60,781 bases of DNA from an uncultured Lachnospiraceae bacterium (GTDB lineage Bacteria; Bacillota; Clostridia; Lachnospirales; Lachnospiraceae), in the NCBI GenBank assembly GCA_944383545.1, contig CALWPY010000012.1:1-60781 (forward strand), read 5' to 3'. Of this stretch, positions 1 to 60,781 are shown piece by piece. The notes under the pieces were generated by a model. The model did no database searches and was not told the origin of the DNA. It worked only from the letters and a program-made list of their open reading frames with translations. Position 1 is the first letter of the stretch. Every line of letters starts with the position of its first letter. Position numbers and translations under genes: made by a program.

Positions 1-15
1 AATTGTATATTGTTA

Positions 16-66
16 TCACCAATCCGAAGGATTGATGATGCACGCACAGCGCCATCGCGGAGCGAT
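16..66 (-). repeat. Two-hairpin intergenic repeat module, copy 1
   Basis: Read on the minus strand this has the same layout as the copies at 2151-2209 and 57505-57563: a short GC-rich hairpin (ATCGC arms at 54-58 and 62-66), a GGCGC-containing linker, then a hairpin at 16-38 that opens with TCATCAAT and closes with ATTGGTGA. The inner part of the second stem is CC/GG here but TTG/CAA in the other copies, so base pairing is kept while sequence changes. The function is unknown. No convincing gene covers it. Confidence 0.6.
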
Positions 67-83
67 TTTCATGCACTGTGCTC

Positions 84-161
84 ATTATATCATGTCGCCT
101 GTCGGCTCCATGTGTTCATTCGCATTATGCCGGATTCCGCAAGCGCAATCCGTCGCAATGC
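84..161 (+). repeat. Palindromic intergenic repeat, left copy
   Basis: About 78 bases that recur at about 90% identity, in the same orientation, at 60705-60781. The right part (122-161) is an imperfect palindrome: GCATT at the left end pairs with AATGC at the right end, with a GCGC-rich apex. The left part carries the shared string GCCTGTCGGCTCCATGTG. It resembles REP/MITE-like intergenic repeats; no coding function is apparent. Confidence 0.7.
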
Positions 162-216
162 TCACTATATCATAGAGTATAACCTATATGATGATTTTAT
201 TCAAGTTAAATAAAGA

Positions 217-245
217 TAAAAACCAGACTATTGATAGCCTGGTTT
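217..245 (-). terminator. Terminator of tRNA-Glu
   Basis: Inverted repeat AAACCAG...CTGGTTT (arms 239-245 and 220-226, extended by CTAT/TAG pairing), followed on the minus strand by a T-rich tail. It lies 12 bases past the tRNA 3' end, as expected for a Rho-independent terminator. Confidence 0.75.
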
Positions 246-257
246 AAAAATAACAAG

Positions 258-329
258 CAGTTCGTAGGGGAATCGAACCCCTGTTTTCGCCGTGAGAGGG
301 CGACGTCTTAGCCGCTTGACCAACGAACC
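258..329 (-). tRNA. tRNA-Glu (anticodon CTC)
   Basis: The minus strand folds into a full cloverleaf. The acceptor stem is GGTTCGT/ACGAACT-type, the anticodon stem TCGCC/GGCGA encloses the loop CTCTCAC (anticodon CTC, reading GAG), and the T arm carries GGTTCGATTCC. The CCA end is not encoded; G is the discriminator base. It has its own promoter (360-388) and terminator (217-245). CTC is the minor glutamate isoacceptor that supplements the usual TTC tRNA. The isotype call rests on the anticodon and on resemblance to bacterial tRNA-Glu. Confidence 0.93.
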
Positions 330-359
330 ATAAATATGAAACTGTTTTCAACAAGGGCT

Positions 360-388
360 AGTATAACAAATAACATATTAAAATGCAA
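360..388 (-). promoter_or_regulatory. Sigma-A-type promoter of tRNA-Glu
   Basis: On the minus strand: -35 TTGCAT (388-383), a 17-base spacer, and -10 TATACT (365-360). Predicted transcription starts about 25 bases before the tRNA 5' end. Spacing and both hexamers are close to consensus. Confidence 0.7.
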
Positions 389-432
389 GCATTTTTTTAC
401 ATTTAATTTAAATATTTTTATTCTTTAAAAAT

Positions 433-1743
433 TTAACAACAACTGTATTCCACTGCAAGTATTTTATTTATGACCTCTTCCGGCTTAATATCAGGAAATC
501 TGGATGTTTCAGCATCCACCAGAATATATCTTTCTGTGTGACCGCGGAAGTATTTTTCTCCATCTTTTTCAATTATTTCTTCAACAAGCACGTTAAGAGT
601 TTCATTATTAAAAGATTCTTCAAATCTTCTCTTATTTTCATCTCTTAAAGCAATAAGGATATTACTTCTCTCCTCCTTTATATTGTCCGGTACCTGATTT
701 TTCATTTTAGCAGCCACAGTTCCCTTTCTCGGAGAATACTTAAATATATGCATTTCATATAGGTTAAGCTCCTTTAAATTATTAAAGGTAGTTTTAAATT
801 CCTCATCAGTCTCACCCGGAAAACCTACAATTACATCAGTTGTTATGGCAGGTCTGTCATAATATCTACGTATCAGGGCGCACTTATCCATATATTCTTC
901 TATGGTATATTTTCTGTTCATCCTCTTAAGAGTTTCATTGCATGCACTCTGCAGGGAAAGATGAAAATGCGGACATACTTTATTAAGGTTTGATATTACT
1001 GCCAGAAACTCATCAGTAATTATTCTTGGCTCAAGGGAGCCAAGCCTGATTCTTTCTATACCTTCTACTTCGGAAGCCCTGCATATGATTTCTGTGAGTC
1101 CGTAAGTCCCGTCATTATATGATGAAAGGTTTATTCCCGTAAGTACTATTTCTTTAATACCGTTATCTGCAAGTCTTTTAACCTCATCAATTACCTCGTC
1201 TGCCTTTCTGCTTCTTATCCTTCCTCTCGTATAAGGAATAATGCAGTAGGTACAGAAATTGTTGCACCCGTCCTGAATTTTCACATAAGCCCTTGTATGC
1301 TCAGTTGAAGATGAAATACTCAGATTTTCATATTCACAGTACGGTTTATTTATGTCAATATAATTATCCTGAACAGATTTTTTACTGAAATATTCCGTAA
1401 GTATTCTTACTATGTCTTTTTTTCTGTTATTTCCTACAACAATATCAATATTACTCTCATCTGAAAGCTTATCCTTCTCTGCCTGAACATAACAGCCCGC
1501 AGCGACAATTACTGCTGACGGATTGTTTTTTTTCAGTCTGTGTATCATCTGACGTGATTTTCTTTCCGCCATATTTGTGACTGAGCAGGTATTTATAATG
1601 CAGATATCGGCAGTTTCATTAACTTCTGCCTTTTTGCAGCCTGCATAAGTAAGCGCTTCCATCATGGCATCAGATTCGTATGAATTGACCTTGCATCCAA
1701 GTGTGTATATTAAAACTTTTTTATGTAAAAGCAATGAATTCAT
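433..1743 (-). CDS. mtaB: tRNA t6A37 methylthiotransferase MtaB
   Basis: Radical-SAM methylthiotransferase that converts t6A37 to ms2t6A in ANN-decoding tRNAs. At 436 aa it has the normal family length. The N-terminal MTTase domain has the three auxiliary-cluster cysteines (C17, C53, C84). The radical-SAM CxxxCxxC cysteines are C160, C164 and C167, in CNNFCTYC. The last ~60 residues are a TRAM-like RNA-binding region. The KVLIYTLGCKVNSYES start is typical of the MtaB (YqeV) branch rather than MiaB or RimO. GGGAG precedes the ATG by about 10 bases. The gene diverges from the HPr-like gene across a 109-base gap; tRNA-Glu lies downstream and has its own promoter. No strong terminator is visible. 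Confidence 0.92.
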   Translation of the reverse strand: MNSLLLHKKVLIYTLGCKVNSYESDAMMEALTYAGCKKAEVNETADICIINTCSVTNMAERKSRQMIHRLKKNNPSAVIVAAGCYVQAEKDKLSDESNIDIVVGNNRKKDIVRILTEYFSKKSVQDNYIDINKPYCEYENLSISSSTEHTRAYVKIQDGCNNFCTYCIIPYTRGRIRSRKADEVIDEVKRLADNGIKEIVLTGINLSSYNDGTYGLTEIICRASEVEGIERIRLGSLEPRIITDEFLAVISNLNKVCPHFHLSLQSACNETLKRMNRKYTIEEYMDKCALIRRYYDRPAITTDVIVGFPGETDEEFKTTFNNLKELNLYEMHIFKYSPRKGTVAAKMKNQVPDNIKEERSNILIALRDENKRRFEESFNNETLNVLVEEIIEKDGEKYFRGHTERYILVDAETSRFPDIKPEEVINKILAVEYSCC

Positions 1744-1767
1744 TATGTAAAATCTCCCATATTCTTA

Positions 1768-1796
1768 TTGACTTTTGTTCCGGCAACTTATATTAT
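1768..1796 (+). promoter_or_regulatory. Promoter of the HPr-like gene
   Basis: TTGACT (1768-1773), a 17-base spacer, and TATTAT (1791-1796). An overlapping TATAAT at 1794-1799 would give a 20-base spacer. The leader is about 50 bases and ends in GGAGG at 1840-1844. Confidence 0.6.
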
Positions 1797-1852
1797 AATA
1801 GCATACAAATTTTAATTAATAAATAGTAAAGATAAATACGGAGGTTATGATT

Positions 1853-2086
1853 ATGACATCAGTTAAAATTTCTCTTAATTCTATTGATAAAGTAAAGTCA
1901 TTTGTCAATGATATCAGCGGATTCAATGCAGAATTTGACCTTATCTCAGGAAGATATGTAATAGATGCAAAATCTATCATGGGAATCTTCAGCCTTGATA
2001 TTTCAAAACCTATTGACTTAAATATCCACGCAGAAGAAAATATTGATGAGATTATGGAAGCATTAAAGCCATATCTTGCAGAGTAA
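1853..2086 (+). CDS. HPr-like protein lacking the active-site histidine
   Basis: A 77-aa HPr-fold protein related to the PTS phosphocarrier. The region equivalent to the regulatory Ser46 of Gram-positive HPr is conserved (AKSIMGIFSL). The N-terminal loop that should hold phospho-accepting His15 (GLHARPA in HPr) reads instead as NSIDKVKSF, with no His. It therefore cannot carry phosphate from enzyme I in the usual way. It may be a Crh-like regulator phosphorylated on Ser by HPr kinase (inference), or have lost PTS function. I chose ATG 1853 because GGAGG at 1840-1844 sits 8 bases upstream; the in-frame ATG at 1847 is only 2 bases from it. It is a single-gene unit with its own promoter and terminator, one of only two plus-strand genes in the window. 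Confidence 0.8.
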   Translation: MTSVKISLNSIDKVKSFVNDISGFNAEFDLISGRYVIDAKSIMGIFSLDISKPIDLNIHAEENIDEIMEALKPYLAE

Positions 2087-2150
2087 TATACAGACATAAC
2101 ACATGGACACGACGCATAAAAATCGCTTTTCGGTATCGCGCGCATAAAGA

Positions 2151-2209
2151 ATCGCACTTCGTGCGATGGCGCGCGAGTAGTTCATCAATTTGTTACACAA
2201 ATTGGTGAA
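2151..2209 (+). repeat. Two-hairpin intergenic repeat module, copy 2
   Basis: Hairpin 1 is ATCGCAC-TTC-GTGCGAT (2151-2167). A linker GGCGCGCGAGTAG follows. Hairpin 2 has 12-bp arms TTCATCAATTTG (2181-2192) and CAAATTGGTGAA (2198-2209) with one G-T pair. It lies between the convergent ends of the HPr-like gene and thiI. The linker and hairpin 2 are nearly identical to the copy at 57505-57563, while hairpin 1 differs in sequence yet remains paired. The flanks (2100-2150 and 2210-2260) hold further GC-rich short inverted repeats and no gene. Confidence 0.7.
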
Positions 2210-2263
2210 GAACGCGATGGCGTCGCGGCTGTCCCCCTCCCGTTGGTCGGCGGAATCATAACT

Positions 2264-2298
2264 AAAATAAGACTGCCTTTCGGCAGCCTTATTTTTTT
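2264..2298 (+). terminator. Bidirectional terminator between the HPr-like gene and thiI
   Basis: The stem AATAAGACTGCC/GGCAGCCTTATT with loop TTTC is followed by seven T on the plus strand. On the minus strand the hairpin ends in TTATTTTAG, so it can also end the hrcA-thiI operon coming from the right. Confidence 0.8.
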
Positions 2299-2325
2299 GT
2301 ATTAATATTAATAAAATTAATAGAA

Positions 2326-3510
2326 TTATCTTATATTAATCACTTCAACTGTTTCAAGAGCCTCTTTATATAACGGCTCAATTATTCCCTCCAGCTTTTT
2401 CTCCGACTTCTGAATCAAATCAAGCGTAGGCTTTGTAACAGGATGCTTTGCCACAAAGGTCGTACAGCAGTCCTCATAAGGAAGAATTGATGTCTCATAA
2501 GTACCGATTTTTTCCGCTATATCTATAATCTCCTGCTTATCAAGTCCGATTAAAGGTCTGAACACATCCATGTCTACTGCTTCATTTATTACCCCCAGAC
2601 TGAAGGTTGTCTGTGACGAAACCTGACCTATACTCTCACCTGTCACTATGCACTGGCAGTCATCTTTTTTGGCAATGTCCTCTGCCATCTTAAACATGAT
2701 ACGCTTCATGATAATTGTAAGCTGATCATGAGGGCAGTTATCATATATGGCAAGCTGACATTCTGTAAAATTAACCACATGAAGCTTTATAGGGCCCGAA
2801 TATTTGGCAACTATCCTTGCTAAGTCCTTTACTTTTTCCTTGGCACGTTCAGACGTAAACGGCGGTGCATGGAAATATACTGCTTCTATCTCAACACCTC
2901 TTTTTGCAATCATATAAGCTGCAACAGGGCTGTCAATTCCTCCTGAAAGAAGTGCAACGGCCTTTCCGTTAGTACCCACCGGAAGCCCGCCCGGTCCCGG
3001 AATAATTTTTGAATAAATGTATACCGAATCCCTGATTTCAACGTCTATCATGACATCAGGATTATGAACATCAACTGAAAGTCCCTCGTTTTCATATGCA
3101 TCCAGAAGCTCTCCGCCAAGCCGGCTGTTCATTTCCATTGATTCAATAGGAAAAGTCTTGTTATTTCTTCTTACATGCATTTTAAATGTAAAATTCTTAT
3201 TTTCATATTCACGCCCGATAAATGCCACCAGTTCTTTTGCAATGCTGTCATATTCAAGTTCATTAACAACACTTACAGGACAGATTCCTGCAATTCCAAA
3301 TATACCTGTAAGCTTGCTTATTACTTCATCATAGTCATACTCTGAAAAAGCTTCTATATATATTCTTCCGTAAGCTCTTTTTACTTCAAATTTTCCAAGA
3401 GGTTTAAGGCGTGCCCTCATACGCTTACAGAGAATTTCTTCAAATACATAACGGTTTTTACCCTTTGTACCGATTTCTGCATATTTTATTAAAAACATTT
3501 TATAATTCAT
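2326..3510 (-). CDS. thiI: tRNA 4-thiouridine synthase ThiI
   Basis: Adenylates U8 of tRNA and transfers sulfur to form 4-thiouridine; in many bacteria it also supplies sulfur for thiamine thiazole. The protein is 394 aa: N-terminal ferredoxin-like plus THUMP RNA-binding region (about 1-165), then the PP-loop ATP pyrophosphatase domain with SGGIDS at 189-194. The conserved cysteine region is DCC at 347-349. There is no C-terminal rhodanese domain, as usual for Firmicutes, so persulfide must be delivered by the desulfurase. That desulfurase is encoded only 12 bases upstream, matching the B. subtilis nifZ-thiI pairing. AGGAG precedes the ATG. It is the last gene of the long hrcA operon. Confidence 0.95.
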   Translation of the reverse strand: MNYKMFLIKYAEIGTKGKNRYVFEEILCKRMRARLKPLGKFEVKRAYGRIYIEAFSEYDYDEVISKLTGIFGIAGICPVSVVNELEYDSIAKELVAFIGREYENKNFTFKMHVRRNNKTFPIESMEMNSRLGGELLDAYENEGLSVDVHNPDVMIDVEIRDSVYIYSKIIPGPGGLPVGTNGKAVALLSGGIDSPVAAYMIAKRGVEIEAVYFHAPPFTSERAKEKVKDLARIVAKYSGPIKLHVVNFTECQLAIYDNCPHDQLTIIMKRIMFKMAEDIAKKDDCQCIVTGESIGQVSSQTTFSLGVINEAVDMDVFRPLIGLDKQEIIDIAEKIGTYETSILPYEDCCTTFVAKHPVTKPTLDLIQKSEKKLEGIIEPLYKEALETVEVINIR

Positions 3511-3522
3511 AATTTTCTCCTG

Positions 3523-4665
3523 TTATTTTCTCACATATCTTCTAAGCATAGGCAAAAGCTTTGATATAACATCAAAAGCATAGTCAGCCTGCTCTATGGT
3601 ATTATCTTCTCCAAAACTGAATCTAAGCGTGGATTCCAGTCTTTCTTCAGGAAGTCCTATTGAAGTAAGCACACCGCTTACGGTTTTTTTATTAGAAGAA
3701 CAGGCAGAGCCCGAAGAAACATATATGCCCTTATCTTCAAGTGCGTGAAGCATTACCTCACTTCTTACACCCGTAAAACTTATACTTGCTATATGAGGCG
3801 CTTCTCCGGAATTATCATAAACTTCAGGTAGTTCTGTTACCTTCTTTATAAAATAATCCTTTATGTTTCTTATATTTTCAATCTTTTCATCAAAATTCTC
3901 AAAAGTTTTTTTGGCTGCAACACCCATACCCGCTATAGCCGGAACATTTTCGGTACCCGAACGGATATTTTTCTGCTGTCCTCCACCATATATAATCGGT
4001 TTTATAAGAGTCTTATTCTTTATATAAAGAGCTCCCGATCCCTTTGGTCCATGAATCTTATGACCGCTGAGTGACATTATGTCTATATCTGTCTTCTTTG
4101 GAAATACCGGAATTTTTCCATATGCCTGAACAGCATCAGTATGGATAATTATTTCAGGATTTTTACGTCTAACTATTTTGGATATTTCATTAAGCGGTTG
4201 GACTGCACCTATTTCATTATTTACATACATGCATGAAACTATTATTGTATCTTTTCTTATTGCAGCTTCCAGTTCGGAGAGATTTATTATACCCTTTTCA
4301 TCCACTCCTATAAAAGTCACTTCAAATCCCTGGTCTTTTAAAAATTCCAGTGTACTTATTACCGAAGCATGCTCTATCGACGATGAAATAATATGCATTC
4401 CCTTTCTCTTATGCGCCATTGCAGTTCCGATAAGAGCTAAATTATTTGACTCTGTCCCGCCTGATGTAAAAAATATTTCACTGCTTTCAACCTTAAGGGT
4501 TTTTGCTATTATTTCTGATGCTTCCCTGATATATTTTTCAGCAGTTACACCCTTCATATGTAATGAAGACGGATTACCGTAATCCTCCTCCATTATTTTT
4601 ATCATTATATCCTTTACCTCAGGATAGACTCTGGTTGTCGCTGCATTGTCAAAATATGCTTCCAT
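3523..4665 (-). CDS. Cysteine desulfurase (NifS/IscS family), partner of ThiI
   Basis: PLP enzyme that takes sulfur from L-cysteine and holds it as a persulfide. The protein is 380 aa, full length for the class. The PLP lysine is K203 in SGHKIHGPKG; the persulfide cysteine is C322 in SSGSACSSNK; an HTDAVQ motif lies near 175-180. Its position directly before thiI suggests a dedicated NifZ/IscS-like role in tRNA thiolation rather than general Fe-S assembly (no iscU or sufU is nearby). The SD GGAGAT lies about 11 bases before the ATG. The gap to the upstream rsmE is 35 bases. Confidence 0.92.
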   Translation of the reverse strand: MEAYFDNAATTRVYPEVKDIMIKIMEEDYGNPSSLHMKGVTAEKYIREASEIIAKTLKVESSEIFFTSGGTESNNLALIGTAMAHKRKGMHIISSSIEHASVISTLEFLKDQGFEVTFIGVDEKGIINLSELEAAIRKDTIIVSCMYVNNEIGAVQPLNEISKIVRRKNPEIIIHTDAVQAYGKIPVFPKKTDIDIMSLSGHKIHGPKGSGALYIKNKTLIKPIIYGGGQQKNIRSGTENVPAIAGMGVAAKKTFENFDEKIENIRNIKDYFIKKVTELPEVYDNSGEAPHIASISFTGVRSEVMLHALEDKGIYVSSGSACSSNKKTVSGVLTSIGLPEERLESTLRFSFGEDNTIEQADYAFDVISKLLPMLRRYVRK

Positions 4666-4700
4666 TTCTGATTATATCTCCAAATTTCATTAATCTTAGT

Positions 4701-5438
4701 TTAATTTTCAAGTTCAAACATAATTATGGACAAAATTGCAAGTCCTGCCGTTTCAGTTCTTAAAATTCTTTTTCCCAGAGTTATAATTTTAGCTCCCTTT
4801 GACACTGCATAATCAATTTCATCTCTGGCAAACCCGCCTTCGGGTCCTATAAATATTCCAATACTGCTTTTTTCTTTTATTTCAGAAATTATTTTTTTTG
4901 AATAATTAATTCCCTCAGCTTCTTCATAAGGAATAAGAATCATGTCCATATTCTCTGCAAGTGTAATTGCCTCCTTGAAACTCATAAATTCCTTAACTTT
5001 AGGAACTATGCCTCTCCCAGACTGTTTTGCGGCAGCTTCAGCTATTAAATTATAACGCTGTAGCTTCTTTTCTTCCTTCTTCTTATCCGTTTTTACAACC
5101 GTCCGGCTTGTTATAACAGGTACAATGTTTACTGCGCCAAGCTCCACAGCCTTCTGAATTATAAAATCCATTTTATCTGACTTGGGAAGTCCCTGAAAAA
5201 GAGTTATTTCAACAGGGAGCTCTGCCTTATTACTGCATATGTCAGTAATATCCGCTGTTACAGAGTCATTCTTAAGCTCAGTAATTATGCAGTAATAATC
5301 CCTGCTTCTTCCGTCACTTATAACTATCTCGTCACCGGGTTTAAGGCGCAAAACATTTTTAATATGGTTTACGTCATCTCCGGTTATAACTATTTCCTTA
5401 TCAGCAGTATTTAAATTTTCAGCATAAAATCTATGCAT
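4701..5438 (-). CDS. rsmE: 16S rRNA m3U1498 methyltransferase RsmE
   Basis: SPOUT-class methyltransferase of 245 aa that methylates U1498 of 16S rRNA. It has an N-terminal PUA-like domain (start MHRFYAENLN) and a C-terminal trefoil-knot SAM site with GPEGGFARDEI and the terminal LGKRILRTETAGLAIL motif, both diagnostic of the family. GGGAGA precedes the ATG. It follows prmA by 54 bases in the same direction, a pairing common in Firmicutes. Confidence 0.94.
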   Translation of the reverse strand: MHRFYAENLNTADKEIVITGDDVNHIKNVLRLKPGDEIVISDGRSRDYYCIITELKNDSVTADITDICSNKAELPVEITLFQGLPKSDKMDFIIQKAVELGAVNIVPVITSRTVVKTDKKKEEKKLQRYNLIAEAAAKQSGRGIVPKVKEFMSFKEAITLAENMDMILIPYEEAEGINYSKKIISEIKEKSSIGIFIGPEGGFARDEIDYAVSKGAKIITLGKRILRTETAGLAILSIIMFELEN

Positions 5439-5492
5439 AATCCATTCTCCCGTTTCCGTGGCACTGACAGCCGTCTGTTAGCAAACTATAAA

Positions 5493-6437
5493 CTATTTAC
5501 AAACTATGGAAACCCAGTCATTCATGTAAACAGTGTCAACTATGGTAAATCCGTTTTTAATTAAAGCTGTCTTTACCTCTTCTTCCTTGGTATTAATGAT
5601 TCCCGATGTAATAAATATACCGTCCTCTTTAATAAATGGTCTTATTACATCAGAAAGAGGAATAATAACATCCGCAAGAATGTTTGCTACAACTATATCA
5701 TATTTTCTCTCAGGCACGTCTCCCGTACCATCAAGTAAATTTCCACATAAAAAGTTAATTCTATCCTCAGACAGTCCGTTTGCCTCTGCATTTTCAAGGC
5801 TTGCCTTAACTGCCGTTTCATCTATATCCATTCCGCATACATAACCTGCACCAAGGAAAACACTTATAATTGACAGTATTCCGCTACCCGAGCCAACGTC
5901 AAAGACGGACTGTCCGGGTTTTAAGTATTTCTTTATCTGTCCGATGCAGAGTCTTGTGGTCTCATGTCCGCCCGTGCCAAAAGCAAGCACAGATTCTATT
6001 TTTACAAGTATGTCGTCATCCTTTTTGTCAATTTCTTCTTCCCATGCAGGCACAACCAGTATATTATCATACATTCTGACCGGTTTGAAATACTGTTTCC
6101 AGTTATTCTGCCAGTTTGAGTCATCATCAGTTTTTTCCAGTGTTATGGTTTTTGCTCCTACCGGTATAAACTCCTCAAGGCGGATAAGCTCTTTAGCTAT
6201 ATCCGCCTTTAAAGATTCTATATCAAAACTGTCATCGACAAAGCAGGAAACCCTTGCCGTTCCGTCATCCTCTCCTGATATGAGAGGGATGTCAACAAAC
6301 ATGGTTTTAAGCTCTTCATCGGTAAGTGGAACATTATCCGAAACCTCAATGCCCTCAATACCTAATTCATCAAGAAATGCACTTATCAAATCTACGGCTT
6401 CACATGAGGTATCTATTGTCAGTTTTGTCCATATCAT
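5493..6437 (-). CDS. prmA: Ribosomal protein L11 methyltransferase PrmA
   Basis: SAM-dependent trimethylation of ribosomal protein L11. The 314-aa protein has an N-terminal L11-recognition ferredoxin-like domain (to about 125), then a class I methyltransferase with FGTGGHETT, the SAM-binding [10 protein letters not shown] and the catalytic-region VANILADVI motif. The ATG overlaps the dnaJ TGA in an ATGA junction, which implies translational coupling. The dnaJ-prmA-rsmE order is classical. Confidence 0.94.
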
Positions 6438-7597
6438 AATTTTTTACCGAATCCCTTTTTCTTCTTATGGTCACCGAAACTGAAGCCTCCTGCTGAATCA
6501 GTTGAAGAACGTGCATTTACGGTTGTCGTCTTCTCATACTGATTTAAAATAGACTTCTGCTCCTCTGTAAGTTTATCAGGTACCTGTACTACAAGAGTAA
6601 CATAATGGTCTCCACGTACAGACTTATTTCTAAGAGTAGGTACGCCTTTGCCCTTAAGTTTTATCTTTGTATTTGTCTGAGTACCCGGCTTAATGTCATA
6701 CTCATAAGGTCCGTCTATGGTATTTAATGTAACTCTTCCTCCCAGAGCTGCCTGTGTAAAGCTTATAGGCTCTGTAGAATAAAGGTCATATTCCTGTCTC
6801 TGGAATATAGGATGTCTGTCAACCAGAACGGTTACAAGAAGGTCTCCTCTTCCGCCTCCGTTTATACCCGGCTCACCCTTTTCACGAATACGTATACTCT
6901 GGCCATTGTCAATACCTGCAGGTACTGCAATCTGTATCTTCTTTTTGCTCTTTACATAGCCTGAGCCTGCACAGTTACTGCACTTATACTTGATAATCTT
7001 ACCTGAGCCCTGACAGTCAGGACATGTCTGGACCGTTCTTGCCATACCAAAAAGTGACTGCTGTGTATAAACCACCTGACCTTTACCGCCACATTTAGAA
7101 CATGTTTCAGGCGGATGACCCGGCTGAGCTCCCGTTCCGTGGCATACATTACATTCATCCTTAAGAGGCAGTTCTATTTCGGTCTGCGTTCCGAAAACAG
7201 CCTCTTCAAAGGAAACTCTGACCGTAGTCTTTATGTTTGCTCCCTTTACAGGCCCGTTTGACTGCCTTTGTCTTGAGCCGCCACCGAACATGTCTCCGAA
7301 TATATCACCAAATATGTCACCCATATCTGCAAAGTCAAATCCGCCAAATCCCGCCCCGCCTGCATTAGGGTCAAAAGCTGCGTGGCCGAACTGGTCATAC
7401 TTACGACGCTTCTCTTCATCACTGAGAACAGCATAAGCCTCAGCGGCCTCCTTAAACTTTTCCTCCGCCTCTTTGTCTCCGGGATTGGTGTCAGGATGAT
7501 ATTTCTTTGCTACTCTTCTGTATGCTTTTTTAATATCGGCTTCCGAAGCATTTTTATCAACGCCCAAAACCTCATAATAATCTCTTTTATCAGCCAT
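6434..7597 (-). CDS. dnaJ: Chaperone DnaJ
   Basis: Hsp40 co-chaperone that stimulates the DnaK ATPase and presents substrates. The 387-aa protein has a J domain with the HPD motif (KYHPDTN), a Gly/Phe-rich linker ([15 protein letters not shown]), a four-repeat zinc-finger region ([32 protein letters not shown]), then the CTD I/II substrate-binding region. I start at ATG 7597 ([12 protein letters not shown]) because GGTGG lies just upstream and homologues begin there; the upstream in-frame extension of 15 codons runs through the terminator-like hairpin region. It is separated from dnaK by a hairpin (7644-7681), which may lower its expression relative to dnaK. Confidence 0.96.
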
Positions 7598-7643
7598 AAT
7601 TTCCACCTTTATTTCATTTATTATCGTCCTCTTTTCGCGCAAT

Positions 7644-7681
7644 TAAAACCAAGGAGTGAAATTCTCCACTCTTGGTTTTAA
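7644..7681 (-). terminator. Intra-operon hairpin between dnaK and dnaJ
   Basis: On the minus strand AAAACCAAG pairs with CTTGGTTTT, with an inner AGTG/CACT extension. The downstream arm itself ends in TTTT. It sits 12 bases past the dnaK stop and could act as a partial terminator or as an mRNA 3'-end stabiliser, making dnaK more abundant than dnaJ. That role is inference from position. Confidence 0.65.
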
Positions 7682-7693
7682 TCAGCTTAAAAT

Positions 7694-9544
<1,851 letters not shown>

Positions 9545-9583
9545 TTATTCCTCCTAAAAATATTCTATATACTGAAACTATTG

Positions 9584-10252
9584 TTAATTTGCTACCTTTA
9601 CCATACTGTGTCTCAAAACCTGGTCCTTATACATATAGCCCTTCTGCATTTCTTCAACGACTATATTTTCACCAAAGTTTTCGTCCTCTATATGAATTAC
9701 CGCATTATGGTAATTAGGGTCAAATTCCTTACCTTCCGCATTCATAGGCTCAACACCTATGTTTTTTAATATATCCATTAACTGTTTGTAGATTTTTTCA
9801 ATACCCTGTTCAAATGCCCTGTCTTTATCTTCATCAGGCACTGTATCGAGCGCTCTTTCAAAATTATCTACAACAGGCAGAAGTCTTTCAAGTGCATCCT
9901 TTGCACCGTAATCATACATCTTTTTATTTTCTTTATCATTTCTCTGTCTGGCATTATCAAATTCTGCCAGAAGTCTCTGATATTTTTCTTTATTTTCCTC
10001 GGCAAGCTCCTTTGTCTTCTCAAGTTCAGCCTGCAGAGCCTTACTTCCTCTTCTGTTTGCTTTCGGAACAGGCTTTGGTCTTTCCTGTTCTGCCTTATCC
10101 TCAGGAATATCTTTTTCCTCATCTATTGAGACATCAGTTCCTTCCTGAACTTTTTCTTCCTTTATGTCAACATCCATCTCTGCCGGAAGACCTTCGTTTT
10201 CTTTTTCTTCTTTAAGTTCCTTGAGCATTTCATCCATAGCCTTATCAGCCAT
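9584..10252 (-). CDS. grpE: Nucleotide exchange factor GrpE
   Basis: Releases ADP from DnaK. The protein is 222 aa. A long, highly charged, Glu/Lys-rich N-terminal region (1-75) is followed by a coiled coil (LAEENKEKYQRLLAEFDNAR) and the beta-wing head with NIGVEPMNAEGKEFDPNYHNAV, diagnostic of GrpE. Its SD (GAGGTG) lies inside the end of hrcA, and only 2 bases separate the two genes, so translation is probably coupled. Confidence 0.96.
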   Translation of the reverse strand: MADKAMDEMLKELKEEKENEGLPAEMDVDIKEEKVQEGTDVSIDEEKDIPEDKAEQERPKPVPKANRRGSKALQAELEKTKELAEENKEKYQRLLAEFDNARQRNDKENKKMYDYGAKDALERLLPVVDNFERALDTVPDEDKDRAFEQGIEKIYKQLMDILKNIGVEPMNAEGKEFDPNYHNAVIHIEDENFGENIVVEEMQKGYMYKDQVLRHSMVKVAN

Positions 10253-10254
10253 AT

Positions 10255-11313
10255 CTATTCACCTCTTTTTTCACTATTTTTAAATATCGTATCGAGCTCT
10301 TCTGTGAGATTCTTCAATGTTGATACAACCTTTTTATAATCCATTCTTTTGGGACCTATAATACCAATCGTTCCCTTGGCTCCCTCTGACAGCTCATATG
10401 TTGCCGTAACTATCGAGCAGTCCTTCATATTCTGCACAGGAGCCTCCTCACCGATATAAACCTGAATACCATGTTCATTTCCACTGTCGGAGCTCAAGGA
10501 TTCATCAATCAGCTGATTTAACTCCTCCTTATCTTCAAATGCCTCAAGTAAGGCACTTGTCTTTGCCACATCTCCGATTTCTGAATATTTTAAAATATTC
10601 GTTGTTCCACTGGTATATATTTCAAGCTTTTCAGCTTCGTGTATGGCATCGGTTATGCCATTAAAAATCTTTTCAAGTATGTCACCGTATTCACCCGCCT
10701 GATTTCTCATGGTATGCATAAGCTCAAGATTAATATCCTGTAACGATGCTCCCTGAAGAAACGTATTTAGCAGAATGTTAAATTTCAGTACTTCTTCATT
10801 ACTGAGCGGTCTGTTTACATCAATAAGCTGATTCTTTACAACATCACCATCTACAACTATTACGGCTACCAGTTTTTCATCATCAACCTGTGATAACTGG
10901 AGAAACTTTATCTGCTTATTTCTGTACTTAGGCGCCGTAACCATTGTGGCATAATTTGTATTATATGCCAGGACCTGTGCCACCTGCTTTAAGAGAACTT
11001 CGAGCCGGTCAACTCTTTCAAGGAGTGTACCCTTATCTTCCTCAACCTCTTCTTTTTCCTGCATAAGCTGGTCAACATAAAATCTGTAACCCATATCCGT
11101 AGGAATTCTTCCCGCAGAAGTATGAGGCTGAATTATATAACCCAGTTCCTCCAAATCTGCCATCTCATTACGAATTGTAGCAGAACTAAGATTCAAATCT
11201 GTATATTTTGAAATAGTTCTGGACCCCACAGGCTCTCCGGTTTCAAGATAATTGGCAATTACAGCTTTTAGAATTTTTTTCTTTCTTTCATCCAATTTTT
11301 CTTCTGACTGCAC
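10255..11313 (-). CDS. hrcA: Heat-inducible transcription repressor HrcA
   Basis: Winged-helix repressor of class I heat-shock genes that binds CIRCE operators and is kept active by GroEL. It has the N-terminal DNA-binding motif (LDERKKKILKAVIANYLETG, then GSRTISKY and LSSATIRNEMADLEELGY) and the full C-terminal effector region with GPKRMDY. The frame stays open to a TTG at 11346, but that lies inside the CIRCE operator. I place the start at GTG 11313, preceded by AAAGGTGAT with 4-5 bases spacing, giving 352 aa. It heads the operon hrcA-grpE-dnaK-dnaJ-prmA-rsmE-nifS-thiI and should repress itself. Confidence 0.95.
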   Translation of the reverse strand: MQSEEKLDERKKKILKAVIANYLETGEPVGSRTISKYTDLNLSSATIRNEMADLEELGYIIQPHTSAGRIPTDMGYRFYVDQLMQEKEEVEEDKGTLLERVDRLEVLLKQVAQVLAYNTNYATMVTAPKYRNKQIKFLQLSQVDDEKLVAVIVVDGDVVKNQLIDVNRPLSNEEVLKFNILLNTFLQGASLQDINLELMHTMRNQAGEYGDILEKIFNGITDAIHEAEKLEIYTSGTTNILKYSEIGDVAKTSALLEAFEDKEELNQLIDESLSSDSGNEHGIQVYIGEEAPVQNMKDCSIVTATYELSEGAKGTIGIIGPKRMDYKKVVSTLKNLTEELDTIFKNSEKRGE

Positions 11314-11335
11314 CTTATCACCTTTTTCTTTATTG

Positions 11336-11362
11336 TTAGCACTCAAAACACCCGAGTGCTAA
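11336..11362 (-). promoter_or_regulatory. CIRCE operator of the hrcA operon
   Basis: A perfect TTAGCACTC-N9-GAGTGCTAA inverted repeat, the HrcA binding site. It lies just downstream of the -10 box of the hrcA promoter and 22 bases before the hrcA GTG, so bound HrcA would block transcription of the operon. Confidence 0.97.
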
Positions 11363-11373
11363 CTGCTATGTTT

Positions 11374-11402
11374 AATCTACCACCCGCACATTGGTTTGTC
11401 AA
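11374..11402 (-). promoter_or_regulatory. Sigma-A promoter of the hrcA operon
   Basis: Minus strand TTGACA (11402-11397), a 17-base spacer, and TAGATT (11379-11374). The -35 is a perfect consensus. The CIRCE element starts about 12 bases past the -10, the usual arrangement for class I heat-shock promoters. Confidence 0.85.
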
Positions 11403-11471
11403 GCGGTTTTACAATAAATATTTAATTTTTTCACACAAATTTTAATGATACAGTCAATTTTTACCGTGAAC

Positions 11472-11505
11472 AAAAAAATCCGGCATAATTAAATTATTAT
11501 GCCGG
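11472..11505 (-). terminator. Terminator of hemW
   Basis: Arms TCCGGCATAAT and ATTATGCCGGA (11 bp, 5-base loop) are followed by seven T on the minus strand. It separates the lepA-hemW unit from the hrcA promoter. Confidence 0.9.
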
Positions 11506-11548
11506 AAATAATTATCAGGAAACAGGTTAAATAAAATAAATTCACATC

Positions 11549-12745
11549 TTAATCCAAAAGAAAATCACTCAAAATAATATTACTTACGTCTATTCCTCTG
11601 TCATTAAGCCTTACACTGTCTCCGTCGCTTATCATAAATCCTTCGTCAACATACTTATTTATAACTTCACCGTACACATCATATATGTCTTTATTAAAAA
11701 TGCGTTCAAATTCTTTCCTGCTTACGCCTTTGGTCATCCTGAGACCAAGAAACATATATTCCTCCATACGCCTGTCAATATACATCGTGACAACGTCAGT
11801 CCTCATACGCTCAGTCACTTCATCATAGAGTTTCAGTTTATCCTGTCTTTTTACAAACTGTTCCGCTGTTTCCTCCATAAGAGTGATATATTCATTTATA
11901 TCTCTTATATTGGTAAAACGCTGTCCCTTAAAAAATGACGAAGCACCAATTCCAAAGCCGATATATTCTCCTCCCGTCCAATAAACCTTATTATGCCTGC
12001 ACTCATATCCGTCCTTGGCATAATTGGAAAATTCATATCTTACATAATCATGAGCCGCCAAAACCTTCTTTGTAAGAGCATACATCTGTCTGTCCGTATC
12101 TTCATTCGGAATCATATTGAGAAGCGCCGTATCCTCTGCTAAAGGAGTACCTTCTTCTACGGTTAGGGAATATGCCGAAATATGCTCAGGCTCAAACTCC
12201 ATAACCCTTGTGAGGGTATCCACATAGGAATGTACATCCTGTCCCGGTAGTCCTGACATAATATCAACATTTATATTCTTAAATCCTGCGCGCCTTGCTG
12301 AATTATATCCTGCCACAAACTGGTCAAAATTATGAATCCTTCCGAGTTTTTTCAAAAGTTCATCGTCTGCAGTCTGGAGCCCTATGCTCAGTCTGTTTAT
12401 TCCTATTGAGCGGTATGCAAGGAGCTTGTGGTATTTTACTGTTCCCGGATTTGCCTCTATTGTAATTTCGACAAATCTGTCAACCTCAAAGGTTTTTCTT
12501 ATAAAGGCGAGAATATTTGTAATAAGTGTCTCGTCCAGAATTGAAGGCGTACCGCCTCCGATATAAATGGTCCTTACTATATATTTATCTGCAACAGGAG
12601 TATAAAGCTTTATTTCCTGACAAACCGAATCTACATATCTGAGCATTGTTCCATAGCTCTCATTGTCAAATGAAAGGAAATCACAATACTTACATTTATG
12701 CACACAGAACGGAATGTGTATATATAAACTTAAATCCTTTTTCAT
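11549..12745 (-). CDS. hemW: Radical SAM heme chaperone HemW
   Basis: HemN-related radical-SAM protein, now known as a heme-trafficking chaperone rather than a coproporphyrinogen oxidase. The 398-aa protein begins with YIHIPFCVHKCKYCDF, giving the cluster cysteines C14, C18 and C21. GGGTPS and the long HemN-type C-terminal winged region (MFLGLRMTKGVS) follow. HemW has C after CxxxCxxC replaced by F, as seen here (CDF), which separates it from HemN. It sits 18 bases after lepA; the lepA-hemW-hrcA order is conserved across Firmicutes. Confidence 0.93.
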   Translation of the reverse strand: MKKDLSLYIHIPFCVHKCKYCDFLSFDNESYGTMLRYVDSVCQEIKLYTPVADKYIVRTIYIGGGTPSILDETLITNILAFIRKTFEVDRFVEITIEANPGTVKYHKLLAYRSIGINRLSIGLQTADDELLKKLGRIHNFDQFVAGYNSARRAGFKNINVDIMSGLPGQDVHSYVDTLTRVMEFEPEHISAYSLTVEEGTPLAEDTALLNMIPNEDTDRQMYALTKKVLAAHDYVRYEFSNYAKDGYECRHNKVYWTGGEYIGFGIGASSFFKGQRFTNIRDINEYITLMEETAEQFVKRQDKLKLYDEVTERMRTDVVTMYIDRRMEEYMFLGLRMTKGVSRKEFERIFNKDIYDVYGEVINKYVDEGFMISDGDSVRLNDRGIDVSNIILSDFLLD

Positions 12746-12763
12746 AAGTACATCTCCTAGGTT

Positions 12764-14578
12764 TTATTCCTCGTCCAGTTTAAGAACACTCATAAATGCC
12801 TTCTGCGGAATCTCTACGCTGCCTACCTGACGCATACGCTTTTTTCCTTCCTTCTGCTTTTCCAAAAGCTTTCTCTTACGTGTTATATCACCGCCATAGC
12901 ATTTTGCAAGCACATCCTTTCTCATCGCCTTTACCGTCTCTCTGGCAATTACCTTGCTTCCTATGGCTGCCTGAATAGGTATTTCAAACAGATGTCTCGG
13001 TATCTCACCCTTCAGCTTTTCGCACATTTTCCTTCCCCGCTCATATGCAGTATCGGCATGCAGTATGAAAGATAATGCATCCACTTCTTCTTTATTTATA
13101 AGTATATCCAGCTTTACAAGATTTGAACGGACATATCCCTTCATCTCATAGTCAAAAGATGCATATCCTCTTGAGCGGGACTTCAGGGCATCAAAGAAAT
13201 CATAAATAATTTCATTCAGAGGCAGGTCATATTTTAAAAGAGCCCTTGTCTGCTCTATATATTCCATACTTTTATATACGCCTCGTCTCTCCTGACAAAG
13301 TTGCATTATGGCTCCCACATATTCTGTTGTAACCATAATTTCGGCTGCCACAAACGGCTCCTCCATATAATCTATCTCCGAAGGGTCCGGCAGATTTGAC
13401 GGATTTGTAAGTTCTATAACCTGTCCGTCCGTCTTATGCACCTTATATACAACTCCCGGAGCTGTTGTAACCAAATCCAGATTATATTCTCTTTCAAGTC
13501 TTTCCTGAATAATCTCAAGATGCAAAAGTCCTAAAAATCCGCACCTGAAACCAAATCCTAAAGCAATAGATGTTTCAGGCTCAAAACTAAGTGAAGCATC
13601 ATTTAACTGAAGCTTTTCCAACGCATCTCTTAAATCAGGATACTTTGCTCCGTCTGAAGGGTAAAGTCCGCAGTAAACCATAGGATTTACCTTCTTATAT
13701 CCCGGAAGTGCTTCATCACAAGGATTTTCTGCATCTGTTACCGTATCTCCGACTCTGGTATCCTTGATATTTTTTATGCTTGCAGTAATATACCCAACCA
13801 TTCCGGCACTAAGCTCATCGCAAGGAATAAATCTTCCGGCTCCGAAAATACCGGTTTCTACTACTTCATATTCTTTATCAGTGGCCATCATTTTAATTTT
13901 TGACCCTCTGGCAACTACTCCGTCAAATACACGTACAAAAATAATAACACCCTTATATGAGTCATAAAGGCTGTCAAAAATAAGTGCCTTAAGAGGTTTT
14001 TCCGTATCCCCTTGAGGTGCAGGTATTTTTTCAACTATCTGCTCTAAAACCTCTTCTATATTTATACCGTTCTTAGCAGAAATAAGAGGTGCATCCTGCG
14101 CCTCTATTCCGATTATATCTTCAATTTCATTTTTTACTCTCTCAGGCTCAGCTGACGGAAGGTCTATCTTATTTATAACGGGAACAACCTCAAGGTCATG
14201 GTCTACGGCAAGATAGACATTTGCCAAAGTCTGAGCTTCTATTCCCTGAGCCGCATCCACGACAAGCACTGCGCCCTCACACGCTGCCAGACTTCTGGAA
14301 ACCTCATAATTAAAATCCACATGTCCGGGAGTATCAATTAAATTAAAAATATACTCCTCGCCGTCATTTGCCTTATATATAATTCTTACTGCCTGTGACT
14401 TTATGGTAATTCCACGCTCTCTCTCAATATCCATGTTGTCAAGCACCTGTTCCTGCATCTCACGGTTTGTAAGAAGTCCGGTCTTTTCTATAATTCTGTC
14501 TGCCAGAGTAGATTTACCATGGTCAATATGGGCAATTATGCAAAAGTTTCTAATTTTTTTCTGTTCTAAGTGTGCCAT
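12764..14578 (-). CDS. lepA: Elongation factor 4 (LepA)
   Basis: Ribosome-associated translational GTPase, 604 aa. G-domain motifs: AHIDHGKST (16-24), the switch [10 protein letters not shown] and NKIDLP. The C-terminal LepA-specific region is intact, with [16 protein letters not shown] and [14 protein letters not shown] at the end. It acts on stalled or mistranslocated ribosomes, or in initiation, depending on the species studied. A large foldback element lies in the 199-base gap to spoIIP. Confidence 0.97.
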
Positions 14579-14649
14579 TTATTAATCCTGCCTGTTATAT
14601 TTTTAACTTAATTTTGTCTTTAAAAAGAGCCATCTTTATCCGGGCAGTA

Positions 14650-14744
14650 CCGGGTAAATGCTTCGCATTTACCCGGTCGCTTCGCTCATCAAATGTCCAA
14701 AAACACAGGTGCCCATGCAAGCAAGGCACCTGTGTTTTTGGACA
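14650..14744. repeat. Double foldback element between spoIIP and lepA
   Basis: Two adjacent perfect inverted repeats: 11-bp arms at 14650-14660 and 14666-14676 (CCGGGTAAATG, loop CTTCG), and 20-bp arms at 14694-14713 and 14725-14744 (TGTCCAAAAACACAGGTGCC, 11-base loop). An outer GGGCAG (from 14642) and CTGCCC (to about 14757) partly bracket both. There is no U-tract after either hairpin on either strand, so this is not a standard terminator. It may be a MITE-like element or a structured RNA at the spoIIP 3' end. The rest of the gap holds the lepA leader. Confidence 0.7.
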
Positions 14745-14777
14745 CTTGACTCTGCCCTTATCGGACATTATAACACA

Positions 14778-16067
14778 CTAATTTTCACCGCTCAATACCT
14801 TATATAAAATTGCCGCCAGTGGCTTCATTGCGTTTTTTGCCTCCTGTACCGTGTTTGTCTGAGCTCCTACTTCAATCAAGGTTGACCTTGGTTTTTTCTC
14901 CAGATTGTATCTGTAACTTTTTACATATATTTTTCTTACAAAGTCACTGCATATATGCTTTCCTTCCAGATACATCTGCAGGCTGAAAGCCAGATTTTCT
15001 TTCTTATAAGGATTATACAGCCTTTCTATATCTCCGTTTGCCTTTGAACGGCTTATTCCATTTAAAAACATAATCTGTGCTGTAGGCTCTCCGTCCACCA
15101 TTGTTACCAGGTGAATATCCTCCCTTACACCGTCTCTGTGCAAATCTATGACCACTTCTATGGAGGGATTTTCAGCAAGTATTTTATCTATCCCCTCTGC
15201 CGCCTGGTTATACGCATAGCTTCTGTCAAGTTCTCCGTTTACTATATCATATGCCGTTCTGTCATGATATACTTTAATCCCATAATCCTCTTCAAGAATT
15301 CTTGTAAGCTCGTCTCCGACTCCCACTATCGTATCACTCTCAACGCCTTCTGCGCTGTCTGCAAAGGCTTCACTGGCATGGGTGTGATATATAAGCACCT
15401 TATAATCTTCACCGCTTAAATCTACGGATAAATCCATATTCAGAAGATTTTCACCATTTATCTCATCCGTGGTTACACTTGCAGAACTGTCAACCGCAAA
15501 TATATTTCCAACCAGAAAGTCATAACTGTAAAGCTGTTCTGTGGAATATGTAACACCCTGATAATTAATTACCGGAACTGTAGAATCCCCGGACGCAGTA
15601 CTTGTGTCTGTCTGTATCACTTCCTCTGAATTGACAGTTGTATCTCCCGCCTCATTTCCTGCAGTTTCAACATCTGTACCTTCTGTCACATTCTCCACCG
15701 TAGTATTATCTGACTGCGTTCCTCCCTGCACTCCCGTCTGGTTATAACCGCTTCCATCAGCCAAGAGCGCATCATCATAAAAATTATAATAGGAATCATC
15801 AATATCATCTTCATCATACACAGCCATAGCCGGAATAATTTCATTATTTATCCTTGCCGACAAACTGTTACTTCCGTCATAGTAGACCACAGGTAAAACT
15901 TCTGCCACAAATTTTTTTGATATATACACAAATGTTTCTCCGAATACATTGCTCATACTTATCATAATCCTTATTATAATCAAAATACAAATAAGTATGA
16001 TAATTACGGCGTAGAGCTTTTCATATTGAATTTTATTAAAGCTTGAAGGTTTATTTATTTTCATCAT
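14778..16067 (-). CDS. spoIIP: Stage II sporulation protein P (SpoIIP)
   Basis: Cell-wall amidase/endopeptidase of the SpoIIDMP engulfment machine. The 429-aa protein has an N-terminal membrane anchor (about 16-38), then a low-complexity Asp/Thr/Ser/Gly linker (about 85-160), then the amidase domain with LIYHTHASEAF, VVIDLHRDG and the C-terminal LIEVGAQTNTVQEAKNAM, all characteristic of SpoIIP. No strong SD precedes the ATGATG start; the P-II gene ends 35 bases upstream. In Firmicutes it usually sits between gpr and lepA; here two unrelated genes intervene. Confidence 0.93.
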   Translation of the reverse strand: MMKINKPSSFNKIQYEKLYAVIIILICILIIIRIMISMSNVFGETFVYISKKFVAEVLPVVYYDGSNSLSARINNEIIPAMAVYDEDDIDDSYYNFYDDALLADGSGYNQTGVQGGTQSDNTTVENVTEGTDVETAGNEAGDTTVNSEEVIQTDTSTASGDSTVPVINYQGVTYSTEQLYSYDFLVGNIFAVDSSASVTTDEINGENLLNMDLSVDLSGEDYKVLIYHTHASEAFADSAEGVESDTIVGVGDELTRILEEDYGIKVYHDRTAYDIVNGELDRSYAYNQAAEGIDKILAENPSIEVVIDLHRDGVREDIHLVTMVDGEPTAQIMFLNGISRSKANGDIERLYNPYKKENLAFSLQMYLEGKHICSDFVRKIYVKSYRYNLEKKPRSTLIEVGAQTNTVQEAKNAMKPLAAILYKVLSGEN

Positions 16068-16102
16068 ATATAATATATATGCCTGATAAATACATTTTAC
16101 TC

Positions 16103-16798
16103 CTAGCTTTCTTCATTTTCATCGTTATCAATCAGACGAAGTCCTGCCACACTGTTAACAGGCAGAGAAAATACTATTGCCCTCTCCGGGCTGTCCATTC
16201 CCGCCTTTTCCATAATGGCTCTCATTATATCATTCTTCTGGTTGGTCTTTGCAACAATTAAAATTATCTCCTTTTCCTCTGTCAGAGAAACTCCCAGGAA
16301 TTTTGCTGCTCCTGCCATACCTGTTCCTTTGGCATGAATAACCGTACCGCCTCTTGCGCCGGCGCTTCTTGCCGCATCCATTACCGTATCAATACAGCCC
16401 TGATTGGCTATTACCATAAGCAAATCGTAATCCGTAGCTTTCAATGTCGTTTCTTCCTCCTTCTCAAATTCATTTCCCTGAATTAAAAACTGAAGAACCT
16501 TCTTTCCACCAATACTGGAAAGCGGAACTGTAAATACAATACCCATTCCGGGTACATCAATATGCATCTCCTGATTCAGCCCACGTTTAATCTTTTTCCA
16601 TGTATCATTTGTCACCACTGAAAATGAAACTACTTTTTCCGTGTCTTCAAGTCCAAAGTAATCAAGTACTGCGCTGTTTGCAGTTCCACGTGCAAGTGTA
16701 CTGAAAAGTACGGAGTGATTACAGGTTTTATAAAATTCTACAAATTTCGGGCTCGTATTACGATTTGTAATAGAAACCATCATATTTAATGTACTCAT
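16103..16798 (-). CDS. Tandem P-II-like regulator, partner of the DUF1538 protein
   Basis: A 231-aa protein made of two P-II-type (GlnB-like) halves. The C-terminal half (about 120-225) has ARGGTVIHAKGTG and FLGVSLTEEKEIILIVA, ending IVFSLPVNSVAG. The N-terminal half (about 1-110) shows a diverged copy of the same pattern: ARGTANSAVLDYFG...VVSFSVV...IVFTVPLSSIGG. The T-loop is short and the uridylylated Tyr of GlnB is absent, so classical GlnD control is unlikely. The gene follows the DUF1538 membrane gene by 11 bases, with GAGGAGGA before its ATG, which suggests that it senses a small molecule and gates or regulates that membrane protein (inference by analogy with GlnK-AmtB). Confidence 0.8.
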   Translation of the reverse strand: MSTLNMMVSITNRNTSPKFVEFYKTCNHSVLFSTLARGTANSAVLDYFGLEDTEKVVSFSVVTNDTWKKIKRGLNQEMHIDVPGMGIVFTVPLSSIGGKKVLQFLIQGNEFEKEEETTLKATDYDLLMVIANQGCIDTVMDAARSAGARGGTVIHAKGTGMAGAAKFLGVSLTEEKEIILIVAKTNQKNDIMRAIMEKAGMDSPERAIVFSLPVNSVAGLRLIDNDENEES

Positions 16799-16809
16799 AC
16801 AATCCTCCT

Positions 16810-18354
16810 CTACAATTCAATAATATCATTTTCAGCATATGATGCAAGCGAGGTTTCTGCAAGAGCCTCCACCGGAGCTTTTGCACTCTTGTAGAGACGG
16901 TATTTATAAACCGCACCCATTATCTGAATAGTAATAAGAGGGGTCATTGCAACCATAGCTACTACACCAAAAGCATCTCTTATGATATCTCCACCTACTG
17001 CCTGACATGCACCCATTGCAAGCGGAAGAAGGAAAGTCGCTGTCATTGGTCCTGAAGCAACACCACCCGAGTCAAATGCAATCGCCGTAAATATTTTTGG
17101 TACAAACAGTGAAAGTATAAGTGCTATTGCATATCCCGGAATAAGAAGCCAGAATATTGAAATACCTGTAAGAACTCTGGTCATTGCAAGTCCTACAGAT
17201 GCCGCAACACCAACAGAGAGTCCAAGTCCGATTGATTTTCCTGAAATAGCACCTGATGTAAGCTCCTCTACCTGTTCCATCAAAACGCATACTGCAGGCT
17301 CTGCTTTTACAATAAAATATCCTATCAGCATACCAATCGGTACAATTACAAACTTATAAGGAAGTCCCGCCAACGTCTGTCCAAGATAGTTACCAACAGG
17401 CATAAATCCTACATTAACTCCTGTAAGGAATAAAACCAGACCCAAATATGTATATATAATACCTATTATAATTTTAACAATGGTTTTCTTCTGCAGGTGA
17501 AGTGAAACTATCTGGAAAATTGCAAAGAATACAACAATAGGAAGAAGCGATATAAAAATTTCCTTCATATAATGCGGAAGCCCGAAAAGATACTGTTTCG
17601 CAAGCTCTACCGTATCAGCAGCTTCTTCTATCACATCAGGAGAATAACTGCCTCCTGCCGGATGATAAATCATACCTAGAATAAGAACTGCAAGAATAGG
17701 TCCTATTGAACAAAGTGATACAAGTCCGAAACTATCATTTTCTGCATGTTTATCACTACGTACGGATGAAAATCCTATGCCCAAAGCCATTATAAACGGC
17801 ACTGTCATAGGTCCCGTCGTAACACCACCCGAGTCAAATGCAACAGCCAGAAAATCTCGCGGTACAAAAAATGCAATTATAAATACTATAGGATATAATA
17901 CTATAAGCATTTTTGAAAGTGAAATTCCTATAAACATTCTGAGAATGGCTACCACAAGGAAAATCCCCACACCCGCAGCAACCGCAAGAATAAGTATGTA
18001 ATTAGGGACTGATGAAACCTGTTCGGCCAGGACCTGCAGGTCAGGCTCAGAAATCGTAATAATAAATCCAAGAATGAAACAAAGAAAAATAACAAGAGGA
18101 ATATTTCTGGTCCGTGCCAGCTTTGTTCCTATCCTTTCACCCATAGGCGTCATCGCAATTTCAGCTCCCAGCGTAAAAAACATCATACCTATAATAAGTA
18201 AGATTCCGCCAAGAATAAAGGTCATTAAAAGCCCTGTCGGAATGGGCGCTATCGTAAAACACAGCAAAAGCACAATTCCCATAATCGGCAGTACGGCTTT
18301 TAATGCCTCTTTTAATTTTTCTAACAAATTTAACTGATATGTCTTCAAAATCAT
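16810..18354 (-). CDS. DUF1538 integral membrane protein (putative transporter)
   Basis: A 514-aa polytopic membrane protein with two homologous halves. Each half holds the same motif: VAFDSGGVTTGPMTVPFI in the first and IAFDSGGVASGPMTATFL in the second, followed by a GLV/GVV-S/A-M...P segment. This inverted- or tandem-repeat design is typical of transporters. The transported substrate is unknown. The start is ATG 18354, with AAAGG upstream. It is co-directional with the P-II-like gene (11-base gap) and lies between gpr and spoIIP. Family recognition is firm; the transport role is inference. Confidence 0.82.
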   Translation of the reverse strand: MILKTYQLNLLEKLKEALKAVLPIMGIVLLLCFTIAPIPTGLLMTFILGGILLIIGMMFFTLGAEIAMTPMGERIGTKLARTRNIPLVIFLCFILGFIITISEPDLQVLAEQVSSVPNYILILAVAAGVGIFLVVAILRMFIGISLSKMLIVLYPIVFIIAFFVPRDFLAVAFDSGGVTTGPMTVPFIMALGIGFSSVRSDKHAENDSFGLVSLCSIGPILAVLILGMIYHPAGGSYSPDVIEEAADTVELAKQYLFGLPHYMKEIFISLLPIVVFFAIFQIVSLHLQKKTIVKIIIGIIYTYLGLVLFLTGVNVGFMPVGNYLGQTLAGLPYKFVIVPIGMLIGYFIVKAEPAVCVLMEQVEELTSGAISGKSIGLGLSVGVAASVGLAMTRVLTGISIFWLLIPGYAIALILSLFVPKIFTAIAFDSGGVASGPMTATFLLPLAMGACQAVGGDIIRDAFGVVAMVAMTPLITIQIMGAVYKYRLYKSAKAPVEALAETSLASYAENDIIEL

Positions 18355-18541
18355 CGCGCCTTTCTTTTAGTTATTGTGTCACACAAGGTTATTTTAACAC
18401 AAAAAGTAAGGTTTGAGAAGTTTATATCCTAAGCACTTTTTGGATAAATTTTATTTTTTTAACTTTATATATACAAAAATTCATATAACTAAATCTTTAT
18501 ATTACATTTCTAAGGTTTACATATAACAAATTATTTTAATT

Positions 18542-19471
18542 TTAGTATATGTCATATAATCTGTTAATTGCCTCAGATATAGTATAGCTGACACGCTTTA
18601 CAGCCTCATCTATATTCTTAGGTGTAACAAACATGGTTGCAAGATAAGGCTCCACCATTTCACATGCCAGTTCATATCTTTCAGCTTCGGTAAAATTTTC
18701 TACAACTTCTTTTGCATCTGTTCTTCCGAGCGCCTGAAGCATTATATCTAGTGAATCATTTACTATTGCCGGTATGGAAATAACGGTTGGCACTCCTATC
18801 GCCAGCACCTTTACTCCAAGCTCTTTTTCATTAAGTGCCTTACGGTTATTTCCAACACCTGAGCCCGGGCTTATTCCTGTATCTGAAATCTGAATTGTGC
18901 TGTTCAGTCTGTTGGAATTTCTTGCCGCAAGGGCATCTATAGCTATTACAAGGTCAGGTTTAATGTTTTTTACTACGGCCTTTAATATATCCTGAGTTTC
19001 TATTCCTGTCTGCGCCATAACGCCGGGGCATATTGCGGATATTTCAAGTTGTGTATCAACAAGTCCTTCTTCTGCCAGATGCCTTGTAATATATAAATTG
19101 TCCACTACATAAGGTCCCAGTGCATCAGGTGTTACACCCCTGTTTCCCAGACCTGCCACGAGAATTTTTCTTCCGTCGCCAATCATCTTCAAAAGGCATT
19201 TAAACAGCGCTTCCACAAACGGTTCATGAATACCTTCATCTAAATCCCTCAACATTTCACTTTCTAATGTAATATATGTGCCCACAGGCTTACCCAGACG
19301 TTTTTCTCCCTCTTCATTTAAAACTTCAATTCGTGTTTCTTTAATTTCACTGTTCCTGCTTATTCCCGTAAATACTCTTACACCGTCTATTGCCTCACTA
19401 TCTTCTATATCCTCTCTAAGTTCTAAAGCAAGGTCAGTTCTCACCATTCTTTTTGTAATGTTATCATTCAT
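18542..19471 (-). CDS. gpr: Germination protease GPR
   Basis: Aspartic-type protease (family A25) that degrades small acid-soluble spore proteins at germination. It is made as a zymogen that autoprocesses near its N terminus; RTDLALE at 11-17 matches the SASP-like cleavage region. The 309-aa protein carries VAGLGNRGVTPDALGPYVV, the ICPGVMAQTGIE and AIDALAARN motifs and the GVGNNRK segment. The SD AGGAGAGG is strong. Upstream, ACATA-N16-CATATACT is loosely like a forespore sigma-F/G promoter, but I do not call it. SASP genes are not in the window. Confidence 0.94.
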   Translation of the reverse strand: MNDNITKRMVRTDLALELREDIEDSEAIDGVRVFTGISRNSEIKETRIEVLNEEGEKRLGKPVGTYITLESEMLRDLDEGIHEPFVEALFKCLLKMIGDGRKILVAGLGNRGVTPDALGPYVVDNLYITRHLAEEGLVDTQLEISAICPGVMAQTGIETQDILKAVVKNIKPDLVIAIDALAARNSNRLNSTIQISDTGISPGSGVGNNRKALNEKELGVKVLAIGVPTVISIPAIVNDSLDIMLQALGRTDAKEVVENFTEAERYELACEMVEPYLATMFVTPKNIDEAVKRVSYTISEAINRLYDIY

Positions 19472-19579
19472 ATTATCCTCTCCTGTAATAAGATTTTTAA
19501 CATATTTTAATTAAAATAAAGTATATGTTTATCTAAAAGATAATATGTAAATATCAAAACTGTTAAATATTCTCAAAAT

Positions 19580-19618
19580 AAAACAGAGTCTTGAAAATTC
19601 ATTTCAAAACCCTGTTTT
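19580..19618 (-). terminator. Terminator of the transglutaminase-ChW gene
   Basis: AAAACAG and CTGTTTT arms with an inner TTGAAA/TTTCAA pairing (19580-19618) are followed by TATTTTG on the minus strand, directly after the stop codon at 19624. Confidence 0.75.
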
Positions 19619-19623
19619 ATTTA

Positions 19624-21579
19624 TTATTTTGAAATATAAGGCTGTGCCGTACTTCCCGGTGCAGGACTTCCCTTTGGAACAATAACTATCTGAATTGCTT
19701 CAAGTCTTCTGCTTAAGCCTGATGTTCCTGCTGACTGACCATTCTTTGCCCAGTCAAGCCAGCCGTAAGTCTGTGCGTGAACTCTGTAATAAATATCATA
19801 TTCATTTGCCATTTGTCCCGTGAGTTTAATTTCTATAGCCTCAAGGCGTTTGGACTGACCGCTCGTTCCACTCATCGCACCATTTGACACCCAGTTCTGC
19901 CAACCGTCTCTCTGTACATGGGTCCTGTATGTAATGCCACCCGAAACTCCTGTATATCCCAGATTTATCCTTATTCCTTCAAGTCTCTTTGACTCATTAA
20001 ATGTTCCGCTTACAGAGCCATCATACACATAACTCTGCCAGCCGTAAGACTGTACATGTGTTGAATAATTTACACTGCCTGCTGTGGAAGTATTATCAGC
20101 AGACTTGCCGTATTCCACGTAAGAATATCCGATGAGCCCATCCGGTTTACTGCCTTTTTTCACAACAACTATCTGTATGGCTTCCAGACGTTTGGACTGA
20201 CCGCTCGTTCCTGCAGGCTCACCATTCTTTGCCCATCCGAGCCATCCATAGGTCTGTGCATGGACTCTGTAATAAACATCATATAAGGCAGCATTAGTTC
20301 CTGTTAATTCAATACAAATAGCTTCCAGACGTTTGGCCTGGCCACTCGTTCCACTCATCGCACCATTTGACACCCAGTTCTGCCAACCTTCTCTCTGTAC
20401 ATGGGTTTTATACCTTATTCCGACATCGGTACCGGAAATATTACTCAGAGAAATACAGATTCCTTCGAGACGTTTGGACTGACCGCTTGTTCCACTTGTA
20501 TTTCCGTTGGAAACCCATGACTGCCATCCGTAGCTTTGCACATGAGTACTATATGATACATTTATATTTGGAGTAGTTACATTTGTAACTATGGCCGTTG
20601 AACCGTTGTAGTCAGAAGAAGACATAGGATATGCCTTATGGAAAGATGACGTATTATATTCATCTATCCTCTTATGGTAATATGCAAAAATCTGATTTGA
20701 AGACCCTTTGAGGAAAAACTCTTTATGAGAATTAGTATCCAAATCATAAGTAGCATCCACATTATAATAAAGATTTCCTATTTTTACTATATTCCATCCA
20801 TGGTCCTCACTCGGAATAACCCTTACTGACATGCCAAGCTCCCTGCAGAGCCTGTAATATGCCGTAGCTATTCCCTGACATACGACATTCTTATTAATAA
20901 GTGCATTATATGTTGAATATCTTGAATACGTATAATCATATGAAATATTATTTGTTAAGTATTCATAAACCTTTACAGCTTTTGTATATTCATTTGCATT
21001 ATAAAGCCCCTTTAAATCACCGGTAGTAAGAAGTCTCGTTACCTCCCTGTCCACCGCTGCTTCCTCAGCCGCATTCGTAAAATAAAGCAAATCAATGTAA
21101 TAGATAATATAATTATCATATTGTCTATAATATCCGTTCAGTGCTCTGTAATGCCAGTAAAGATAATCTCCTTCATCCGGAAAGGCAGTTTCTTCAAATA
21201 GTTTACTTCTGATTTGGTTATAAACATCCATTCCGTCGGCACCGTTAGTATTATAAACAGTAAACTCTACATAACTGTCTCTTGCAACCATACGCTTACG
21301 AAGATACTCAGTTGCATCACTGATACTGTAACATATTCCTGCATCAACTGAAGTATTATTCTCATTTATAGAATATGCATCCGTTGAATTTTCATTATCT
21401 GAAGGCAGTGAAAGGCCACTTACTTCCTCGTATGAGTCTCCATACAAATGATTGTAGTCAGTAAAATTACCACTGTTCTCATATTCCTCAGCACTTACTC
21501 TATTATCCGTAAGAATCACCTGCGAAACAATAAGCATTAACCCTATAAACACACTCAATATTTTCTTACTTATTCTCAT
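19624..21579 (-). CDS. Secreted transglutaminase-like protein with six ChW repeats
   Basis: A 651-aa exported protein: signal peptide (about 1-30, ending RVSA), then a transglutaminase-like cysteine domain with a probable triad C234 (VVCQGIATAYY), H260 (SEDHGWNIV) and D275 (YYNVDATYD). From about residue 341 there are six clostridial hydrophobic-W (ChW) repeats of about 46 residues (GW...G.SGTSGQSKRLEAI). They fall into two sets of three. ChW repeats are extracellular modules of Clostridia, proposed to bind surface polymers or form cellulosome-like assemblies. The catalytic domain may cut or cross-link peptides in the wall; the substrate is unknown. The neighbouring amidase shares the same array, so the pair probably acts at the same surface. 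Confidence 0.85.
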   Translation of the reverse strand: MRISKKILSVFIGLMLIVSQVILTDNRVSAEEYENSGNFTDYNHLYGDSYEEVSGLSLPSDNENSTDAYSINENNTSVDAGICYSISDATEYLRKRMVARDSYVEFTVYNTNGADGMDVYNQIRSKLFEETAFPDEGDYLYWHYRALNGYYRQYDNYIIYYIDLLYFTNAAEEAAVDREVTRLLTTGDLKGLYNANEYTKAVKVYEYLTNNISYDYTYSRYSTYNALINKNVVCQGIATAYYRLCRELGMSVRVIPSEDHGWNIVKIGNLYYNVDATYDLDTNSHKEFFLKGSSNQIFAYYHKRIDEYNTSSFHKAYPMSSSDYNGSTAIVTNVTTPNINVSYSTHVQSYGWQSWVSNGNTSGTSGQSKRLEGICISLSNISGTDVGIRYKTHVQREGWQNWVSNGAMSGTSGQAKRLEAICIELTGTNAALYDVYYRVHAQTYGWLGWAKNGEPAGTSGQSKRLEAIQIVVVKKGSKPDGLIGYSYVEYGKSADNTSTAGSVNYSTHVQSYGWQSYVYDGSVSGTFNESKRLEGIRINLGYTGVSGGITYRTHVQRDGWQNWVSNGAMSGTSGQSKRLEAIEIKLTGQMANEYDIYYRVHAQTYGWLDWAKNGQSAGTSGLSRRLEAIQIVIVPKGSPAPGSTAQPYISK

Positions 21580-21616
21580 TTATTTTCCCCCCTATTAAAT
21601 AAAATTTTAAATAAAT

Positions 21617-23782
21617 TTAATTACTAATATAAGGTCTTGCCGTACTGCCCGGTGCTGCTCCGCCCTTTGGCACAAGCACAATCTGAATAGCTTCAAGGCG
21701 TTTGGAAAGGCCGGAAGTTCCGGCAGTCTGACCGTTCTTTGCCCAGTCAAGCCAACCATAAGTCTGACAGTGAACTCTGTAATATACATCATACTGATTA
21801 GCAAGCTCACCGCTTAAGTTTATTTCAATAGCTTCAAGTCTCTTGGACTGACCTGTTGTACCTGCGGCCTGTCCGTTTGACACCCAGCCATGCCAGCCGT
21901 CTCTCTGTACATGTACTCTGTATGAAATATCTCCTGATATTCCTGAAGTATTTGTAATGGTTATGGCCTCAAGGCGCTTGGAACTGCCTACTGTTCCACT
22001 TGAAGCACCATCGGATACGACACCCTGCCATCCTATGCCCTGAACATGAGTAGCATATTGTACCTTTACAGTATTTCCATTGCCGGAGGTGTTTCCATCC
22101 GGCATACCGCCTGTTATTCCCGGTGCCGCACTGCCTTTGGCTACCAGAACTATCTGTATAGCTTCAAGTCGTTTTGACTCCCCTTCTGTTCCTGCTGTTT
22201 CACCATTTTTTGCCCAGCCGAGCCAGCCGTATGTTTGTGCATGAACTCTGTAATATATATCATATTTTTCTGCCATTTCACCGGTAAGATTTATTCTTAT
22301 TGCCTCAAGTCTCTTTGACTGTCCGCTTGTTCCCGACAGCTTTCCGTCAGAAACCCAATTCTGCCATCCATAGGTCTGTACATGTGTCTGATATGTAATG
22401 CTTCCAGAAACACCTGTATTATTATATATTTTAATTGCTTCAAGTCTCTTTGACTGTCCGTTAGTTCCGCTCGTATTACCGTCAGCCGTTATTGTCTGCC
22501 ATCCATAATTTTGAACATGAGTCTGGTACAAAACATTTGAATCTGCTGATATATTTGAATTTTCATAATATGAGCCGCTTGTGCTTCCCGGTGCCGCTCC
22601 ACCCTTTGACACAAGTTTAACCTGTAATCCTCCCAGTTCATAACCATAATATGTTGTTCCGGCAGGCGCACCATTCTTTGCCCAGCCAAGCCATTTATTT
22701 TCATTTATGGAATATACTCTGTAATATATGTCATATTTATTTGCCAAATCTCCTGAAAGGCTTATTTTTATAGCTTCTATAGGCAGACTCTCTCCTACCG
22801 TACCTGCAACTGAGCCGTTTGACTGAGTTTTTGTCCATCCTCGTCCCAATATAAATGTACTGTAATTTACAGAGCCTGATACACCATTATTGTTTACATT
22901 AATCTTTACTGCCTGAATATTATTAGCATAATCCTTCGCTCCTGCAATAAGCCCCTCCGGCATTGTTGCAATCCATCCGAGTCCCGATACATGCGGAGTC
23001 ACTTCAATATTGGCATTTCCCGCAGGTGCTTGATTTTTCTTTACAAGATTAAAATACTTTGCTATTGCTTCAGCATCTGACTGGCCTATTCTTGTAAGAG
23101 TTGCAGAATCATTGAGCAACGCCGCATCATGAGAGTTATTTACATAGCCATGCTCAATAAGCACACTTGGAAAACCATAATTTACCGCTCTTCTTAAAAC
23201 CCCAAGATAATCAGAGTTGAAATTAGAATTCGACCTCCTCGTAACTACTCCTCTATTAGGAAAACCAATATTCTGAAGTCCTGTCAGAATATCTTCCGCA
23301 AGCTGCTTTTCATTAGAATTAAATGGTGTGTTAACTGATATGTATACCTCAGAGCCACTGGGACTGTTTCCCGGCTGTGCTATTGTCGAATTACAGTGAA
23401 AGCTCACATAGAGGTCACAATCAACAGAATCCGCATATGCAAGTCTGTTAATCAGACATGTATCATTTCTGTTTACAGACTCTCCAAGGCACTCACCATT
23501 TGTAGTCATATATACCGTTACATTTGCATATTGTGAAAGATAATCCCTGCATGCTCTTGCTATGGCATAATTTGCATCTGTTTCATTACATCCCGTCACT
23601 CTGTTATAAGCTCCACCGTGTACATAATCATGTCCGGGGTCAAGCACGACAACAACAGGATCAGAAGATGAGGCAGAAACCTCACCCGCAGTCTCAGATG
23701 TGTTTGATATAACTATTGTCATAACAATAAATAAACTAAGTAGTATTGCAACAAATCTTTTACTTATGCTTCCTAATCTCAT
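21617..23782 (-). CDS. N-acetylmuramoyl-L-alanine amidase with nine ChW repeats
   Basis: A 721-aa secreted cell-wall hydrolase. A signal peptide (about 1-35) precedes an Amidase_3 catalytic domain (about 42-245) with zinc ligands H51 (VLDPGHD), E67 (CNETDAN) and H129 (SFHCNS) and catalytic E210 (VLIEHGYVNN). The rest is nine ChW repeats; the first three are degenerate and the last six match the consensus closely. It cleaves the lactyl-L-alanine bond of peptidoglycan. Each third repeat ends in V.KG.APG, giving an A-B-C periodicity shared with the neighbouring transglutaminase-like protein. The 37-base gap after its stop suggests the two are co-transcribed. Confidence 0.9.
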   Translation of the reverse strand: MRLGSISKRFVAILLSLFIVMTIVISNTSETAGEVSASSSDPVVVVLDPGHDYVHGGAYNRVTGCNETDANYAIARACRDYLSQYANVTVYMTTNGECLGESVNRNDTCLINRLAYADSVDCDLYVSFHCNSTIAQPGNSPSGSEVYISVNTPFNSNEKQLAEDILTGLQNIGFPNRGVVTRRSNSNFNSDYLGVLRRAVNYGFPSVLIEHGYVNNSHDAALLNDSATLTRIGQSDAEAIAKYFNLVKKNQAPAGNANIEVTPHVSGLGWIATMPEGLIAGAKDYANNIQAVKINVNNNGVSGSVNYSTFILGRGWTKTQSNGSVAGTVGESLPIEAIKISLSGDLANKYDIYYRVYSINENKWLGWAKNGAPAGTTYYGYELGGLQVKLVSKGGAAPGSTSGSYYENSNISADSNVLYQTHVQNYGWQTITADGNTSGTNGQSKRLEAIKIYNNTGVSGSITYQTHVQTYGWQNWVSDGKLSGTSGQSKRLEAIRINLTGEMAEKYDIYYRVHAQTYGWLGWAKNGETAGTEGESKRLEAIQIVLVAKGSAAPGITGGMPDGNTSGNGNTVKVQYATHVQGIGWQGVVSDGASSGTVGSSKRLEAITITNTSGISGDISYRVHVQRDGWHGWVSNGQAAGTTGQSKRLEAIEINLSGELANQYDVYYRVHCQTYGWLDWAKNGQTAGTSGLSKRLEAIQIVLVPKGGAAPGSTARPYISN

Positions 23783-23837
23783 TATTCTTCATTCCTCTTT
23801 TGTTTTTTATACAATCCTATACAATTATTAATATAAC

Positions 23838-23864
23838 AAAAAAACCTGTGATTTTCCACAGGTT
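23838..23864 (-). terminator. Terminator of the first two-component operon
   Basis: Arms AACCTGTG and CACAGGTT (6-base loop) are followed by a run of T on the minus strand, 39 bases past the histidine kinase stop. Confidence 0.85.
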
Positions 23865-23902
23865 ATTAAAGTTTATTTCACATTAAATTATGAATTTTTT
23901 AT

Positions 23903-24973
23903 TTAATAGCTTTCGCCTTTATCATATATCGGCAATTTAACAATAAATTTAGTTCCTTTTCCGAGAGTGCTTTCTATTTCTATATTGGCACCACATAAAT
24001 CAAGTATCTTTTTTACCAGTGTCATCCCCAGGCCATTACCCTGCGACGCCCTTGAAGTATCGCTCTGATAAAACTTTTCAAAAATCCTCGTCTTTGCGGT
24101 TTCAGACATTCCTATTCCGTTGTCCTCAACATATACCTTTACATTATATTTGTTGTCTATAAGCTTTACTTTAACAGTACCGCCCTGAACTGAAAACTTA
24201 ACTGCATTTGAAATAAGATTAAGCCATACATTATAAAGCAGGTCTTCGTCACCATAATATGTTACGGCATCTAAATCTATATCCAAATCAAGCTCTTTCT
24301 CGCTCCACGCTTCTTCAAAAGTAAGTATAATTCTCCTTATCTGTTCGTCCAGACTGAAATCAGTACGGTTAATTCTCATCGTTTCATTTTCCAGTCTTGA
24401 AATCATGAGAATATTTCCCGTAAGATTTGTAAGACGTTTGGAATTATATAATATGCTTTCAATATATTCTTTTTTTTCATCATTGCTTAAGGTATCGTCC
24501 TGAAGCAGCATGGCATAGCCTTCGATTGCGGCAATAGGTGTTTTAAACTCATGAGATACATCTGCAACGAAATCACTCCTCAGGGTTTCTATTGTCCCAA
24601 GCTCCTTAACCATATAATTGAAGTTTTCATAAAGCTGCTCTATCTCTTCAATATTCACGGCTTTATCGGGATTTATCCTTACATCAAAATTTCCCTGAGC
24701 CACCTCTTTTGTAGCTTTGTTCATAGTTATAATTGTCCGTATAAATTCACGTCCGATTCTATAAATGGCTATTGTGGCATAAACAGTGCATATGATAAAC
24801 CATGAAAGCATTATGGCAAGTCCGCCTGTCTGTTCCCTGCCAAACGGTATAAAAAGTCTCAGAACAAAAACCACAATGATTGAAGTAAGCATTGCCATTA
24901 CAAATACAGATATTAATTTTAAAACATAAAAGAAAGTTATCTTATGCCTTGAATCCGAAAAATGTTTAAACAC
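23903..24973 (-). CDS. Sensor histidine kinase (OmpR-type system)
   Basis: A 356-aa membrane kinase. It has two N-terminal membrane segments (about 17-42 and 52-72) with only about 10 residues between them, so it lacks a large extracellular sensor. A HAMP-like region (about 75-125) leads to the HisKA domain with H141 (DVSHEFKTPIAAIEGY) and the HATPase_c domain with N (NLISNAVKFS), G1 (DNGIGM) and G2 (GNGLGMTLV) boxes. The GTG start overlaps the response-regulator stop by 8 bases, so the pair is translationally coupled. The short extracytoplasmic loop suggests intramembrane or envelope-stress sensing; the signal is unknown. Confidence 0.92.
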   Translation of the reverse strand: MFKHFSDSRHKITFFYVLKLISVFVMAMLTSIIVVFVLRLFIPFGREQTGGLAIMLSWFIICTVYATIAIYRIGREFIRTIITMNKATKEVAQGNFDVRINPDKAVNIEEIEQLYENFNYMVKELGTIETLRSDFVADVSHEFKTPIAAIEGYAMLLQDDTLSNDEKKEYIESILYNSKRLTNLTGNILMISRLENETMRINRTDFSLDEQIRRIILTFEEAWSEKELDLDIDLDAVTYYGDEDLLYNVWLNLISNAVKFSVQGGTVKVKLIDNKYNVKVYVEDNGIGMSETAKTRIFEKFYQSDTSRASQGNGLGMTLVKKILDLCGANIEIESTLGKGTKFIVKLPIYDKGESY

Positions 24974-25643
24974 TCTTCCTTACCACCTTATATCCCAGTC
25001 CTCTTACCGTAACAATTTCAAAATCCTTCAAATCCCTGAATTTATCCCTGAGTCTGTTTATATGCACATCTACAGTCCTTGCATCTGATGCAGAATCAAT
25101 ACCCCATATGTCATCCATAAGCTGTTGACGTGTAAATATCCTGCCTGGTGATGAAATGAGCTTGAATAAAAGCATGAATTCCTTCTGCGGAAGTATTTCC
25201 TTACCCCCATCCCAGTATACTGTCATGGAATCATATTCAAGTGTCACTGAGCCAAAGGTCTGTTTTCTTTCATTTATCATTTTTGCCCTTCTTAAAAGAG
25301 CATTTACTCTCAGTAAAAGTTCATTAACATTTACAGGCTTTACCATGTAATCATCCGTTCCCAAAGCAAAGCCTTTTCTCATATCATCAAAGCTGTCCTT
25401 TGCCGTTATAAGCAGAATGGGGATATTATTTTCAGCCTCCCGAACTGCCTTAGTAAGCTCATAACCGTCCATATTCGGCATCATAATATCAGATATTATA
25501 AGGTCAATATATTCTCTGTCAAGTATTTTAAGCGCTTCTTCTCCATCAGAAGCAGAAAATGCAAGATATCCTTCTCTTGTAAGTACACGGCAGAAGAGCT
25601 GGCACAACTCCTTATCATCTTCCACAACAAGTATCTTAAACAT
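24966..25643 (-). CDS. Response regulator, OmpR/PhoB family
   Basis: A 225-aa DNA-binding regulator. The receiver domain has the acidic pocket (VVEDD) and phosphoacceptor D52 (IISDIMMPNMDG), with the conserved Lys in YMVKPVNV. The winged-helix effector domain occupies about 125-222 and ends TVRGLGYKVV. I start at ATG 25643 (MFKILVVEDD), 6 bases after GAGGAGG; the five extra upstream codons overlap that SD. Target genes are unknown; the adjacent wall proteins are candidates (inference). Confidence 0.93.
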   Translation of the reverse strand: MFKILVVEDDKELCQLFCRVLTREGYLAFSASDGEEALKILDREYIDLIISDIMMPNMDGYELTKAVREAENNIPILLITAKDSFDDMRKGFALGTDDYMVKPVNVNELLLRVNALLRRAKMINERKQTFGSVTLEYDSMTVYWDGGKEILPQKEFMLLFKLISSPGRIFTRQQLMDDIWGIDSASDARTVDVHINRLRDKFRDLKDFEIVTVRGLGYKVVRKSV

Positions 25644-25714
25644 AATAATCCTCCTCAATATCCTTTAATATCAGGATTGTACAACATATGATTAAAATAA
25701 ATATAAACTGTATA

Positions 25715-26224
25715 TTAATTATTATTTAAAATAGCCTTTTCTATGTATAAAAGAGTTTGTTCCACATCCAATCCGTCACACTCTACAACTATATGTGCAT
25801 ATTTCATATAAAGCGGCACTCGTGTTTCATATAAATCCTTAAGAGTTTCGCCCTTTCTCATGGAAATACCTCTGGTGAGAGGGTTTTTAATTCTTCTTTC
25901 CACCTCTTCAAAAGACAGGCTGAGATATATCACAGTGCTTATATCCCTTAAATGTTTCATGGCTAAGTCACCATACACCACGCTTCCTCCCGGAGCAATA
26001 ACTGTGCGGGAGACATTTACCCTGCTGTTTACATCATTTTCTATCTCGTTAAAACGCTCCTGTCCAAATTTATCTATAATTTCCTGAAGCTTCATATTCT
26101 GCTCTGTCTGAATCATAAGGTCCGTATCAAGGAAATTGTAATTTAAGTATTTGGCAAGCAAAACTCCCAAAGTACTTTTCCCGGAGCCCGGCATGCCTAT
26201 TAAAGTAATGTTATCTTTTACCAT
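25715..26224 (-). CDS. aroK: Shikimate kinase
   Basis: Phosphorylates shikimate in the chorismate pathway. The 169-aa protein has the P-loop GMPGSGKST (11-19), the shikimate-binding D in LDTD and the GGSVVY substrate loop, followed by a lid-type RG.S segment and the C-terminal R of LYETRVPLY. The family is firm, but isolated AroK-like genes can have diverged substrates and no other aro genes are nearby. Gaps are 43 bases to dtd upstream and 71 to the response regulator downstream, so the four genes may form one unit. Confidence 0.87.
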   Translation of the reverse strand: MVKDNITLIGMPGSGKSTLGVLLAKYLNYNFLDTDLMIQTEQNMKLQEIIDKFGQERFNEIENDVNSRVNVSRTVIAPGGSVVYGDLAMKHLRDISTVIYLSLSFEEVERRIKNPLTRGISMRKGETLKDLYETRVPLYMKYAHIVVECDGLDVEQTLLYIEKAILNNN

Positions 26225-26267
26225 TTTTTACCTCACAAATAAAATGCTGATTTTATGCAATCAGATA

Positions 26268-26717
26268 TCAGCAGATATCCCTGCTGTCAAGAACAATGGT
26301 AAATGGACCGTCATTTAAGAGCTCCACCTTCATCTCCGCACCAAAACTGCCTGTTTCCACGATATCTATATTCTTTTTACATTCATCAATTATATATTCA
26401 TAGAGTTCTTCTGCAAGCTTCGGATTTGCAGCATTTATAAATGAAGGTCTGTTTCCTTTTCTGCAGTCTGCATAAAGAGTAAACTGCGACACAATGAGAA
26501 GACTTCCTCCCACATCACTTAAAGAAAGATTGGTCTTTCCGTTCTCATCCTTAAAAATTCTCATATTAACCAGCTTCTTAATAAGCTTATCAGCTATCTC
26601 CCTTGTATCATTTTCTGCAACTCCCACAAGTACGAGAAATCCGTTTTTTATTTCCCCTGTTACACCTCCGTCAACTGTTACAGAAGCATGTGATACTCTT
26701 TGAATTACAAATTTCAT
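26268..26717 (-). CDS. dtd: D-aminoacyl-tRNA deacylase (Dtd)
   Basis: Hydrolyses D-amino acids (and mischarged Gly) from tRNA. The 149-aa protein has the typical start [17 protein letters not shown], the [17 protein letters not shown] catalytic motif and, near the C terminus, GPFTI in place of the more common GPVT. That substitution leaves the cross-subunit Gly-Pro pair intact. It starts a possible dtd-aroK-regulator-kinase unit. The terminator of the giant surface gene lies just upstream. Confidence 0.93.
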
Positions 26718-26746
26718 AATTTACATTAATTCCTTTCAAATCACAT

Positions 26747-26793
26747 AATAAAGCCCGTCTCAGCGCCAATGGCATACTGCGGCGGGCTTTATT
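26747..26793 (-). terminator. Terminator of the giant surface protein gene
   Basis: AATAAAGCCCG (26747-26757) and CGGGCTTTATT (26783-26793) form an 11-bp stem around a 25-base GC-rich loop. It lies 9 bases after the stop of the surface protein gene. The weak T content after the stem makes it a moderate case. Confidence 0.65.
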
Positions 26794-26801
26794 ATTAGTA
26801 T

Positions 26802-29800
26802 TTATTTTTTATCATTTTTTCTTAATTTTACAAAGGCCATTGTTCCTCCTGCAAGAGACACCAGAAGCACAACACATATCAAAATAATTGGTTTATCATC
26901 ACTGGTCTTTACTGATGTTTCAGTGGTTGTCTCTGTGGTTGTCGAGGTTTCTGTTGAAGTCTCCGTTGAGGTTTCGGTCGAAGTATCTGTGGAAGTTTCA
27001 GTAGAGGTCTCTGTGGTTGTCGAGGTTTCTGTTGAAGTCTCCGTTGAGGTTTCGGTCGAAGTATCTGTGGAAGTTTCAGTAGAGGACTCTGTTGTCACTT
27101 CCGTAGTTACCTCTGTCGTATCTTCTGTGCTTTCTTCCGTAGAAGAAACTTCCAAATATCTGTTAAGTACAACTACCTCCGATTCACTGTCTCTTATAAT
27201 TACTCCCGTACCTCTGTCAGTTACGCTGACCAACTCATAATTCTCAGGTATACTATCCTGAAGTTCCGTAACACTGTACTTATATCCCTCAGGTATTCCT
27301 GAAACAGTTACCGATTCTCCCGCCTCAACCTTTACAGTTGCAATTCCGTTTGTAAATGTAACATTTCCAAAAGTACCGCTTACATTGTTATCATTTATAT
27401 CCTTCAATGTAATCTGAATACTGAAGGTTTCCTTAACTTCAGGTGTATTATTGCCATTTGAAAGTTCCTTGGTTATCTTAAGGCTTCCAAAATATTCCTT
27501 TGTAGTATTATTAAATACAACACTGCTTACATTTCCCTGTACCGCAGAAAAGCTAAGCGTCTCCTCGGAATATTCATATTTTGTAATGGTTTTATCTGCC
27601 TGAAGCTCATCCTGTGCATCAAGACTTACATTTACCTTTACTATATAATACGATACATCTTTCACTATATCAGTATAAGATTCGTCTAAAGCACCTTCGT
27701 ATATCTTATAGTAGAAGGTCTTACCTGCATCTTCTGCCGTATATTCAGCCTTAGTATCAAAGGTTATAGCTCCACCTGCTCCTGTGCTTCCGCTTGCAAA
27801 AGCTGTTCCTGACGGATTCGATGCAAGCCATTCTGCCTCTGACATTCCTGCATCTTTATCTGCTATATCCAGTTCATCTACGTTAAAATCAAAGCTGTAA
27901 CCCTGTAAATCATTTGTTCCATCGAGTTGCTTTTCTGCCGTAAATTCAAGCTCTGTTTCAGGCATGGAGTTATCAAATGCAATATTACTTAAATTATATG
28001 TTCCCGGAATTTCCGTTCCCTGAGCATTATATTTCTTTACCTCTTCCTCCGTGTCAACGGCTCCCGTAGTCTGGTTTCTTATAACAGAAACGGTTACGAT
28101 ATAATATGAGTCATCATAAACTATATCAGAATTAGTTCCCTCAGTCTCATAAATCTTATAGTAATATGTGCTTCCTATATCTGAAGCAGTATATTCTATA
28201 TAATAAAAGTTTGCCACTCCGTCATGTGTTGAAGAGGTTGCCGTAAAGTATGTTCCTCCTGCCTTATCACTATAGATGCCTCCGTTCAGAGTCTGCTCAA
28301 CAAAGTTAAATTCAAAGCTTCCTGCCTCTGCAAGCTTTTCGGTTGTTCCGTCTATGGTCTTCTTTAAGCTTACACCAAATGTAGTACTATATGATGTATT
28401 GCTAAATTCAGGTGTTCCGGTATATGACTGACCGGTATATCTTCCGTTATTTCCATTATAAGTATACTTATAAAGCACCTGATTTACTTCCAGAGCTGTG
28501 CCTTCCTGATTCTCCGATATTGCCGCCTTTAATACATAACAGGTGTCATCTTTTTCTATTCCGATATAAGCAGAATTCAAATCCGCCTCATATATCTTAT
28601 AATAATAAGTCTTGCCAATATCATCTGAATCATAATTTACTGCATTTGTAAATGATACACTTCCGTCAGGTAAATTTACACCCCTTGAAACATTTGTCGG
28701 ATTAGGGTAATCAGTAAGTATAGTATCCATACTAACATTTGCTTCATTTACCGTATCAACCGAAGTAAGCAAATCAACATTAAAGTTAAAGGTGAACTCA
28801 TCAAGGTCATCAGTACTACTGTCAAGCTTTTTATTGGCAGCAAACGTAAGCCTTCCCGTAAGCTCTGCCGGCTCATCATACCTGTTGGTTACTACGGCTT
28901 CCGATACTGTATTTACCTGAATAGTGCCTGTTCCTCCGTTAATCTGTACTAAAGTGTAATTAAGCGGTATTGTGTTTTCCGGCTCTGTAACACTGTAACT
29001 GTATCCCTCAGGTATTCCTGAAACAGTTACCGATTCTCCAGCCTCAACACTCAGCGTTGCAATTCCGTTTGTAAATGTTACATTTCCAAAGGTACCGCTT
29101 ACATTGTTACCATTTGTGTCCCTCAATGTAATCTGGATATTGAAGGTTTCTGTACTTTCAGGAGTATCACTGTCATTTGAAAGTGATTTTGTTATCTTAA
29201 GACTTCCATAGTTAACTGTGTTGTTAAATGTTATGTTATTCTCATCTGAGGCAGTCTGACCGTCTGTACCGTATTTAGTAACCGATACGTCCTTTGTAAT
29301 GCCTCCGGTTGCAGTATCACTGCCTACCTCAACTGCCACTATATAATAAGTATCATCATAGCTAAGCCCCTGCTGATTATCATTTATTTCTGATATCTTA
29401 TAATAATAAGTATTTCCGATGTCAGAAGCCGTATATTCTATGGCAGTAAATGCAGCCGTTCCGTCAGTTGTAGAAGAAACTGCCGTAAGGCTTATTCCAT
29501 CCTGTTTGTCACTGTAAATATTTCCGTTTAGAGACTGCTCCTTCAGTTCAAAACTGAAGCTGTTATAATTACCCAGCTTATCAGTTCCTCCGTCTATAGT
29601 CTTCTTTACATTAAGCACAAGACTTTCTGAGCTTGTAGTATTATTAAATACTGCACTGCTTACAGTTCCCTGTACTAAAGAAAAGCTAAGTGTCTCATCA
29701 GAATATTCATATTTTGTAAGTGTTTCTGTCACCTGCAAAGTATTACCGGTAAGCGCTACATCTGCCTTTAATATATAGTATGACTCATCCTTCTCAATAC

Positions 29801-32800
29801 CGGTATAAGCCACATCCAAGGCACCTTCATATATCTTATAGTAGAAGGTCTTACCTGCATCTTCCGCCGTATACTCAGCCTTGGCATTAAAGGTTACTGC
29901 TCCGTCTGCTCCCGTGCTTCCACTTGCAAGAAGTGTTCCTGTAGGGTCTGACGCAAGCCATGCAGCCTCTGACATTCCTGAATCTTTAGATGATATATCC
30001 AGTTCATCTACATTAAAGCTGAATCTGTAGCCTCTTAAATTATTTGTTCCGTCCAACTGCTTTTCTGCCGTAAATTCAAGCTCTGTTTCAGGCATGGAGT
30101 TATCAAATGCTATATTACTTAAAGTATATGTTCCCGGAATTTCTGTTCCCTGAGCATTATACTTCCTTACCTCTTCCGTTGTGGTAACGGCTCCCGTAGT
30201 CTGGTTTCTTGTCACAGAAACGGTTACGATATAATACGATCTGTCATAAACTATATCAGAATTATTTCCTGCAGTCTCATAAATCTTGTAGTAATATGTG
30301 CTTCCTATATCTGAAGAGGTATATTCAATAGCATCAAAGGTTGCAGTTCCATCCTGTGTTGAAGAATCTGCCGTTAGGCTTATTCCCCCTGTCTTATCAC
30401 TATAAGTGTCCCCAGTAAGAGTCTGCTCAACAAGGTTAAATTCAAAGCTTCCTGCCTCTGCAAGCTTTTCGGTTGTTCCGTCTATGGTCTTCTTTACCGA
30501 AAGAGTAACATCAGCTGACTCTGTGGTATTATCAAACGATACCGAATTTGCATTTCCCGAAGACGTATAGCTTCCGCCGTCCTGCTGAACATATTTAGTG
30601 ATTGTTTCATCAATGACAATTTGTGTAGTATCTGCATTTGCAGAAATAACATGCCTTATTATATAGTATGAGCTGTCCTTTGCAATGCCTGAATACTGAG
30701 AATCATCCTCACAAATCTTATAGTAGTATGTTTCACCTACATCTGAGTATGTATATGTAAGACCGTTATCAAATATAACAGTTCCCAAAGCATTAGAAGT
30801 ACCCTCTGCAATCTCGCTACCCGAAGGGTTTCCTGCAAGAAGATTTTCAAGTTCTGTACTTCCCAAACCTGCGTCTACAGAAATCTCATATACTTTAAAA
30901 GTAAATCCAAATGAAGCAAGACCGTCCGTAGCTCCGTCCAGAAGCTTTGATGCACTGAAATTATAATCTCTGCTTAAATCAGGCGCAGTAGTATTGTTAA
31001 ATGTAATGGCAGATACTGAATAATCTCCTGTAATTTTATTACCGTTTTTATCATATTTATCAACCGATACACTGTTTACAAATACTCCTGCCAAGTCATT
31101 TTCATTTACTTCTACCGTAACTATATAATATGAAGAATCATACGATAAGCCCGACTGACTTCCGGCAGTTTCAGAAATCTTATAATAATGTGTTCCTACA
31201 TCACTACTACTGTAGGTTATTTTATTAAAGGAGGCTGTTCCTGTCTGTGTATCAGATGACGCCGTATAGCTTATTCCTCCCGCCATGTCACTGTAGGTAT
31301 CTCCATCTAAAGACTGTTCCGTAAGGGTAAAATTAAATGAGCTGTAATTACTTAAAGTATCCGTACTTCCGTCAATGGTCTTTCTGGCACTTAAGGAAAG
31401 TGTATTATCAGCAGGGGTATTTTCATAATATAAATAACCCATGTAAAAATATTTATCCACACCGTCCGGTACAGTTACATTACTATCAGCATCACATACA
31501 ATGAAATAGTAAGGCTCGCTGTTTACAGAGAAACCTTCGTCTGCATCTGTTTCCACCAATGCATAAATCTGGTCATAGGCCAAATTATCTATTATAACCG
31601 TTCCGTCAGAGCCAAGCTCAATAGTACCTTTTCCTGCTACCGGAGAAGCATTTATTGAAAGCTCACCGTTACTGTACTTACCCTCATATAGTGCAAATTT
31701 AGAATTTTGAAGTGCAACCATCTGATTGCTGCTGTCAGTCCAGAACTTATATAACGTAACCGACGCCGTTTCCGAATCTGACCAAACTGCAGGTCTCTGT
31801 ACTGTAGTTGCAAAGCTGGTACTGTCTGAATTATTGCTTTCTGCAAAACCATAAATACTGAAGCTGTTTGTAGAATTAGAAGCATCCAGAGAGCCTCCTA
31901 TATACTGATTAATATTTGCAGAATAAGTAATTCTCAGCGCCGTACTGTCAGGAAGCGTCATTATAAGCTTTCTTTCATTATTGTCGTACGTATATTTATA
32001 TTCGGACTTAGAGAGAGTCTGCCAGCTTGACTCATTTGTATCATTTTCAGGTATTCCGTCTCCGACATATTTTTGAATTACAAGGGTATCCTTAAGGAAG
32101 ATAAGGGCACTTCCAAATATATCCTCTGCAATAATTGTATCAGCATCAGATAAATCTGCAGCAGAAGGATTTACATATACCGTGTATTCTGCACGCTTTG
32201 TATTTACATTATAATAACCTGATTTACTTACGGTTTCCGCAGGAGTGAGTGTGTTTGTACTGCTGGAATGTCCCATAAACTCATCGTTAAGCCTAACCCT
32301 GGCATTATTGGTAAATTCCTGAGGCTGACCGTTAGATATAAACTCTCTAAGATAATCATCCGAAACGGTTGCCGAATAAGTAAGCCGCAATACATATTTT
32401 TCTACCCATTCCCAGCCTGATGTTCCTACTCTTTCTATAGCTTCTTTCAGAACGTCATTAACTGTAATTGTAAATGTAACTGTATTTCCTGAAATACTTT
32501 TGTTTACAGTCTTTGGCAGTCCCTCGGTTGTATCCTCAGGCATATACCACTGATTTTGACTGTTAAGATAAGTTATTTGAGAATCATCATTTAATGTCAT
32601 ATTTTCAGGCAGAGTATCCCGGACAGTAATGACATCGCCAACCTCAGGCGCACTGCCTTCATACATTGCCGTAAGATTTACATCAACTGTATAATTTACT
32701 GTATTTAATTCATTCTGACTTACCGTTCCCTGTTTATCAATGTTACTTGTGTGGGTATAACTGTCCTCTGCACTTTCATTATAAGAATTATTTTCATTAT

Positions 32801-34577
32801 CCTGATAGCTGAGTGAAGCCGTATTTCTGAATGTTGCCCCATCAGAAAGTGTAGGAGCAGACGTAACGGTTATCTCAACCTGCTGTCCTTCCTTTCCTGT
32901 AAAATAACTGTCTTCAAAATTTATTGAGAATCCGGTGCCATAATTATTATACCCTGATATAATACCGTTTCCGGGAACAATACTGCCGTCAGTAATTACC
33001 TCAGTTCCGTCAACCACTACCGTAGTTTGGTTTAAAACCGATTGCCAGTTTCCGTCCTGGTCCGTAAGCTGAACATTCTTAATTCCCGCTGACGGAACAT
33101 TTATTACTATCTTCCACGTAAGGGTATCGTCCTCATTTAAGCTTACAAATTCCTTACTTAAAACATCTCTTCCGTCAGTCACTACACTTGCCGAAGTTTC
33201 AGATGTAATACCGTCTCCGAAATCAACAGTTACTCTATTATCAAGAGTTACAGGGAATTCCGAATTAAGCACATCCTCCGATACGGATGTTGTATAAGAA
33301 AGAGTATATTCTCCTGTATTATCATTTTTAGTAAGCTGACTTAATTTAATATTAGACAAATCTATTCCGTCCGGCAAATCAGTCGGTGTAAGATTTGTAT
33401 TTAATATATCCTCCAGTGTAATATTTTCCGGATTAAAATCATCAAACTCCGCTAAATCCCCCGGATTTACGGTAATTGTCCATGTAACAGTCTCTTTATT
33501 TCCCTCTGCGTCAGTATTCCATATACCTCCCTTTGAAACAGACGGTCTTGTTACATTAATTCCCCATGATGTGGATTCCGCATTCGCAGGATTATCCTTA
33601 TTTGTAGTATAATTTGCCCTAAATGTATTTTGGAAGTTATTGGAATTCTGGTTTGTAAACACATCAGACACATTATCAGCACTTATTGTCACATCATATG
33701 TAATTGTTAAGCTTTCTGAATTGTTAGAATCAAGCGTATAACCACTTAATGCCGTGTTAAGTTCATCCCAGCTTGAGTACGTGTTCCCGTTAACCTTTAT
33801 ATTTGACATATTTTCCAATCCCGAGCCCAGTGTATCACTGACGGAATTAATTGTAATTTCTCCATTATAAGGCGTAATGGTAATTGTATAGCTCTGTGTA
33901 ATTGTACCATCAGAATTTATTACAGCACTACCGTTTGTATTTTTATATACACTCATTCCACTTTCAGGCTCGTTTAAATCTACATTTACCTGATATGTGG
34001 TGTCTCCAATTCCAAAAATTCCTTTGTCAGAGGAATCGAGGTCATCACCTGAAAAATCAACTACTCCCTTTATATTTCCTCCACCGCTTATATTGCTTTC
34101 TTCAACAAACATTGCATCCAGAGTAATATAAAACTTTCCGTCCTGTATGTACCACGTTCCTACCTCTCTTCCCGCAGTATCACTAAGAATCGTTTCAGAA
34201 TAATCATTTATTGTAATTCCCTGTGCCTGAAGGTCCACGGAAAACTCCTGTATTCTGGATGTATTTGCAATAGCCCAGGCAAACGAGATTTCTACCTCAT
34301 CACCGTTTTTTACATTAGAATCATTCGCGACCTCAGTGCCGTTCACTTTAATCGTAAAGTTGCTGAGAGTGAGTCCGTCAGGTGCGGAAAGAGTATTTCC
34401 AAGTAACCTGTTCTGTTCCGAAATACTGACCGCATCTGTCTGGGTAGCATAATTTCCGCTTCCCTTTTGTACTTCATCTGCATATGTACCCGAACTCGAA
34501 GGAATACACATGGTAACTATCATAATAACCGCTAAAAATATTGATATAATTCGTTTCGTACGTATTCTTACATTCAT
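26802..34577 (-). CDS. Giant cell-surface adhesin with FctA/Cna-B isopeptide-type domains
   Basis: A 2591-aa exported protein: signal peptide (1 to about 34), collagen-binding-adhesin-like beta domains (about 45-950), a SpaA-like domain (about 985-1050, TLYKFW...ALVET), then about eight Spy0128/FctA-like domains of two alternating types (KTIDG and KQLDG/KLLDG), interrupted by two Cna-B-like domains (GSLKITK...SVTE). Each FctA-like unit keeps a Lys near its start (SVKKTIDG), a Glu (LVEQ) and a terminal Asn (FDNT), the residues that form intramolecular isopeptide bonds in Spy0128. A Thr/Ser/Glu stalk (about 2473-2556) precedes VKTSDDKPI, a hydrophobic segment and a KLRKNDKK tail. No LPXTG is present, so sortase anchoring via this variant motif is an inference. 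No sortase gene is in the window. The SD GGAGG is strong. Confidence 0.85.
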   Translation of the reverse strand: MNVRIRTKRIISIFLAVIMIVTMCIPSSSGTYADEVQKGSGNYATQTDAVSISEQNRLLGNTLSAPDGLTLSNFTIKVNGTEVANDSNVKNGDEVEISFAWAIANTSRIQEFSVDLQAQGITINDYSETILSDTAGREVGTWYIQDGKFYITLDAMFVEESNISGGGNIKGVVDFSGDDLDSSDKGIFGIGDTTYQVNVDLNEPESGMSVYKNTNGSAVINSDGTITQSYTITITPYNGEITINSVSDTLGSGLENMSNIKVNGNTYSSWDELNTALSGYTLDSNNSESLTITYDVTISADNVSDVFTNQNSNNFQNTFRANYTTNKDNPANAESTSWGINVTRPSVSKGGIWNTDAEGNKETVTWTITVNPGDLAEFDDFNPENITLEDILNTNLTPTDLPDGIDLSNIKLSQLTKNDNTGEYTLSYTTSVSEDVLNSEFPVTLDNRVTVDFGDGITSETSASVVTDGRDVLSKEFVSLNEDDTLTWKIVINVPSAGIKNVQLTDQDGNWQSVLNQTTVVVDGTEVITDGSIVPGNGIISGYNNYGTGFSINFEDSYFTGKEGQQVEITVTSAPTLSDGATFRNTASLSYQDNENNSYNESAEDSYTHTSNIDKQGTVSQNELNTVNYTVDVNLTAMYEGSAPEVGDVITVRDTLPENMTLNDDSQITYLNSQNQWYMPEDTTEGLPKTVNKSISGNTVTFTITVNDVLKEAIERVGTSGWEWVEKYVLRLTYSATVSDDYLREFISNGQPQEFTNNARVRLNDEFMGHSSSTNTLTPAETVSKSGYYNVNTKRAEYTVYVNPSAADLSDADTIIAEDIFGSALIFLKDTLVIQKYVGDGIPENDTNESSWQTLSKSEYKYTYDNNERKLIMTLPDSTALRITYSANINQYIGGSLDASNSTNSFSIYGFAESNNSDSTSFATTVQRPAVWSDSETASVTLYKFWTDSSNQMVALQNSKFALYEGKYSNGELSINASPVAGKGTIELGSDGTVIIDNLAYDQIYALVETDADEGFSVNSEPYYFIVCDADSNVTVPDGVDKYFYMGYLYYENTPADNTLSLSARKTIDGSTDTLSNYSSFNFTLTEQSLDGDTYSDMAGGISYTASSDTQTGTASFNKITYSSSDVGTHYYKISETAGSQSGLSYDSSYYIVTVEVNENDLAGVFVNSVSVDKYDKNGNKITGDYSVSAITFNNTTAPDLSRDYNFSASKLLDGATDGLASFGFTFKVYEISVDAGLGSTELENLLAGNPSGSEIAEGTSNALGTVIFDNGLTYTYSDVGETYYYKICEDDSQYSGIAKDSSYYIIRHVISANADTTQIVIDETITKYVQQDGGSYTSSGNANSVSFDNTTESADVTLSVKKTIDGTTEKLAEAGSFEFNLVEQTLTGDTYSDKTGGISLTADSSTQDGTATFDAIEYTSSDIGSTYYYKIYETAGNNSDIVYDRSYYIVTVSVTRNQTTGAVTTTEEVRKYNAQGTEIPGTYTLSNIAFDNSMPETELEFTAEKQLDGTNNLRGYRFSFNVDELDISSKDSGMSEAAWLASDPTGTLLASGSTGADGAVTFNAKAEYTAEDAGKTFYYKIYEGALDVAYTGIEKDESYYILKADVALTGNTLQVTETLTKYEYSDETLSFSLVQGTVSSAVFNNTTSSESLVLNVKKTIDGGTDKLGNYNSFSFELKEQSLNGNIYSDKQDGISLTAVSSTTDGTAAFTAIEYTASDIGNTYYYKISEINDNQQGLSYDDTYYIVAVEVGSDTATGGITKDVSVTKYGTDGQTASDENNITFNNTVNYGSLKITKSLSNDSDTPESTETFNIQITLRDTNGNNVSGTFGNVTFTNGIATLSVEAGESVTVSGIPEGYSYSVTEPENTIPLNYTLVQINGGTGTIQVNTVSEAVVTNRYDEPAELTGRLTFAANKKLDSSTDDLDEFTFNFNVDLLTSVDTVNEANVSMDTILTDYPNPTNVSRGVNLPDGSVSFTNAVNYDSDDIGKTYYYKIYEADLNSAYIGIEKDDTCYVLKAAISENQEGTALEVNQVLYKYTYNGNNGRYTGQSYTGTPEFSNTSYSTTFGVSLKKTIDGTTEKLAEAGSFEFNFVEQTLNGGIYSDKAGGTYFTATSSTHDGVANFYYIEYTASDIGSTYYYKIYETEGTNSDIVYDDSYYIVTVSVIRNQTTGAVDTEEEVKKYNAQGTEIPGTYNLSNIAFDNSMPETELEFTAEKQLDGTNDLQGYSFDFNVDELDIADKDAGMSEAEWLASNPSGTAFASGSTGAGGAITFDTKAEYTAEDAGKTFYYKIYEGALDESYTDIVKDVSYYIVKVNVSLDAQDELQADKTITKYEYSEETLSFSAVQGNVSSVVFNNTTKEYFGSLKITKELSNGNNTPEVKETFSIQITLKDINDNNVSGTFGNVTFTNGIATVKVEAGESVTVSGIPEGYKYSVTELQDSIPENYELVSVTDRGTGVIIRDSESEVVVLNRYLEVSSTEESTEDTTEVTTEVTTESSTETSTDTSTETSTETSTETSTTTETSTETSTDTSTETSTETSTETSTTTETTTETSVKTSDDKPIILICVVLLVSLAGGTMAFVKLRKNDKK
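26931..27085 (-). repeat. Tandem 78-bp repeat in the stalk of the surface protein
   Basis: Two head-to-tail copies (26931-27008 and 27009-27085) are identical over about 77 bases. The period of 78 is a multiple of 3, so copy number change keeps the frame and changes stalk length by 26 residues (TETSTETS-type). Inside each copy there is a shorter 15-base periodicity coding for TETST. Confidence 0.9.
27480..30520 (-). repeat. Segmental duplication inside the surface protein gene
   Basis: Long blocks recur about 2130 bases apart, for example GGCATGGAGTTATCAAATGC at 27961 and at 30091, and CCTGCCTCTGCAAGC at 28321 and at 30451. The duplicated unit covers one KTIDG-type plus one KQLDG-type domain. 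The Cna-B-like domains repeat with a different offset (near 27400 and 29120), so more than one duplication step is needed. Confidence 0.8.
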
Positions 34578-34649
34578 AACTTTTCCTCCATTACATCTAA
34601 TTTTAATTTTTATTAAAATACCCCAATTTTTTTAACCTATATTTATATA

Positions 34650-34678
34650 AATCTATCATAATTATACAATCTTTTCAA
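34650..34678 (-). promoter_or_regulatory. Putative promoter of the giant surface gene
   Basis: Minus strand TTGAAA (34678-34673), a 17-base spacer, and TAGATT (34655-34650); a TATAAT at 34669-34664 is an alternative -10 without a good -35. The untranslated leader would be about 65 bases. The rest of 34578-34809 is very AT-rich and shows no gene. Confidence 0.45.
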
Positions 34679-34815
34679 CAGTTTTGCCATGACTTCATAT
34701 AATTTCCACATATTTTTTATAATATTATTAATTATTTTTTATATACTGAATAATTTTTATTTCTCTATACATAATAATCATATATTCAATTTTTTATAAG
34801 AAAGGATATGTGATT

Positions 34816-35019
34816 ATGAAATTTCTTAATGGTTTCTGTCTTACAATAGCTATAATAGGTGCCCTTAACTGGGGACTTATAGGATTTTTTGATTTTAACC
34901 TTGTATCCGCACTGTTCGGCAACGCTACGGCACTGTCAAGAATTATATACGGTCTGGTAGGCTTATGCGGATTATATATCATCTCATTTTATGGTTTCCT
35001 TCAGCGTGAGGAAGCATAA
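34816..35019 (+). CDS. DUF378 family small membrane protein
   Basis: A 67-aa protein with two predicted membrane helices (about 4-27 and 42-62). It matches the DUF378 pattern with IGALNWGLIGFFDFNLV, then LSRIIYGLVGLCGLY. The function is unknown across the family. ATG 34816 is chosen because AAAGGA lies 9 bases upstream; the GTG at 34810 is too close to it. This is the second plus-strand gene and is isolated between two minus-strand units, facing livF. It has its own hairpin terminator downstream. Confidence 0.82.
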   Translation: MKFLNGFCLTIAIIGALNWGLIGFFDFNLVSALFGNATALSRIIYGLVGLCGLYIISFYGFLQREEA

Positions 35020-35046
35020 ATAAGGTTAATATAAGCGGAAATAACG

Positions 35047-35078
35047 TGCTGCGGCAGGTATCACCTTCCGCAGCATTT
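35047..35078. terminator. Shared terminator between the DUF378 gene and livF
   Basis: TGCTGCGG (35047-35054) and CCGCAGCA (35068-35075) flank a 13-base loop, with ATTTAT after it on the plus strand and CGTTATTT on the minus strand. It sits between the convergent DUF378 and livF stops and could serve both. Confidence 0.65.
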
Positions 35079-35083
35079 ATCAA

Positions 35084-35794
35084 TTATTCTCCCAGATATG
35101 CCTTCCTTACGGATTCATCATTAAGTAAATCCCTTGCGTCTCCGGAAAGTATAATATTCCCTGTTTCCAATACATATGCCCTGTCTGCAGTTTTAAGTGC
35201 TTTTTTTGCATTCTGCTCCACGACAAGCACCGTCATTCCTTCTTTTCTTATATCTTCTATTATCCTAAATATCTCATCCACAAACTGCGGTGAAAGTCCC
35301 ATGGAAGGCTCATCCATTACAATAAGCTTTGGCTTTGACATAAGAGCCCTTCCTATTGCAAGCATCTGCTGCTCGCCTCCCGAAAGAGTTCCTGCAAGCT
35401 GTTTTTTTCTTTCCTCAAGTCTCGGAAATCTTTCGTATATCTTTTCTAACGTCTTTTGTGTTTCTTCTTTATCTTTATTAATATAGGCTCCAAGCTTTAA
35501 ATTTTCATAGACGCTCAGCTCAGCAAAAACTCGTCTTCCTTCAGGCACATGAGCCATACCCATTTTTACTATTTTATGAGCAGGTGTATCAGTTATATCC
35601 TCCCCCATAAAAGAAATCTTTCCTTTTCCTGCACGGAGAAGTCCTGTAATTGTATGAAGCGTGGTAGTTTTTCCTGCCCCGTTTGCACCTATTAATGCCA
35701 CAACCTCTCCTTCATTTATTTCAAAGGAAATACCTTTAAGGGCCTGTATCATTCCGTAGTATACCTGTATATCCTTTACTTTAAGCATTGCCAT
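35084..35794 (-). CDS. livF: Branched-chain amino-acid ABC transporter ATPase LivF
   Basis: A 236-aa ATPase of the HAAT family. Walker A GANGAGKTT, signature LSGGEQQML, Walker B KLIVMDEPSMGLSP and the H-region variant VVEQNAKKAL are all present. The short spacing between Q-loop and signature and the GLSPQFVDE sequence are LivF-type. AAGGAGG precedes the ATG. It is the last gene of the livKHMGF set. Confidence 0.92.
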   Translation of the reverse strand: MAMLKVKDIQVYYGMIQALKGISFEINEGEVVALIGANGAGKTTTLHTITGLLRAGKGKISFMGEDITDTPAHKIVKMGMAHVPEGRRVFAELSVYENLKLGAYINKDKEETQKTLEKIYERFPRLEERKKQLAGTLSGGEQQMLAIGRALMSKPKLIVMDEPSMGLSPQFVDEIFRIIEDIRKEGMTVLVVEQNAKKALKTADRAYVLETGNIILSGDARDLLNDESVRKAYLGE

Positions 35795-35815
35795 AATATT
35801 TTCCTCCTTAGGTAC

Positions 35816-36577
35816 CTATACATCATCTTCGCCGAGATATGCTTTTATTACTTCAGGATTTTTTAATACTTCTTTGGTTTCTCCCTGCATAAGCACCTGC
35901 CCGAAATTAAGCACCGTAAGCTTTTCGCATATTCCGTTTACAAGCTTCATATCATGCTCAATAAGGAGAATTGTCATATCAAATTCTTTTCTCACAAAAG
36001 CTATGGTATCCATAAGCTCGTTTGTTTCATTCGGATTCATTCCTGCTGCCGGCTCATCCAAAAGAAGAAGCTTTGGTCCGGTTGCCATTGCCCTTGCTAT
36101 CTCAAGCTTACGCTGGTCTCCGTAAGAAAGACTTCCCGCTTTAAGTTCTGCCCTGTCCTCCATTTTAAATACCTGAAGCAGTTTTAAGGCATCCTCATTC
36201 ATGCTTTTTTCGGCTTTCCTGTACGCAGGCGTTTTAAATATACCTGACAACGTACCATAGGTGTATGCATTATGCAGCCCTGTCTTTACATTATCCAGAA
36301 CAGTCATATTGTTAAAAAGCCTTATATTCTGAAATGTTCTTGCAATTCCCGCTCTGTTTATTTCAGCAGTATGCTTTCCCGTTATGTTTTTCCCGTCAAG
36401 TACTATACTTCCCTCGTCAGGCTTATAAATTCCCGTAATCATATTAAAAGCAGTGGTTTTTCCGGCTCCGTTTGGACCTATCAGACCATAAAGAGCACCC
36501 TTTTCAATCTTCATATTAAGATTGTCAACCGCCTTAATTCCTCCGAAGGAAATCGAAAGGTTTTTTATTTCCAGCAT
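35816..36577 (-). CDS. livG: Branched-chain amino-acid ABC transporter ATPase LivG
   Basis: A 253-aa ATPase with Walker A GPNGAGKTT, the LivG-specific insertion after IARTFQNIRLFNNMTVLDNV, signature LSYGDQRKLEIARA, Walker B LLLLDEPAAGMNP and switch IEHDMKLV. It starts 2 bases after the livM stop, so translation is probably coupled. It pairs with LivF under the LivH/LivM membrane core. Confidence 0.93.
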   Translation of the reverse strand: MLEIKNLSISFGGIKAVDNLNMKIEKGALYGLIGPNGAGKTTAFNMITGIYKPDEGSIVLDGKNITGKHTAEINRAGIARTFQNIRLFNNMTVLDNVKTGLHNAYTYGTLSGIFKTPAYRKAEKSMNEDALKLLQVFKMEDRAELKAGSLSYGDQRKLEIARAMATGPKLLLLDEPAAGMNPNETNELMDTIAFVRKEFDMTILLIEHDMKLVNGICEKLTVLNFGQVLMQGETKEVLKNPEVIKAYLGEDDV

Positions 36578-36579
36578 AT

Positions 36580-37632
36580 CTATTCACTTCCCCTTTCGTT
36601 TTTCTTCATACTAAGTTTTGCCTTTATTTTCGTTCTAAAGTTTATTGCTGCAGGCGCCTGGTTAAAGAGCATAATGGCTATAAGAAGCACCGCATATATA
36701 AGCATACGGTAATCAGAGAGACCTCTCAGCATTTCCGGCAGGGCATAAAGTATGACTGCGGCAATTACTGAGCCCCTTATGTTTCCTATGCCTCCCAATA
36801 CCACAAAGACAAGTATCAGGATAGACATGTTATAATCAAATTTTGTTGCACTGAAAATAGCAATGTTATGCGCATATAATGAGCCTGCCACTCCTGCAAG
36901 TGCGGCAGATATGGAAAATGCAAGCATCTTATATTTTGACACGTTTATTCCGACGGATTCGGCAGCAATCCTATTATCCCTTATTGCCATGATTGCACGT
37001 CCCGTTCTGGAATTGATTATATTAAGTACAATAAAAAGCGTAATGAGTATCAGAATAAAACCTGCAACAAGTGACGAGCCCCCGGGAATACGTGATATAC
37101 CCTGCGGTCCGTTTACAATTACCATTCCATCCTCTTCAAGACCCAGAGCCATTGTTCCCTTAAGGGAAAAATGAAATCCTCTCGAGTCCTTGCCGATATA
37201 TATGACATTAAGGACGTTTTTTATTATCTCTCCAAATGCAAGGGTAACTATTGCAAGATAATCACCTTTAAGTCTCAGCACAGGTATGCTGATAAGCATT
37301 CCGAATATCCCTGCCACAAGTGCTCCTACAATAAGCGCAAGTATAAAACGCCATATATCAGGAAGTGCACCGTCAGTAAGCTTTGAGAAAAACGCTCCTG
37401 CATAAGCTCCTATACACATAAAACCTGCATGTCCGAGGCTGAGTTCTCCTGATATTCCCACTACAAGGTTTAAGGACACTGCCGCTATTACATAAACGCA
37501 GATTGGAACTAAAAGTCCACCGAAATGATAGGTGAGATTTCCGGTCAGGGATAGTATTTCAACAAGAAGAAATGCTCCTGTTACCATTAAATAAGTAATC
37601 AAATTATTTTTTGCTGTTTTATTTATCTTCAT
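36580..37632 (-). CDS. livM: Branched-chain amino-acid ABC transporter permease LivM
   Basis: A 350-aa polytopic membrane protein (about nine hydrophobic segments) with LivM-type motifs ELSLGHAGFMCIGAYAGA and the GGIGNIRGSVIAA loop near the C terminus, plus AIRDNRIAAESVGINVSKYK, the cytoplasmic coupling helix. It starts 6 bases after the livH stop. The C terminus is Lys-rich. Confidence 0.92.
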   Translation of the reverse strand: MKINKTAKNNLITYLMVTGAFLLVEILSLTGNLTYHFGGLLVPICVYVIAAVSLNLVVGISGELSLGHAGFMCIGAYAGAFFSKLTDGALPDIWRFILALIVGALVAGIFGMLISIPVLRLKGDYLAIVTLAFGEIIKNVLNVIYIGKDSRGFHFSLKGTMALGLEEDGMVIVNGPQGISRIPGGSSLVAGFILILITLFIVLNIINSRTGRAIMAIRDNRIAAESVGINVSKYKMLAFSISAALAGVAGSLYAHNIAIFSATKFDYNMSILILVFVVLGGIGNIRGSVIAAVILYALPEMLRGLSDYRMLIYAVLLIAIMLFNQAPAAINFRTKIKAKLSMKKNERGSE

Positions 37633-37638
37633 GCCGTC

Positions 37639-38523
37639 CTACACCTTCTCTCTAATATTTTTTCCGAGAATACCCGTAGGTCTCACGAGAAGTACTATTA
37701 TAAGTACGGCAAATACTATGGCATCAGATAACTGTGATGTGATATATGCCCTGCTTAAGATTTCGATAATTCCAAGCAGTATTCCGCCAAGCATGGCACC
37801 CGGTACAGAGCCTATACCTCCGAAAACCGCTGCCACAAACGCTTTAATTCCCGGCATTGCTCCCGTGTAAGGAGTGATTGTGGGATATGCTGAACAGAGA
37901 AGAAATCCTGCTATTGCGGCAAGTCCTGAGCCTATGGCAAATGTAAGGGATATAGTACCGTTTACGTTTATTCCCATAAGCTGTGCAGCTCCCCTGTCCT
38001 CTGAAACAGCCTGCATCGCCTGTCCCTGTCTGGTCTTTTTTATAAATATTGTAAGTCCTGCCATAATAAGTACGCATGACACAATAGTTACAATTATAGT
38101 CCCCGAAATAATCAAATCACCGTCAAACAGGACCAGTGAAGGAACATCTATTATATTCACAAATGCCTTTGCATCTGCCCCGAATATAAGAAGGGCAAGA
38201 TTCTGCAGAAGATAACTCATACCTATCGCCGTAATAAGAACTGCAAGCGATGAAGCTGCATTTCTTAATGGCTTATAAGCAATTTTTTCTATTATAACTC
38301 CAAGCAGTGTACAGACTGCTATTGACACAAGTATTGCAACCCAGGGATTTGCCCCTGCATATATTGTCATGTTAAGTACTGCATATGCACCTACCATTAT
38401 TATGTCACCGTGTGCAAAATTAAGCATCTTGGCAATTCCGTAAACCATTGTATAGCCCAGTGCTATAATTGCATAAATACTTCCAAGACTTATTCCGTTT
38501 ATCAGATAATATACAAAACTCAT
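37639..38523 (-). CDS. livH: Branched-chain amino-acid ABC transporter permease LivH
   Basis: A 294-aa membrane permease. LivH motifs seen: GISLGSIYAIIALGYTMVYG, LNFAHGDIIMVGAY, the SEDRGAAQLMGINV coupling helix and VFGGIGSVPGAMLGG. AGGAGA lies 7 bases before the ATG. It is co-transcribed after livK (22-base gap). Confidence 0.93.
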   Translation of the reverse strand: MSFVYYLINGISLGSIYAIIALGYTMVYGIAKMLNFAHGDIIMVGAYAVLNMTIYAGANPWVAILVSIAVCTLLGVIIEKIAYKPLRNAASSLAVLITAIGMSYLLQNLALLIFGADAKAFVNIIDVPSLVLFDGDLIISGTIIVTIVSCVLIMAGLTIFIKKTRQGQAMQAVSEDRGAAQLMGINVNGTISLTFAIGSGLAAIAGFLLCSAYPTITPYTGAMPGIKAFVAAVFGGIGSVPGAMLGGILLGIIEILSRAYITSQLSDAIVFAVLIIVLLVRPTGILGKNIREKV

Positions 38524-38545
38524 ATTTTCTCCTATTCGTAAAAGC

Positions 38546-39706
38546 CTATTCCATGGCTTTATATTCTCCGTCTTTTATTATCATGCCCTTAGGCTCCTTA
38601 GCAGGCTCACCGTCTTCTCCCCATGTAATGGCACTTCCCGTTACACCGTATAATTCAATTTCAGTCATGCTTACCTTTAGCAAATCACACATCTCCGACA
38701 CACTCATGTCAGGCATAACTCCCGCATGCTCCATTGCTTCCTTTATTGCATATACGGCATCATATGCATCTGCCGCAAACTGGATAGGCACTTCTCCATT
38801 AAATTTTTCGGCATAAGCCGCTACAAAATGCTTTGATAATTCATCCTGTGAATCTGCGGTAAACGGTGTAAGAAGCATTACATCCTCTGCAAGACTGTAA
38901 TCAAAATTCTTTACATTCAGTATTCCGTCAAGTCCGTCACAGCCGAAGAAATCCACGTCATAATCCATTTCATCAGCCTGCTGCAAAATAAGTGCCGCTT
39001 CCTGATAATATATAGGCAGGAAAATCAAGTCTGCCTTCCTGTCTCTCGCTTTCTGAAGCTGTACCTTAAAATCTGTTTTACTGTCTGATGTAAAAGCCTC
39101 CTCAGCTACTATTTCAAGTCCGAGAATTTCTGCCTCTTCTTTAAACTTCTGATATATTCCGCTTGAATACACATCCGAACTGTCATAAATTATGGCAATT
39201 TTTTCACCAAGTCCGTGCTCATAAATATAATCTGCCGATGCAACACCCTGAGCAGGGTCAGAAAAACAAAGTCTGAATGCGTTGTCATATACAATACAGT
39301 CAAGCGATGTACCGGACGGCGTTATCATAAACATATTATCTTCATGTGTCTTTGCCGCAACGGCAACGCATGGATTAGATGTAACAGTTCCCACAAGGAC
39401 ATCCAACCCCCAGTCCTTTAATGAATTATATGCATTGACCGCTTTTTCAGTATCATTTTCATCATCTTCAAATTTGAATTCCACAGGATATCCGTTAATG
39501 CCTCCCTGTGCATTTATTTCCTCTACCGCAAGCTCTGCTCCGTTTTTTACTGCATAGCCATAGGTGGCAGTGCTTCCCGTGAGCGGTCCGATTCCGCCTA
39601 TTTTAATTGTAGTTCCTTCATCTTCATTTCTGCCGCAGCCTCCCATACATGATACCGCAAGCATAAGGCTCATTACGGCAGCAAAAAATCTCTTATTATA
39701 TTTCAT
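38546..39706 (-). CDS. livK: Branched-chain amino-acid-type substrate-binding lipoprotein (LivK)
   Basis: A 386-aa periplasmic-binding-protein-like lipoprotein (Peripla_BP_6 class) with IGGIGPLTGSTATYGYAV, GGINGYPVEF and the central hinge sequences typical of LivK-like binders. The signal is a lipoprotein type; C20 or C24 (SCMGGC) is the acylated residue, and neither fits the lipobox ideally. I chose ATG 39706 (MKYNKRFF) because AGGA sits 9 bases upstream, while the ATG six codons earlier has no room for an SD. The ligand may be an amino acid other than Leu/Ile/Val; it cannot be told from sequence. Confidence 0.9.
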   Translation of the reverse strand: MKYNKRFFAAVMSLMLAVSCMGGCGRNEDEGTTIKIGGIGPLTGSTATYGYAVKNGAELAVEEINAQGGINGYPVEFKFEDDENDTEKAVNAYNSLKDWGLDVLVGTVTSNPCVAVAAKTHEDNMFMITPSGTSLDCIVYDNAFRLCFSDPAQGVASADYIYEHGLGEKIAIIYDSSDVYSSGIYQKFKEEAEILGLEIVAEEAFTSDSKTDFKVQLQKARDRKADLIFLPIYYQEAALILQQADEMDYDVDFFGCDGLDGILNVKNFDYSLAEDVMLLTPFTADSQDELSKHFVAAYAEKFNGEVPIQFAADAYDAVYAIKEAMEHAGVMPDMSVSEMCDLLKVSMTEIELYGVTGSAITWGEDGEPAKEPKGMIIKDGEYKAME

Positions 39707-39725
39707 ATATTTATTTCCTATCATC

Positions 39726-40838
39726 CTAATTTAAATTCACAGCCTTTTCCGCAAGCTTTCTTATGTCCCCGGCTGCATTACAGTTAATTATCTTACTTTC
39801 TCTGTTTTTTTGTATATTAATATCATAAAGCAGCTTATCCGTTATATCGGTAATGTCTTTACCTGTTCCTTTTACACCGTCTGATAATCCGTATTTTACA
39901 AAACGTCTCATATTTATGGATTCACAGCCGGGGATAGGTGACATATGTATCAACGGAATCCCTGCAACAACAGCCTCGGTCGAGGAAAGTCCTCCCGGTT
40001 TCGTAATAAAAACATTGCATGCTTTCATATACAGTGCCATTTGTTTTGTGAATTCTATAGTTATTATCTTCTCTTTAAACTCTCTTAAAAGCCGTTTGTA
40101 CACTCTGCGGTTGCAACCGCACACTGCAATTATTTTTACATTTTTATCCCTTTTATAATGTTTATATAATGTGCGGATTGTCCTTACCATACTGCCTGCT
40201 CCCATACTGCCTCCTGACACCAGTATGTATTTTCCGTCCTGATTAAGCCCGAGAGTTTTTCTTGCTTCTTCCTTAGAAATATTTTCTCTGAATTCTTTCT
40301 TTACAGGAATTCCAAGAGGATAAATTTTCTTCTTTTCTATTCCTCTTGAAACAAACTCATTTACAAGCTCCGCCATAGGAATTACATAATAATCACATTC
40401 TGTTTCCTCCGTAAAAGGAATACATGCATAGTCCGTGGCAACAAAAATTGTCTTAGGAGGTTTCAGACCGCTGTTTTTCATATAGGTAAGTATCTCTGCC
40501 GGAAAAAGATGTGTGGTTATCACTATGTCAAATTTCCTGCTTTTAAACAGTTCTTCCATATATTTGACCATCTTTCCGTTTGCATAATATACCGGGGAAC
40601 GCCACGGAAATCTCCGGTATATATTCCCGAGCATATATACAAAACCAAATATGCGCGGTGCTCTCTGAACAAGTCTTACATATGTCTGTCCCACTCTTTT
40701 TTCGAGCCTGTTTTTGGTAAGTGAGTACGGGTCGAGCATTTCCGCTCTGTGTCCGCACATTAAAAGTTCTTCCTTTATTGCAACCGCCGCCGCATTATGT
40801 CCGCCGCCGGTACTGCATGTTAAAATTAACGCTTCCAT
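39726..40838 (-). CDS. Diacylglycerol glycosyltransferase-like protein (MGDG synthase/UgtP family)
   Basis: A 370-aa GT28-type glycosyltransferase with the MGDG-synthase N-terminal domain (LILTCSTGGGHNAAA, YSLTKNRLEKRVG) and the C-terminal UDP-sugar domain with SGGSMGAGSM, KPGGLSSTEAV and IPLIHMSPIPGCE. Homologues add glucose or galactose to diacylglycerol to make membrane glycolipids and lipoteichoic-acid anchors. It overlaps the end of plsY by 13 bases, linking phosphatidate synthesis to glycolipid formation. The livK stop-to-start context (gap about 19 bases) indicates the same transcript continues into the liv genes. Confidence 0.85.
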   Translation of the reverse strand: MEALILTCSTGGGHNAAAVAIKEELLMCGHRAEMLDPYSLTKNRLEKRVGQTYVRLVQRAPRIFGFVYMLGNIYRRFPWRSPVYYANGKMVKYMEELFKSRKFDIVITTHLFPAEILTYMKNSGLKPPKTIFVATDYACIPFTEETECDYYVIPMAELVNEFVSRGIEKKKIYPLGIPVKKEFRENISKEEARKTLGLNQDGKYILVSGGSMGAGSMVRTIRTLYKHYKRDKNVKIIAVCGCNRRVYKRLLREFKEKIITIEFTKQMALYMKACNVFITKPGGLSSTEAVVAGIPLIHMSPIPGCESINMRRFVKYGLSDGVKGTGKDITDITDKLLYDINIQKNRESKIINCNAAGDIRKLAEKAVNLN

Positions 40839-41440
40839 AATAATTTTATCCTGTATTTTTCTCTTTCCTCTTCACTCATATGAAATCTTATATATACTGC
40901 CGCAGTAATTATAATAAAGCCAAAAGCTGTTCCCGTACTTACATGCATAATAAGCATAAGAATACCCGATGCTCCATAGGCTGCAATAGTTCTGTAAAAA
41001 TGCGGTGAAATTCTGATAATAAGCGAGAAGAAAATAAAACACACAGCAAAAATCAGCAGAGGCTTTATATCAGGAAAAAGCCCCAGCAGGCAGCCAAATG
41101 TTACGGCAATCCCTTTTCCGCCTTTTTTATAGCGGAATAACGGAAAAATATGTCCCATTACAGGTGCCGCAAGCACCAGTGCAAAACCGGCTTCATTTAC
41201 CATATGAATACCATTATAGTGTAAAAACAAATGTACCGGTAATATTCCTTTAAACAAATCTCCCAACAATGTCAGTATACCACATATAAATCCGCATTTC
41301 ATAAATGCATTTGCAGTTCCCGGATTTTTGTCCGTACTTTCATTAAGAAGTGCCTGTTTTCCGAATAACCCGGCAAACAAATTTGCATATAATATGCTTC
41401 CCGAAATATATCCAAATAAAACATAAGGAATATAATTCAT
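40826..41440 (-). CDS. plsY: Glycerol-3-phosphate acyltransferase PlsY family
   Basis: A 204-aa integral membrane enzyme that acylates glycerol-3-phosphate from acyl-phosphate, the first step of phospholipid synthesis. All three family motifs are visible: SGSILYANLFA, NPGTANAF and GHIFPLFRYKKGGKGIA, plus GDLFKG. I set the start at ATG 41440, seven bases after AGAGGTGAT; the GTG at 41452 overlaps that SD. Its overlap with the glycosyltransferase gene and the shared promoter (41463-41490) suggest a lipid module. This may be a second, specialised PlsY copy (inference). Confidence 0.9.
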   Translation of the reverse strand: MNYIPYVLFGYISGSILYANLFAGLFGKQALLNESTDKNPGTANAFMKCGFICGILTLLGDLFKGILPVHLFLHYNGIHMVNEAGFALVLAAPVMGHIFPLFRYKKGGKGIAVTFGCLLGLFPDIKPLLIFAVCFIFFSLIIRISPHFYRTIAAYGASGILMLIMHVSTGTAFGFIIITAAVYIRFHMSEEEREKYRIKLLWKR

Positions 41441-41462
41441 CAAATTAATCACCTCTAAATTT

Positions 41463-41490
41463 ATTATATATGATAAAAAATATATTACAA
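41463..41490 (-). promoter_or_regulatory. Promoter of the plsY-glycosyltransferase-liv operon
   Basis: Minus strand TTGTAA (41490-41485), a 16-base spacer, and TATAAT (41468-41463), about 23 bases before the plsY ATG. Confidence 0.6.
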
Positions 41491-41523
41491 TACCACCTTT
41501 GTCGAATAATACTACATAATGAC

Positions 41524-41567
41524 AAAAAAATCAAAGACTTCTGATACTAAAATTATCAAAAGTCTTT
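41524..41567 (-). terminator. Terminator of the ABC transporter genes
   Basis: AAAGACTT...GATA and TATC...AAGTCTTT arms are followed by seven T on the minus strand, a few bases after the ATPase stop at 41576. Confidence 0.82.
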
Positions 41568-41575
41568 AAATATTT

Positions 41576-42355
41576 TTACCACCCCAGCTCCATAAGCCAG
41601 CTATTCAACTTTCTCTCCCTCTCCTTTTCATCGGTCTCCTTATCTGAATCTTTTCCTTCAGAACTTATATATTCTCCCACAATATGTCCGTCCACAATAT
41701 AAAGTACCCTGTCGCATTTTGCGGCAACCCTTGGGTCATGCGTAACCATGAGAATTGCCGTGCCTTCTTTATTTAATTTCACCAGTTCGTCCATTACTTC
41801 ATTTGATGCGGCTCTGTTAAGTGCGCCCGTCGGCTCATCGGCAAATAAAAGCTTTGGCTTATTAATCATGCTTCTGCATATACACGCCCTCTGAAGCTGA
41901 CCGCCCGACACTTCATTTATGTCATTATCGGAAACCTCGATAATTCCGAGCTTACGCATAAGTGCTTCTCCCCTCTCGGTCTTTTCCTTCCTGCTCTCCT
42001 TTGTCTTTTTACTTTCCATGGCGGGAAGCAGAATATTGTCCAGTATGGTTAAGTTTTTCATCATATACATCTGCTGAAAAATAAATCCCATCTCATCAAG
42101 GCGAAGTTTTGAAAGTTCCTTACTGCCAAGCTTCGTAATATCCCTTCCGCAGAATAAAACCTCCCCTCCCGTGGATTTATCCATACCCGAAACGGTGTAA
42201 AGAAGTGTGGATTTTCCTGAGCCCGAGGGACCCATAACTGCTACCATCTCTCCGTCCTTTATATCAAAGCTTACATTTTTAAGTACATTATTCTGCCTCT
42301 TATTTACTACATATGTCTTGCATAAATCATTTACCTTAAGAACTGCTTCCATCAT
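41576..42355 (-). CDS. ABC transporter ATP-binding protein (MacB/BceA type)
   Basis: A 259-aa ATPase with Walker A GPSGSGKST, signature VSGGQLQRACICR, Walker B LLFADEPTGALN and H-loop VTHDPRVAAKCD. The FTSX-partner ATPases carry these same sequences. I start at ATG 42355, five bases after GGAGG. The C terminus has a charged extension (KDSDKETDEKERERKL). It follows the permease gene by 13 bases, and together they form a MacB-like exporter or antimicrobial-peptide-type module. Confidence 0.9.
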   Translation of the reverse strand: MMEAVLKVNDLCKTYVVNKRQNNVLKNVSFDIKDGEMVAVMGPSGSGKSTLLYTVSGMDKSTGGEVLFCGRDITKLGSKELSKLRLDEMGFIFQQMYMMKNLTILDNILLPAMESKKTKESRKEKTERGEALMRKLGIIEVSDNDINEVSGGQLQRACICRSMINKPKLLFADEPTGALNRAASNEVMDELVKLNKEGTAILMVTHDPRVAAKCDRVLYIVDGHIVGEYISSEGKDSDKETDEKERERKLNSWLMELGW

Positions 42356-42368
42356 TCTTACCTCCAAT

Positions 42369-44732
42369 TTACTCTATATCAGCCGTATCACTTGACTTAA
42401 TGCTCCTTGTGCCCAGTGATACAAGCCATGAAACAAAAACCGTAACCGCAAGAACTATACCGGGATATATCAAAAATATCTCCAGCGGTTTAATGTTATA
42501 ATCTATTTCCGAAGCTCCCATCATGCCAAATACCGGAGATATGCACAAATCCGTCATTGGAGTTGAAAGTGCAGCCGCAAGTATAACAGCAATAAGGGCG
42601 ACGATGAAAAATCGTAATACGTGCCATTTTATAATGGTAAAATCCTTAAATCCCATTGCTTTAAGTATTGCTATTTCACTCTTTTCGGACGTGATAAAGC
42701 TCTTTTCCATAAGTATCGTAACCAGAATTATCACGATAATAGTAACAAGGAGCAGTCCGTGCTGTACGCCCTCCACGGCGTCTGCAACGGCGACACAGCT
42801 TATGCAGTATTCGGTTGCAGTCATGACATCGGAATTTTCATACATTTCACTTATCCGTTCTTTACGCTCTGTAATTACTTCCTCATCCGGAGAATCCGTA
42901 AATTTAATCTGGTAAGGCAGTGTTGCCGATTTAAACTCAAAATCCACAGGCGCATCTTCATGCAGACGTACGACTTCCCCCAGAATGTTCATAGTCTCAT
43001 AATATGCCACAACCATGCAGTCCAAATCAGTATCACCGAAATGAATTGTCATCGTATCTCCTATTTTTGCTCCTGTAATTTCTGAAATCTGGGGCGTGAT
43101 TGCAATTTCATTTTTATTTTTTGGTGCGCTTCCTTCCATATACTTGTAATCGGAAGCTCTGGTGTTAACTCCTTGCTGGCAGGCGAGCATGTAATCATAT
43201 CCTTCAAAGCTTATGGGATAATTGTACTGAACGTCCACACAAAGCTCAGCCGGCATGCCTGCTTCTGAAAGCTCCTCCTCAAACTTATTCATTGTTTCCA
43301 GCATATCCTCTTTATCAGAAAGATTCATATATCCGCTTGTATACACAAAATACAGGTCAGTTTTTGTCACACCAAAGGCAGAAATCAGCTTATCGCTTTT
43401 CATGGTATTTGTCGTATTTACGAGCATAAGCACAAAAAGCGTAAAAACAGTAAACACTGAAATAATCGTAAGAAAACGCTTCGGACTGCTTAAAATATCA
43501 TTTAATGCCATAAAAAAACTGTTTCCCACCGGAAATTTATGAAGCTTTAATACAGATTTTTTTCTGTAGCGCTCGTCTGTCTCACCGGAACGGATTGCGT
43601 CAACCGGCGTAGCTTTTTTTACCTTCTTCGTACAGTTGTATGCAAAAAGTATAATCACAAGTATTACAAGCAGAGCTCCAATAAGGTTTAAAAATAGGGC
43701 ATTTTCATTTCCCAAAACCATTTTTTCACTCACCATGCCAAGCATAAGCCCCCCAAAAGGAATACTGAAAAAGAAACCGAATACAGAGCCAAGAAGCGCC
43801 ATCATAAAGTATTTTGTGATATAAAGGCTCCTTATCCTGCCGTTTGATATTCCTATTGCCTTCATGACGCCGATTTCCCGAAATTCTTCCGAAATTGTAA
43901 AAGTGATGGTGAATTTTAAAACCACCATGGAAACAACAATCAGACATACACTAAGTATAAGCACAATAAATGCCATAATAAGCTCCATTATATAAGTCAT
44001 CTTTAACATCGACCTTGCACCTGAAAATGCTATATTGGAAGCATCTGATTCTGCCCGTGATATGGCAAGTACATCATCCGTATCTATATAGCAGATTTCA
44101 CCTGTATAATGTGTGTAAATTTCCTCATTATCCAGAAATACCTGTATATCCTCATCATTTAAGAGAAATCTGGTATTTCCCATAAAGTCAGAGCCAAATA
44201 AAGCATCTTTTGCCGTTCCGTCCAAAATCAGGCTTAAATCTACTCCGCAAATCTCAATTACGATTTCATCCCCCTCTTTTAAATTGTTATCTTTCATAAA
44301 ACTTCCGGTAATTATTACATGTCCTTTATCAATCTTTGTAATTTTTTCATTTTCATCATCAAAAAGGTTGATTGTCAAATCATCTATGGACTGGAAAACA
44401 AATGCAGTATTATTCGATTTTAATACTGAGCCGTCCTTAGCCTTCACATTATCAATCGTGCCATATACACCACATTCCTTTCTGTAAGACTTTACTGCCG
44501 ACTCGTTTTGAAGCATGTCATCAAGTGCTCCTACTGCACCTTCTCCCATGGTTATAATGACGTAATCTCCCATTCCCGCCTTATCAAAAAAGTATTCCGT
44601 ACCGTTCATAACCGTAACCACATTATTAATACCGCTTGCAACAAACATCGCTGCCAAAACTATGAAAAGAAAAAGGATTACGTTCATCGTCTTTTTTCTT
44701 TTTAAGTCCCTCTTTAAAATTCTAAATAGCAC
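42369..44732 (-). CDS. ABC transporter permease, FtsX/MacB type
   Basis: A 787-aa membrane protein with two FtsX-like modules. Each has a large extracytoplasmic domain framed by helices: TM near 15-40, a domain to about 235, three TMs near 240-365, a second TM near 420-440, another exposed domain (about 445-655), and three TMs at the end. Cytoplasmic EFREIGVMKAIG and KSEIAILKAMGF are the coupling helices of this class. Size and design fit a MacB/YknZ-type or BceB-related exporter of peptides or lipids; the substrate is unknown. The start is GTG 44732 with GAAAGGGG eight bases upstream. The preceding kinase gene ends in a terminator. Confidence 0.88.
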   Translation of the reverse strand: MLFRILKRDLKRKKTMNVILFLFIVLAAMFVASGINNVVTVMNGTEYFFDKAGMGDYVIITMGEGAVGALDDMLQNESAVKSYRKECGVYGTIDNVKAKDGSVLKSNNTAFVFQSIDDLTINLFDDENEKITKIDKGHVIITGSFMKDNNLKEGDEIVIEICGVDLSLILDGTAKDALFGSDFMGNTRFLLNDEDIQVFLDNEEIYTHYTGEICYIDTDDVLAISRAESDASNIAFSGARSMLKMTYIMELIMAFIVLILSVCLIVVSMVVLKFTITFTISEEFREIGVMKAIGISNGRIRSLYITKYFMMALLGSVFGFFFSIPFGGLMLGMVSEKMVLGNENALFLNLIGALLVILVIILFAYNCTKKVKKATPVDAIRSGETDERYRKKSVLKLHKFPVGNSFFMALNDILSSPKRFLTIISVFTVFTLFVLMLVNTTNTMKSDKLISAFGVTKTDLYFVYTSGYMNLSDKEDMLETMNKFEEELSEAGMPAELCVDVQYNYPISFEGYDYMLACQQGVNTRASDYKYMEGSAPKNKNEIAITPQISEITGAKIGDTMTIHFGDTDLDCMVVAYYETMNILGEVVRLHEDAPVDFEFKSATLPYQIKFTDSPDEEVITERKERISEMYENSDVMTATEYCISCVAVADAVEGVQHGLLLVTIIVIILVTILMEKSFITSEKSEIAILKAMGFKDFTIIKWHVLRFFIVALIAVILAAALSTPMTDLCISPVFGMMGASEIDYNIKPLEIFLIYPGIVLAVTVFVSWLVSLGTRSIKSSDTADIE

Positions 44733-44829
44733 CTTTTTTGCCCCTTTCTCATATTTCCAAGACAGGCTCTTTCAAAATACCTGCTTTCCAAGAAAATGAT
44801 ATCAGAGAAATTATTAAATAATCCTTAAA

Positions 44830-44878
44830 TAAAAAAGATTTTCAAAATCATGGCTTTTAAACCTGCATTTTGAAAATC
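44830..44878 (-). terminator. Terminator of the second two-component pair
   Basis: GATTTTCAAAAT (44837-44848) and ATTTTGAAAATC (44867-44878) form a 12-bp stem followed by TTTTTT on the minus strand, between the kinase stop and the permease start. The permease genes would then be read from their own promoter or by read-through. Confidence 0.8.
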
Positions 44879-44890
44879 CATACTAAAAAT

Positions 44891-46150
44891 CTATGCCTTT
44901 TTAATTACCACTGTAATTAAGAATTTTTCCTTTTCAATCTGTGCAAAAATCTCGCCATCCATTTTATGCATAAGATTTTTACAGATATAAAGTCCCAGAC
45001 CGTTCCCCTTTATATTCCGGCTGTTAGTGCCACGATAAAATGAATCAAAAATATTCGCCAATTCTTTTTCTTCAAGTGTACAGCCTGAATTTTCAATATG
45101 AATGAGCCTGCAGTCTTCTTCATCAGTACAGTAAATCCTTATATACCTTCCGTCACCGTATTTTATGGCATTTTCTATAATATTCTGCATGACTTCAATC
45201 AGGCGGTTTTTATCGCCTTTTATAAGACATTCAGAAAAATCATCTATAATTAACTCTGTATGAACAACGGACAATTTGTCCCTGTAATATTTTTCTGTCT
45301 CTTTGATAAGCTCTGATAAGTAAAATTCATCATTTACCACTTCCAGATTAAGGAAGTCTTCTCTTGAAGCAGAGGTGATTTCGTCTACATACTTTTTAAT
45401 ATCATTTACATTCTTTGTTATACCTGAAATTGCAGCATCTCTCTTTTCCTGCGTATCATACAGGTTTTCGCTTAATGCTCTGGAATAGAGCTCGATTGAA
45501 GATAACGGCGTCTTTATGTCATGCGATAAAGAAAGTATTAAGGTATTTTTATCTTTCTCAAACTCCAGTTCCTTTTGCCTTTTACTTTCAAGTTCCTCAC
45601 GAAGCATGTCCATTCCCCAAAGAAATTTACCGAAAAATTTGCTTTTTTCTTCTTTTATGGGTACTGAAAGATTTCCCTTTGCAAGTTCAAAGGTAAGACG
45701 CTCCATATCATGAAACGGTTTCAGAATTTTTTTATATACATAGTAAAGTACAATTACTGTTATAATCAGCATTGCAGCAAACATTACGTTTATATATATA
45801 AGTATTCCGTAGCTTTCAATATTTTTATATTCAATACGGTAAAGTTTTCCGTTAATTTCTTCTACTATATAGTCATTATTTACTGTTTCGTCCGCATCAA
45901 ATTCACTGACACGGACTATAGTTTCATATTCTGACAGGTCAATTTCCATTATTCTTACGTCTGTTAAATCTTTTAATGTATCAGACTCCTTAAGCTCCTG
46001 TACTACACGCTGTGCTTCCACACGGTACAGTCTTTCTCCCCTGTCATTTTTTTCATATAAGAAAACAGCATTTAATGAAAATATTAAAACTGCCTCCAGA
46101 ATAAAAATAAAGCAGACAAATTTCTTAAATCTATTCAAACCTGTATCCAA
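44891..46150 (-). CDS. Sensor histidine kinase of the ABC-linked two-component system
   Basis: A 419-aa kinase: TM1 (about 11-33), an extracellular domain (about 34-116), TM2 (about 117-138), a HAMP-like linker (140-195), HisKA with H210 (LSLSHDIKTPLSSIELYSRA) and HATPase_c with N (NIIENAIKYG) and G2 (KGNGLGLYICKN) boxes. Unlike BceS kinases it has a sizeable extracellular sensor. The frame opens with TTG codons only: TTG 46150 follows GGGGAG directly, and a second TTG at 46138 is also possible. Either start overlaps the end of the regulator gene, implying coupling. Confidence 0.9.
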   Translation of the reverse strand: MDTGLNRFKKFVCFIFILEAVLIFSLNAVFLYEKNDRGERLYRVEAQRVVQELKESDTLKDLTDVRIMEIDLSEYETIVRVSEFDADETVNNDYIVEEINGKLYRIEYKNIESYGILIYINVMFAAMLIITVIVLYYVYKKILKPFHDMERLTFELAKGNLSVPIKEEKSKFFGKFLWGMDMLREELESKRQKELEFEKDKNTLILSLSHDIKTPLSSIELYSRALSENLYDTQEKRDAAISGITKNVNDIKKYVDEITSASREDFLNLEVVNDEFYLSELIKETEKYYRDKLSVVHTELIIDDFSECLIKGDKNRLIEVMQNIIENAIKYGDGRYIRIYCTDEEDCRLIHIENSGCTLEEKELANIFDSFYRGTNSRNIKGNGLGLYICKNLMHKMDGEIFAQIEKEKFLITVVIKKA

Positions 46151-46793
46151 CTCCCCACTCCGTAATTATGTGCTTTGGCTTTTTAGGATTTTCCTCTATC
46201 TTTTCACGAAGCCACTTAATATGAACGGTAAGAGTCTGCATTTCAGAATCACTGTCATATCCCCATATTGTATTGAAAAGATATTCTTTTTTAAGTGTCA
46301 CGTTTTTATTCTCCATAAGAATTTTCAGAAGTTCAAATTCCTTTGATGTAATATCAGTTTTTTTATCATTTATAAACAGAGTACCGGTAACGGTATTTAA
46401 TTTCAGGTTTCCATCCACTATTTCGTCAAGACCATATTTACGCTTAAATATTCCCTTTATCTTTACAAGCAGAATATCTATGTCATATGGTTTTTCTATG
46501 TAGTCATCAGCTCCTAAATTAAGCCCCTTTAACTTATCATTTTTATCAGTTCTTGCACTGGCTATAAGTATATGTGTATTTGAATTTTCTCTGATTTTTG
46601 AACATACAAAAAAGCCGTCCATACCGGGCAGCATAATATCCAGTATAATTAATCTTGCTCCGTACTTTTCATATAATTCGATAGCTTTTTCACCTGTGCC
46701 GGCAATACTTACCGTGTAATTTTCTTTCCTGAGAAAATCAGCAAGTATTTCGGCTATTTCGGCATTGTCCTCTACAATAAGAATGTCTGTCAT
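46131..46793 (-). CDS. Response regulator of the ABC-linked two-component system
   Basis: A 220-aa OmpR-family regulator. The acidic pocket IVEDN and phosphoacceptor D52 (IILDIMLPGMDG) are present, with the receiver Lys in YIEKPYDID. The C-terminal winged helix ends EWGVGYRFE. It probably controls the downstream ABC transporter genes, by analogy with peptide-sensing systems of this arrangement; the operator is not identified. It overlaps the kinase gene by 20 bases. Confidence 0.93.
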   Translation of the reverse strand: MTDILIVEDNAEIAEILADFLRKENYTVSIAGTGEKAIELYEKYGARLIILDIMLPGMDGFFVCSKIRENSNTHILIASARTDKNDKLKGLNLGADDYIEKPYDIDILLVKIKGIFKRKYGLDEIVDGNLKLNTVTGTLFINDKKTDITSKEFELLKILMENKNVTLKKEYLFNTIWGYDSDSEMQTLTVHIKWLREKIEENPKKPKHIITEWGVGYRFE

Positions 46794-46914
46794 ATTTTCC
46801 CAAAATTTACAATAAAATTTAATCGTATTCGCATTTTTATTATTTTACTACAATCAGTTTATAATTCCAATAAAAAATTACACGAACTTTTCTTAAAAAC
46901 CCGCAACCCATAAA

Positions 46915-46958
46915 TATAAAAAATCCCCTGCAGCTTGCCTTAAAGCTACAGGGGATTT
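46915..46958 (-). terminator. Terminator of ppdK
   Basis: AAATCCCCTG and CAGGGGATTT arms with inner AGCTT/AAGCT pairing are followed by TTTTTTA on the minus strand, 31 bases past the ppdK stop. The region 46794-46914, to the regulator gene, is AT-rich and holds no gene I can see. Confidence 0.9.
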
Positions 46959-46988
46959 AATTATTTCAGTATATTATTTCCGTGGAAA

Positions 46989-49616
46989 TTACTTATTAGC
47001 AATAGCTGCCTGAGCTGCTGCAAGTCTTGCGATTGGTACACGGAATGGTGAACATGAAACATAGTCAAGTCCAATCTTGTGGCAGAACTCAACTGATGAA
47101 GGGTCTCCACCGTGCTCACCGCAGATACCTACATGGAGGTTTGGATTTACTGGCTTTCCGAGCTTAATAGCAAGCTCCATAAGCTTACCAACACCTGTCT
47201 GGTCGAGCTTAGCAAATGGGTCATTTTCAAATATCTTAGCATCATAGTAAGCATCTAAGAACTTACCTGCATCATCTCTTGAGAAACCGAATGTCATCTG
47301 AGTAAGGTCATTTGTACCGAAGCAGAAGAAGTCAGCCTCTGTTGCGATTTCATCAGCTGTAAGAGCAGCTCTAGGAATCTCAATCATAGTACCTACTTCA
47401 TACTTAAGGTCAATGCCTGCAGCTGCGATTTCAGCATCAGCTGTCTCAACAACTGTCTTCTTAACAAATTTCAGCTCTTTTAATTCGCATACAAGCGGAA
47501 TCATGATTTCAGGCTTAACTTCCCAATCAGGATGAGCCTTCTTTGTATTTATTGCTGCACGGATAACAGCCTTTGTCTGCATCTTTGCAATTTCAGGATA
47601 TGTTACTGCAAGACGGCATCCTCTGTGTCCCATCATTGGGTTGAACTCATGTAATCCTGCAATAATTGTCTTGATTTCCTCTACTGTCTTACCCTGTGCC
47701 TCTGCAAGCTTCTCAATGTCAGCTTCCTCGGTAGGAACAAACTCATGAAGAGGTGGGTCAAGGAATCTGATTGTAACAGGATTTCCTTCAAGAGCCTCAT
47801 AAAGAGCTTCGAAGTCTCCCTGCTGATAAGGAAGAATCTTCTCAAGTGCTGCTTCTCTCTCTTCTACTGTATCTGCACAAATCATCTCACGGAATGCAGC
47901 AATTCTGTCTTCCTCGAAGAACATATGCTCTGTACGGCAGAGACCGATACCTTCTGCGCCAAGCTCACGAGCCTTCTTAGCATCTGCAGGAGTATCTGCA
48001 TTTGTACGAACCTTAAGAGTTCTGTACTTGTCAGCCCATGCCATAACTCTTCCGAATGTACCTGCTATAGAAGCATCTACTGTAGGGATAATTCCGTCGT
48101 AGATGTTACCTGTTGTACCATCGATTGAAATATAATCTCCTTCGTGGAATTCCTTTCCACCAAGAGTAAACTTCTTATTAGCCTCGTCCATAGCGATGTC
48201 GCCGCAACCTGATACACAGCATGTACCCATACCACGTGCAACAACGGCAGCGTGTGATGTCATACCACCACGAACTGTAAGGATACCCTGTGCTGACTTC
48301 ATACCTGTAATATCTTCAGGTGATGTCTCAAGACGAACAAGGATTACCTTCTCACCCTTTTCTGCCCATGCTACAGCATCATCAGCTGTGAATACAACCT
48401 TACCGCATGCAGCACCAGGTGAAGCGCCAAGTCCCTTACCCATTGGAGTTGCAGCCTTAAGAGCAGCAGCATCAAACTGTGGGTGAAGAAGTGTGTCAAG
48501 GTTTCTAGGGTCTATCATAGCAACTGCTTCTTCCTCTGTCTTGTGTCCTTCATCTACAAGGTCACATGCAATCTGAAGAGCTGCCTGTGCAGTTCTCTTT
48601 CCGTTACGGCACTGTAACATGTAAAGCTTCTTATTCTCAACAGTGAACTCCATATCCTGCATATCATGGTAATGATTCTCGAGGATATCACAAACCTTAA
48701 TAAATTCTGCATAAGCATCTGGGAATTCTTCTGCCATCTGAGCGATTGGCATAGGTGTACGAACACCTGCAACAACGTCCTCGCCCTGTGCATTTATAAG
48801 GAACTCACCCATGAGCTTCTTCTCTCCTGTAGCAGGGTCACGGGTAAATGCAACACCTGTACCACAGTCATTACCCATGTTACCGAATGCCATTGACTGT
48901 ACGTTTACAGCTGTTCCCCATGAATAAGGGATATCGTTATCTCTTCTATATACGTTTGCACGAGGGTTGTCCCATGAACGGAATACAGCCTTGATAGCTC
49001 CCATTAACTGCTCCTTTGGATCGTCAGGGAAGTCTGCACCGATTTTCTCTTTATACTCAGCCTTGAACTGTCCTGCAAGTTCCTTTAAGTCATCTGCAGT
49101 AAGCTCAACGTCCTGTGTAACGCCCTTCTTAGCCTTCATCTCGTCGATAAGCTCTTCAAAATACTTCTTACCAACTTCCATAACAACGTCAGAATACATC
49201 TGAATAAATCTTCTGTAGCAGTCCCAAGCCCAACGTGGGTTGCCTGACTTCTCAGCTAAAGAATTAACAACTTCCTCATTTAAACCGAGGTTAAGAATAG
49301 TATCCATCATACCTGGCATAGATGCTCTTGCACCTGAACGAACAGAAACTAAAAGCGGATTTTCCTTATCCCCAAACTTTTTGCCGGTAATCTCTTCCAT
49401 CTTTACAATATACTCGTTAATCTGAGCCTGAATCTCTTCGTTAATCTCACGACCGTCCTCATAATACTGTGTACAAGCCTCAGTAGTAATTGTGAAACCC
49501 TGTGGAACAGGAAGTCCAATGTTGGTCATCTCAGCAAGGTTGGCACCCTTACCACCAAGGAGCTCACGCATGTTTGCATTACCTTCGCTGAACAAATATA
49601 CCCATTTTCTTGCCAT
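46989..49616 (-). CDS. ppdK: Pyruvate, phosphate dikinase
   Basis: Interconverts pyruvate + ATP + Pi with phosphoenolpyruvate + AMP + PPi. In anaerobic Clostridia it works in glycolysis or gluconeogenesis. The 875-aa protein is full length. The N-terminal ATP-grasp region is followed by the swivelling phosphohistidine domain with GGMTSHAAVVARGMGT (catalytic His in TSHAA, near 455) and the PEP/pyruvate barrel with its C-terminal GICGEHGGDP and YVSCSPFRVP (catalytic Cys). The start is ATG 49616 (MARKWVYLF), ten bases after AGGAGG; the ten upstream codons are not part of the family. Long leader with a hairpin at 49649-49675. Confidence 0.97.
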   Translation of the reverse strand: MARKWVYLFSEGNANMRELLGGKGANLAEMTNIGLPVPQGFTITTEACTQYYEDGREINEEIQAQINEYIVKMEEITGKKFGDKENPLLVSVRSGARASMPGMMDTILNLGLNEEVVNSLAEKSGNPRWAWDCYRRFIQMYSDVVMEVGKKYFEELIDEMKAKKGVTQDVELTADDLKELAGQFKAEYKEKIGADFPDDPKEQLMGAIKAVFRSWDNPRANVYRRDNDIPYSWGTAVNVQSMAFGNMGNDCGTGVAFTRDPATGEKKLMGEFLINAQGEDVVAGVRTPMPIAQMAEEFPDAYAEFIKVCDILENHYHDMQDMEFTVENKKLYMLQCRNGKRTAQAALQIACDLVDEGHKTEEEAVAMIDPRNLDTLLHPQFDAAALKAATPMGKGLGASPGAACGKVVFTADDAVAWAEKGEKVILVRLETSPEDITGMKSAQGILTVRGGMTSHAAVVARGMGTCCVSGCGDIAMDEANKKFTLGGKEFHEGDYISIDGTTGNIYDGIIPTVDASIAGTFGRVMAWADKYRTLKVRTNADTPADAKKARELGAEGIGLCRTEHMFFEEDRIAAFREMICADTVEEREAALEKILPYQQGDFEALYEALEGNPVTIRFLDPPLHEFVPTEEADIEKLAEAQGKTVEEIKTIIAGLHEFNPMMGHRGCRLAVTYPEIAKMQTKAVIRAAINTKKAHPDWEVKPEIMIPLVCELKELKFVKKTVVETADAEIAAAGIDLKYEVGTMIEIPRAALTADEIATEADFFCFGTNDLTQMTFGFSRDDAGKFLDAYYDAKIFENDPFAKLDQTGVGKLMELAIKLGKPVNPNLHVGICGEHGGDPSSVEFCHKIGLDYVSCSPFRVPIARLAAAQAAIANK

Positions 49617-49648
49617 GCTAAATATACCTCCTAGTATTTTTTTCAAGC

Positions 49649-49675
49649 GACGTAAACTATGGCTCGTTTGCCGTC
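49649..49675 (-). other. Hairpin in the ppdK 5' leader
   Basis: GACG and CGTC plus an inner AAAC/GTTT pair enclose the loop GAGCCATA, about 33 bases before the ppdK ATG and downstream of a possible -10 TATAAT at 49693-49688. A -35 is not clear (TTTAAA at the right distance). It may be an mRNA stability or regulatory structure; evidence is modest. Confidence 0.4.
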
Positions 49676-49780
49676 ACACTGCTTTGAATTATAACACAAT
49701 TATTATAAAGTTTAAACACATTTTTAAAATATTTACACTATTTTTTCCATATTTTTACTAAAATTTTCTTATAATAAACT

Positions 49781-49830
49781 AAAAAAGAGACATTTGCCGG
49801 AAAAAGCAAAATATTCTATGGCAAATGTCT
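49781..49830 (-). terminator. Terminator of glyS and its operon
   Basis: AGACATTTGCC and GGCAAATGTCT (11 bp) around a 21-base loop, then six T on the minus strand. It lies about 80 bases past the glyS stop. The remaining part of the 293-base glyS-ppdK gap holds the ppdK promoter and leader. Confidence 0.85.
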
Positions 49831-49909
49831 TCTTTCTGTTCATAATCTGCAATTATTTAATCATATATTTGGTTTCTAAATCAAAATATTTTTTATTGAA
49901 TAATGCACA

Positions 49910-51298
49910 TTAGAAGAATAATTTCTTCTCAAAATAATCCTTTAAATCTTCTATCTTAACTCTTTCCTGCTCCATTGTGTCACGGTCACGAACTGTAACT
50001 GCTCCGTCATTTTCTGATTCAAAATCATAGGTAACACAGAAAGGAGTTCCGATTTCATCCTGTCTTCTGTATCTCTTTCCTATATTTCCTCTGTCATCAA
50101 ATTCACAGTTCCAGTACTTTGTGAGCTCCGCATAGATTTTCTCAGCGCCCTCATTCAATTTTTTTGAAAGAGGAAGTACACCGATTTTAACAGGTGCAAG
50201 TGCAGGATGGAAATGAAGAACTGTTCTTGTATCTCCGCCCTCAAGTTCCTCCTCGTCATATGCAGCGCATAAGAAAGCAAGGGTTACTCTGTCAGCACCA
50301 AGTGACGGCTCAATAACATATGGAATGTATTTAGTTTTCTTCTCATCATCAAAATACTCCATAGGCTCGCCTGAAACATTCTGATGCTGAGTTAAGTCAT
50401 AATCTGTTCTGTCAGCTATTCCCCAAAGCTCGCCCCAGCCAAATGGGAATAAGAACTCTATATCCGTTGTAGCTTTGCTGTAAAAGCTTAATTCCTCAGG
50501 TGAATGGTCACGCGCACGCATCTCTTCATCCTTCATTCCAAGTCCCTTTAACCAGTCAATGCAGAACTGCTTCCAGTAAGAAAACCACTCTAAATCAGTG
50601 TCAGGCTCACAGAAAAACTCCAGCTCCATCTGCTCAAATTCTCTTGTACGGAATGTAAAGTTACCCGGTGTTATTTCATTTCTGAAGGACTTACCTATCT
50701 GACCGATTCCAAAAGGAATCTTCTTACGTGAGGTCCTCTGTACATTCTTGAAATTGACAAATATTCCCTGAGCAGTTTCAGGCCTTAAGTATACGGTATT
50801 TTTAGCATCCTCGGTTACTCCCTGAAAGGTCTTAAACATAAGGTTAAACTGTCTTATTTCAGTAAAATTATGCTTTCCGCATGAAGGACATTTGATGTCT
50901 TTTTCTTCAACATATTTTTCCATTTCCTCTTTTGACCATCCGTCAACTGAGCCTTCTATAGAAATGCCGTTTTCTTCCATATAGTCCTCTATAAGCTTAT
51001 CGGCTCTGAATCTCTCATGGCACTCTTTACAGTCCATAAGAGGGTCGGAAAATCCGCCTAAATGTCCTGAAGCTACCCATGTCTGCGGATTCATAAGTAT
51101 TGCACAGTCTACGCCTACGTTATAAGGAGTTTCCTGAATGAACTTTTTCCACCATGCTCTTTTTACATTGTTTTTAAGCTCAACTCCAAGATTTCCGTAA
51201 TCCCAGGTATTGGCAAGACCCCCGTAAATTTCAGAGCCCGGATATACAAATCCTCTTGCCTTAGCTAATGCAACTATCTTTTCCATTGTCTTTTCCAT
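49910..51298 (-). CDS. glyS: Glycyl-tRNA synthetase (class II, single-chain type)
   Basis: Charges tRNA-Gly. The 462-aa dimeric-type enzyme, not the alpha2-beta2 bacterial form, contains the zinc-type [12 protein letters not shown] and CPSCGKHNF pairs, the motif 2 [21 protein letters not shown], motif 3 region [10 protein letters not shown] and the C-terminal anticodon-binding domain ([13 protein letters not shown]). GAGGTAT precedes ATG 51298. The 34-base gap to the upstream gene leaves no space for a T-box leader, so it is expressed with the cdd-era-recO operon. Confidence 0.96.
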
Positions 51299-51332
51299 TG
51301 TAAATATACCTCACTTTATTTTTTAAGATAAT

Positions 51333-52112
51333 TTATCTGCTAAAAATAATTACTGCATTGCCCTGTCCGTCCGTAACGGCATCTCCTTCGCCGGTAAGAC
51401 TTACATGGGAATTGTAATACAGGATTTCGCCCTGTTCAAAACGTATTTTAAGTTCCGAATCTACTATTATCATATAAATATTTTCACCTGATATTTCATC
51501 AGAAGAAACTTCATTTCCAGAAGCATCCGTAAAAGTTGCAACAACAGGTTCTTCAATATTTTCACCAGACGTAACTGCAGGAACGGTCTCCATATTCTGA
51601 ATATCCTCATCCGAAAGCCCTACTTCTGCAAGCTCATCTTCAGAAAGCTCAGTACTTTCATCTTCTGTACTTTCCATATCTTCTCCTGAAGTTTCCTCAG
51701 CCTCTTTTATAAGACTGTCCAGATATGATGCATCATACGCTTCAATCATATATTCAGTATTGTTAAATGCGTTATATGTTGCTATGTCCGCATATTTAAC
51801 AGCTATTCTTACCAGTCCTGATTCTTCCAGATACTGAAGCAGTTCCACGGAATTTTCAGTATGAGATGTATTAAACCCTGTAATCTCATCCTGAATATAC
51901 TGCTCCAGATCACTGTAATCATAATCTGCCCCAGTAAAATCCTGAACAGCTATTTCAAGAATAGATGAATCTTCATTTATGGTAAGTGTATTTTCACTTA
52001 TGTTTCCTATATAATCAGTTTCTTTTTTATTTTTCCCACAGGCGGTAAGTGTCACACACATAAAAACCGTTATAACCAGTGGAACAATTATTTTTGCCAG
52101 TTTTCTTTTCAC
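51333..52112 (-). CDS. Predicted lipoprotein of unknown function
   Basis: A 259-aa secreted lipoprotein: basic, hydrophobic signal with lipobox LTAC and acylated C25, followed by a mixed alpha/beta region (about 30-130) with no domain I recognise and a Glu/Ser/Asp-rich acidic linker (about 130-175, ESTEDESTELSEDEL). The start is GTG 52112, seven bases after GAGGG; 17 upstream in-frame codons lack an SD. It lies between recO and glyS in a co-directional set, but nothing indicates that it shares their roles. Its SGEN repeats (SGENI at two places) are a minor oddity. Confidence 0.75.
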   Translation of the reverse strand: MKRKLAKIIVPLVITVFMCVTLTACGKNKKETDYIGNISENTLTINEDSSILEIAVQDFTGADYDYSDLEQYIQDEITGFNTSHTENSVELLQYLEESGLVRIAVKYADIATYNAFNNTEYMIEAYDASYLDSLIKEAEETSGEDMESTEDESTELSEDELAEVGLSDEDIQNMETVPAVTSGENIEEPVVATFTDASGNEVSSDEISGENIYMIIVDSELKIRFEQGEILYYNSHVSLTGEGDAVTDGQGNAVIIFSR

Positions 52113-52179
52113 ATTAAATCCCTCATTAATTTCTATTTTTAGTAAATCATTCCCATTGTACATATATTTATAAAATATT

Positions 52180-52926
52180 TCAACCTAAAGTCTTAAGAAT
52201 GTCCAGAGAATTAAAATTTCTGTCAACATATTCTTCCATAAAGGCATCCGTTATTCCCGATATCTCATTATAAAGCTCTTCTGAAAGTCTGAAAGAATAA
52301 AGTTTGGAAAGCTTTGATGACATAATGTATTTCATCGTATATATGGCGGATGAAGAAATTTTTCTTGTACTTCTTTTTAATTTTTTTATACAGTCCGTGC
52401 AGATAAGTCCTCCCCTTTTTATATCAATATCAGTAAGATTTTCCTGTTTTCCGCAAACTGTACATGAGAATACATTTATCCCCTGCCCTTCTATATACAT
52501 GAATCTGAGTTCAAATATTGTTTTAATAAGCTCATTTTTTATATTATCATTAAGCAGTGCTTTAAATGATACATAAAGGAGGTTAAGTTCCTGAGATGCC
52601 CGTTCCCCAACATGGGTATAATAAGCCGTAAGCTCACACATATAAGAAGCATAACACATTTTAACCATATCCAAAGCTATTTCTCTGAAGGATTCTTTTA
52701 TTTCGGCAGAAACAAGTGTATATGCATCACGTCCCTGTCTCAGTTTAAATTCCGCCATTGCAAAGCTCTGGCAGACGGCGCTGTATCTTGAGCCAGGTCT
52801 TCTGACACCATTTGCAAATACCGTAATTTTCCCAAGCTCTGCCGTAAGCACTACCATTCTCTTATCATATTCTTTTATTAATGAAGTAGCGAGAACAATC
52901 CCCTTCACCGATATTTCTTCATACAT
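52180..52926 (-). CDS. recO: DNA repair protein RecO
   Basis: Loads RecA onto SSB-coated DNA in the RecFOR pathway. The protein is 248 aa from ATG 52926: N-terminal OB-fold (KGIVLATSLIKEYDKRMVVLTAELGKI, then RRPGSRY), a central helical region, and the zinc ribbon CTVCGK...GLICTDCIK. The GTG at 52938 is the only other in-frame start and lacks an SD. It sits 29 bases after era; the era-recO-glyS order is common in Clostridia. Confidence 0.93.
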   Translation of the reverse strand: MYEEISVKGIVLATSLIKEYDKRMVVLTAELGKITVFANGVRRPGSRYSAVCQSFAMAEFKLRQGRDAYTLVSAEIKESFREIALDMVKMCYASYMCELTAYYTHVGERASQELNLLYVSFKALLNDNIKNELIKTIFELRFMYIEGQGINVFSCTVCGKQENLTDIDIKRGGLICTDCIKKLKRSTRKISSSAIYTMKYIMSSKLSKLYSFRLSEELYNEISGITDAFMEEYVDRNFNSLDILKTLG

Positions 52927-52955
52927 GCTTATCACCATAACCTGATAAATGTATT

Positions 52956-53855
52956 TTAATTATTTTTATATCCATAATTTTTTATAAGTATATCATTATC
53001 GCGCCAGTCTTTTTTAATCTTAACCCACAGCTTAAGATTTACCTTTACGGAAAGCAGGTTTTCCATCTCAACACGTGCCCTTGTTCCGATTTTTTTAAGC
53101 ATACTTCCCTGTTTGCCTATAATGATTCCCTTATGTGAATCTCTTTCACATATGATTGTGGCATCAATATCTATAATTGAGCCGTTCGGTCTCTCCTTCA
53201 TGGAATCAATTACAACTGCTATTCCGTGAGGGATTTCTTTGTCAAGAAGACGGAGTGCCTGTTCACGGATAAGCTCGGCAACAATCTGTCTCTCCGGCTG
53301 GTCCGTAACAGTATCTTCGTCATAGTACATAGGACCGTCAGGAAGCCTTTTTATCAGGGTATTTATAAGCTCCTCCTTATTTCTTCCCTTAAGTGCCGAA
53401 ACCGGTACAATATCAGAAAAAGGAAGCAGGTCCTTATATGCATTTATTGCCTCAAATATCATTTTTTCATCTACGGAATCAATCTTATTTATCACCAGTA
53501 CAACAGGTGTTTTTACCTTTGAAAGCACATCTGTTATATGTCTTTCGCCTGCACCGATAAAGGTTGAAGGCTCCACAAGCCACATGATTACGTCCACTTC
53601 TTCAAGTGTCTCATGGGCAACATTCATCATGTATTCTCCCAGCTTGTTCTTTGCCTTGTTTATCCCCGGTGTATCAAGGAAAATAATCTGTCCTTCGTCG
53701 CAGGTGTAAACCGTCTGTATTCTGTTTCTTGTGGTCTGTGCTTTGCTGCTTGTAATTGCAATTTTCTGACCTATGAGCTGATTCATAAGCGTGGATTTTC
53801 CCACATTAGGTCTTCCTATTATTGCCACAAAGCCTGATTTAAAACCTTTTTTCAT
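52956..53855 (-). CDS. era: GTPase Era
   Basis: Ras-like GTPase that binds 16S rRNA and assists 30S maturation. The 299-aa protein has G1 GRPNVGKST, G3 DTPGI, G4 NKID and G5 SALKG, then the C-terminal KH domain with IGKQGSMLKKIGTRARVEME. The CGGAGAT SD is strong. It follows the M16C peptidase by 15 bases. Confidence 0.97.
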   Translation of the reverse strand: MKKGFKSGFVAIIGRPNVGKSTLMNQLIGQKIAITSSKAQTTRNRIQTVYTCDEGQIIFLDTPGINKAKNKLGEYMMNVAHETLEEVDVIMWLVEPSTFIGAGERHITDVLSKVKTPVVLVINKIDSVDEKMIFEAINAYKDLLPFSDIVPVSALKGRNKEELINTLIKRLPDGPMYYDEDTVTDQPERQIVAELIREQALRLLDKEIPHGIAVVIDSMKERPNGSIIDIDATIICERDSHKGIIIGKQGSMLKKIGTRARVEMENLLSVKVNLKLWVKIKKDWRDNDILIKNYGYKNN

Positions 53856-53870
53856 CTTATCTCCGTTTCT

Positions 53871-56792
53871 CTAAAATACATTTTCAACTGAATAAAAATT
53901 ATCTTTTGCTTCTTCTATTTTTACTTCATCACCTATTGCACATATTACACCCTGTGAAAGTGCAGTTTCAATAAGCGGCGCAAGTGCCCTTATCTTATCT
54001 GCATCAGCTCCGAGCACCTCGTCTCTTTCTCTCTGCAAATCTTCTTCCGTAACTCCCAACATATAGCATATATAAGAAAGCGCTCCTTCTGCCTGTGGAG
54101 TAAGCGGAGTATCCATCCTGCTTATTGCACCTATAATATATTTTGTCATATCTCTCTCATCAGCCGAGAAATTTCTGATATATTCCGGTATTCCCTTAAA
54201 TATATTATATGTTTCCATAAGGTTAGGGTCTCTGTATGACATAAACTGAGCCATTCCGCTTCTTGAAAATGAACACATGGCACCATAAGCTCCACCCTTA
54301 ACTCTTATATTAACCCATAAATAATCATAGGATAAGATTATCTGAAGTACATTAAGAGCTCCTGTATATTTAGCTCCGTCCTTTTTATAATTTCCCGCTG
54401 CCGCAACATACTGCACCTTGCTTGCCGTCATAAAGCCTTCATTTAAAATTCTCGGAATCACCTCTTTTTTATTTTCAAAAGGCGGTCTTGAAGAAAGAAG
54501 CCTTGAAAATTCAGTCAAAGATGTCTTAAGCATTTCCTCCGGATTTCTGTCTGCCGTATATGAAACCGTAACAGCTCCTCTTCTTAAAATCTGGGAAAGA
54601 GCAGTTTTTAATATTTCCACAAGGTTTTCATACTGTGCATCAAAATCATTATCATATTTCTCAATGAATTTATAATACTCTATTCCGTCCAGATATTCCT
54701 TTGCAGCAAGTGTTTTTGATATATAGGACCCTGCCCTCTGGGATGACGTAATGTGGCCGGAAGCAGAAAGCTCTGTCTTCATTCCGGTTTTTATCTCTGC
54801 AATAAGTTCACGGAGTCTCTTTTTGTCATCTATATGTGAACTAAACAAAATTTCCTGTATGAGCTTCATTGCCTTATCAATCCTGTCATGAAACACCTTG
54901 GTTTTGACTGAAAAATATGCATAATAAGAATCACTGTTCAATCTGTCGGAAATCCCCACACTGAATCCTACTCCGCCTGTGTTCAAATCAATTTCATTTG
55001 TAAGCTCATCATAACGGTAATTATCCGTATCGACTTCTTTAAGTATCTCTGTAAGAAGGTTTATAGCACTGTAATATTCACAGTCTATATCTCCTATATC
55101 AAAATTAATGTCAATGTAGCTTATTCCGTTTGTAAATATATCATGACTTATAACAGGTATATGTTCGATTTCAGTCACTTTATTATTAAGTTTCCTGCTC
55201 TTTTTATCAATATCATCAATGCCAAGCATCGGAATTGTTTTTAAAAGCTCAGGCTCTGACGGCGTGCTCTGATATTCCTTTAAATGTTTTGTATTTTCTA
55301 TAATGTCTTTAATTTCATCTTCCGTAAGACTGTTTTTATATTTTTCAAGTTTATCCCTTAAAATGCTGTCATTTTTTGCATTGAGTCCTTTTACCGGATA
55401 AACTACTGTATAAACCTTATGATTATTTTTCAAAATATAGGTTTTAATAAGCTCTTCAAAATATCCTGTGTTAATTTCCTCACGGAGATTTTTATATACG
55501 TCATTCATGGAAAATATCATAAGTGCCGTGTCATCATCATAAAGCCATGTTCCGAGTGCATCCAGTCCCAGCATAAGTCCTTTAGGATATCGTCCAAAAT
55601 TACCTTCTTTATGCTTAAATTCATATTTATTTATGGCTGCTTCAAGAGCTCTTTTACTGATACCGTTTTCTACAAGGTCTGACAGTGTTTCATCAATAAC
55701 CTTAATAAACTTCTCATTGTCCTCTTCATTTGCATTATGTGCTATTATTGAAAATACGGGCTGATTTATACCTGAATCAAATGACGCCTCAACATCCTTG
55801 CAGATTCCTGCATCTATAATTGCCTTTTTTAAAGGCGCGCCTGTAGAATCAAGCAACACATATGAAAGAATGTCCATTGCCGTAATAAGCTTATTATCCG
55901 TACTTTTTCCTATAACGGTATTATAACTTAAATAAGTGTTATCCTTTAAATCCTCGGATTCACCAAGAGAATATTCCTCCCTGTAATTATGAGGAGCCGT
56001 AAATTCAGACTGCTCTGAAATTTCAGTATTCATTTCCTGATAGTCATAGTTAGAAAGATAATTTTCATCAATATATTCAAGCTCCTTAACAAAATCCACA
56101 TCTCCATAGAGATAAATATAGCTGTTTGAAGGATGATAATGTTTGGAATGAAACTCTATAAACTTTTCCTGTGTAAGGTCAGGTATATCATCAGGAAATC
56201 CGCCCGAATCATAACTGTATTCTGTGTCAGGAAGCATGGATTTTTCTATTGCCCTGTACATAATCTGGTCTGACGAAGAATACACGCCCTTCATCTCGTT
56301 ATAAACCACTCCGTTTATGGTAAGGGGCGCATCAGGAGACTCCAGTTCATAATGCCATCCCTCCTGCATCATTATCTCCTTTTTGGAATACATATTCGGA
56401 TTAAAAACAGCATCCAGATATACATCCATCAGATTATGAAAATCCTTGTCATTTAAACTTGCTACAGGATATACGGTCTTATCGGAATATGTCATTGCAT
56501 TTAAAAATGTATTAAGACTTCCCTTGCAGAGCTCGACAAAAGGGTCTTTTACAGGGAATTTGGATGACCCGCAAAGTACGGAATGTTCAATAATATGAGG
56601 AACTCCCGTACTGTCCTTAGGCGGTGTTCTGAAACCTATATAAAATACCTTGTTTTTGTCATCATTCTGTATGAGAAGAACTCTTGCTTTTGTCTTAATA
56701 TGTTCAAGCACATATCCTTTTCCGTTTACTTCTTCAAGTACTTTTTCTTCTTTAATCCTGTATGCCTTTAAATCTTTGATATCCTTCAACAT
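53871..56792 (-). CDS. M16C family insulinase-type metallopeptidase
   Basis: A 973-aa cytosolic-type zinc peptidase related to presequence protease/falcilysin. The inverted zinc motif HxxEH is HIIEH (66-70), followed by LCGSSKFPVKDPF and NTFLNAMTYSDKT, typical of M16C. The protein has the four-domain M16 chamber: catalytic half (1-450), a linker and a degenerate second half lacking HxxEH. It degrades peptides too small for the main proteases; the natural substrate is unknown. The gap of 30 bases from cdd and 15 to era indicates one operon. Confidence 0.92.
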   Translation of the reverse strand: MLKDIKDLKAYRIKEEKVLEEVNGKGYVLEHIKTKARVLLIQNDDKNKVFYIGFRTPPKDSTGVPHIIEHSVLCGSSKFPVKDPFVELCKGSLNTFLNAMTYSDKTVYPVASLNDKDFHNLMDVYLDAVFNPNMYSKKEIMMQEGWHYELESPDAPLTINGVVYNEMKGVYSSSDQIMYRAIEKSMLPDTEYSYDSGGFPDDIPDLTQEKFIEFHSKHYHPSNSYIYLYGDVDFVKELEYIDENYLSNYDYQEMNTEISEQSEFTAPHNYREEYSLGESEDLKDNTYLSYNTVIGKSTDNKLITAMDILSYVLLDSTGAPLKKAIIDAGICKDVEASFDSGINQPVFSIIAHNANEEDNEKFIKVIDETLSDLVENGISKRALEAAINKYEFKHKEGNFGRYPKGLMLGLDALGTWLYDDDTALMIFSMNDVYKNLREEINTGYFEELIKTYILKNNHKVYTVVYPVKGLNAKNDSILRDKLEKYKNSLTEDEIKDIIENTKHLKEYQSTPSEPELLKTIPMLGIDDIDKKSRKLNNKVTEIEHIPVISHDIFTNGISYIDINFDIGDIDCEYYSAINLLTEILKEVDTDNYRYDELTNEIDLNTGGVGFSVGISDRLNSDSYYAYFSVKTKVFHDRIDKAMKLIQEILFSSHIDDKKRLRELIAEIKTGMKTELSASGHITSSQRAGSYISKTLAAKEYLDGIEYYKFIEKYDNDFDAQYENLVEILKTALSQILRRGAVTVSYTADRNPEEMLKTSLTEFSRLLSSRPPFENKKEVIPRILNEGFMTASKVQYVAAAGNYKKDGAKYTGALNVLQIILSYDYLWVNIRVKGGAYGAMCSFSRSGMAQFMSYRDPNLMETYNIFKGIPEYIRNFSADERDMTKYIIGAISRMDTPLTPQAEGALSYICYMLGVTEEDLQRERDEVLGADADKIRALAPLIETALSQGVICAIGDEVKIEEAKDNFYSVENVF

Positions 56793-56822
56793 TTCGATTT
56801 CCTTTCTGTTTATTTTATATAT

Positions 56823-57242
56823 TTACAGCTTAAACGCATAAGGCATCAGATTTTTAAGCTGCTCTTTTTTATAATCATCTTTACTTTTTGCCATAATTAC
56901 AAAGAACTTTTTATCTTTATCAAATTCACTCATCACCTGACGGCATATGCCACATGGTGAAATATAGCCTTCAGGATGCCCGTCAGGTCCCCCTGCTATG
57001 GCAATTCCCAAAAATCCGGTTTTCCCTTCACTTACCGCCTTAAAGACAGCATTTCTCTCAGCACAGCAGGAAGCTCCGTAAGAAGAATTTTCAACATTAC
57101 ATCCCGTATATACAGAGCCGTCCTCTACAAGAAGCGCAGCCCCTACCTTAAAACCGGAATAAGGCGCATATGCCTTCTCCATTGCAGAAATCGCATATTC
57201 TATAAGCTCTTTATTAATATTTCCACTATCAGATATTTTCAT
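56823..57242 (-). CDS. cdd: Cytidine deaminase
   Basis: Deaminates cytidine and deoxycytidine in pyrimidine salvage. The 139-aa protein is the tetrameric type: zinc ligands C60 (CAE variant of HAE, with catalytic E62), C97 and C100 (PCGICRQ), plus the AYAPYSGFKVGAALL N-terminal motif. It is the first gene of the cdd-peptidase-era-recO-lipoprotein-glyS unit, transcribed from the promoter at 57278-57306. Confidence 0.95.
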   Translation of the reverse strand: MKISDSGNINKELIEYAISAMEKAYAPYSGFKVGAALLVEDGSVYTGCNVENSSYGASCCAERNAVFKAVSEGKTGFLGIAIAGGPDGHPEGYISPCGICRQVMSEFDKDKKFFVIMAKSKDDYKKEQLKNLMPYAFKL

Positions 57243-57277
57243 AAAATTTCTCCGTATTTTTCCTGTACTAATTTTTT

Positions 57278-57306
57278 AGTATAGCTTATCTTTTTAAGAA
57301 ACTCAA
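57278..57306 (-). promoter_or_regulatory. Promoter of the cdd-era-recO-glyS operon
   Basis: Minus strand TTGAGT (57306-57301), a 17-base spacer, and TATACT (57283-57278). The transcript would start about 30 bases before the cdd ATG, whose SD is GGAGA. Confidence 0.7.
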
Positions 57307-57321
57307 GTCTTTTAAACAGCA

Positions 57322-57355
57322 AGTGGGCGGACTGCAAAAATACAGTCCGCCCACT
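57322..57355 (-). other. Perfect 13-bp hairpin after groEL
   Basis: AGTGGGCGGACTG (57322-57334) and CAGTCCGCCCACT (57343-57355) with an A/T-rich 8-base loop. There is no U-tract on the minus strand, so it is at best a weak terminator for groESL; it lies just upstream of the cdd promoter. Confidence 0.6.
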
Positions 57356-57433
57356 GAGTGGAGAAATGCTATGCGTACATCGGGAGATGCGCGGATTGGT
57401 GAAAACTGCACAATGTGCACGGGTATCAATGTG

Positions 57434-57563
57434 CACGGCACATTCCAGTCCGCTTCGCGGATGTGCCGTGCTTCTTGGTGTACGGGTATCACGCACCATC
57501 CTAATTTGCGCTTTGCGCAAAGGTGCGCGAGTAGTTCATCAATTTGCTTCGCAAATTGGTGAA
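57434..57563 (+). repeat. Hairpin-rich intergenic repeat cluster, including two-hairpin module copy 3
   Basis: CACGGCACAT...ATGTGCCGTG (57434-57470) encloses a CCGC/GCGG hairpin. Then TTTGCGC-TTT-GCGCAAA (57505-57521), a linker GGTGCGCGAGTAG, and the 12-bp hairpin TTCATCAATTTG/CAAATTGGTGAA (57535-57563) with loop CTTCG. The last part repeats 2168-2209 almost exactly. A partial copy (ATTGGTGAAAACT) appears again near 57395. The whole 323-base gap between groEL and cdd is taken up by these structures. Confidence 0.75.
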
Positions 57564-57565
57564 AA

Positions 57566-59197
<1,632 letters not shown>

Positions 59198-59233
59198 CTA
59201 TTCCTCCTAAATATCAAATCTAAATATTTTATA

Positions 59234-59518
59234 TTACTCTACTACTGCAAGAATATCTGACTGCTTAACAATAACAAATTCCTCATCATCAAGCTTAACT
59301 TCTGTGCCTGCATATTTAGAATAAATAACCTTCTGTCCTACCTTAACTTCCATAGGAACTAACTTTCCGTCTACCGTTGCTCCCGGACCCACTGCTACAA
59401 CCTCTGAAAACTGAGGCTTTTCCTTTGAATTTCCGGTAAGTAAAATACCTGATTTTGTAGTTTCTTCTACCTCTGACTGCTTAAGTACTACTCTGTCTCC
59501 TAATGGTAATAAATTCAT
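59234..59518 (-). CDS. groS: Co-chaperonin GroES
   Basis: The 94-aa lid of the GroEL chamber. It has PLGDRVVLKQSEVEETTKSGI with the mobile loop, the KVGQKVIYSKYAGTEV segment and the terminal SDILAVVE. GAGGAGG precedes the ATG. It is the first gene of the groESL operon. Confidence 0.98.
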   Translation of the reverse strand: MNLLPLGDRVVLKQSEVEETTKSGILLTGNSKEKPQFSEVVAVGPGATVDGKLVPMEVKVGQKVIYSKYAGTEVKLDDEEFVIVKQSDILAVVE

Positions 59519-59553
59519 ATCTATTCCTCCTCAATAATATTTCTTGCTTTCTC

Positions 59554-59580
59554 CTAGCACTCACATCGGTTGAGTGCTAA
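59554..59580 (-). promoter_or_regulatory. CIRCE operator of groESL
   Basis: A CIRCE inverted repeat with one mismatch: CTAGCACTC-N9-GAGTGCTAA (plus strand) against the consensus TTAGCACTC. It lies in the groES leader 36 bases before the ATG, so HrcA encoded at 10255-11313 should control groESL as well. Confidence 0.95.
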
Positions 59581-59590
59581 CACAATTATT

Positions 59591-59618
59591 ATTGTAACCA
59601 TTTTTTAGAAAAAATCAA
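59591..59618 (-). promoter_or_regulatory. Promoter of groESL
   Basis: Minus strand TTGATT (59618-59613), a 16-base spacer, and TACAAT (59596-59591), with the CIRCE starting about 10 bases after the -10. Confidence 0.65.
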
Positions 59619-59637
59619 CCCCTAAATCGTATTTTTT

Positions 59638-60573
59638 TTATTTTAAAGAATTCTTAATATTTACACGTGCATCTCCTACCTTATTTTCCCTTCCGTAAAA
59701 AAACAGATATTGCTGCGCATAACCTGCATATTCTCCGAATTTCTCACATGCAAACTTCTCAATTTCAGCCTTATTCGTATCCTGACCGAAATACATATTC
59801 TCCATAATTCTTTTCATCCAGACATCCACAGGAAACGCTTCTCTTCTTCCCAGAGAAAATAAAAGCACGCAGTTTGCAACCTTCTCACCCACGCCTTTAA
59901 TCTTCATAAGCATTTTTCTCGCTTCATCAACAGGAAGTTTTCTAAGTTCCTCCTCACTCACTTCACCATCTGCAACTTTTCTGCATGCATCCATTATATA
60001 CGGCGCCCTGAATCCTGTCTTACAGGCCCTCAAATCTTCTTCAGACAAGGTCATAAGCTCTTCAAGTGTGGGAAATGCATGAATTTCTTCTCCTTTATAT
60101 GTAACTGTTTTCGCCCCGCATTTTTCAGAAATATTTCTTACCACCTGTTTAATCTGAGGTATCTGCTTATTCTGCGAAATAATAAATGAAATCAGGGTTT
60201 CAAAAAAATCCTGATTTAATATTCTTATTCCGGGCTTTGCGTTTATTGACTCTTCAAGTCTGCTATCCGATTTAAGTATTGCCGTTTTAATTGCTGAATA
60301 ATCCGTGTCCATATCAAAATATCTGTTCCATATCAGCCTGTACTCATCTTCATCAGTACCATAAATTGTTACAATATCATCATCCTGTATAATATGTATC
60401 GCCCTGCCATATGCCATAACATCATAAGATACACTGATTTTTTTGGTCTCATCCGGTTTATAATCCTCACACCTTATAAAGTTAAAGCACTGGCCGCACT
60501 CTAAGATTTCCTCAATATTAAAATCTCTTACTCCTTCAAGTACTACATAATTTTTCTTACCGTAAATATTCAT
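59638..60573 (-). CDS. ogg: 8-oxoguanine DNA glycosylase (OGG1-type)
   Basis: HhH-GPD base-excision glycosylase/lyase that removes 8-oxoguanine. The protein is 311 aa from ATG 60573; a second ATG two codons earlier touches the GGAAGG SD. It has the N-terminal OGG domain (ECGQCFNFIRCED, equivalent to the fold that precedes the helical part), then QDFFETLISFIISQNKQIPQI and the helix-hairpin-helix with catalytic K231 in GVGEKVANC and D250 in FPVDVWMKR. These match the human OGG1 K249/D268 positions. The short C terminus has no extra domain. The gene stands alone, upstream of groESL in the same direction. Confidence 0.88.
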   Translation of the reverse strand: MNIYGKKNYVVLEGVRDFNIEEILECGQCFNFIRCEDYKPDETKKISVSYDVMAYGRAIHIIQDDDIVTIYGTDEDEYRLIWNRYFDMDTDYSAIKTAILKSDSRLEESINAKPGIRILNQDFFETLISFIISQNKQIPQIKQVVRNISEKCGAKTVTYKGEEIHAFPTLEELMTLSEEDLRACKTGFRAPYIMDACRKVADGEVSEEELRKLPVDEARKMLMKIKGVGEKVANCVLLFSLGRREAFPVDVWMKRIMENMYFGQDTNKAEIEKFACEKFGEYAGYAQQYLFFYGRENKVGDARVNIKNSLK

Positions 60574-60704
60574 ATTCATCCTTCCAGTCTGTTAGAACAA
60601 ATTATCATAAACGAAAATCGGATATACGCCGCATTTTCTGTTTACTCTAACTGATTCTGTTATTTTCTTTTAACCAAGCTATTGTATCTTCCGCCGTAAA
60701 GTTT

Positions 60705-60781
60705 ATTATACCATGTAGCCTGTCGGCTCCATGTGTTTTTCGCATTATGCCGTCTTGCGCAAGCGCAATCCGTCGCAATGC
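60705..60781 (+). repeat. Palindromic intergenic repeat, right copy (cut by the window end)
   Basis: Matches 84-161 over 77 bases with about seven differences. It includes GCCTGTCGGCTCCATGTG and the palindrome starting GCATTATGCC, with a perfect TTGCGC/GCGCAA apex here. The window ends at the final bases of the shared block. The 131-base stretch before it (60574-60704) shows no gene of its own. Confidence 0.75.

Follow-up and report, generated by a model that had tools for sequence, protein, structure and literature searches.

Is the short two-hairpin sequence at 2151-2209 of this contig a structure held by selection, or is it a copy of a mobile element that carries hairpins? The window, that is, the whole stretch of DNA analysed, is one entire contig (C12, 60,781 nt) of a Lachnospiraceae genome of 2.26 Mb in 23 contigs. 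A sequence-only reading had described three copies, at 2151-2209, 57505-57563 and 16-66, and had left the choice between the two explanations standing. All three were found as described, with GAGTAG at 2175 and 57529 and absent from the copy at 16-66.

Element copies in the window and the genome

The 59-nt copies are the cores of larger two-hairpin elements of 72-80 nt. The units are called here module A (69 nt), module B (about 79 nt) and class C (about 72 nt). Within the window the following features were found:

14-85 (minus strand): class C element, two hairpins with the outer stem GCACAGTGC/GCGCTGTGC and TATAATG before the element on its strand; includes 16-66; detected by cmsearch with model R2 (E 4e-6) and by class C features.
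2095-2100 (left copy) and 2257-2262 (second copy), no strand: direct repeat CATAAC in the sequence, a possible target-site duplication, a single case and suggestive only.
2105-2126 (plus strand): left arm of hairpin 1 of module A (GGACACGACGC-ATAAAA-ATCGC); seen in the sequence, in BLAST matches to other A copies and in the fold of 2095-2270, which pairs the arm with about 2213-2234.
2132-2210 (plus strand): module B, a whole two-hairpin element in the apical loop of hairpin 1 of module A; includes 2151-2209; detected by cmsearch with R2 (the copy is part of the model) and by BLAST matches elsewhere in the genome.
2213-2259 (plus strand): right arm of hairpin 1 and hairpin 2 of module A (CGCGATGGCGTCGCGGCTGTCCCCCTCCCGTTGGTCGGCGGAATCAT); seen in the sequence, with similar right ends at L009, L010, L012, L019, L021 and L029.
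57345-57484 (plus strand): GC-rich palindromes on the upstream side of the copy at 57485-57564 and adjoining it, a mosaic with limits drawn by eye; the fold of 57360-57575 has -93.3 kcal/mol (z -5.87).
57485-57564 (plus strand): a second module B, whose hairpin-1 stem differs; includes 57505-57563; detected by BLAST from the first copy (E 1.1e-10) and by cmsearch with R2 (the copy is part of the model).

With B nested in A, positions 2105-2259 form a composite of about 155 nt, which lies 3' of a small ORF and, by eye, directly 5' of a terminator-like hairpin. The fold of 2095-2270 reaches -60.2 kcal/mol against a shuffled mean of -47.53 (sd 3.72, n=200; z -3.41), and none of the 200 shuffles was as low. 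On the opposite strand z was -2.60 and 3 of 200 shuffles were as low.

The likeness of the copies is above chance. BLAST with 2095-2270 matches 57508-57563 at E 1.1e-10, and R2, a covariance model built from 13 module B sequences and containing no class C sequence, still matches 14-85 on the minus strand at E 4e-6. For 2132-2210 (1.4e-27) and 57485-57564 (3.7e-23) the R2 values do not count as an independent test, as these two copies helped to build the model. The order of two hairpins that had been described is real, but the description was partial: it lacked the outer stem of hairpin 1, below the bulge, and the nesting in A, and the copy at 16-66 belongs to another class (C). Directly upstream of class C, at window positions 86-175 (minus strand) and at L082, lies an extra palindromic unit (AGCATTGCG...CCGGCATAATGC...GGAGCCGACAGGCGACATGATATAATG) with a TATAATG-type box at its end (by eye).

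In the whole genome, BLAST with window positions 2095-2270 gave 44 matches at E<=1. R2 gave 78 at the same threshold, a count that includes partial, overlapping and both-strand matches as well as weak matches to A and C. A covariance model of module A, R1, built from ten rows of which one is a join, gave at least 17 module A matches at E<=0.001; the true number may be higher, because scoring was limited to 17 candidates per genome. BLAST and the covariance models place dozens of element copies in the 2.26-Mb genome. The covariance-model search of the genome and its relatives, which the sequence-only reading had proposed, found related structures in other genera as well, and the possibility of only three chance matches is therefore excluded.

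Module A is found singly, in tandem, or with B in a loop. Tandems at 69 nt occur at C5:140/209, C1:381913/381982, C4:99229/99298 and C17:32514/32583. B lies in loop 1 of A at L008, L009, L010, L011 and L014, and in loop 2 at L011, L017 and L018. The composites at L008-L011 all contain the same B variant and are probably one lineage; independent nesting events would therefore be few. Class C also has tandem copies (L086), and one copy is found within a B copy (L071). 

In a sub-lineage of A the right end (GGCGGAATCAT) lies, by eye, shortly 5' of a terminator-like inverted repeat (L008, L009, L012, L019, L021, L029). A terminator script applied to 24 loci performed poorly: only L019 and L029 gave sensible results, at L008 the hairpin was spurious, and the script found no end in three loci and the wrong place in several. 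Four contig ends lie in or adjoin class C copies (the start of C12, which is window position 1, the ends of C3 and C5, and the start of C22), as expected if these repeats break assembly.

The plan common to A, B and C consists of stem 1, a one-sided bulge CATNNAAA, an inner hairpin, a short linker, and hairpin 2, which is often slightly imperfect. The outer stem of hairpin 1 (e.g. GCGCGC/GCGCGC) lies under the one-sided bulge, mostly ATGAAA, which faces approximately one base. RNAalifold found 20 pairs in ten A rows, with changes on both sides in 8, and 27 pairs in 13 B rows, with changes on both sides in 14.

Twenty-five B-type sequences were aligned with MAFFT; 19 come from this genome, and the other six belong to Schaedlerella arabinosiphila and to two further named records. 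The alignment was compared with shuffled ones, kinship being ignored. Paired cells amounted to 95.0% against 84.9 +/- 0.6% in shuffles, and 74 cells were changed on both sides against 19.7 +/- 3.4, a value reached by 0 of 500 shuffles. Slid structures pair in at most 47.8% of the cells. Further pair types showed no excess over shuffles in this alignment (417 of 500 reached the value). A larger set of 51 distinct rows was drawn from three named records and from 12 genomes, each of a different genus. In this set 26 of 27 pairs were changed on both sides, in 322 cells against 75.5 +/- 8.9 shuffled; here too kinship is ignored, the rows are model-aligned and so biased towards the model, and they include three opposite-strand or partial matches. 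The covariation first noticed between three copies is confirmed, with paired changes far above shuffles when kinship is ignored.

Insertions in genes, other genomes and a related MITE

A simple ORF caller was run on 35 element loci, which are part of all matches. Module A was found within four long ORFs, encoding pheT, a GH3 beta-glucosidase, a GSP_synth-type protein and a YfhO membrane protein. In all four genes it is in sense orientation and in one common frame (D-x-[TA]-H-x-[NK]), and in each case five of the six frames are stop-free within module A. According to the caller, eleven more loci lie within ORFs. Ten of these ORFs have 61-90 residues and were treated as spurious; the remaining locus, C16:1663, holds an AB pair, and here the caller ran the ORF upstream through the element from the apparent radA start (by eye).

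Nothing that corresponds to pheT residues 102-126 is present in any of the 26 other genomes with a match (31 were searched and 27 matched, including this one). In those 26 the flanks, before 102 and after 126, are at most 6 nt apart; they abut directly in 16 and overlap by 3 nt in three. Since the flanking pieces adjoin or nearly adjoin in the other 26 genomes, 75 nt were most likely gained in the pheT of this genome, the empty sites being seen only via distant orthologues. GH3 residues 466-514 contain the two tandem A copies and have no counterpart in PDB 5k6l. A part of the GSP_synth gene had no match among solved structures at E<=1, and among the four genes insertion relative to homologues is shown for pheT and GH3 only.

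By sequence comparison, copies occupy many sites in one genome, in tandem, loop within loop, and in frame in genes whose relatives lack them. The elements are therefore quite likely non-autonomous mobile DNA palindromes. Both selection on structure and a hairpin-bearing mobile element had been suggested from the first copies, and that suggestion is supported; the mobile branch is favoured over RNA because of the in-frame insertions in genes, the nesting, the tandem arrays and the few G.U-type pairs (see below). Tandem growth could have happened by replication slippage instead of transposition.

R2 matched 14 of 397 sampled genomes of the family, in 14 of 334 genera, this genome counted (E<=0.001, at most 11 candidates scored per genome). 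Across these 14 genomes the B stems are largely different in sequence, but the two-hairpin plan persists, and several of the genomes have units in tandem (by eye). R1 matched this genome and, weakly, G149 among 299 genomes of the family (17 candidates scored per genome); the G149 matches are the hairpin of a MITE, not module A. R3 matched 9 of 392 genomes of the order, including this one, all from one family, in a listing that does not give the family split of the 392. The pattern GCATGAAAATYGCNNNGCRATGGC occurred in 2 of 397 family genomes and the reversed pattern in none. In a collection of named genomes the same pattern was found in 39 stretches, 26 of which are titled Lachnospiraceae or one of its genera; single matches in Omnitrophota (L119), Verrucomicrobia (L145) and Clostridiales (L120) look like chance. 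Phages and plasmids gave no match at E<=0.001, and a phage or plasmid origin was rejected on this ground. Another hairpin, AAGGAATCCTCCC...GGGTCCCTCCTT or a near variant, was seen by eye to recur at L092, L157, L160, L170, L202 and L218, in this genome and in other genera, and in G219 a hairpin of this type replaces hairpin 2 (by eye).

The hairpin-1 motif found with GCATGAAAATYGCNNNGCRATGGC is also part of a MITE of about 150 nt, found in 27 stretches (28 copies). A script for its ends recognised both in 16 of the 28 copies, missed the right end in five and found no left end in seven. Of these 16 copies, 10 are flanked by exact 8-bp target duplications; as background, 240 mismatched pairings of ends gave none. 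Copies with ends like GTATCTGTTCAG...CTGAACAGTTAC and exact 8-bp duplications are those at L117, L125, L126, L127, L131, L133, L135, L140, L143 and L147 (Lachnospiraceae, unnamed MAGs). In G275, which belongs to another genus, a B element lies in the hairpin 1 loop of a MITE-like element (L166, L212).

This related hairpin 1, in an element with GTAAC-type ends and 8-bp duplications, raises the possibility that A, B and C are themselves IS-derived MITEs, moved by double-stranded cut-and-paste by a DDE transposase. Like MITEs they are short, non-autonomous and dispersed. Unlike them, A, B and C have no terminal inverted repeats of the MITE kind (by eye), and paired changes run throughout their internal hairpins. 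Target duplications, seen for the related MITE in other genomes, are unproven here: A and B offer the single suggestive CATAAC, and class C is flanked by TATAATG-type repeats that are alike but indistinguishable from element sequence. GTAA ends together with 8-bp duplications are a signature of IS66. Searches for the IS66 transposase gave no match in this genome and a match in one of four genomes with the related MITE, where the MITE end motif was absent from the 3.7 kb examined; IS66 as the mobiliser of that MITE is not supported. An origin of A, B and C as IS-derived MITEs is possible but doubtful.

DNA palindrome or structured RNA

A structured RNA, whether a cis-regulatory leader, an mRNA stabiliser or a small RNA, would be under selection at the level of the transcript, and the strong covariation fits such an RNA. 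So do the surroundings of class C. A TATAAT-like hexamer (at most one mismatch) stands directly before class C in 17 of 20 scored copies, which places the element directly 3' of a -10-like box; at 20,000 random window positions the same measure gives about 7%. The 20 copies are not independent, as L082 and L086 contribute two tandem copies each and L095/L096 are near-identical neighbours. Outside the 20 are L076, which is too short, L094, which has no flank, the copy in the window, which the pattern did not detect, and L100 (not included). With a both-strand ORF caller the 3' neighbour was in the same sense in 7 of 8 class C loci. In 17 of 18 loci (the exception is L085) a same-sense-only script found an ORF that begins 12-80 nt 3' of the element; 12 of those 17 ORFs end at the locus edge, nine after 26-66 residues. 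A B-like match in another genus (G314) has a similar TGATATAATG arrangement. TATAAT-type boxes are also found 3' of many class C copies, and because the box stands on both sides, a target duplication and a box carried by the element are indistinguishable there.

Other observations speak against RNA. The start peptides of the genes 3' of class C are diverse, and element copies are found in both orientations, in tandem, nested, and also within coding genes. No Rfam family reached its gathering score at the elements, including with relaxed thresholds on window positions 2050-2320 and six loci; the only match of the window to Rfam 15 at gathering score is one tRNA. Sub-gathering matches were weak, for example 25.1 of 58.7 bits for L20_leader and 19.7 of 48 for Clostridiales-1. 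Membership in a known structured RNA family was rejected, the elements being far below every gathering score, in agreement with the first impression that no described RNA family is present.

G.T pairs are rare. Outside position 89 there are 15 of them in 1205 cells, 1130 of which are standard pairs; with position 89 included they make up 40 of 1172 standard pairs. In 32 distinct tRNAs of the same genome set, 80 of 760 pairs are of the G.U type; this comparison is rough, as it uses minimum-energy folds, which cannot show non-standard pairs. Because a structured RNA is expected to tolerate more G.U, the rarity of G.T points to DNA palindromes rather than RNA. A structured RNA is unlikely as the explanation of these elements.

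GNA loops are very stable in DNA. The 50 B-type and C elements counted, many of them related, have 79 triloops; read on the plus strand 60 of these are TNC, which corresponds to GNA on the minus strand, and all four middle bases occur. In module A, 3 of 10 rows have TNC at loop 1 if a TTC within the longer L036 hairpin is included, and the GNA-loop argument is not valid for this module. The non-Watson-Crick cells outside position 89 on the plus strand comprise 48 A.C, 15 G.T and 27 others, but at position 89, close to the foot of hairpin 2, most cells are T.G. Wobble asymmetry gives a weak and mixed strand preference: action on the minus strand can only be suggested, because the A.C/G.T asymmetry is opposed by the mostly T.G position 89.

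Proposed movement and comparison with known repeats

As a mobile DNA palindrome, we infer, the unit would have the form of a folded single strand when it is copied or moved. The moving strand would perhaps be the minus strand, on which the loops of B and C are mostly GNA. A putative enzyme would be supplied in trans, and we infer that it would prefer single-stranded or extruded targets such as hairpin loops and melted -10 boxes. Effects on host genes would be a by-product, namely a shared 5' leader in the case of class C and approximately 23-25 added residues per copy in proteins in the case of class A. Searches for Y1 and IS66 enzymes found no mobiliser. We tentatively raise the further idea, rather improbable as a whole, of a distinct Lachnospiraceae-type mobile class which would move as a folded single strand into single-stranded targets, depend on an enzyme not yet known, and write promoter leaders and in-frame protein segments.

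The elements would work like REP, BOX and Rickettsia palindromic elements (RPE), where RPE and BOX are likened by description and REP membership failed on the transposase. RPE are palindromic units of about 150 bp which, according to PMC10969869, are found in frame in unrelated protein genes of Rickettsia. Module A likewise lies in frame in unrelated protein genes (pheT, GH3, GSP_synth, YfhO). Compared with the description of RPE, however, the elements here belong to another phylum, have a two-hairpin plan with a recurrent bulge, and nest in hairpin loops. BOX, RUP and SPRITE of Streptococcus pneumoniae are described in PMC3049150 as interspersed repeats with extensive secondary structure, and in PMC10969869 as clustering and inserting into one another. 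The elements here are similarly interspersed, structured, clustered and mutually inserting, but, going by description, they differ in having one architecture across the modules and in the in-frame position of A in four genes.

GTAG- and CGTC-tagged REPs are short palindromes with a short tag, some copies of which lie within genes (PMC3733652; the words Firmicutes and Clostridi are absent from its main text). The elements here are also tagged short palindromes, some of them in genes, but they have two hairpins per unit, a tag that is not constant, and no tyrosine transposase in the genome. It is very unlikely that they are REPs of the GTAG super-family whose movement depends on a REP-associated tyrosine transposase (RAYT). 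GAGTAG does stand directly 5' of hairpin 2, a 29-nt imperfect palindrome, and GTAG-tagged palindromes define that super-family (PMC3733652), the tag being expected beside a palindrome of 20-40 bp. Against it, the 2.26-Mb genome (99.87% complete) has no Y1_Tnp match (PF01797) at E<=0.001 in a search whose control was positive in 5 of 14 known genomes. The tag before hairpin 2 also varies: some B copies have GAGTAG, many have GAGCAG or GAGAAG, and other genera have, for example, CTGCG or CTACA (by eye), with no GAGTAG seen beside hairpin 2 in A or C. RAYT/REP membership was rejected for this genome, and the earlier remark that the element is not a described REP held on the test of the tyrosine transposase. 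No description of these elements was found in the literature, in a search which largely left subscription papers outside and which leaves absence unproven.

The elements reach an RPE-like in-frame outcome in a distant bacterium, and their plan is kept across 14 sampled genera despite stem sequences that have largely been exchanged. This makes directly testable an old question: by what route palindromes spread that have no transposase of their own, and whether they add segments to proteins. In Lachnospiraceae, the elements would account for GC-rich hairpin clutter and for some of the contig breaks in the genomes of this family.
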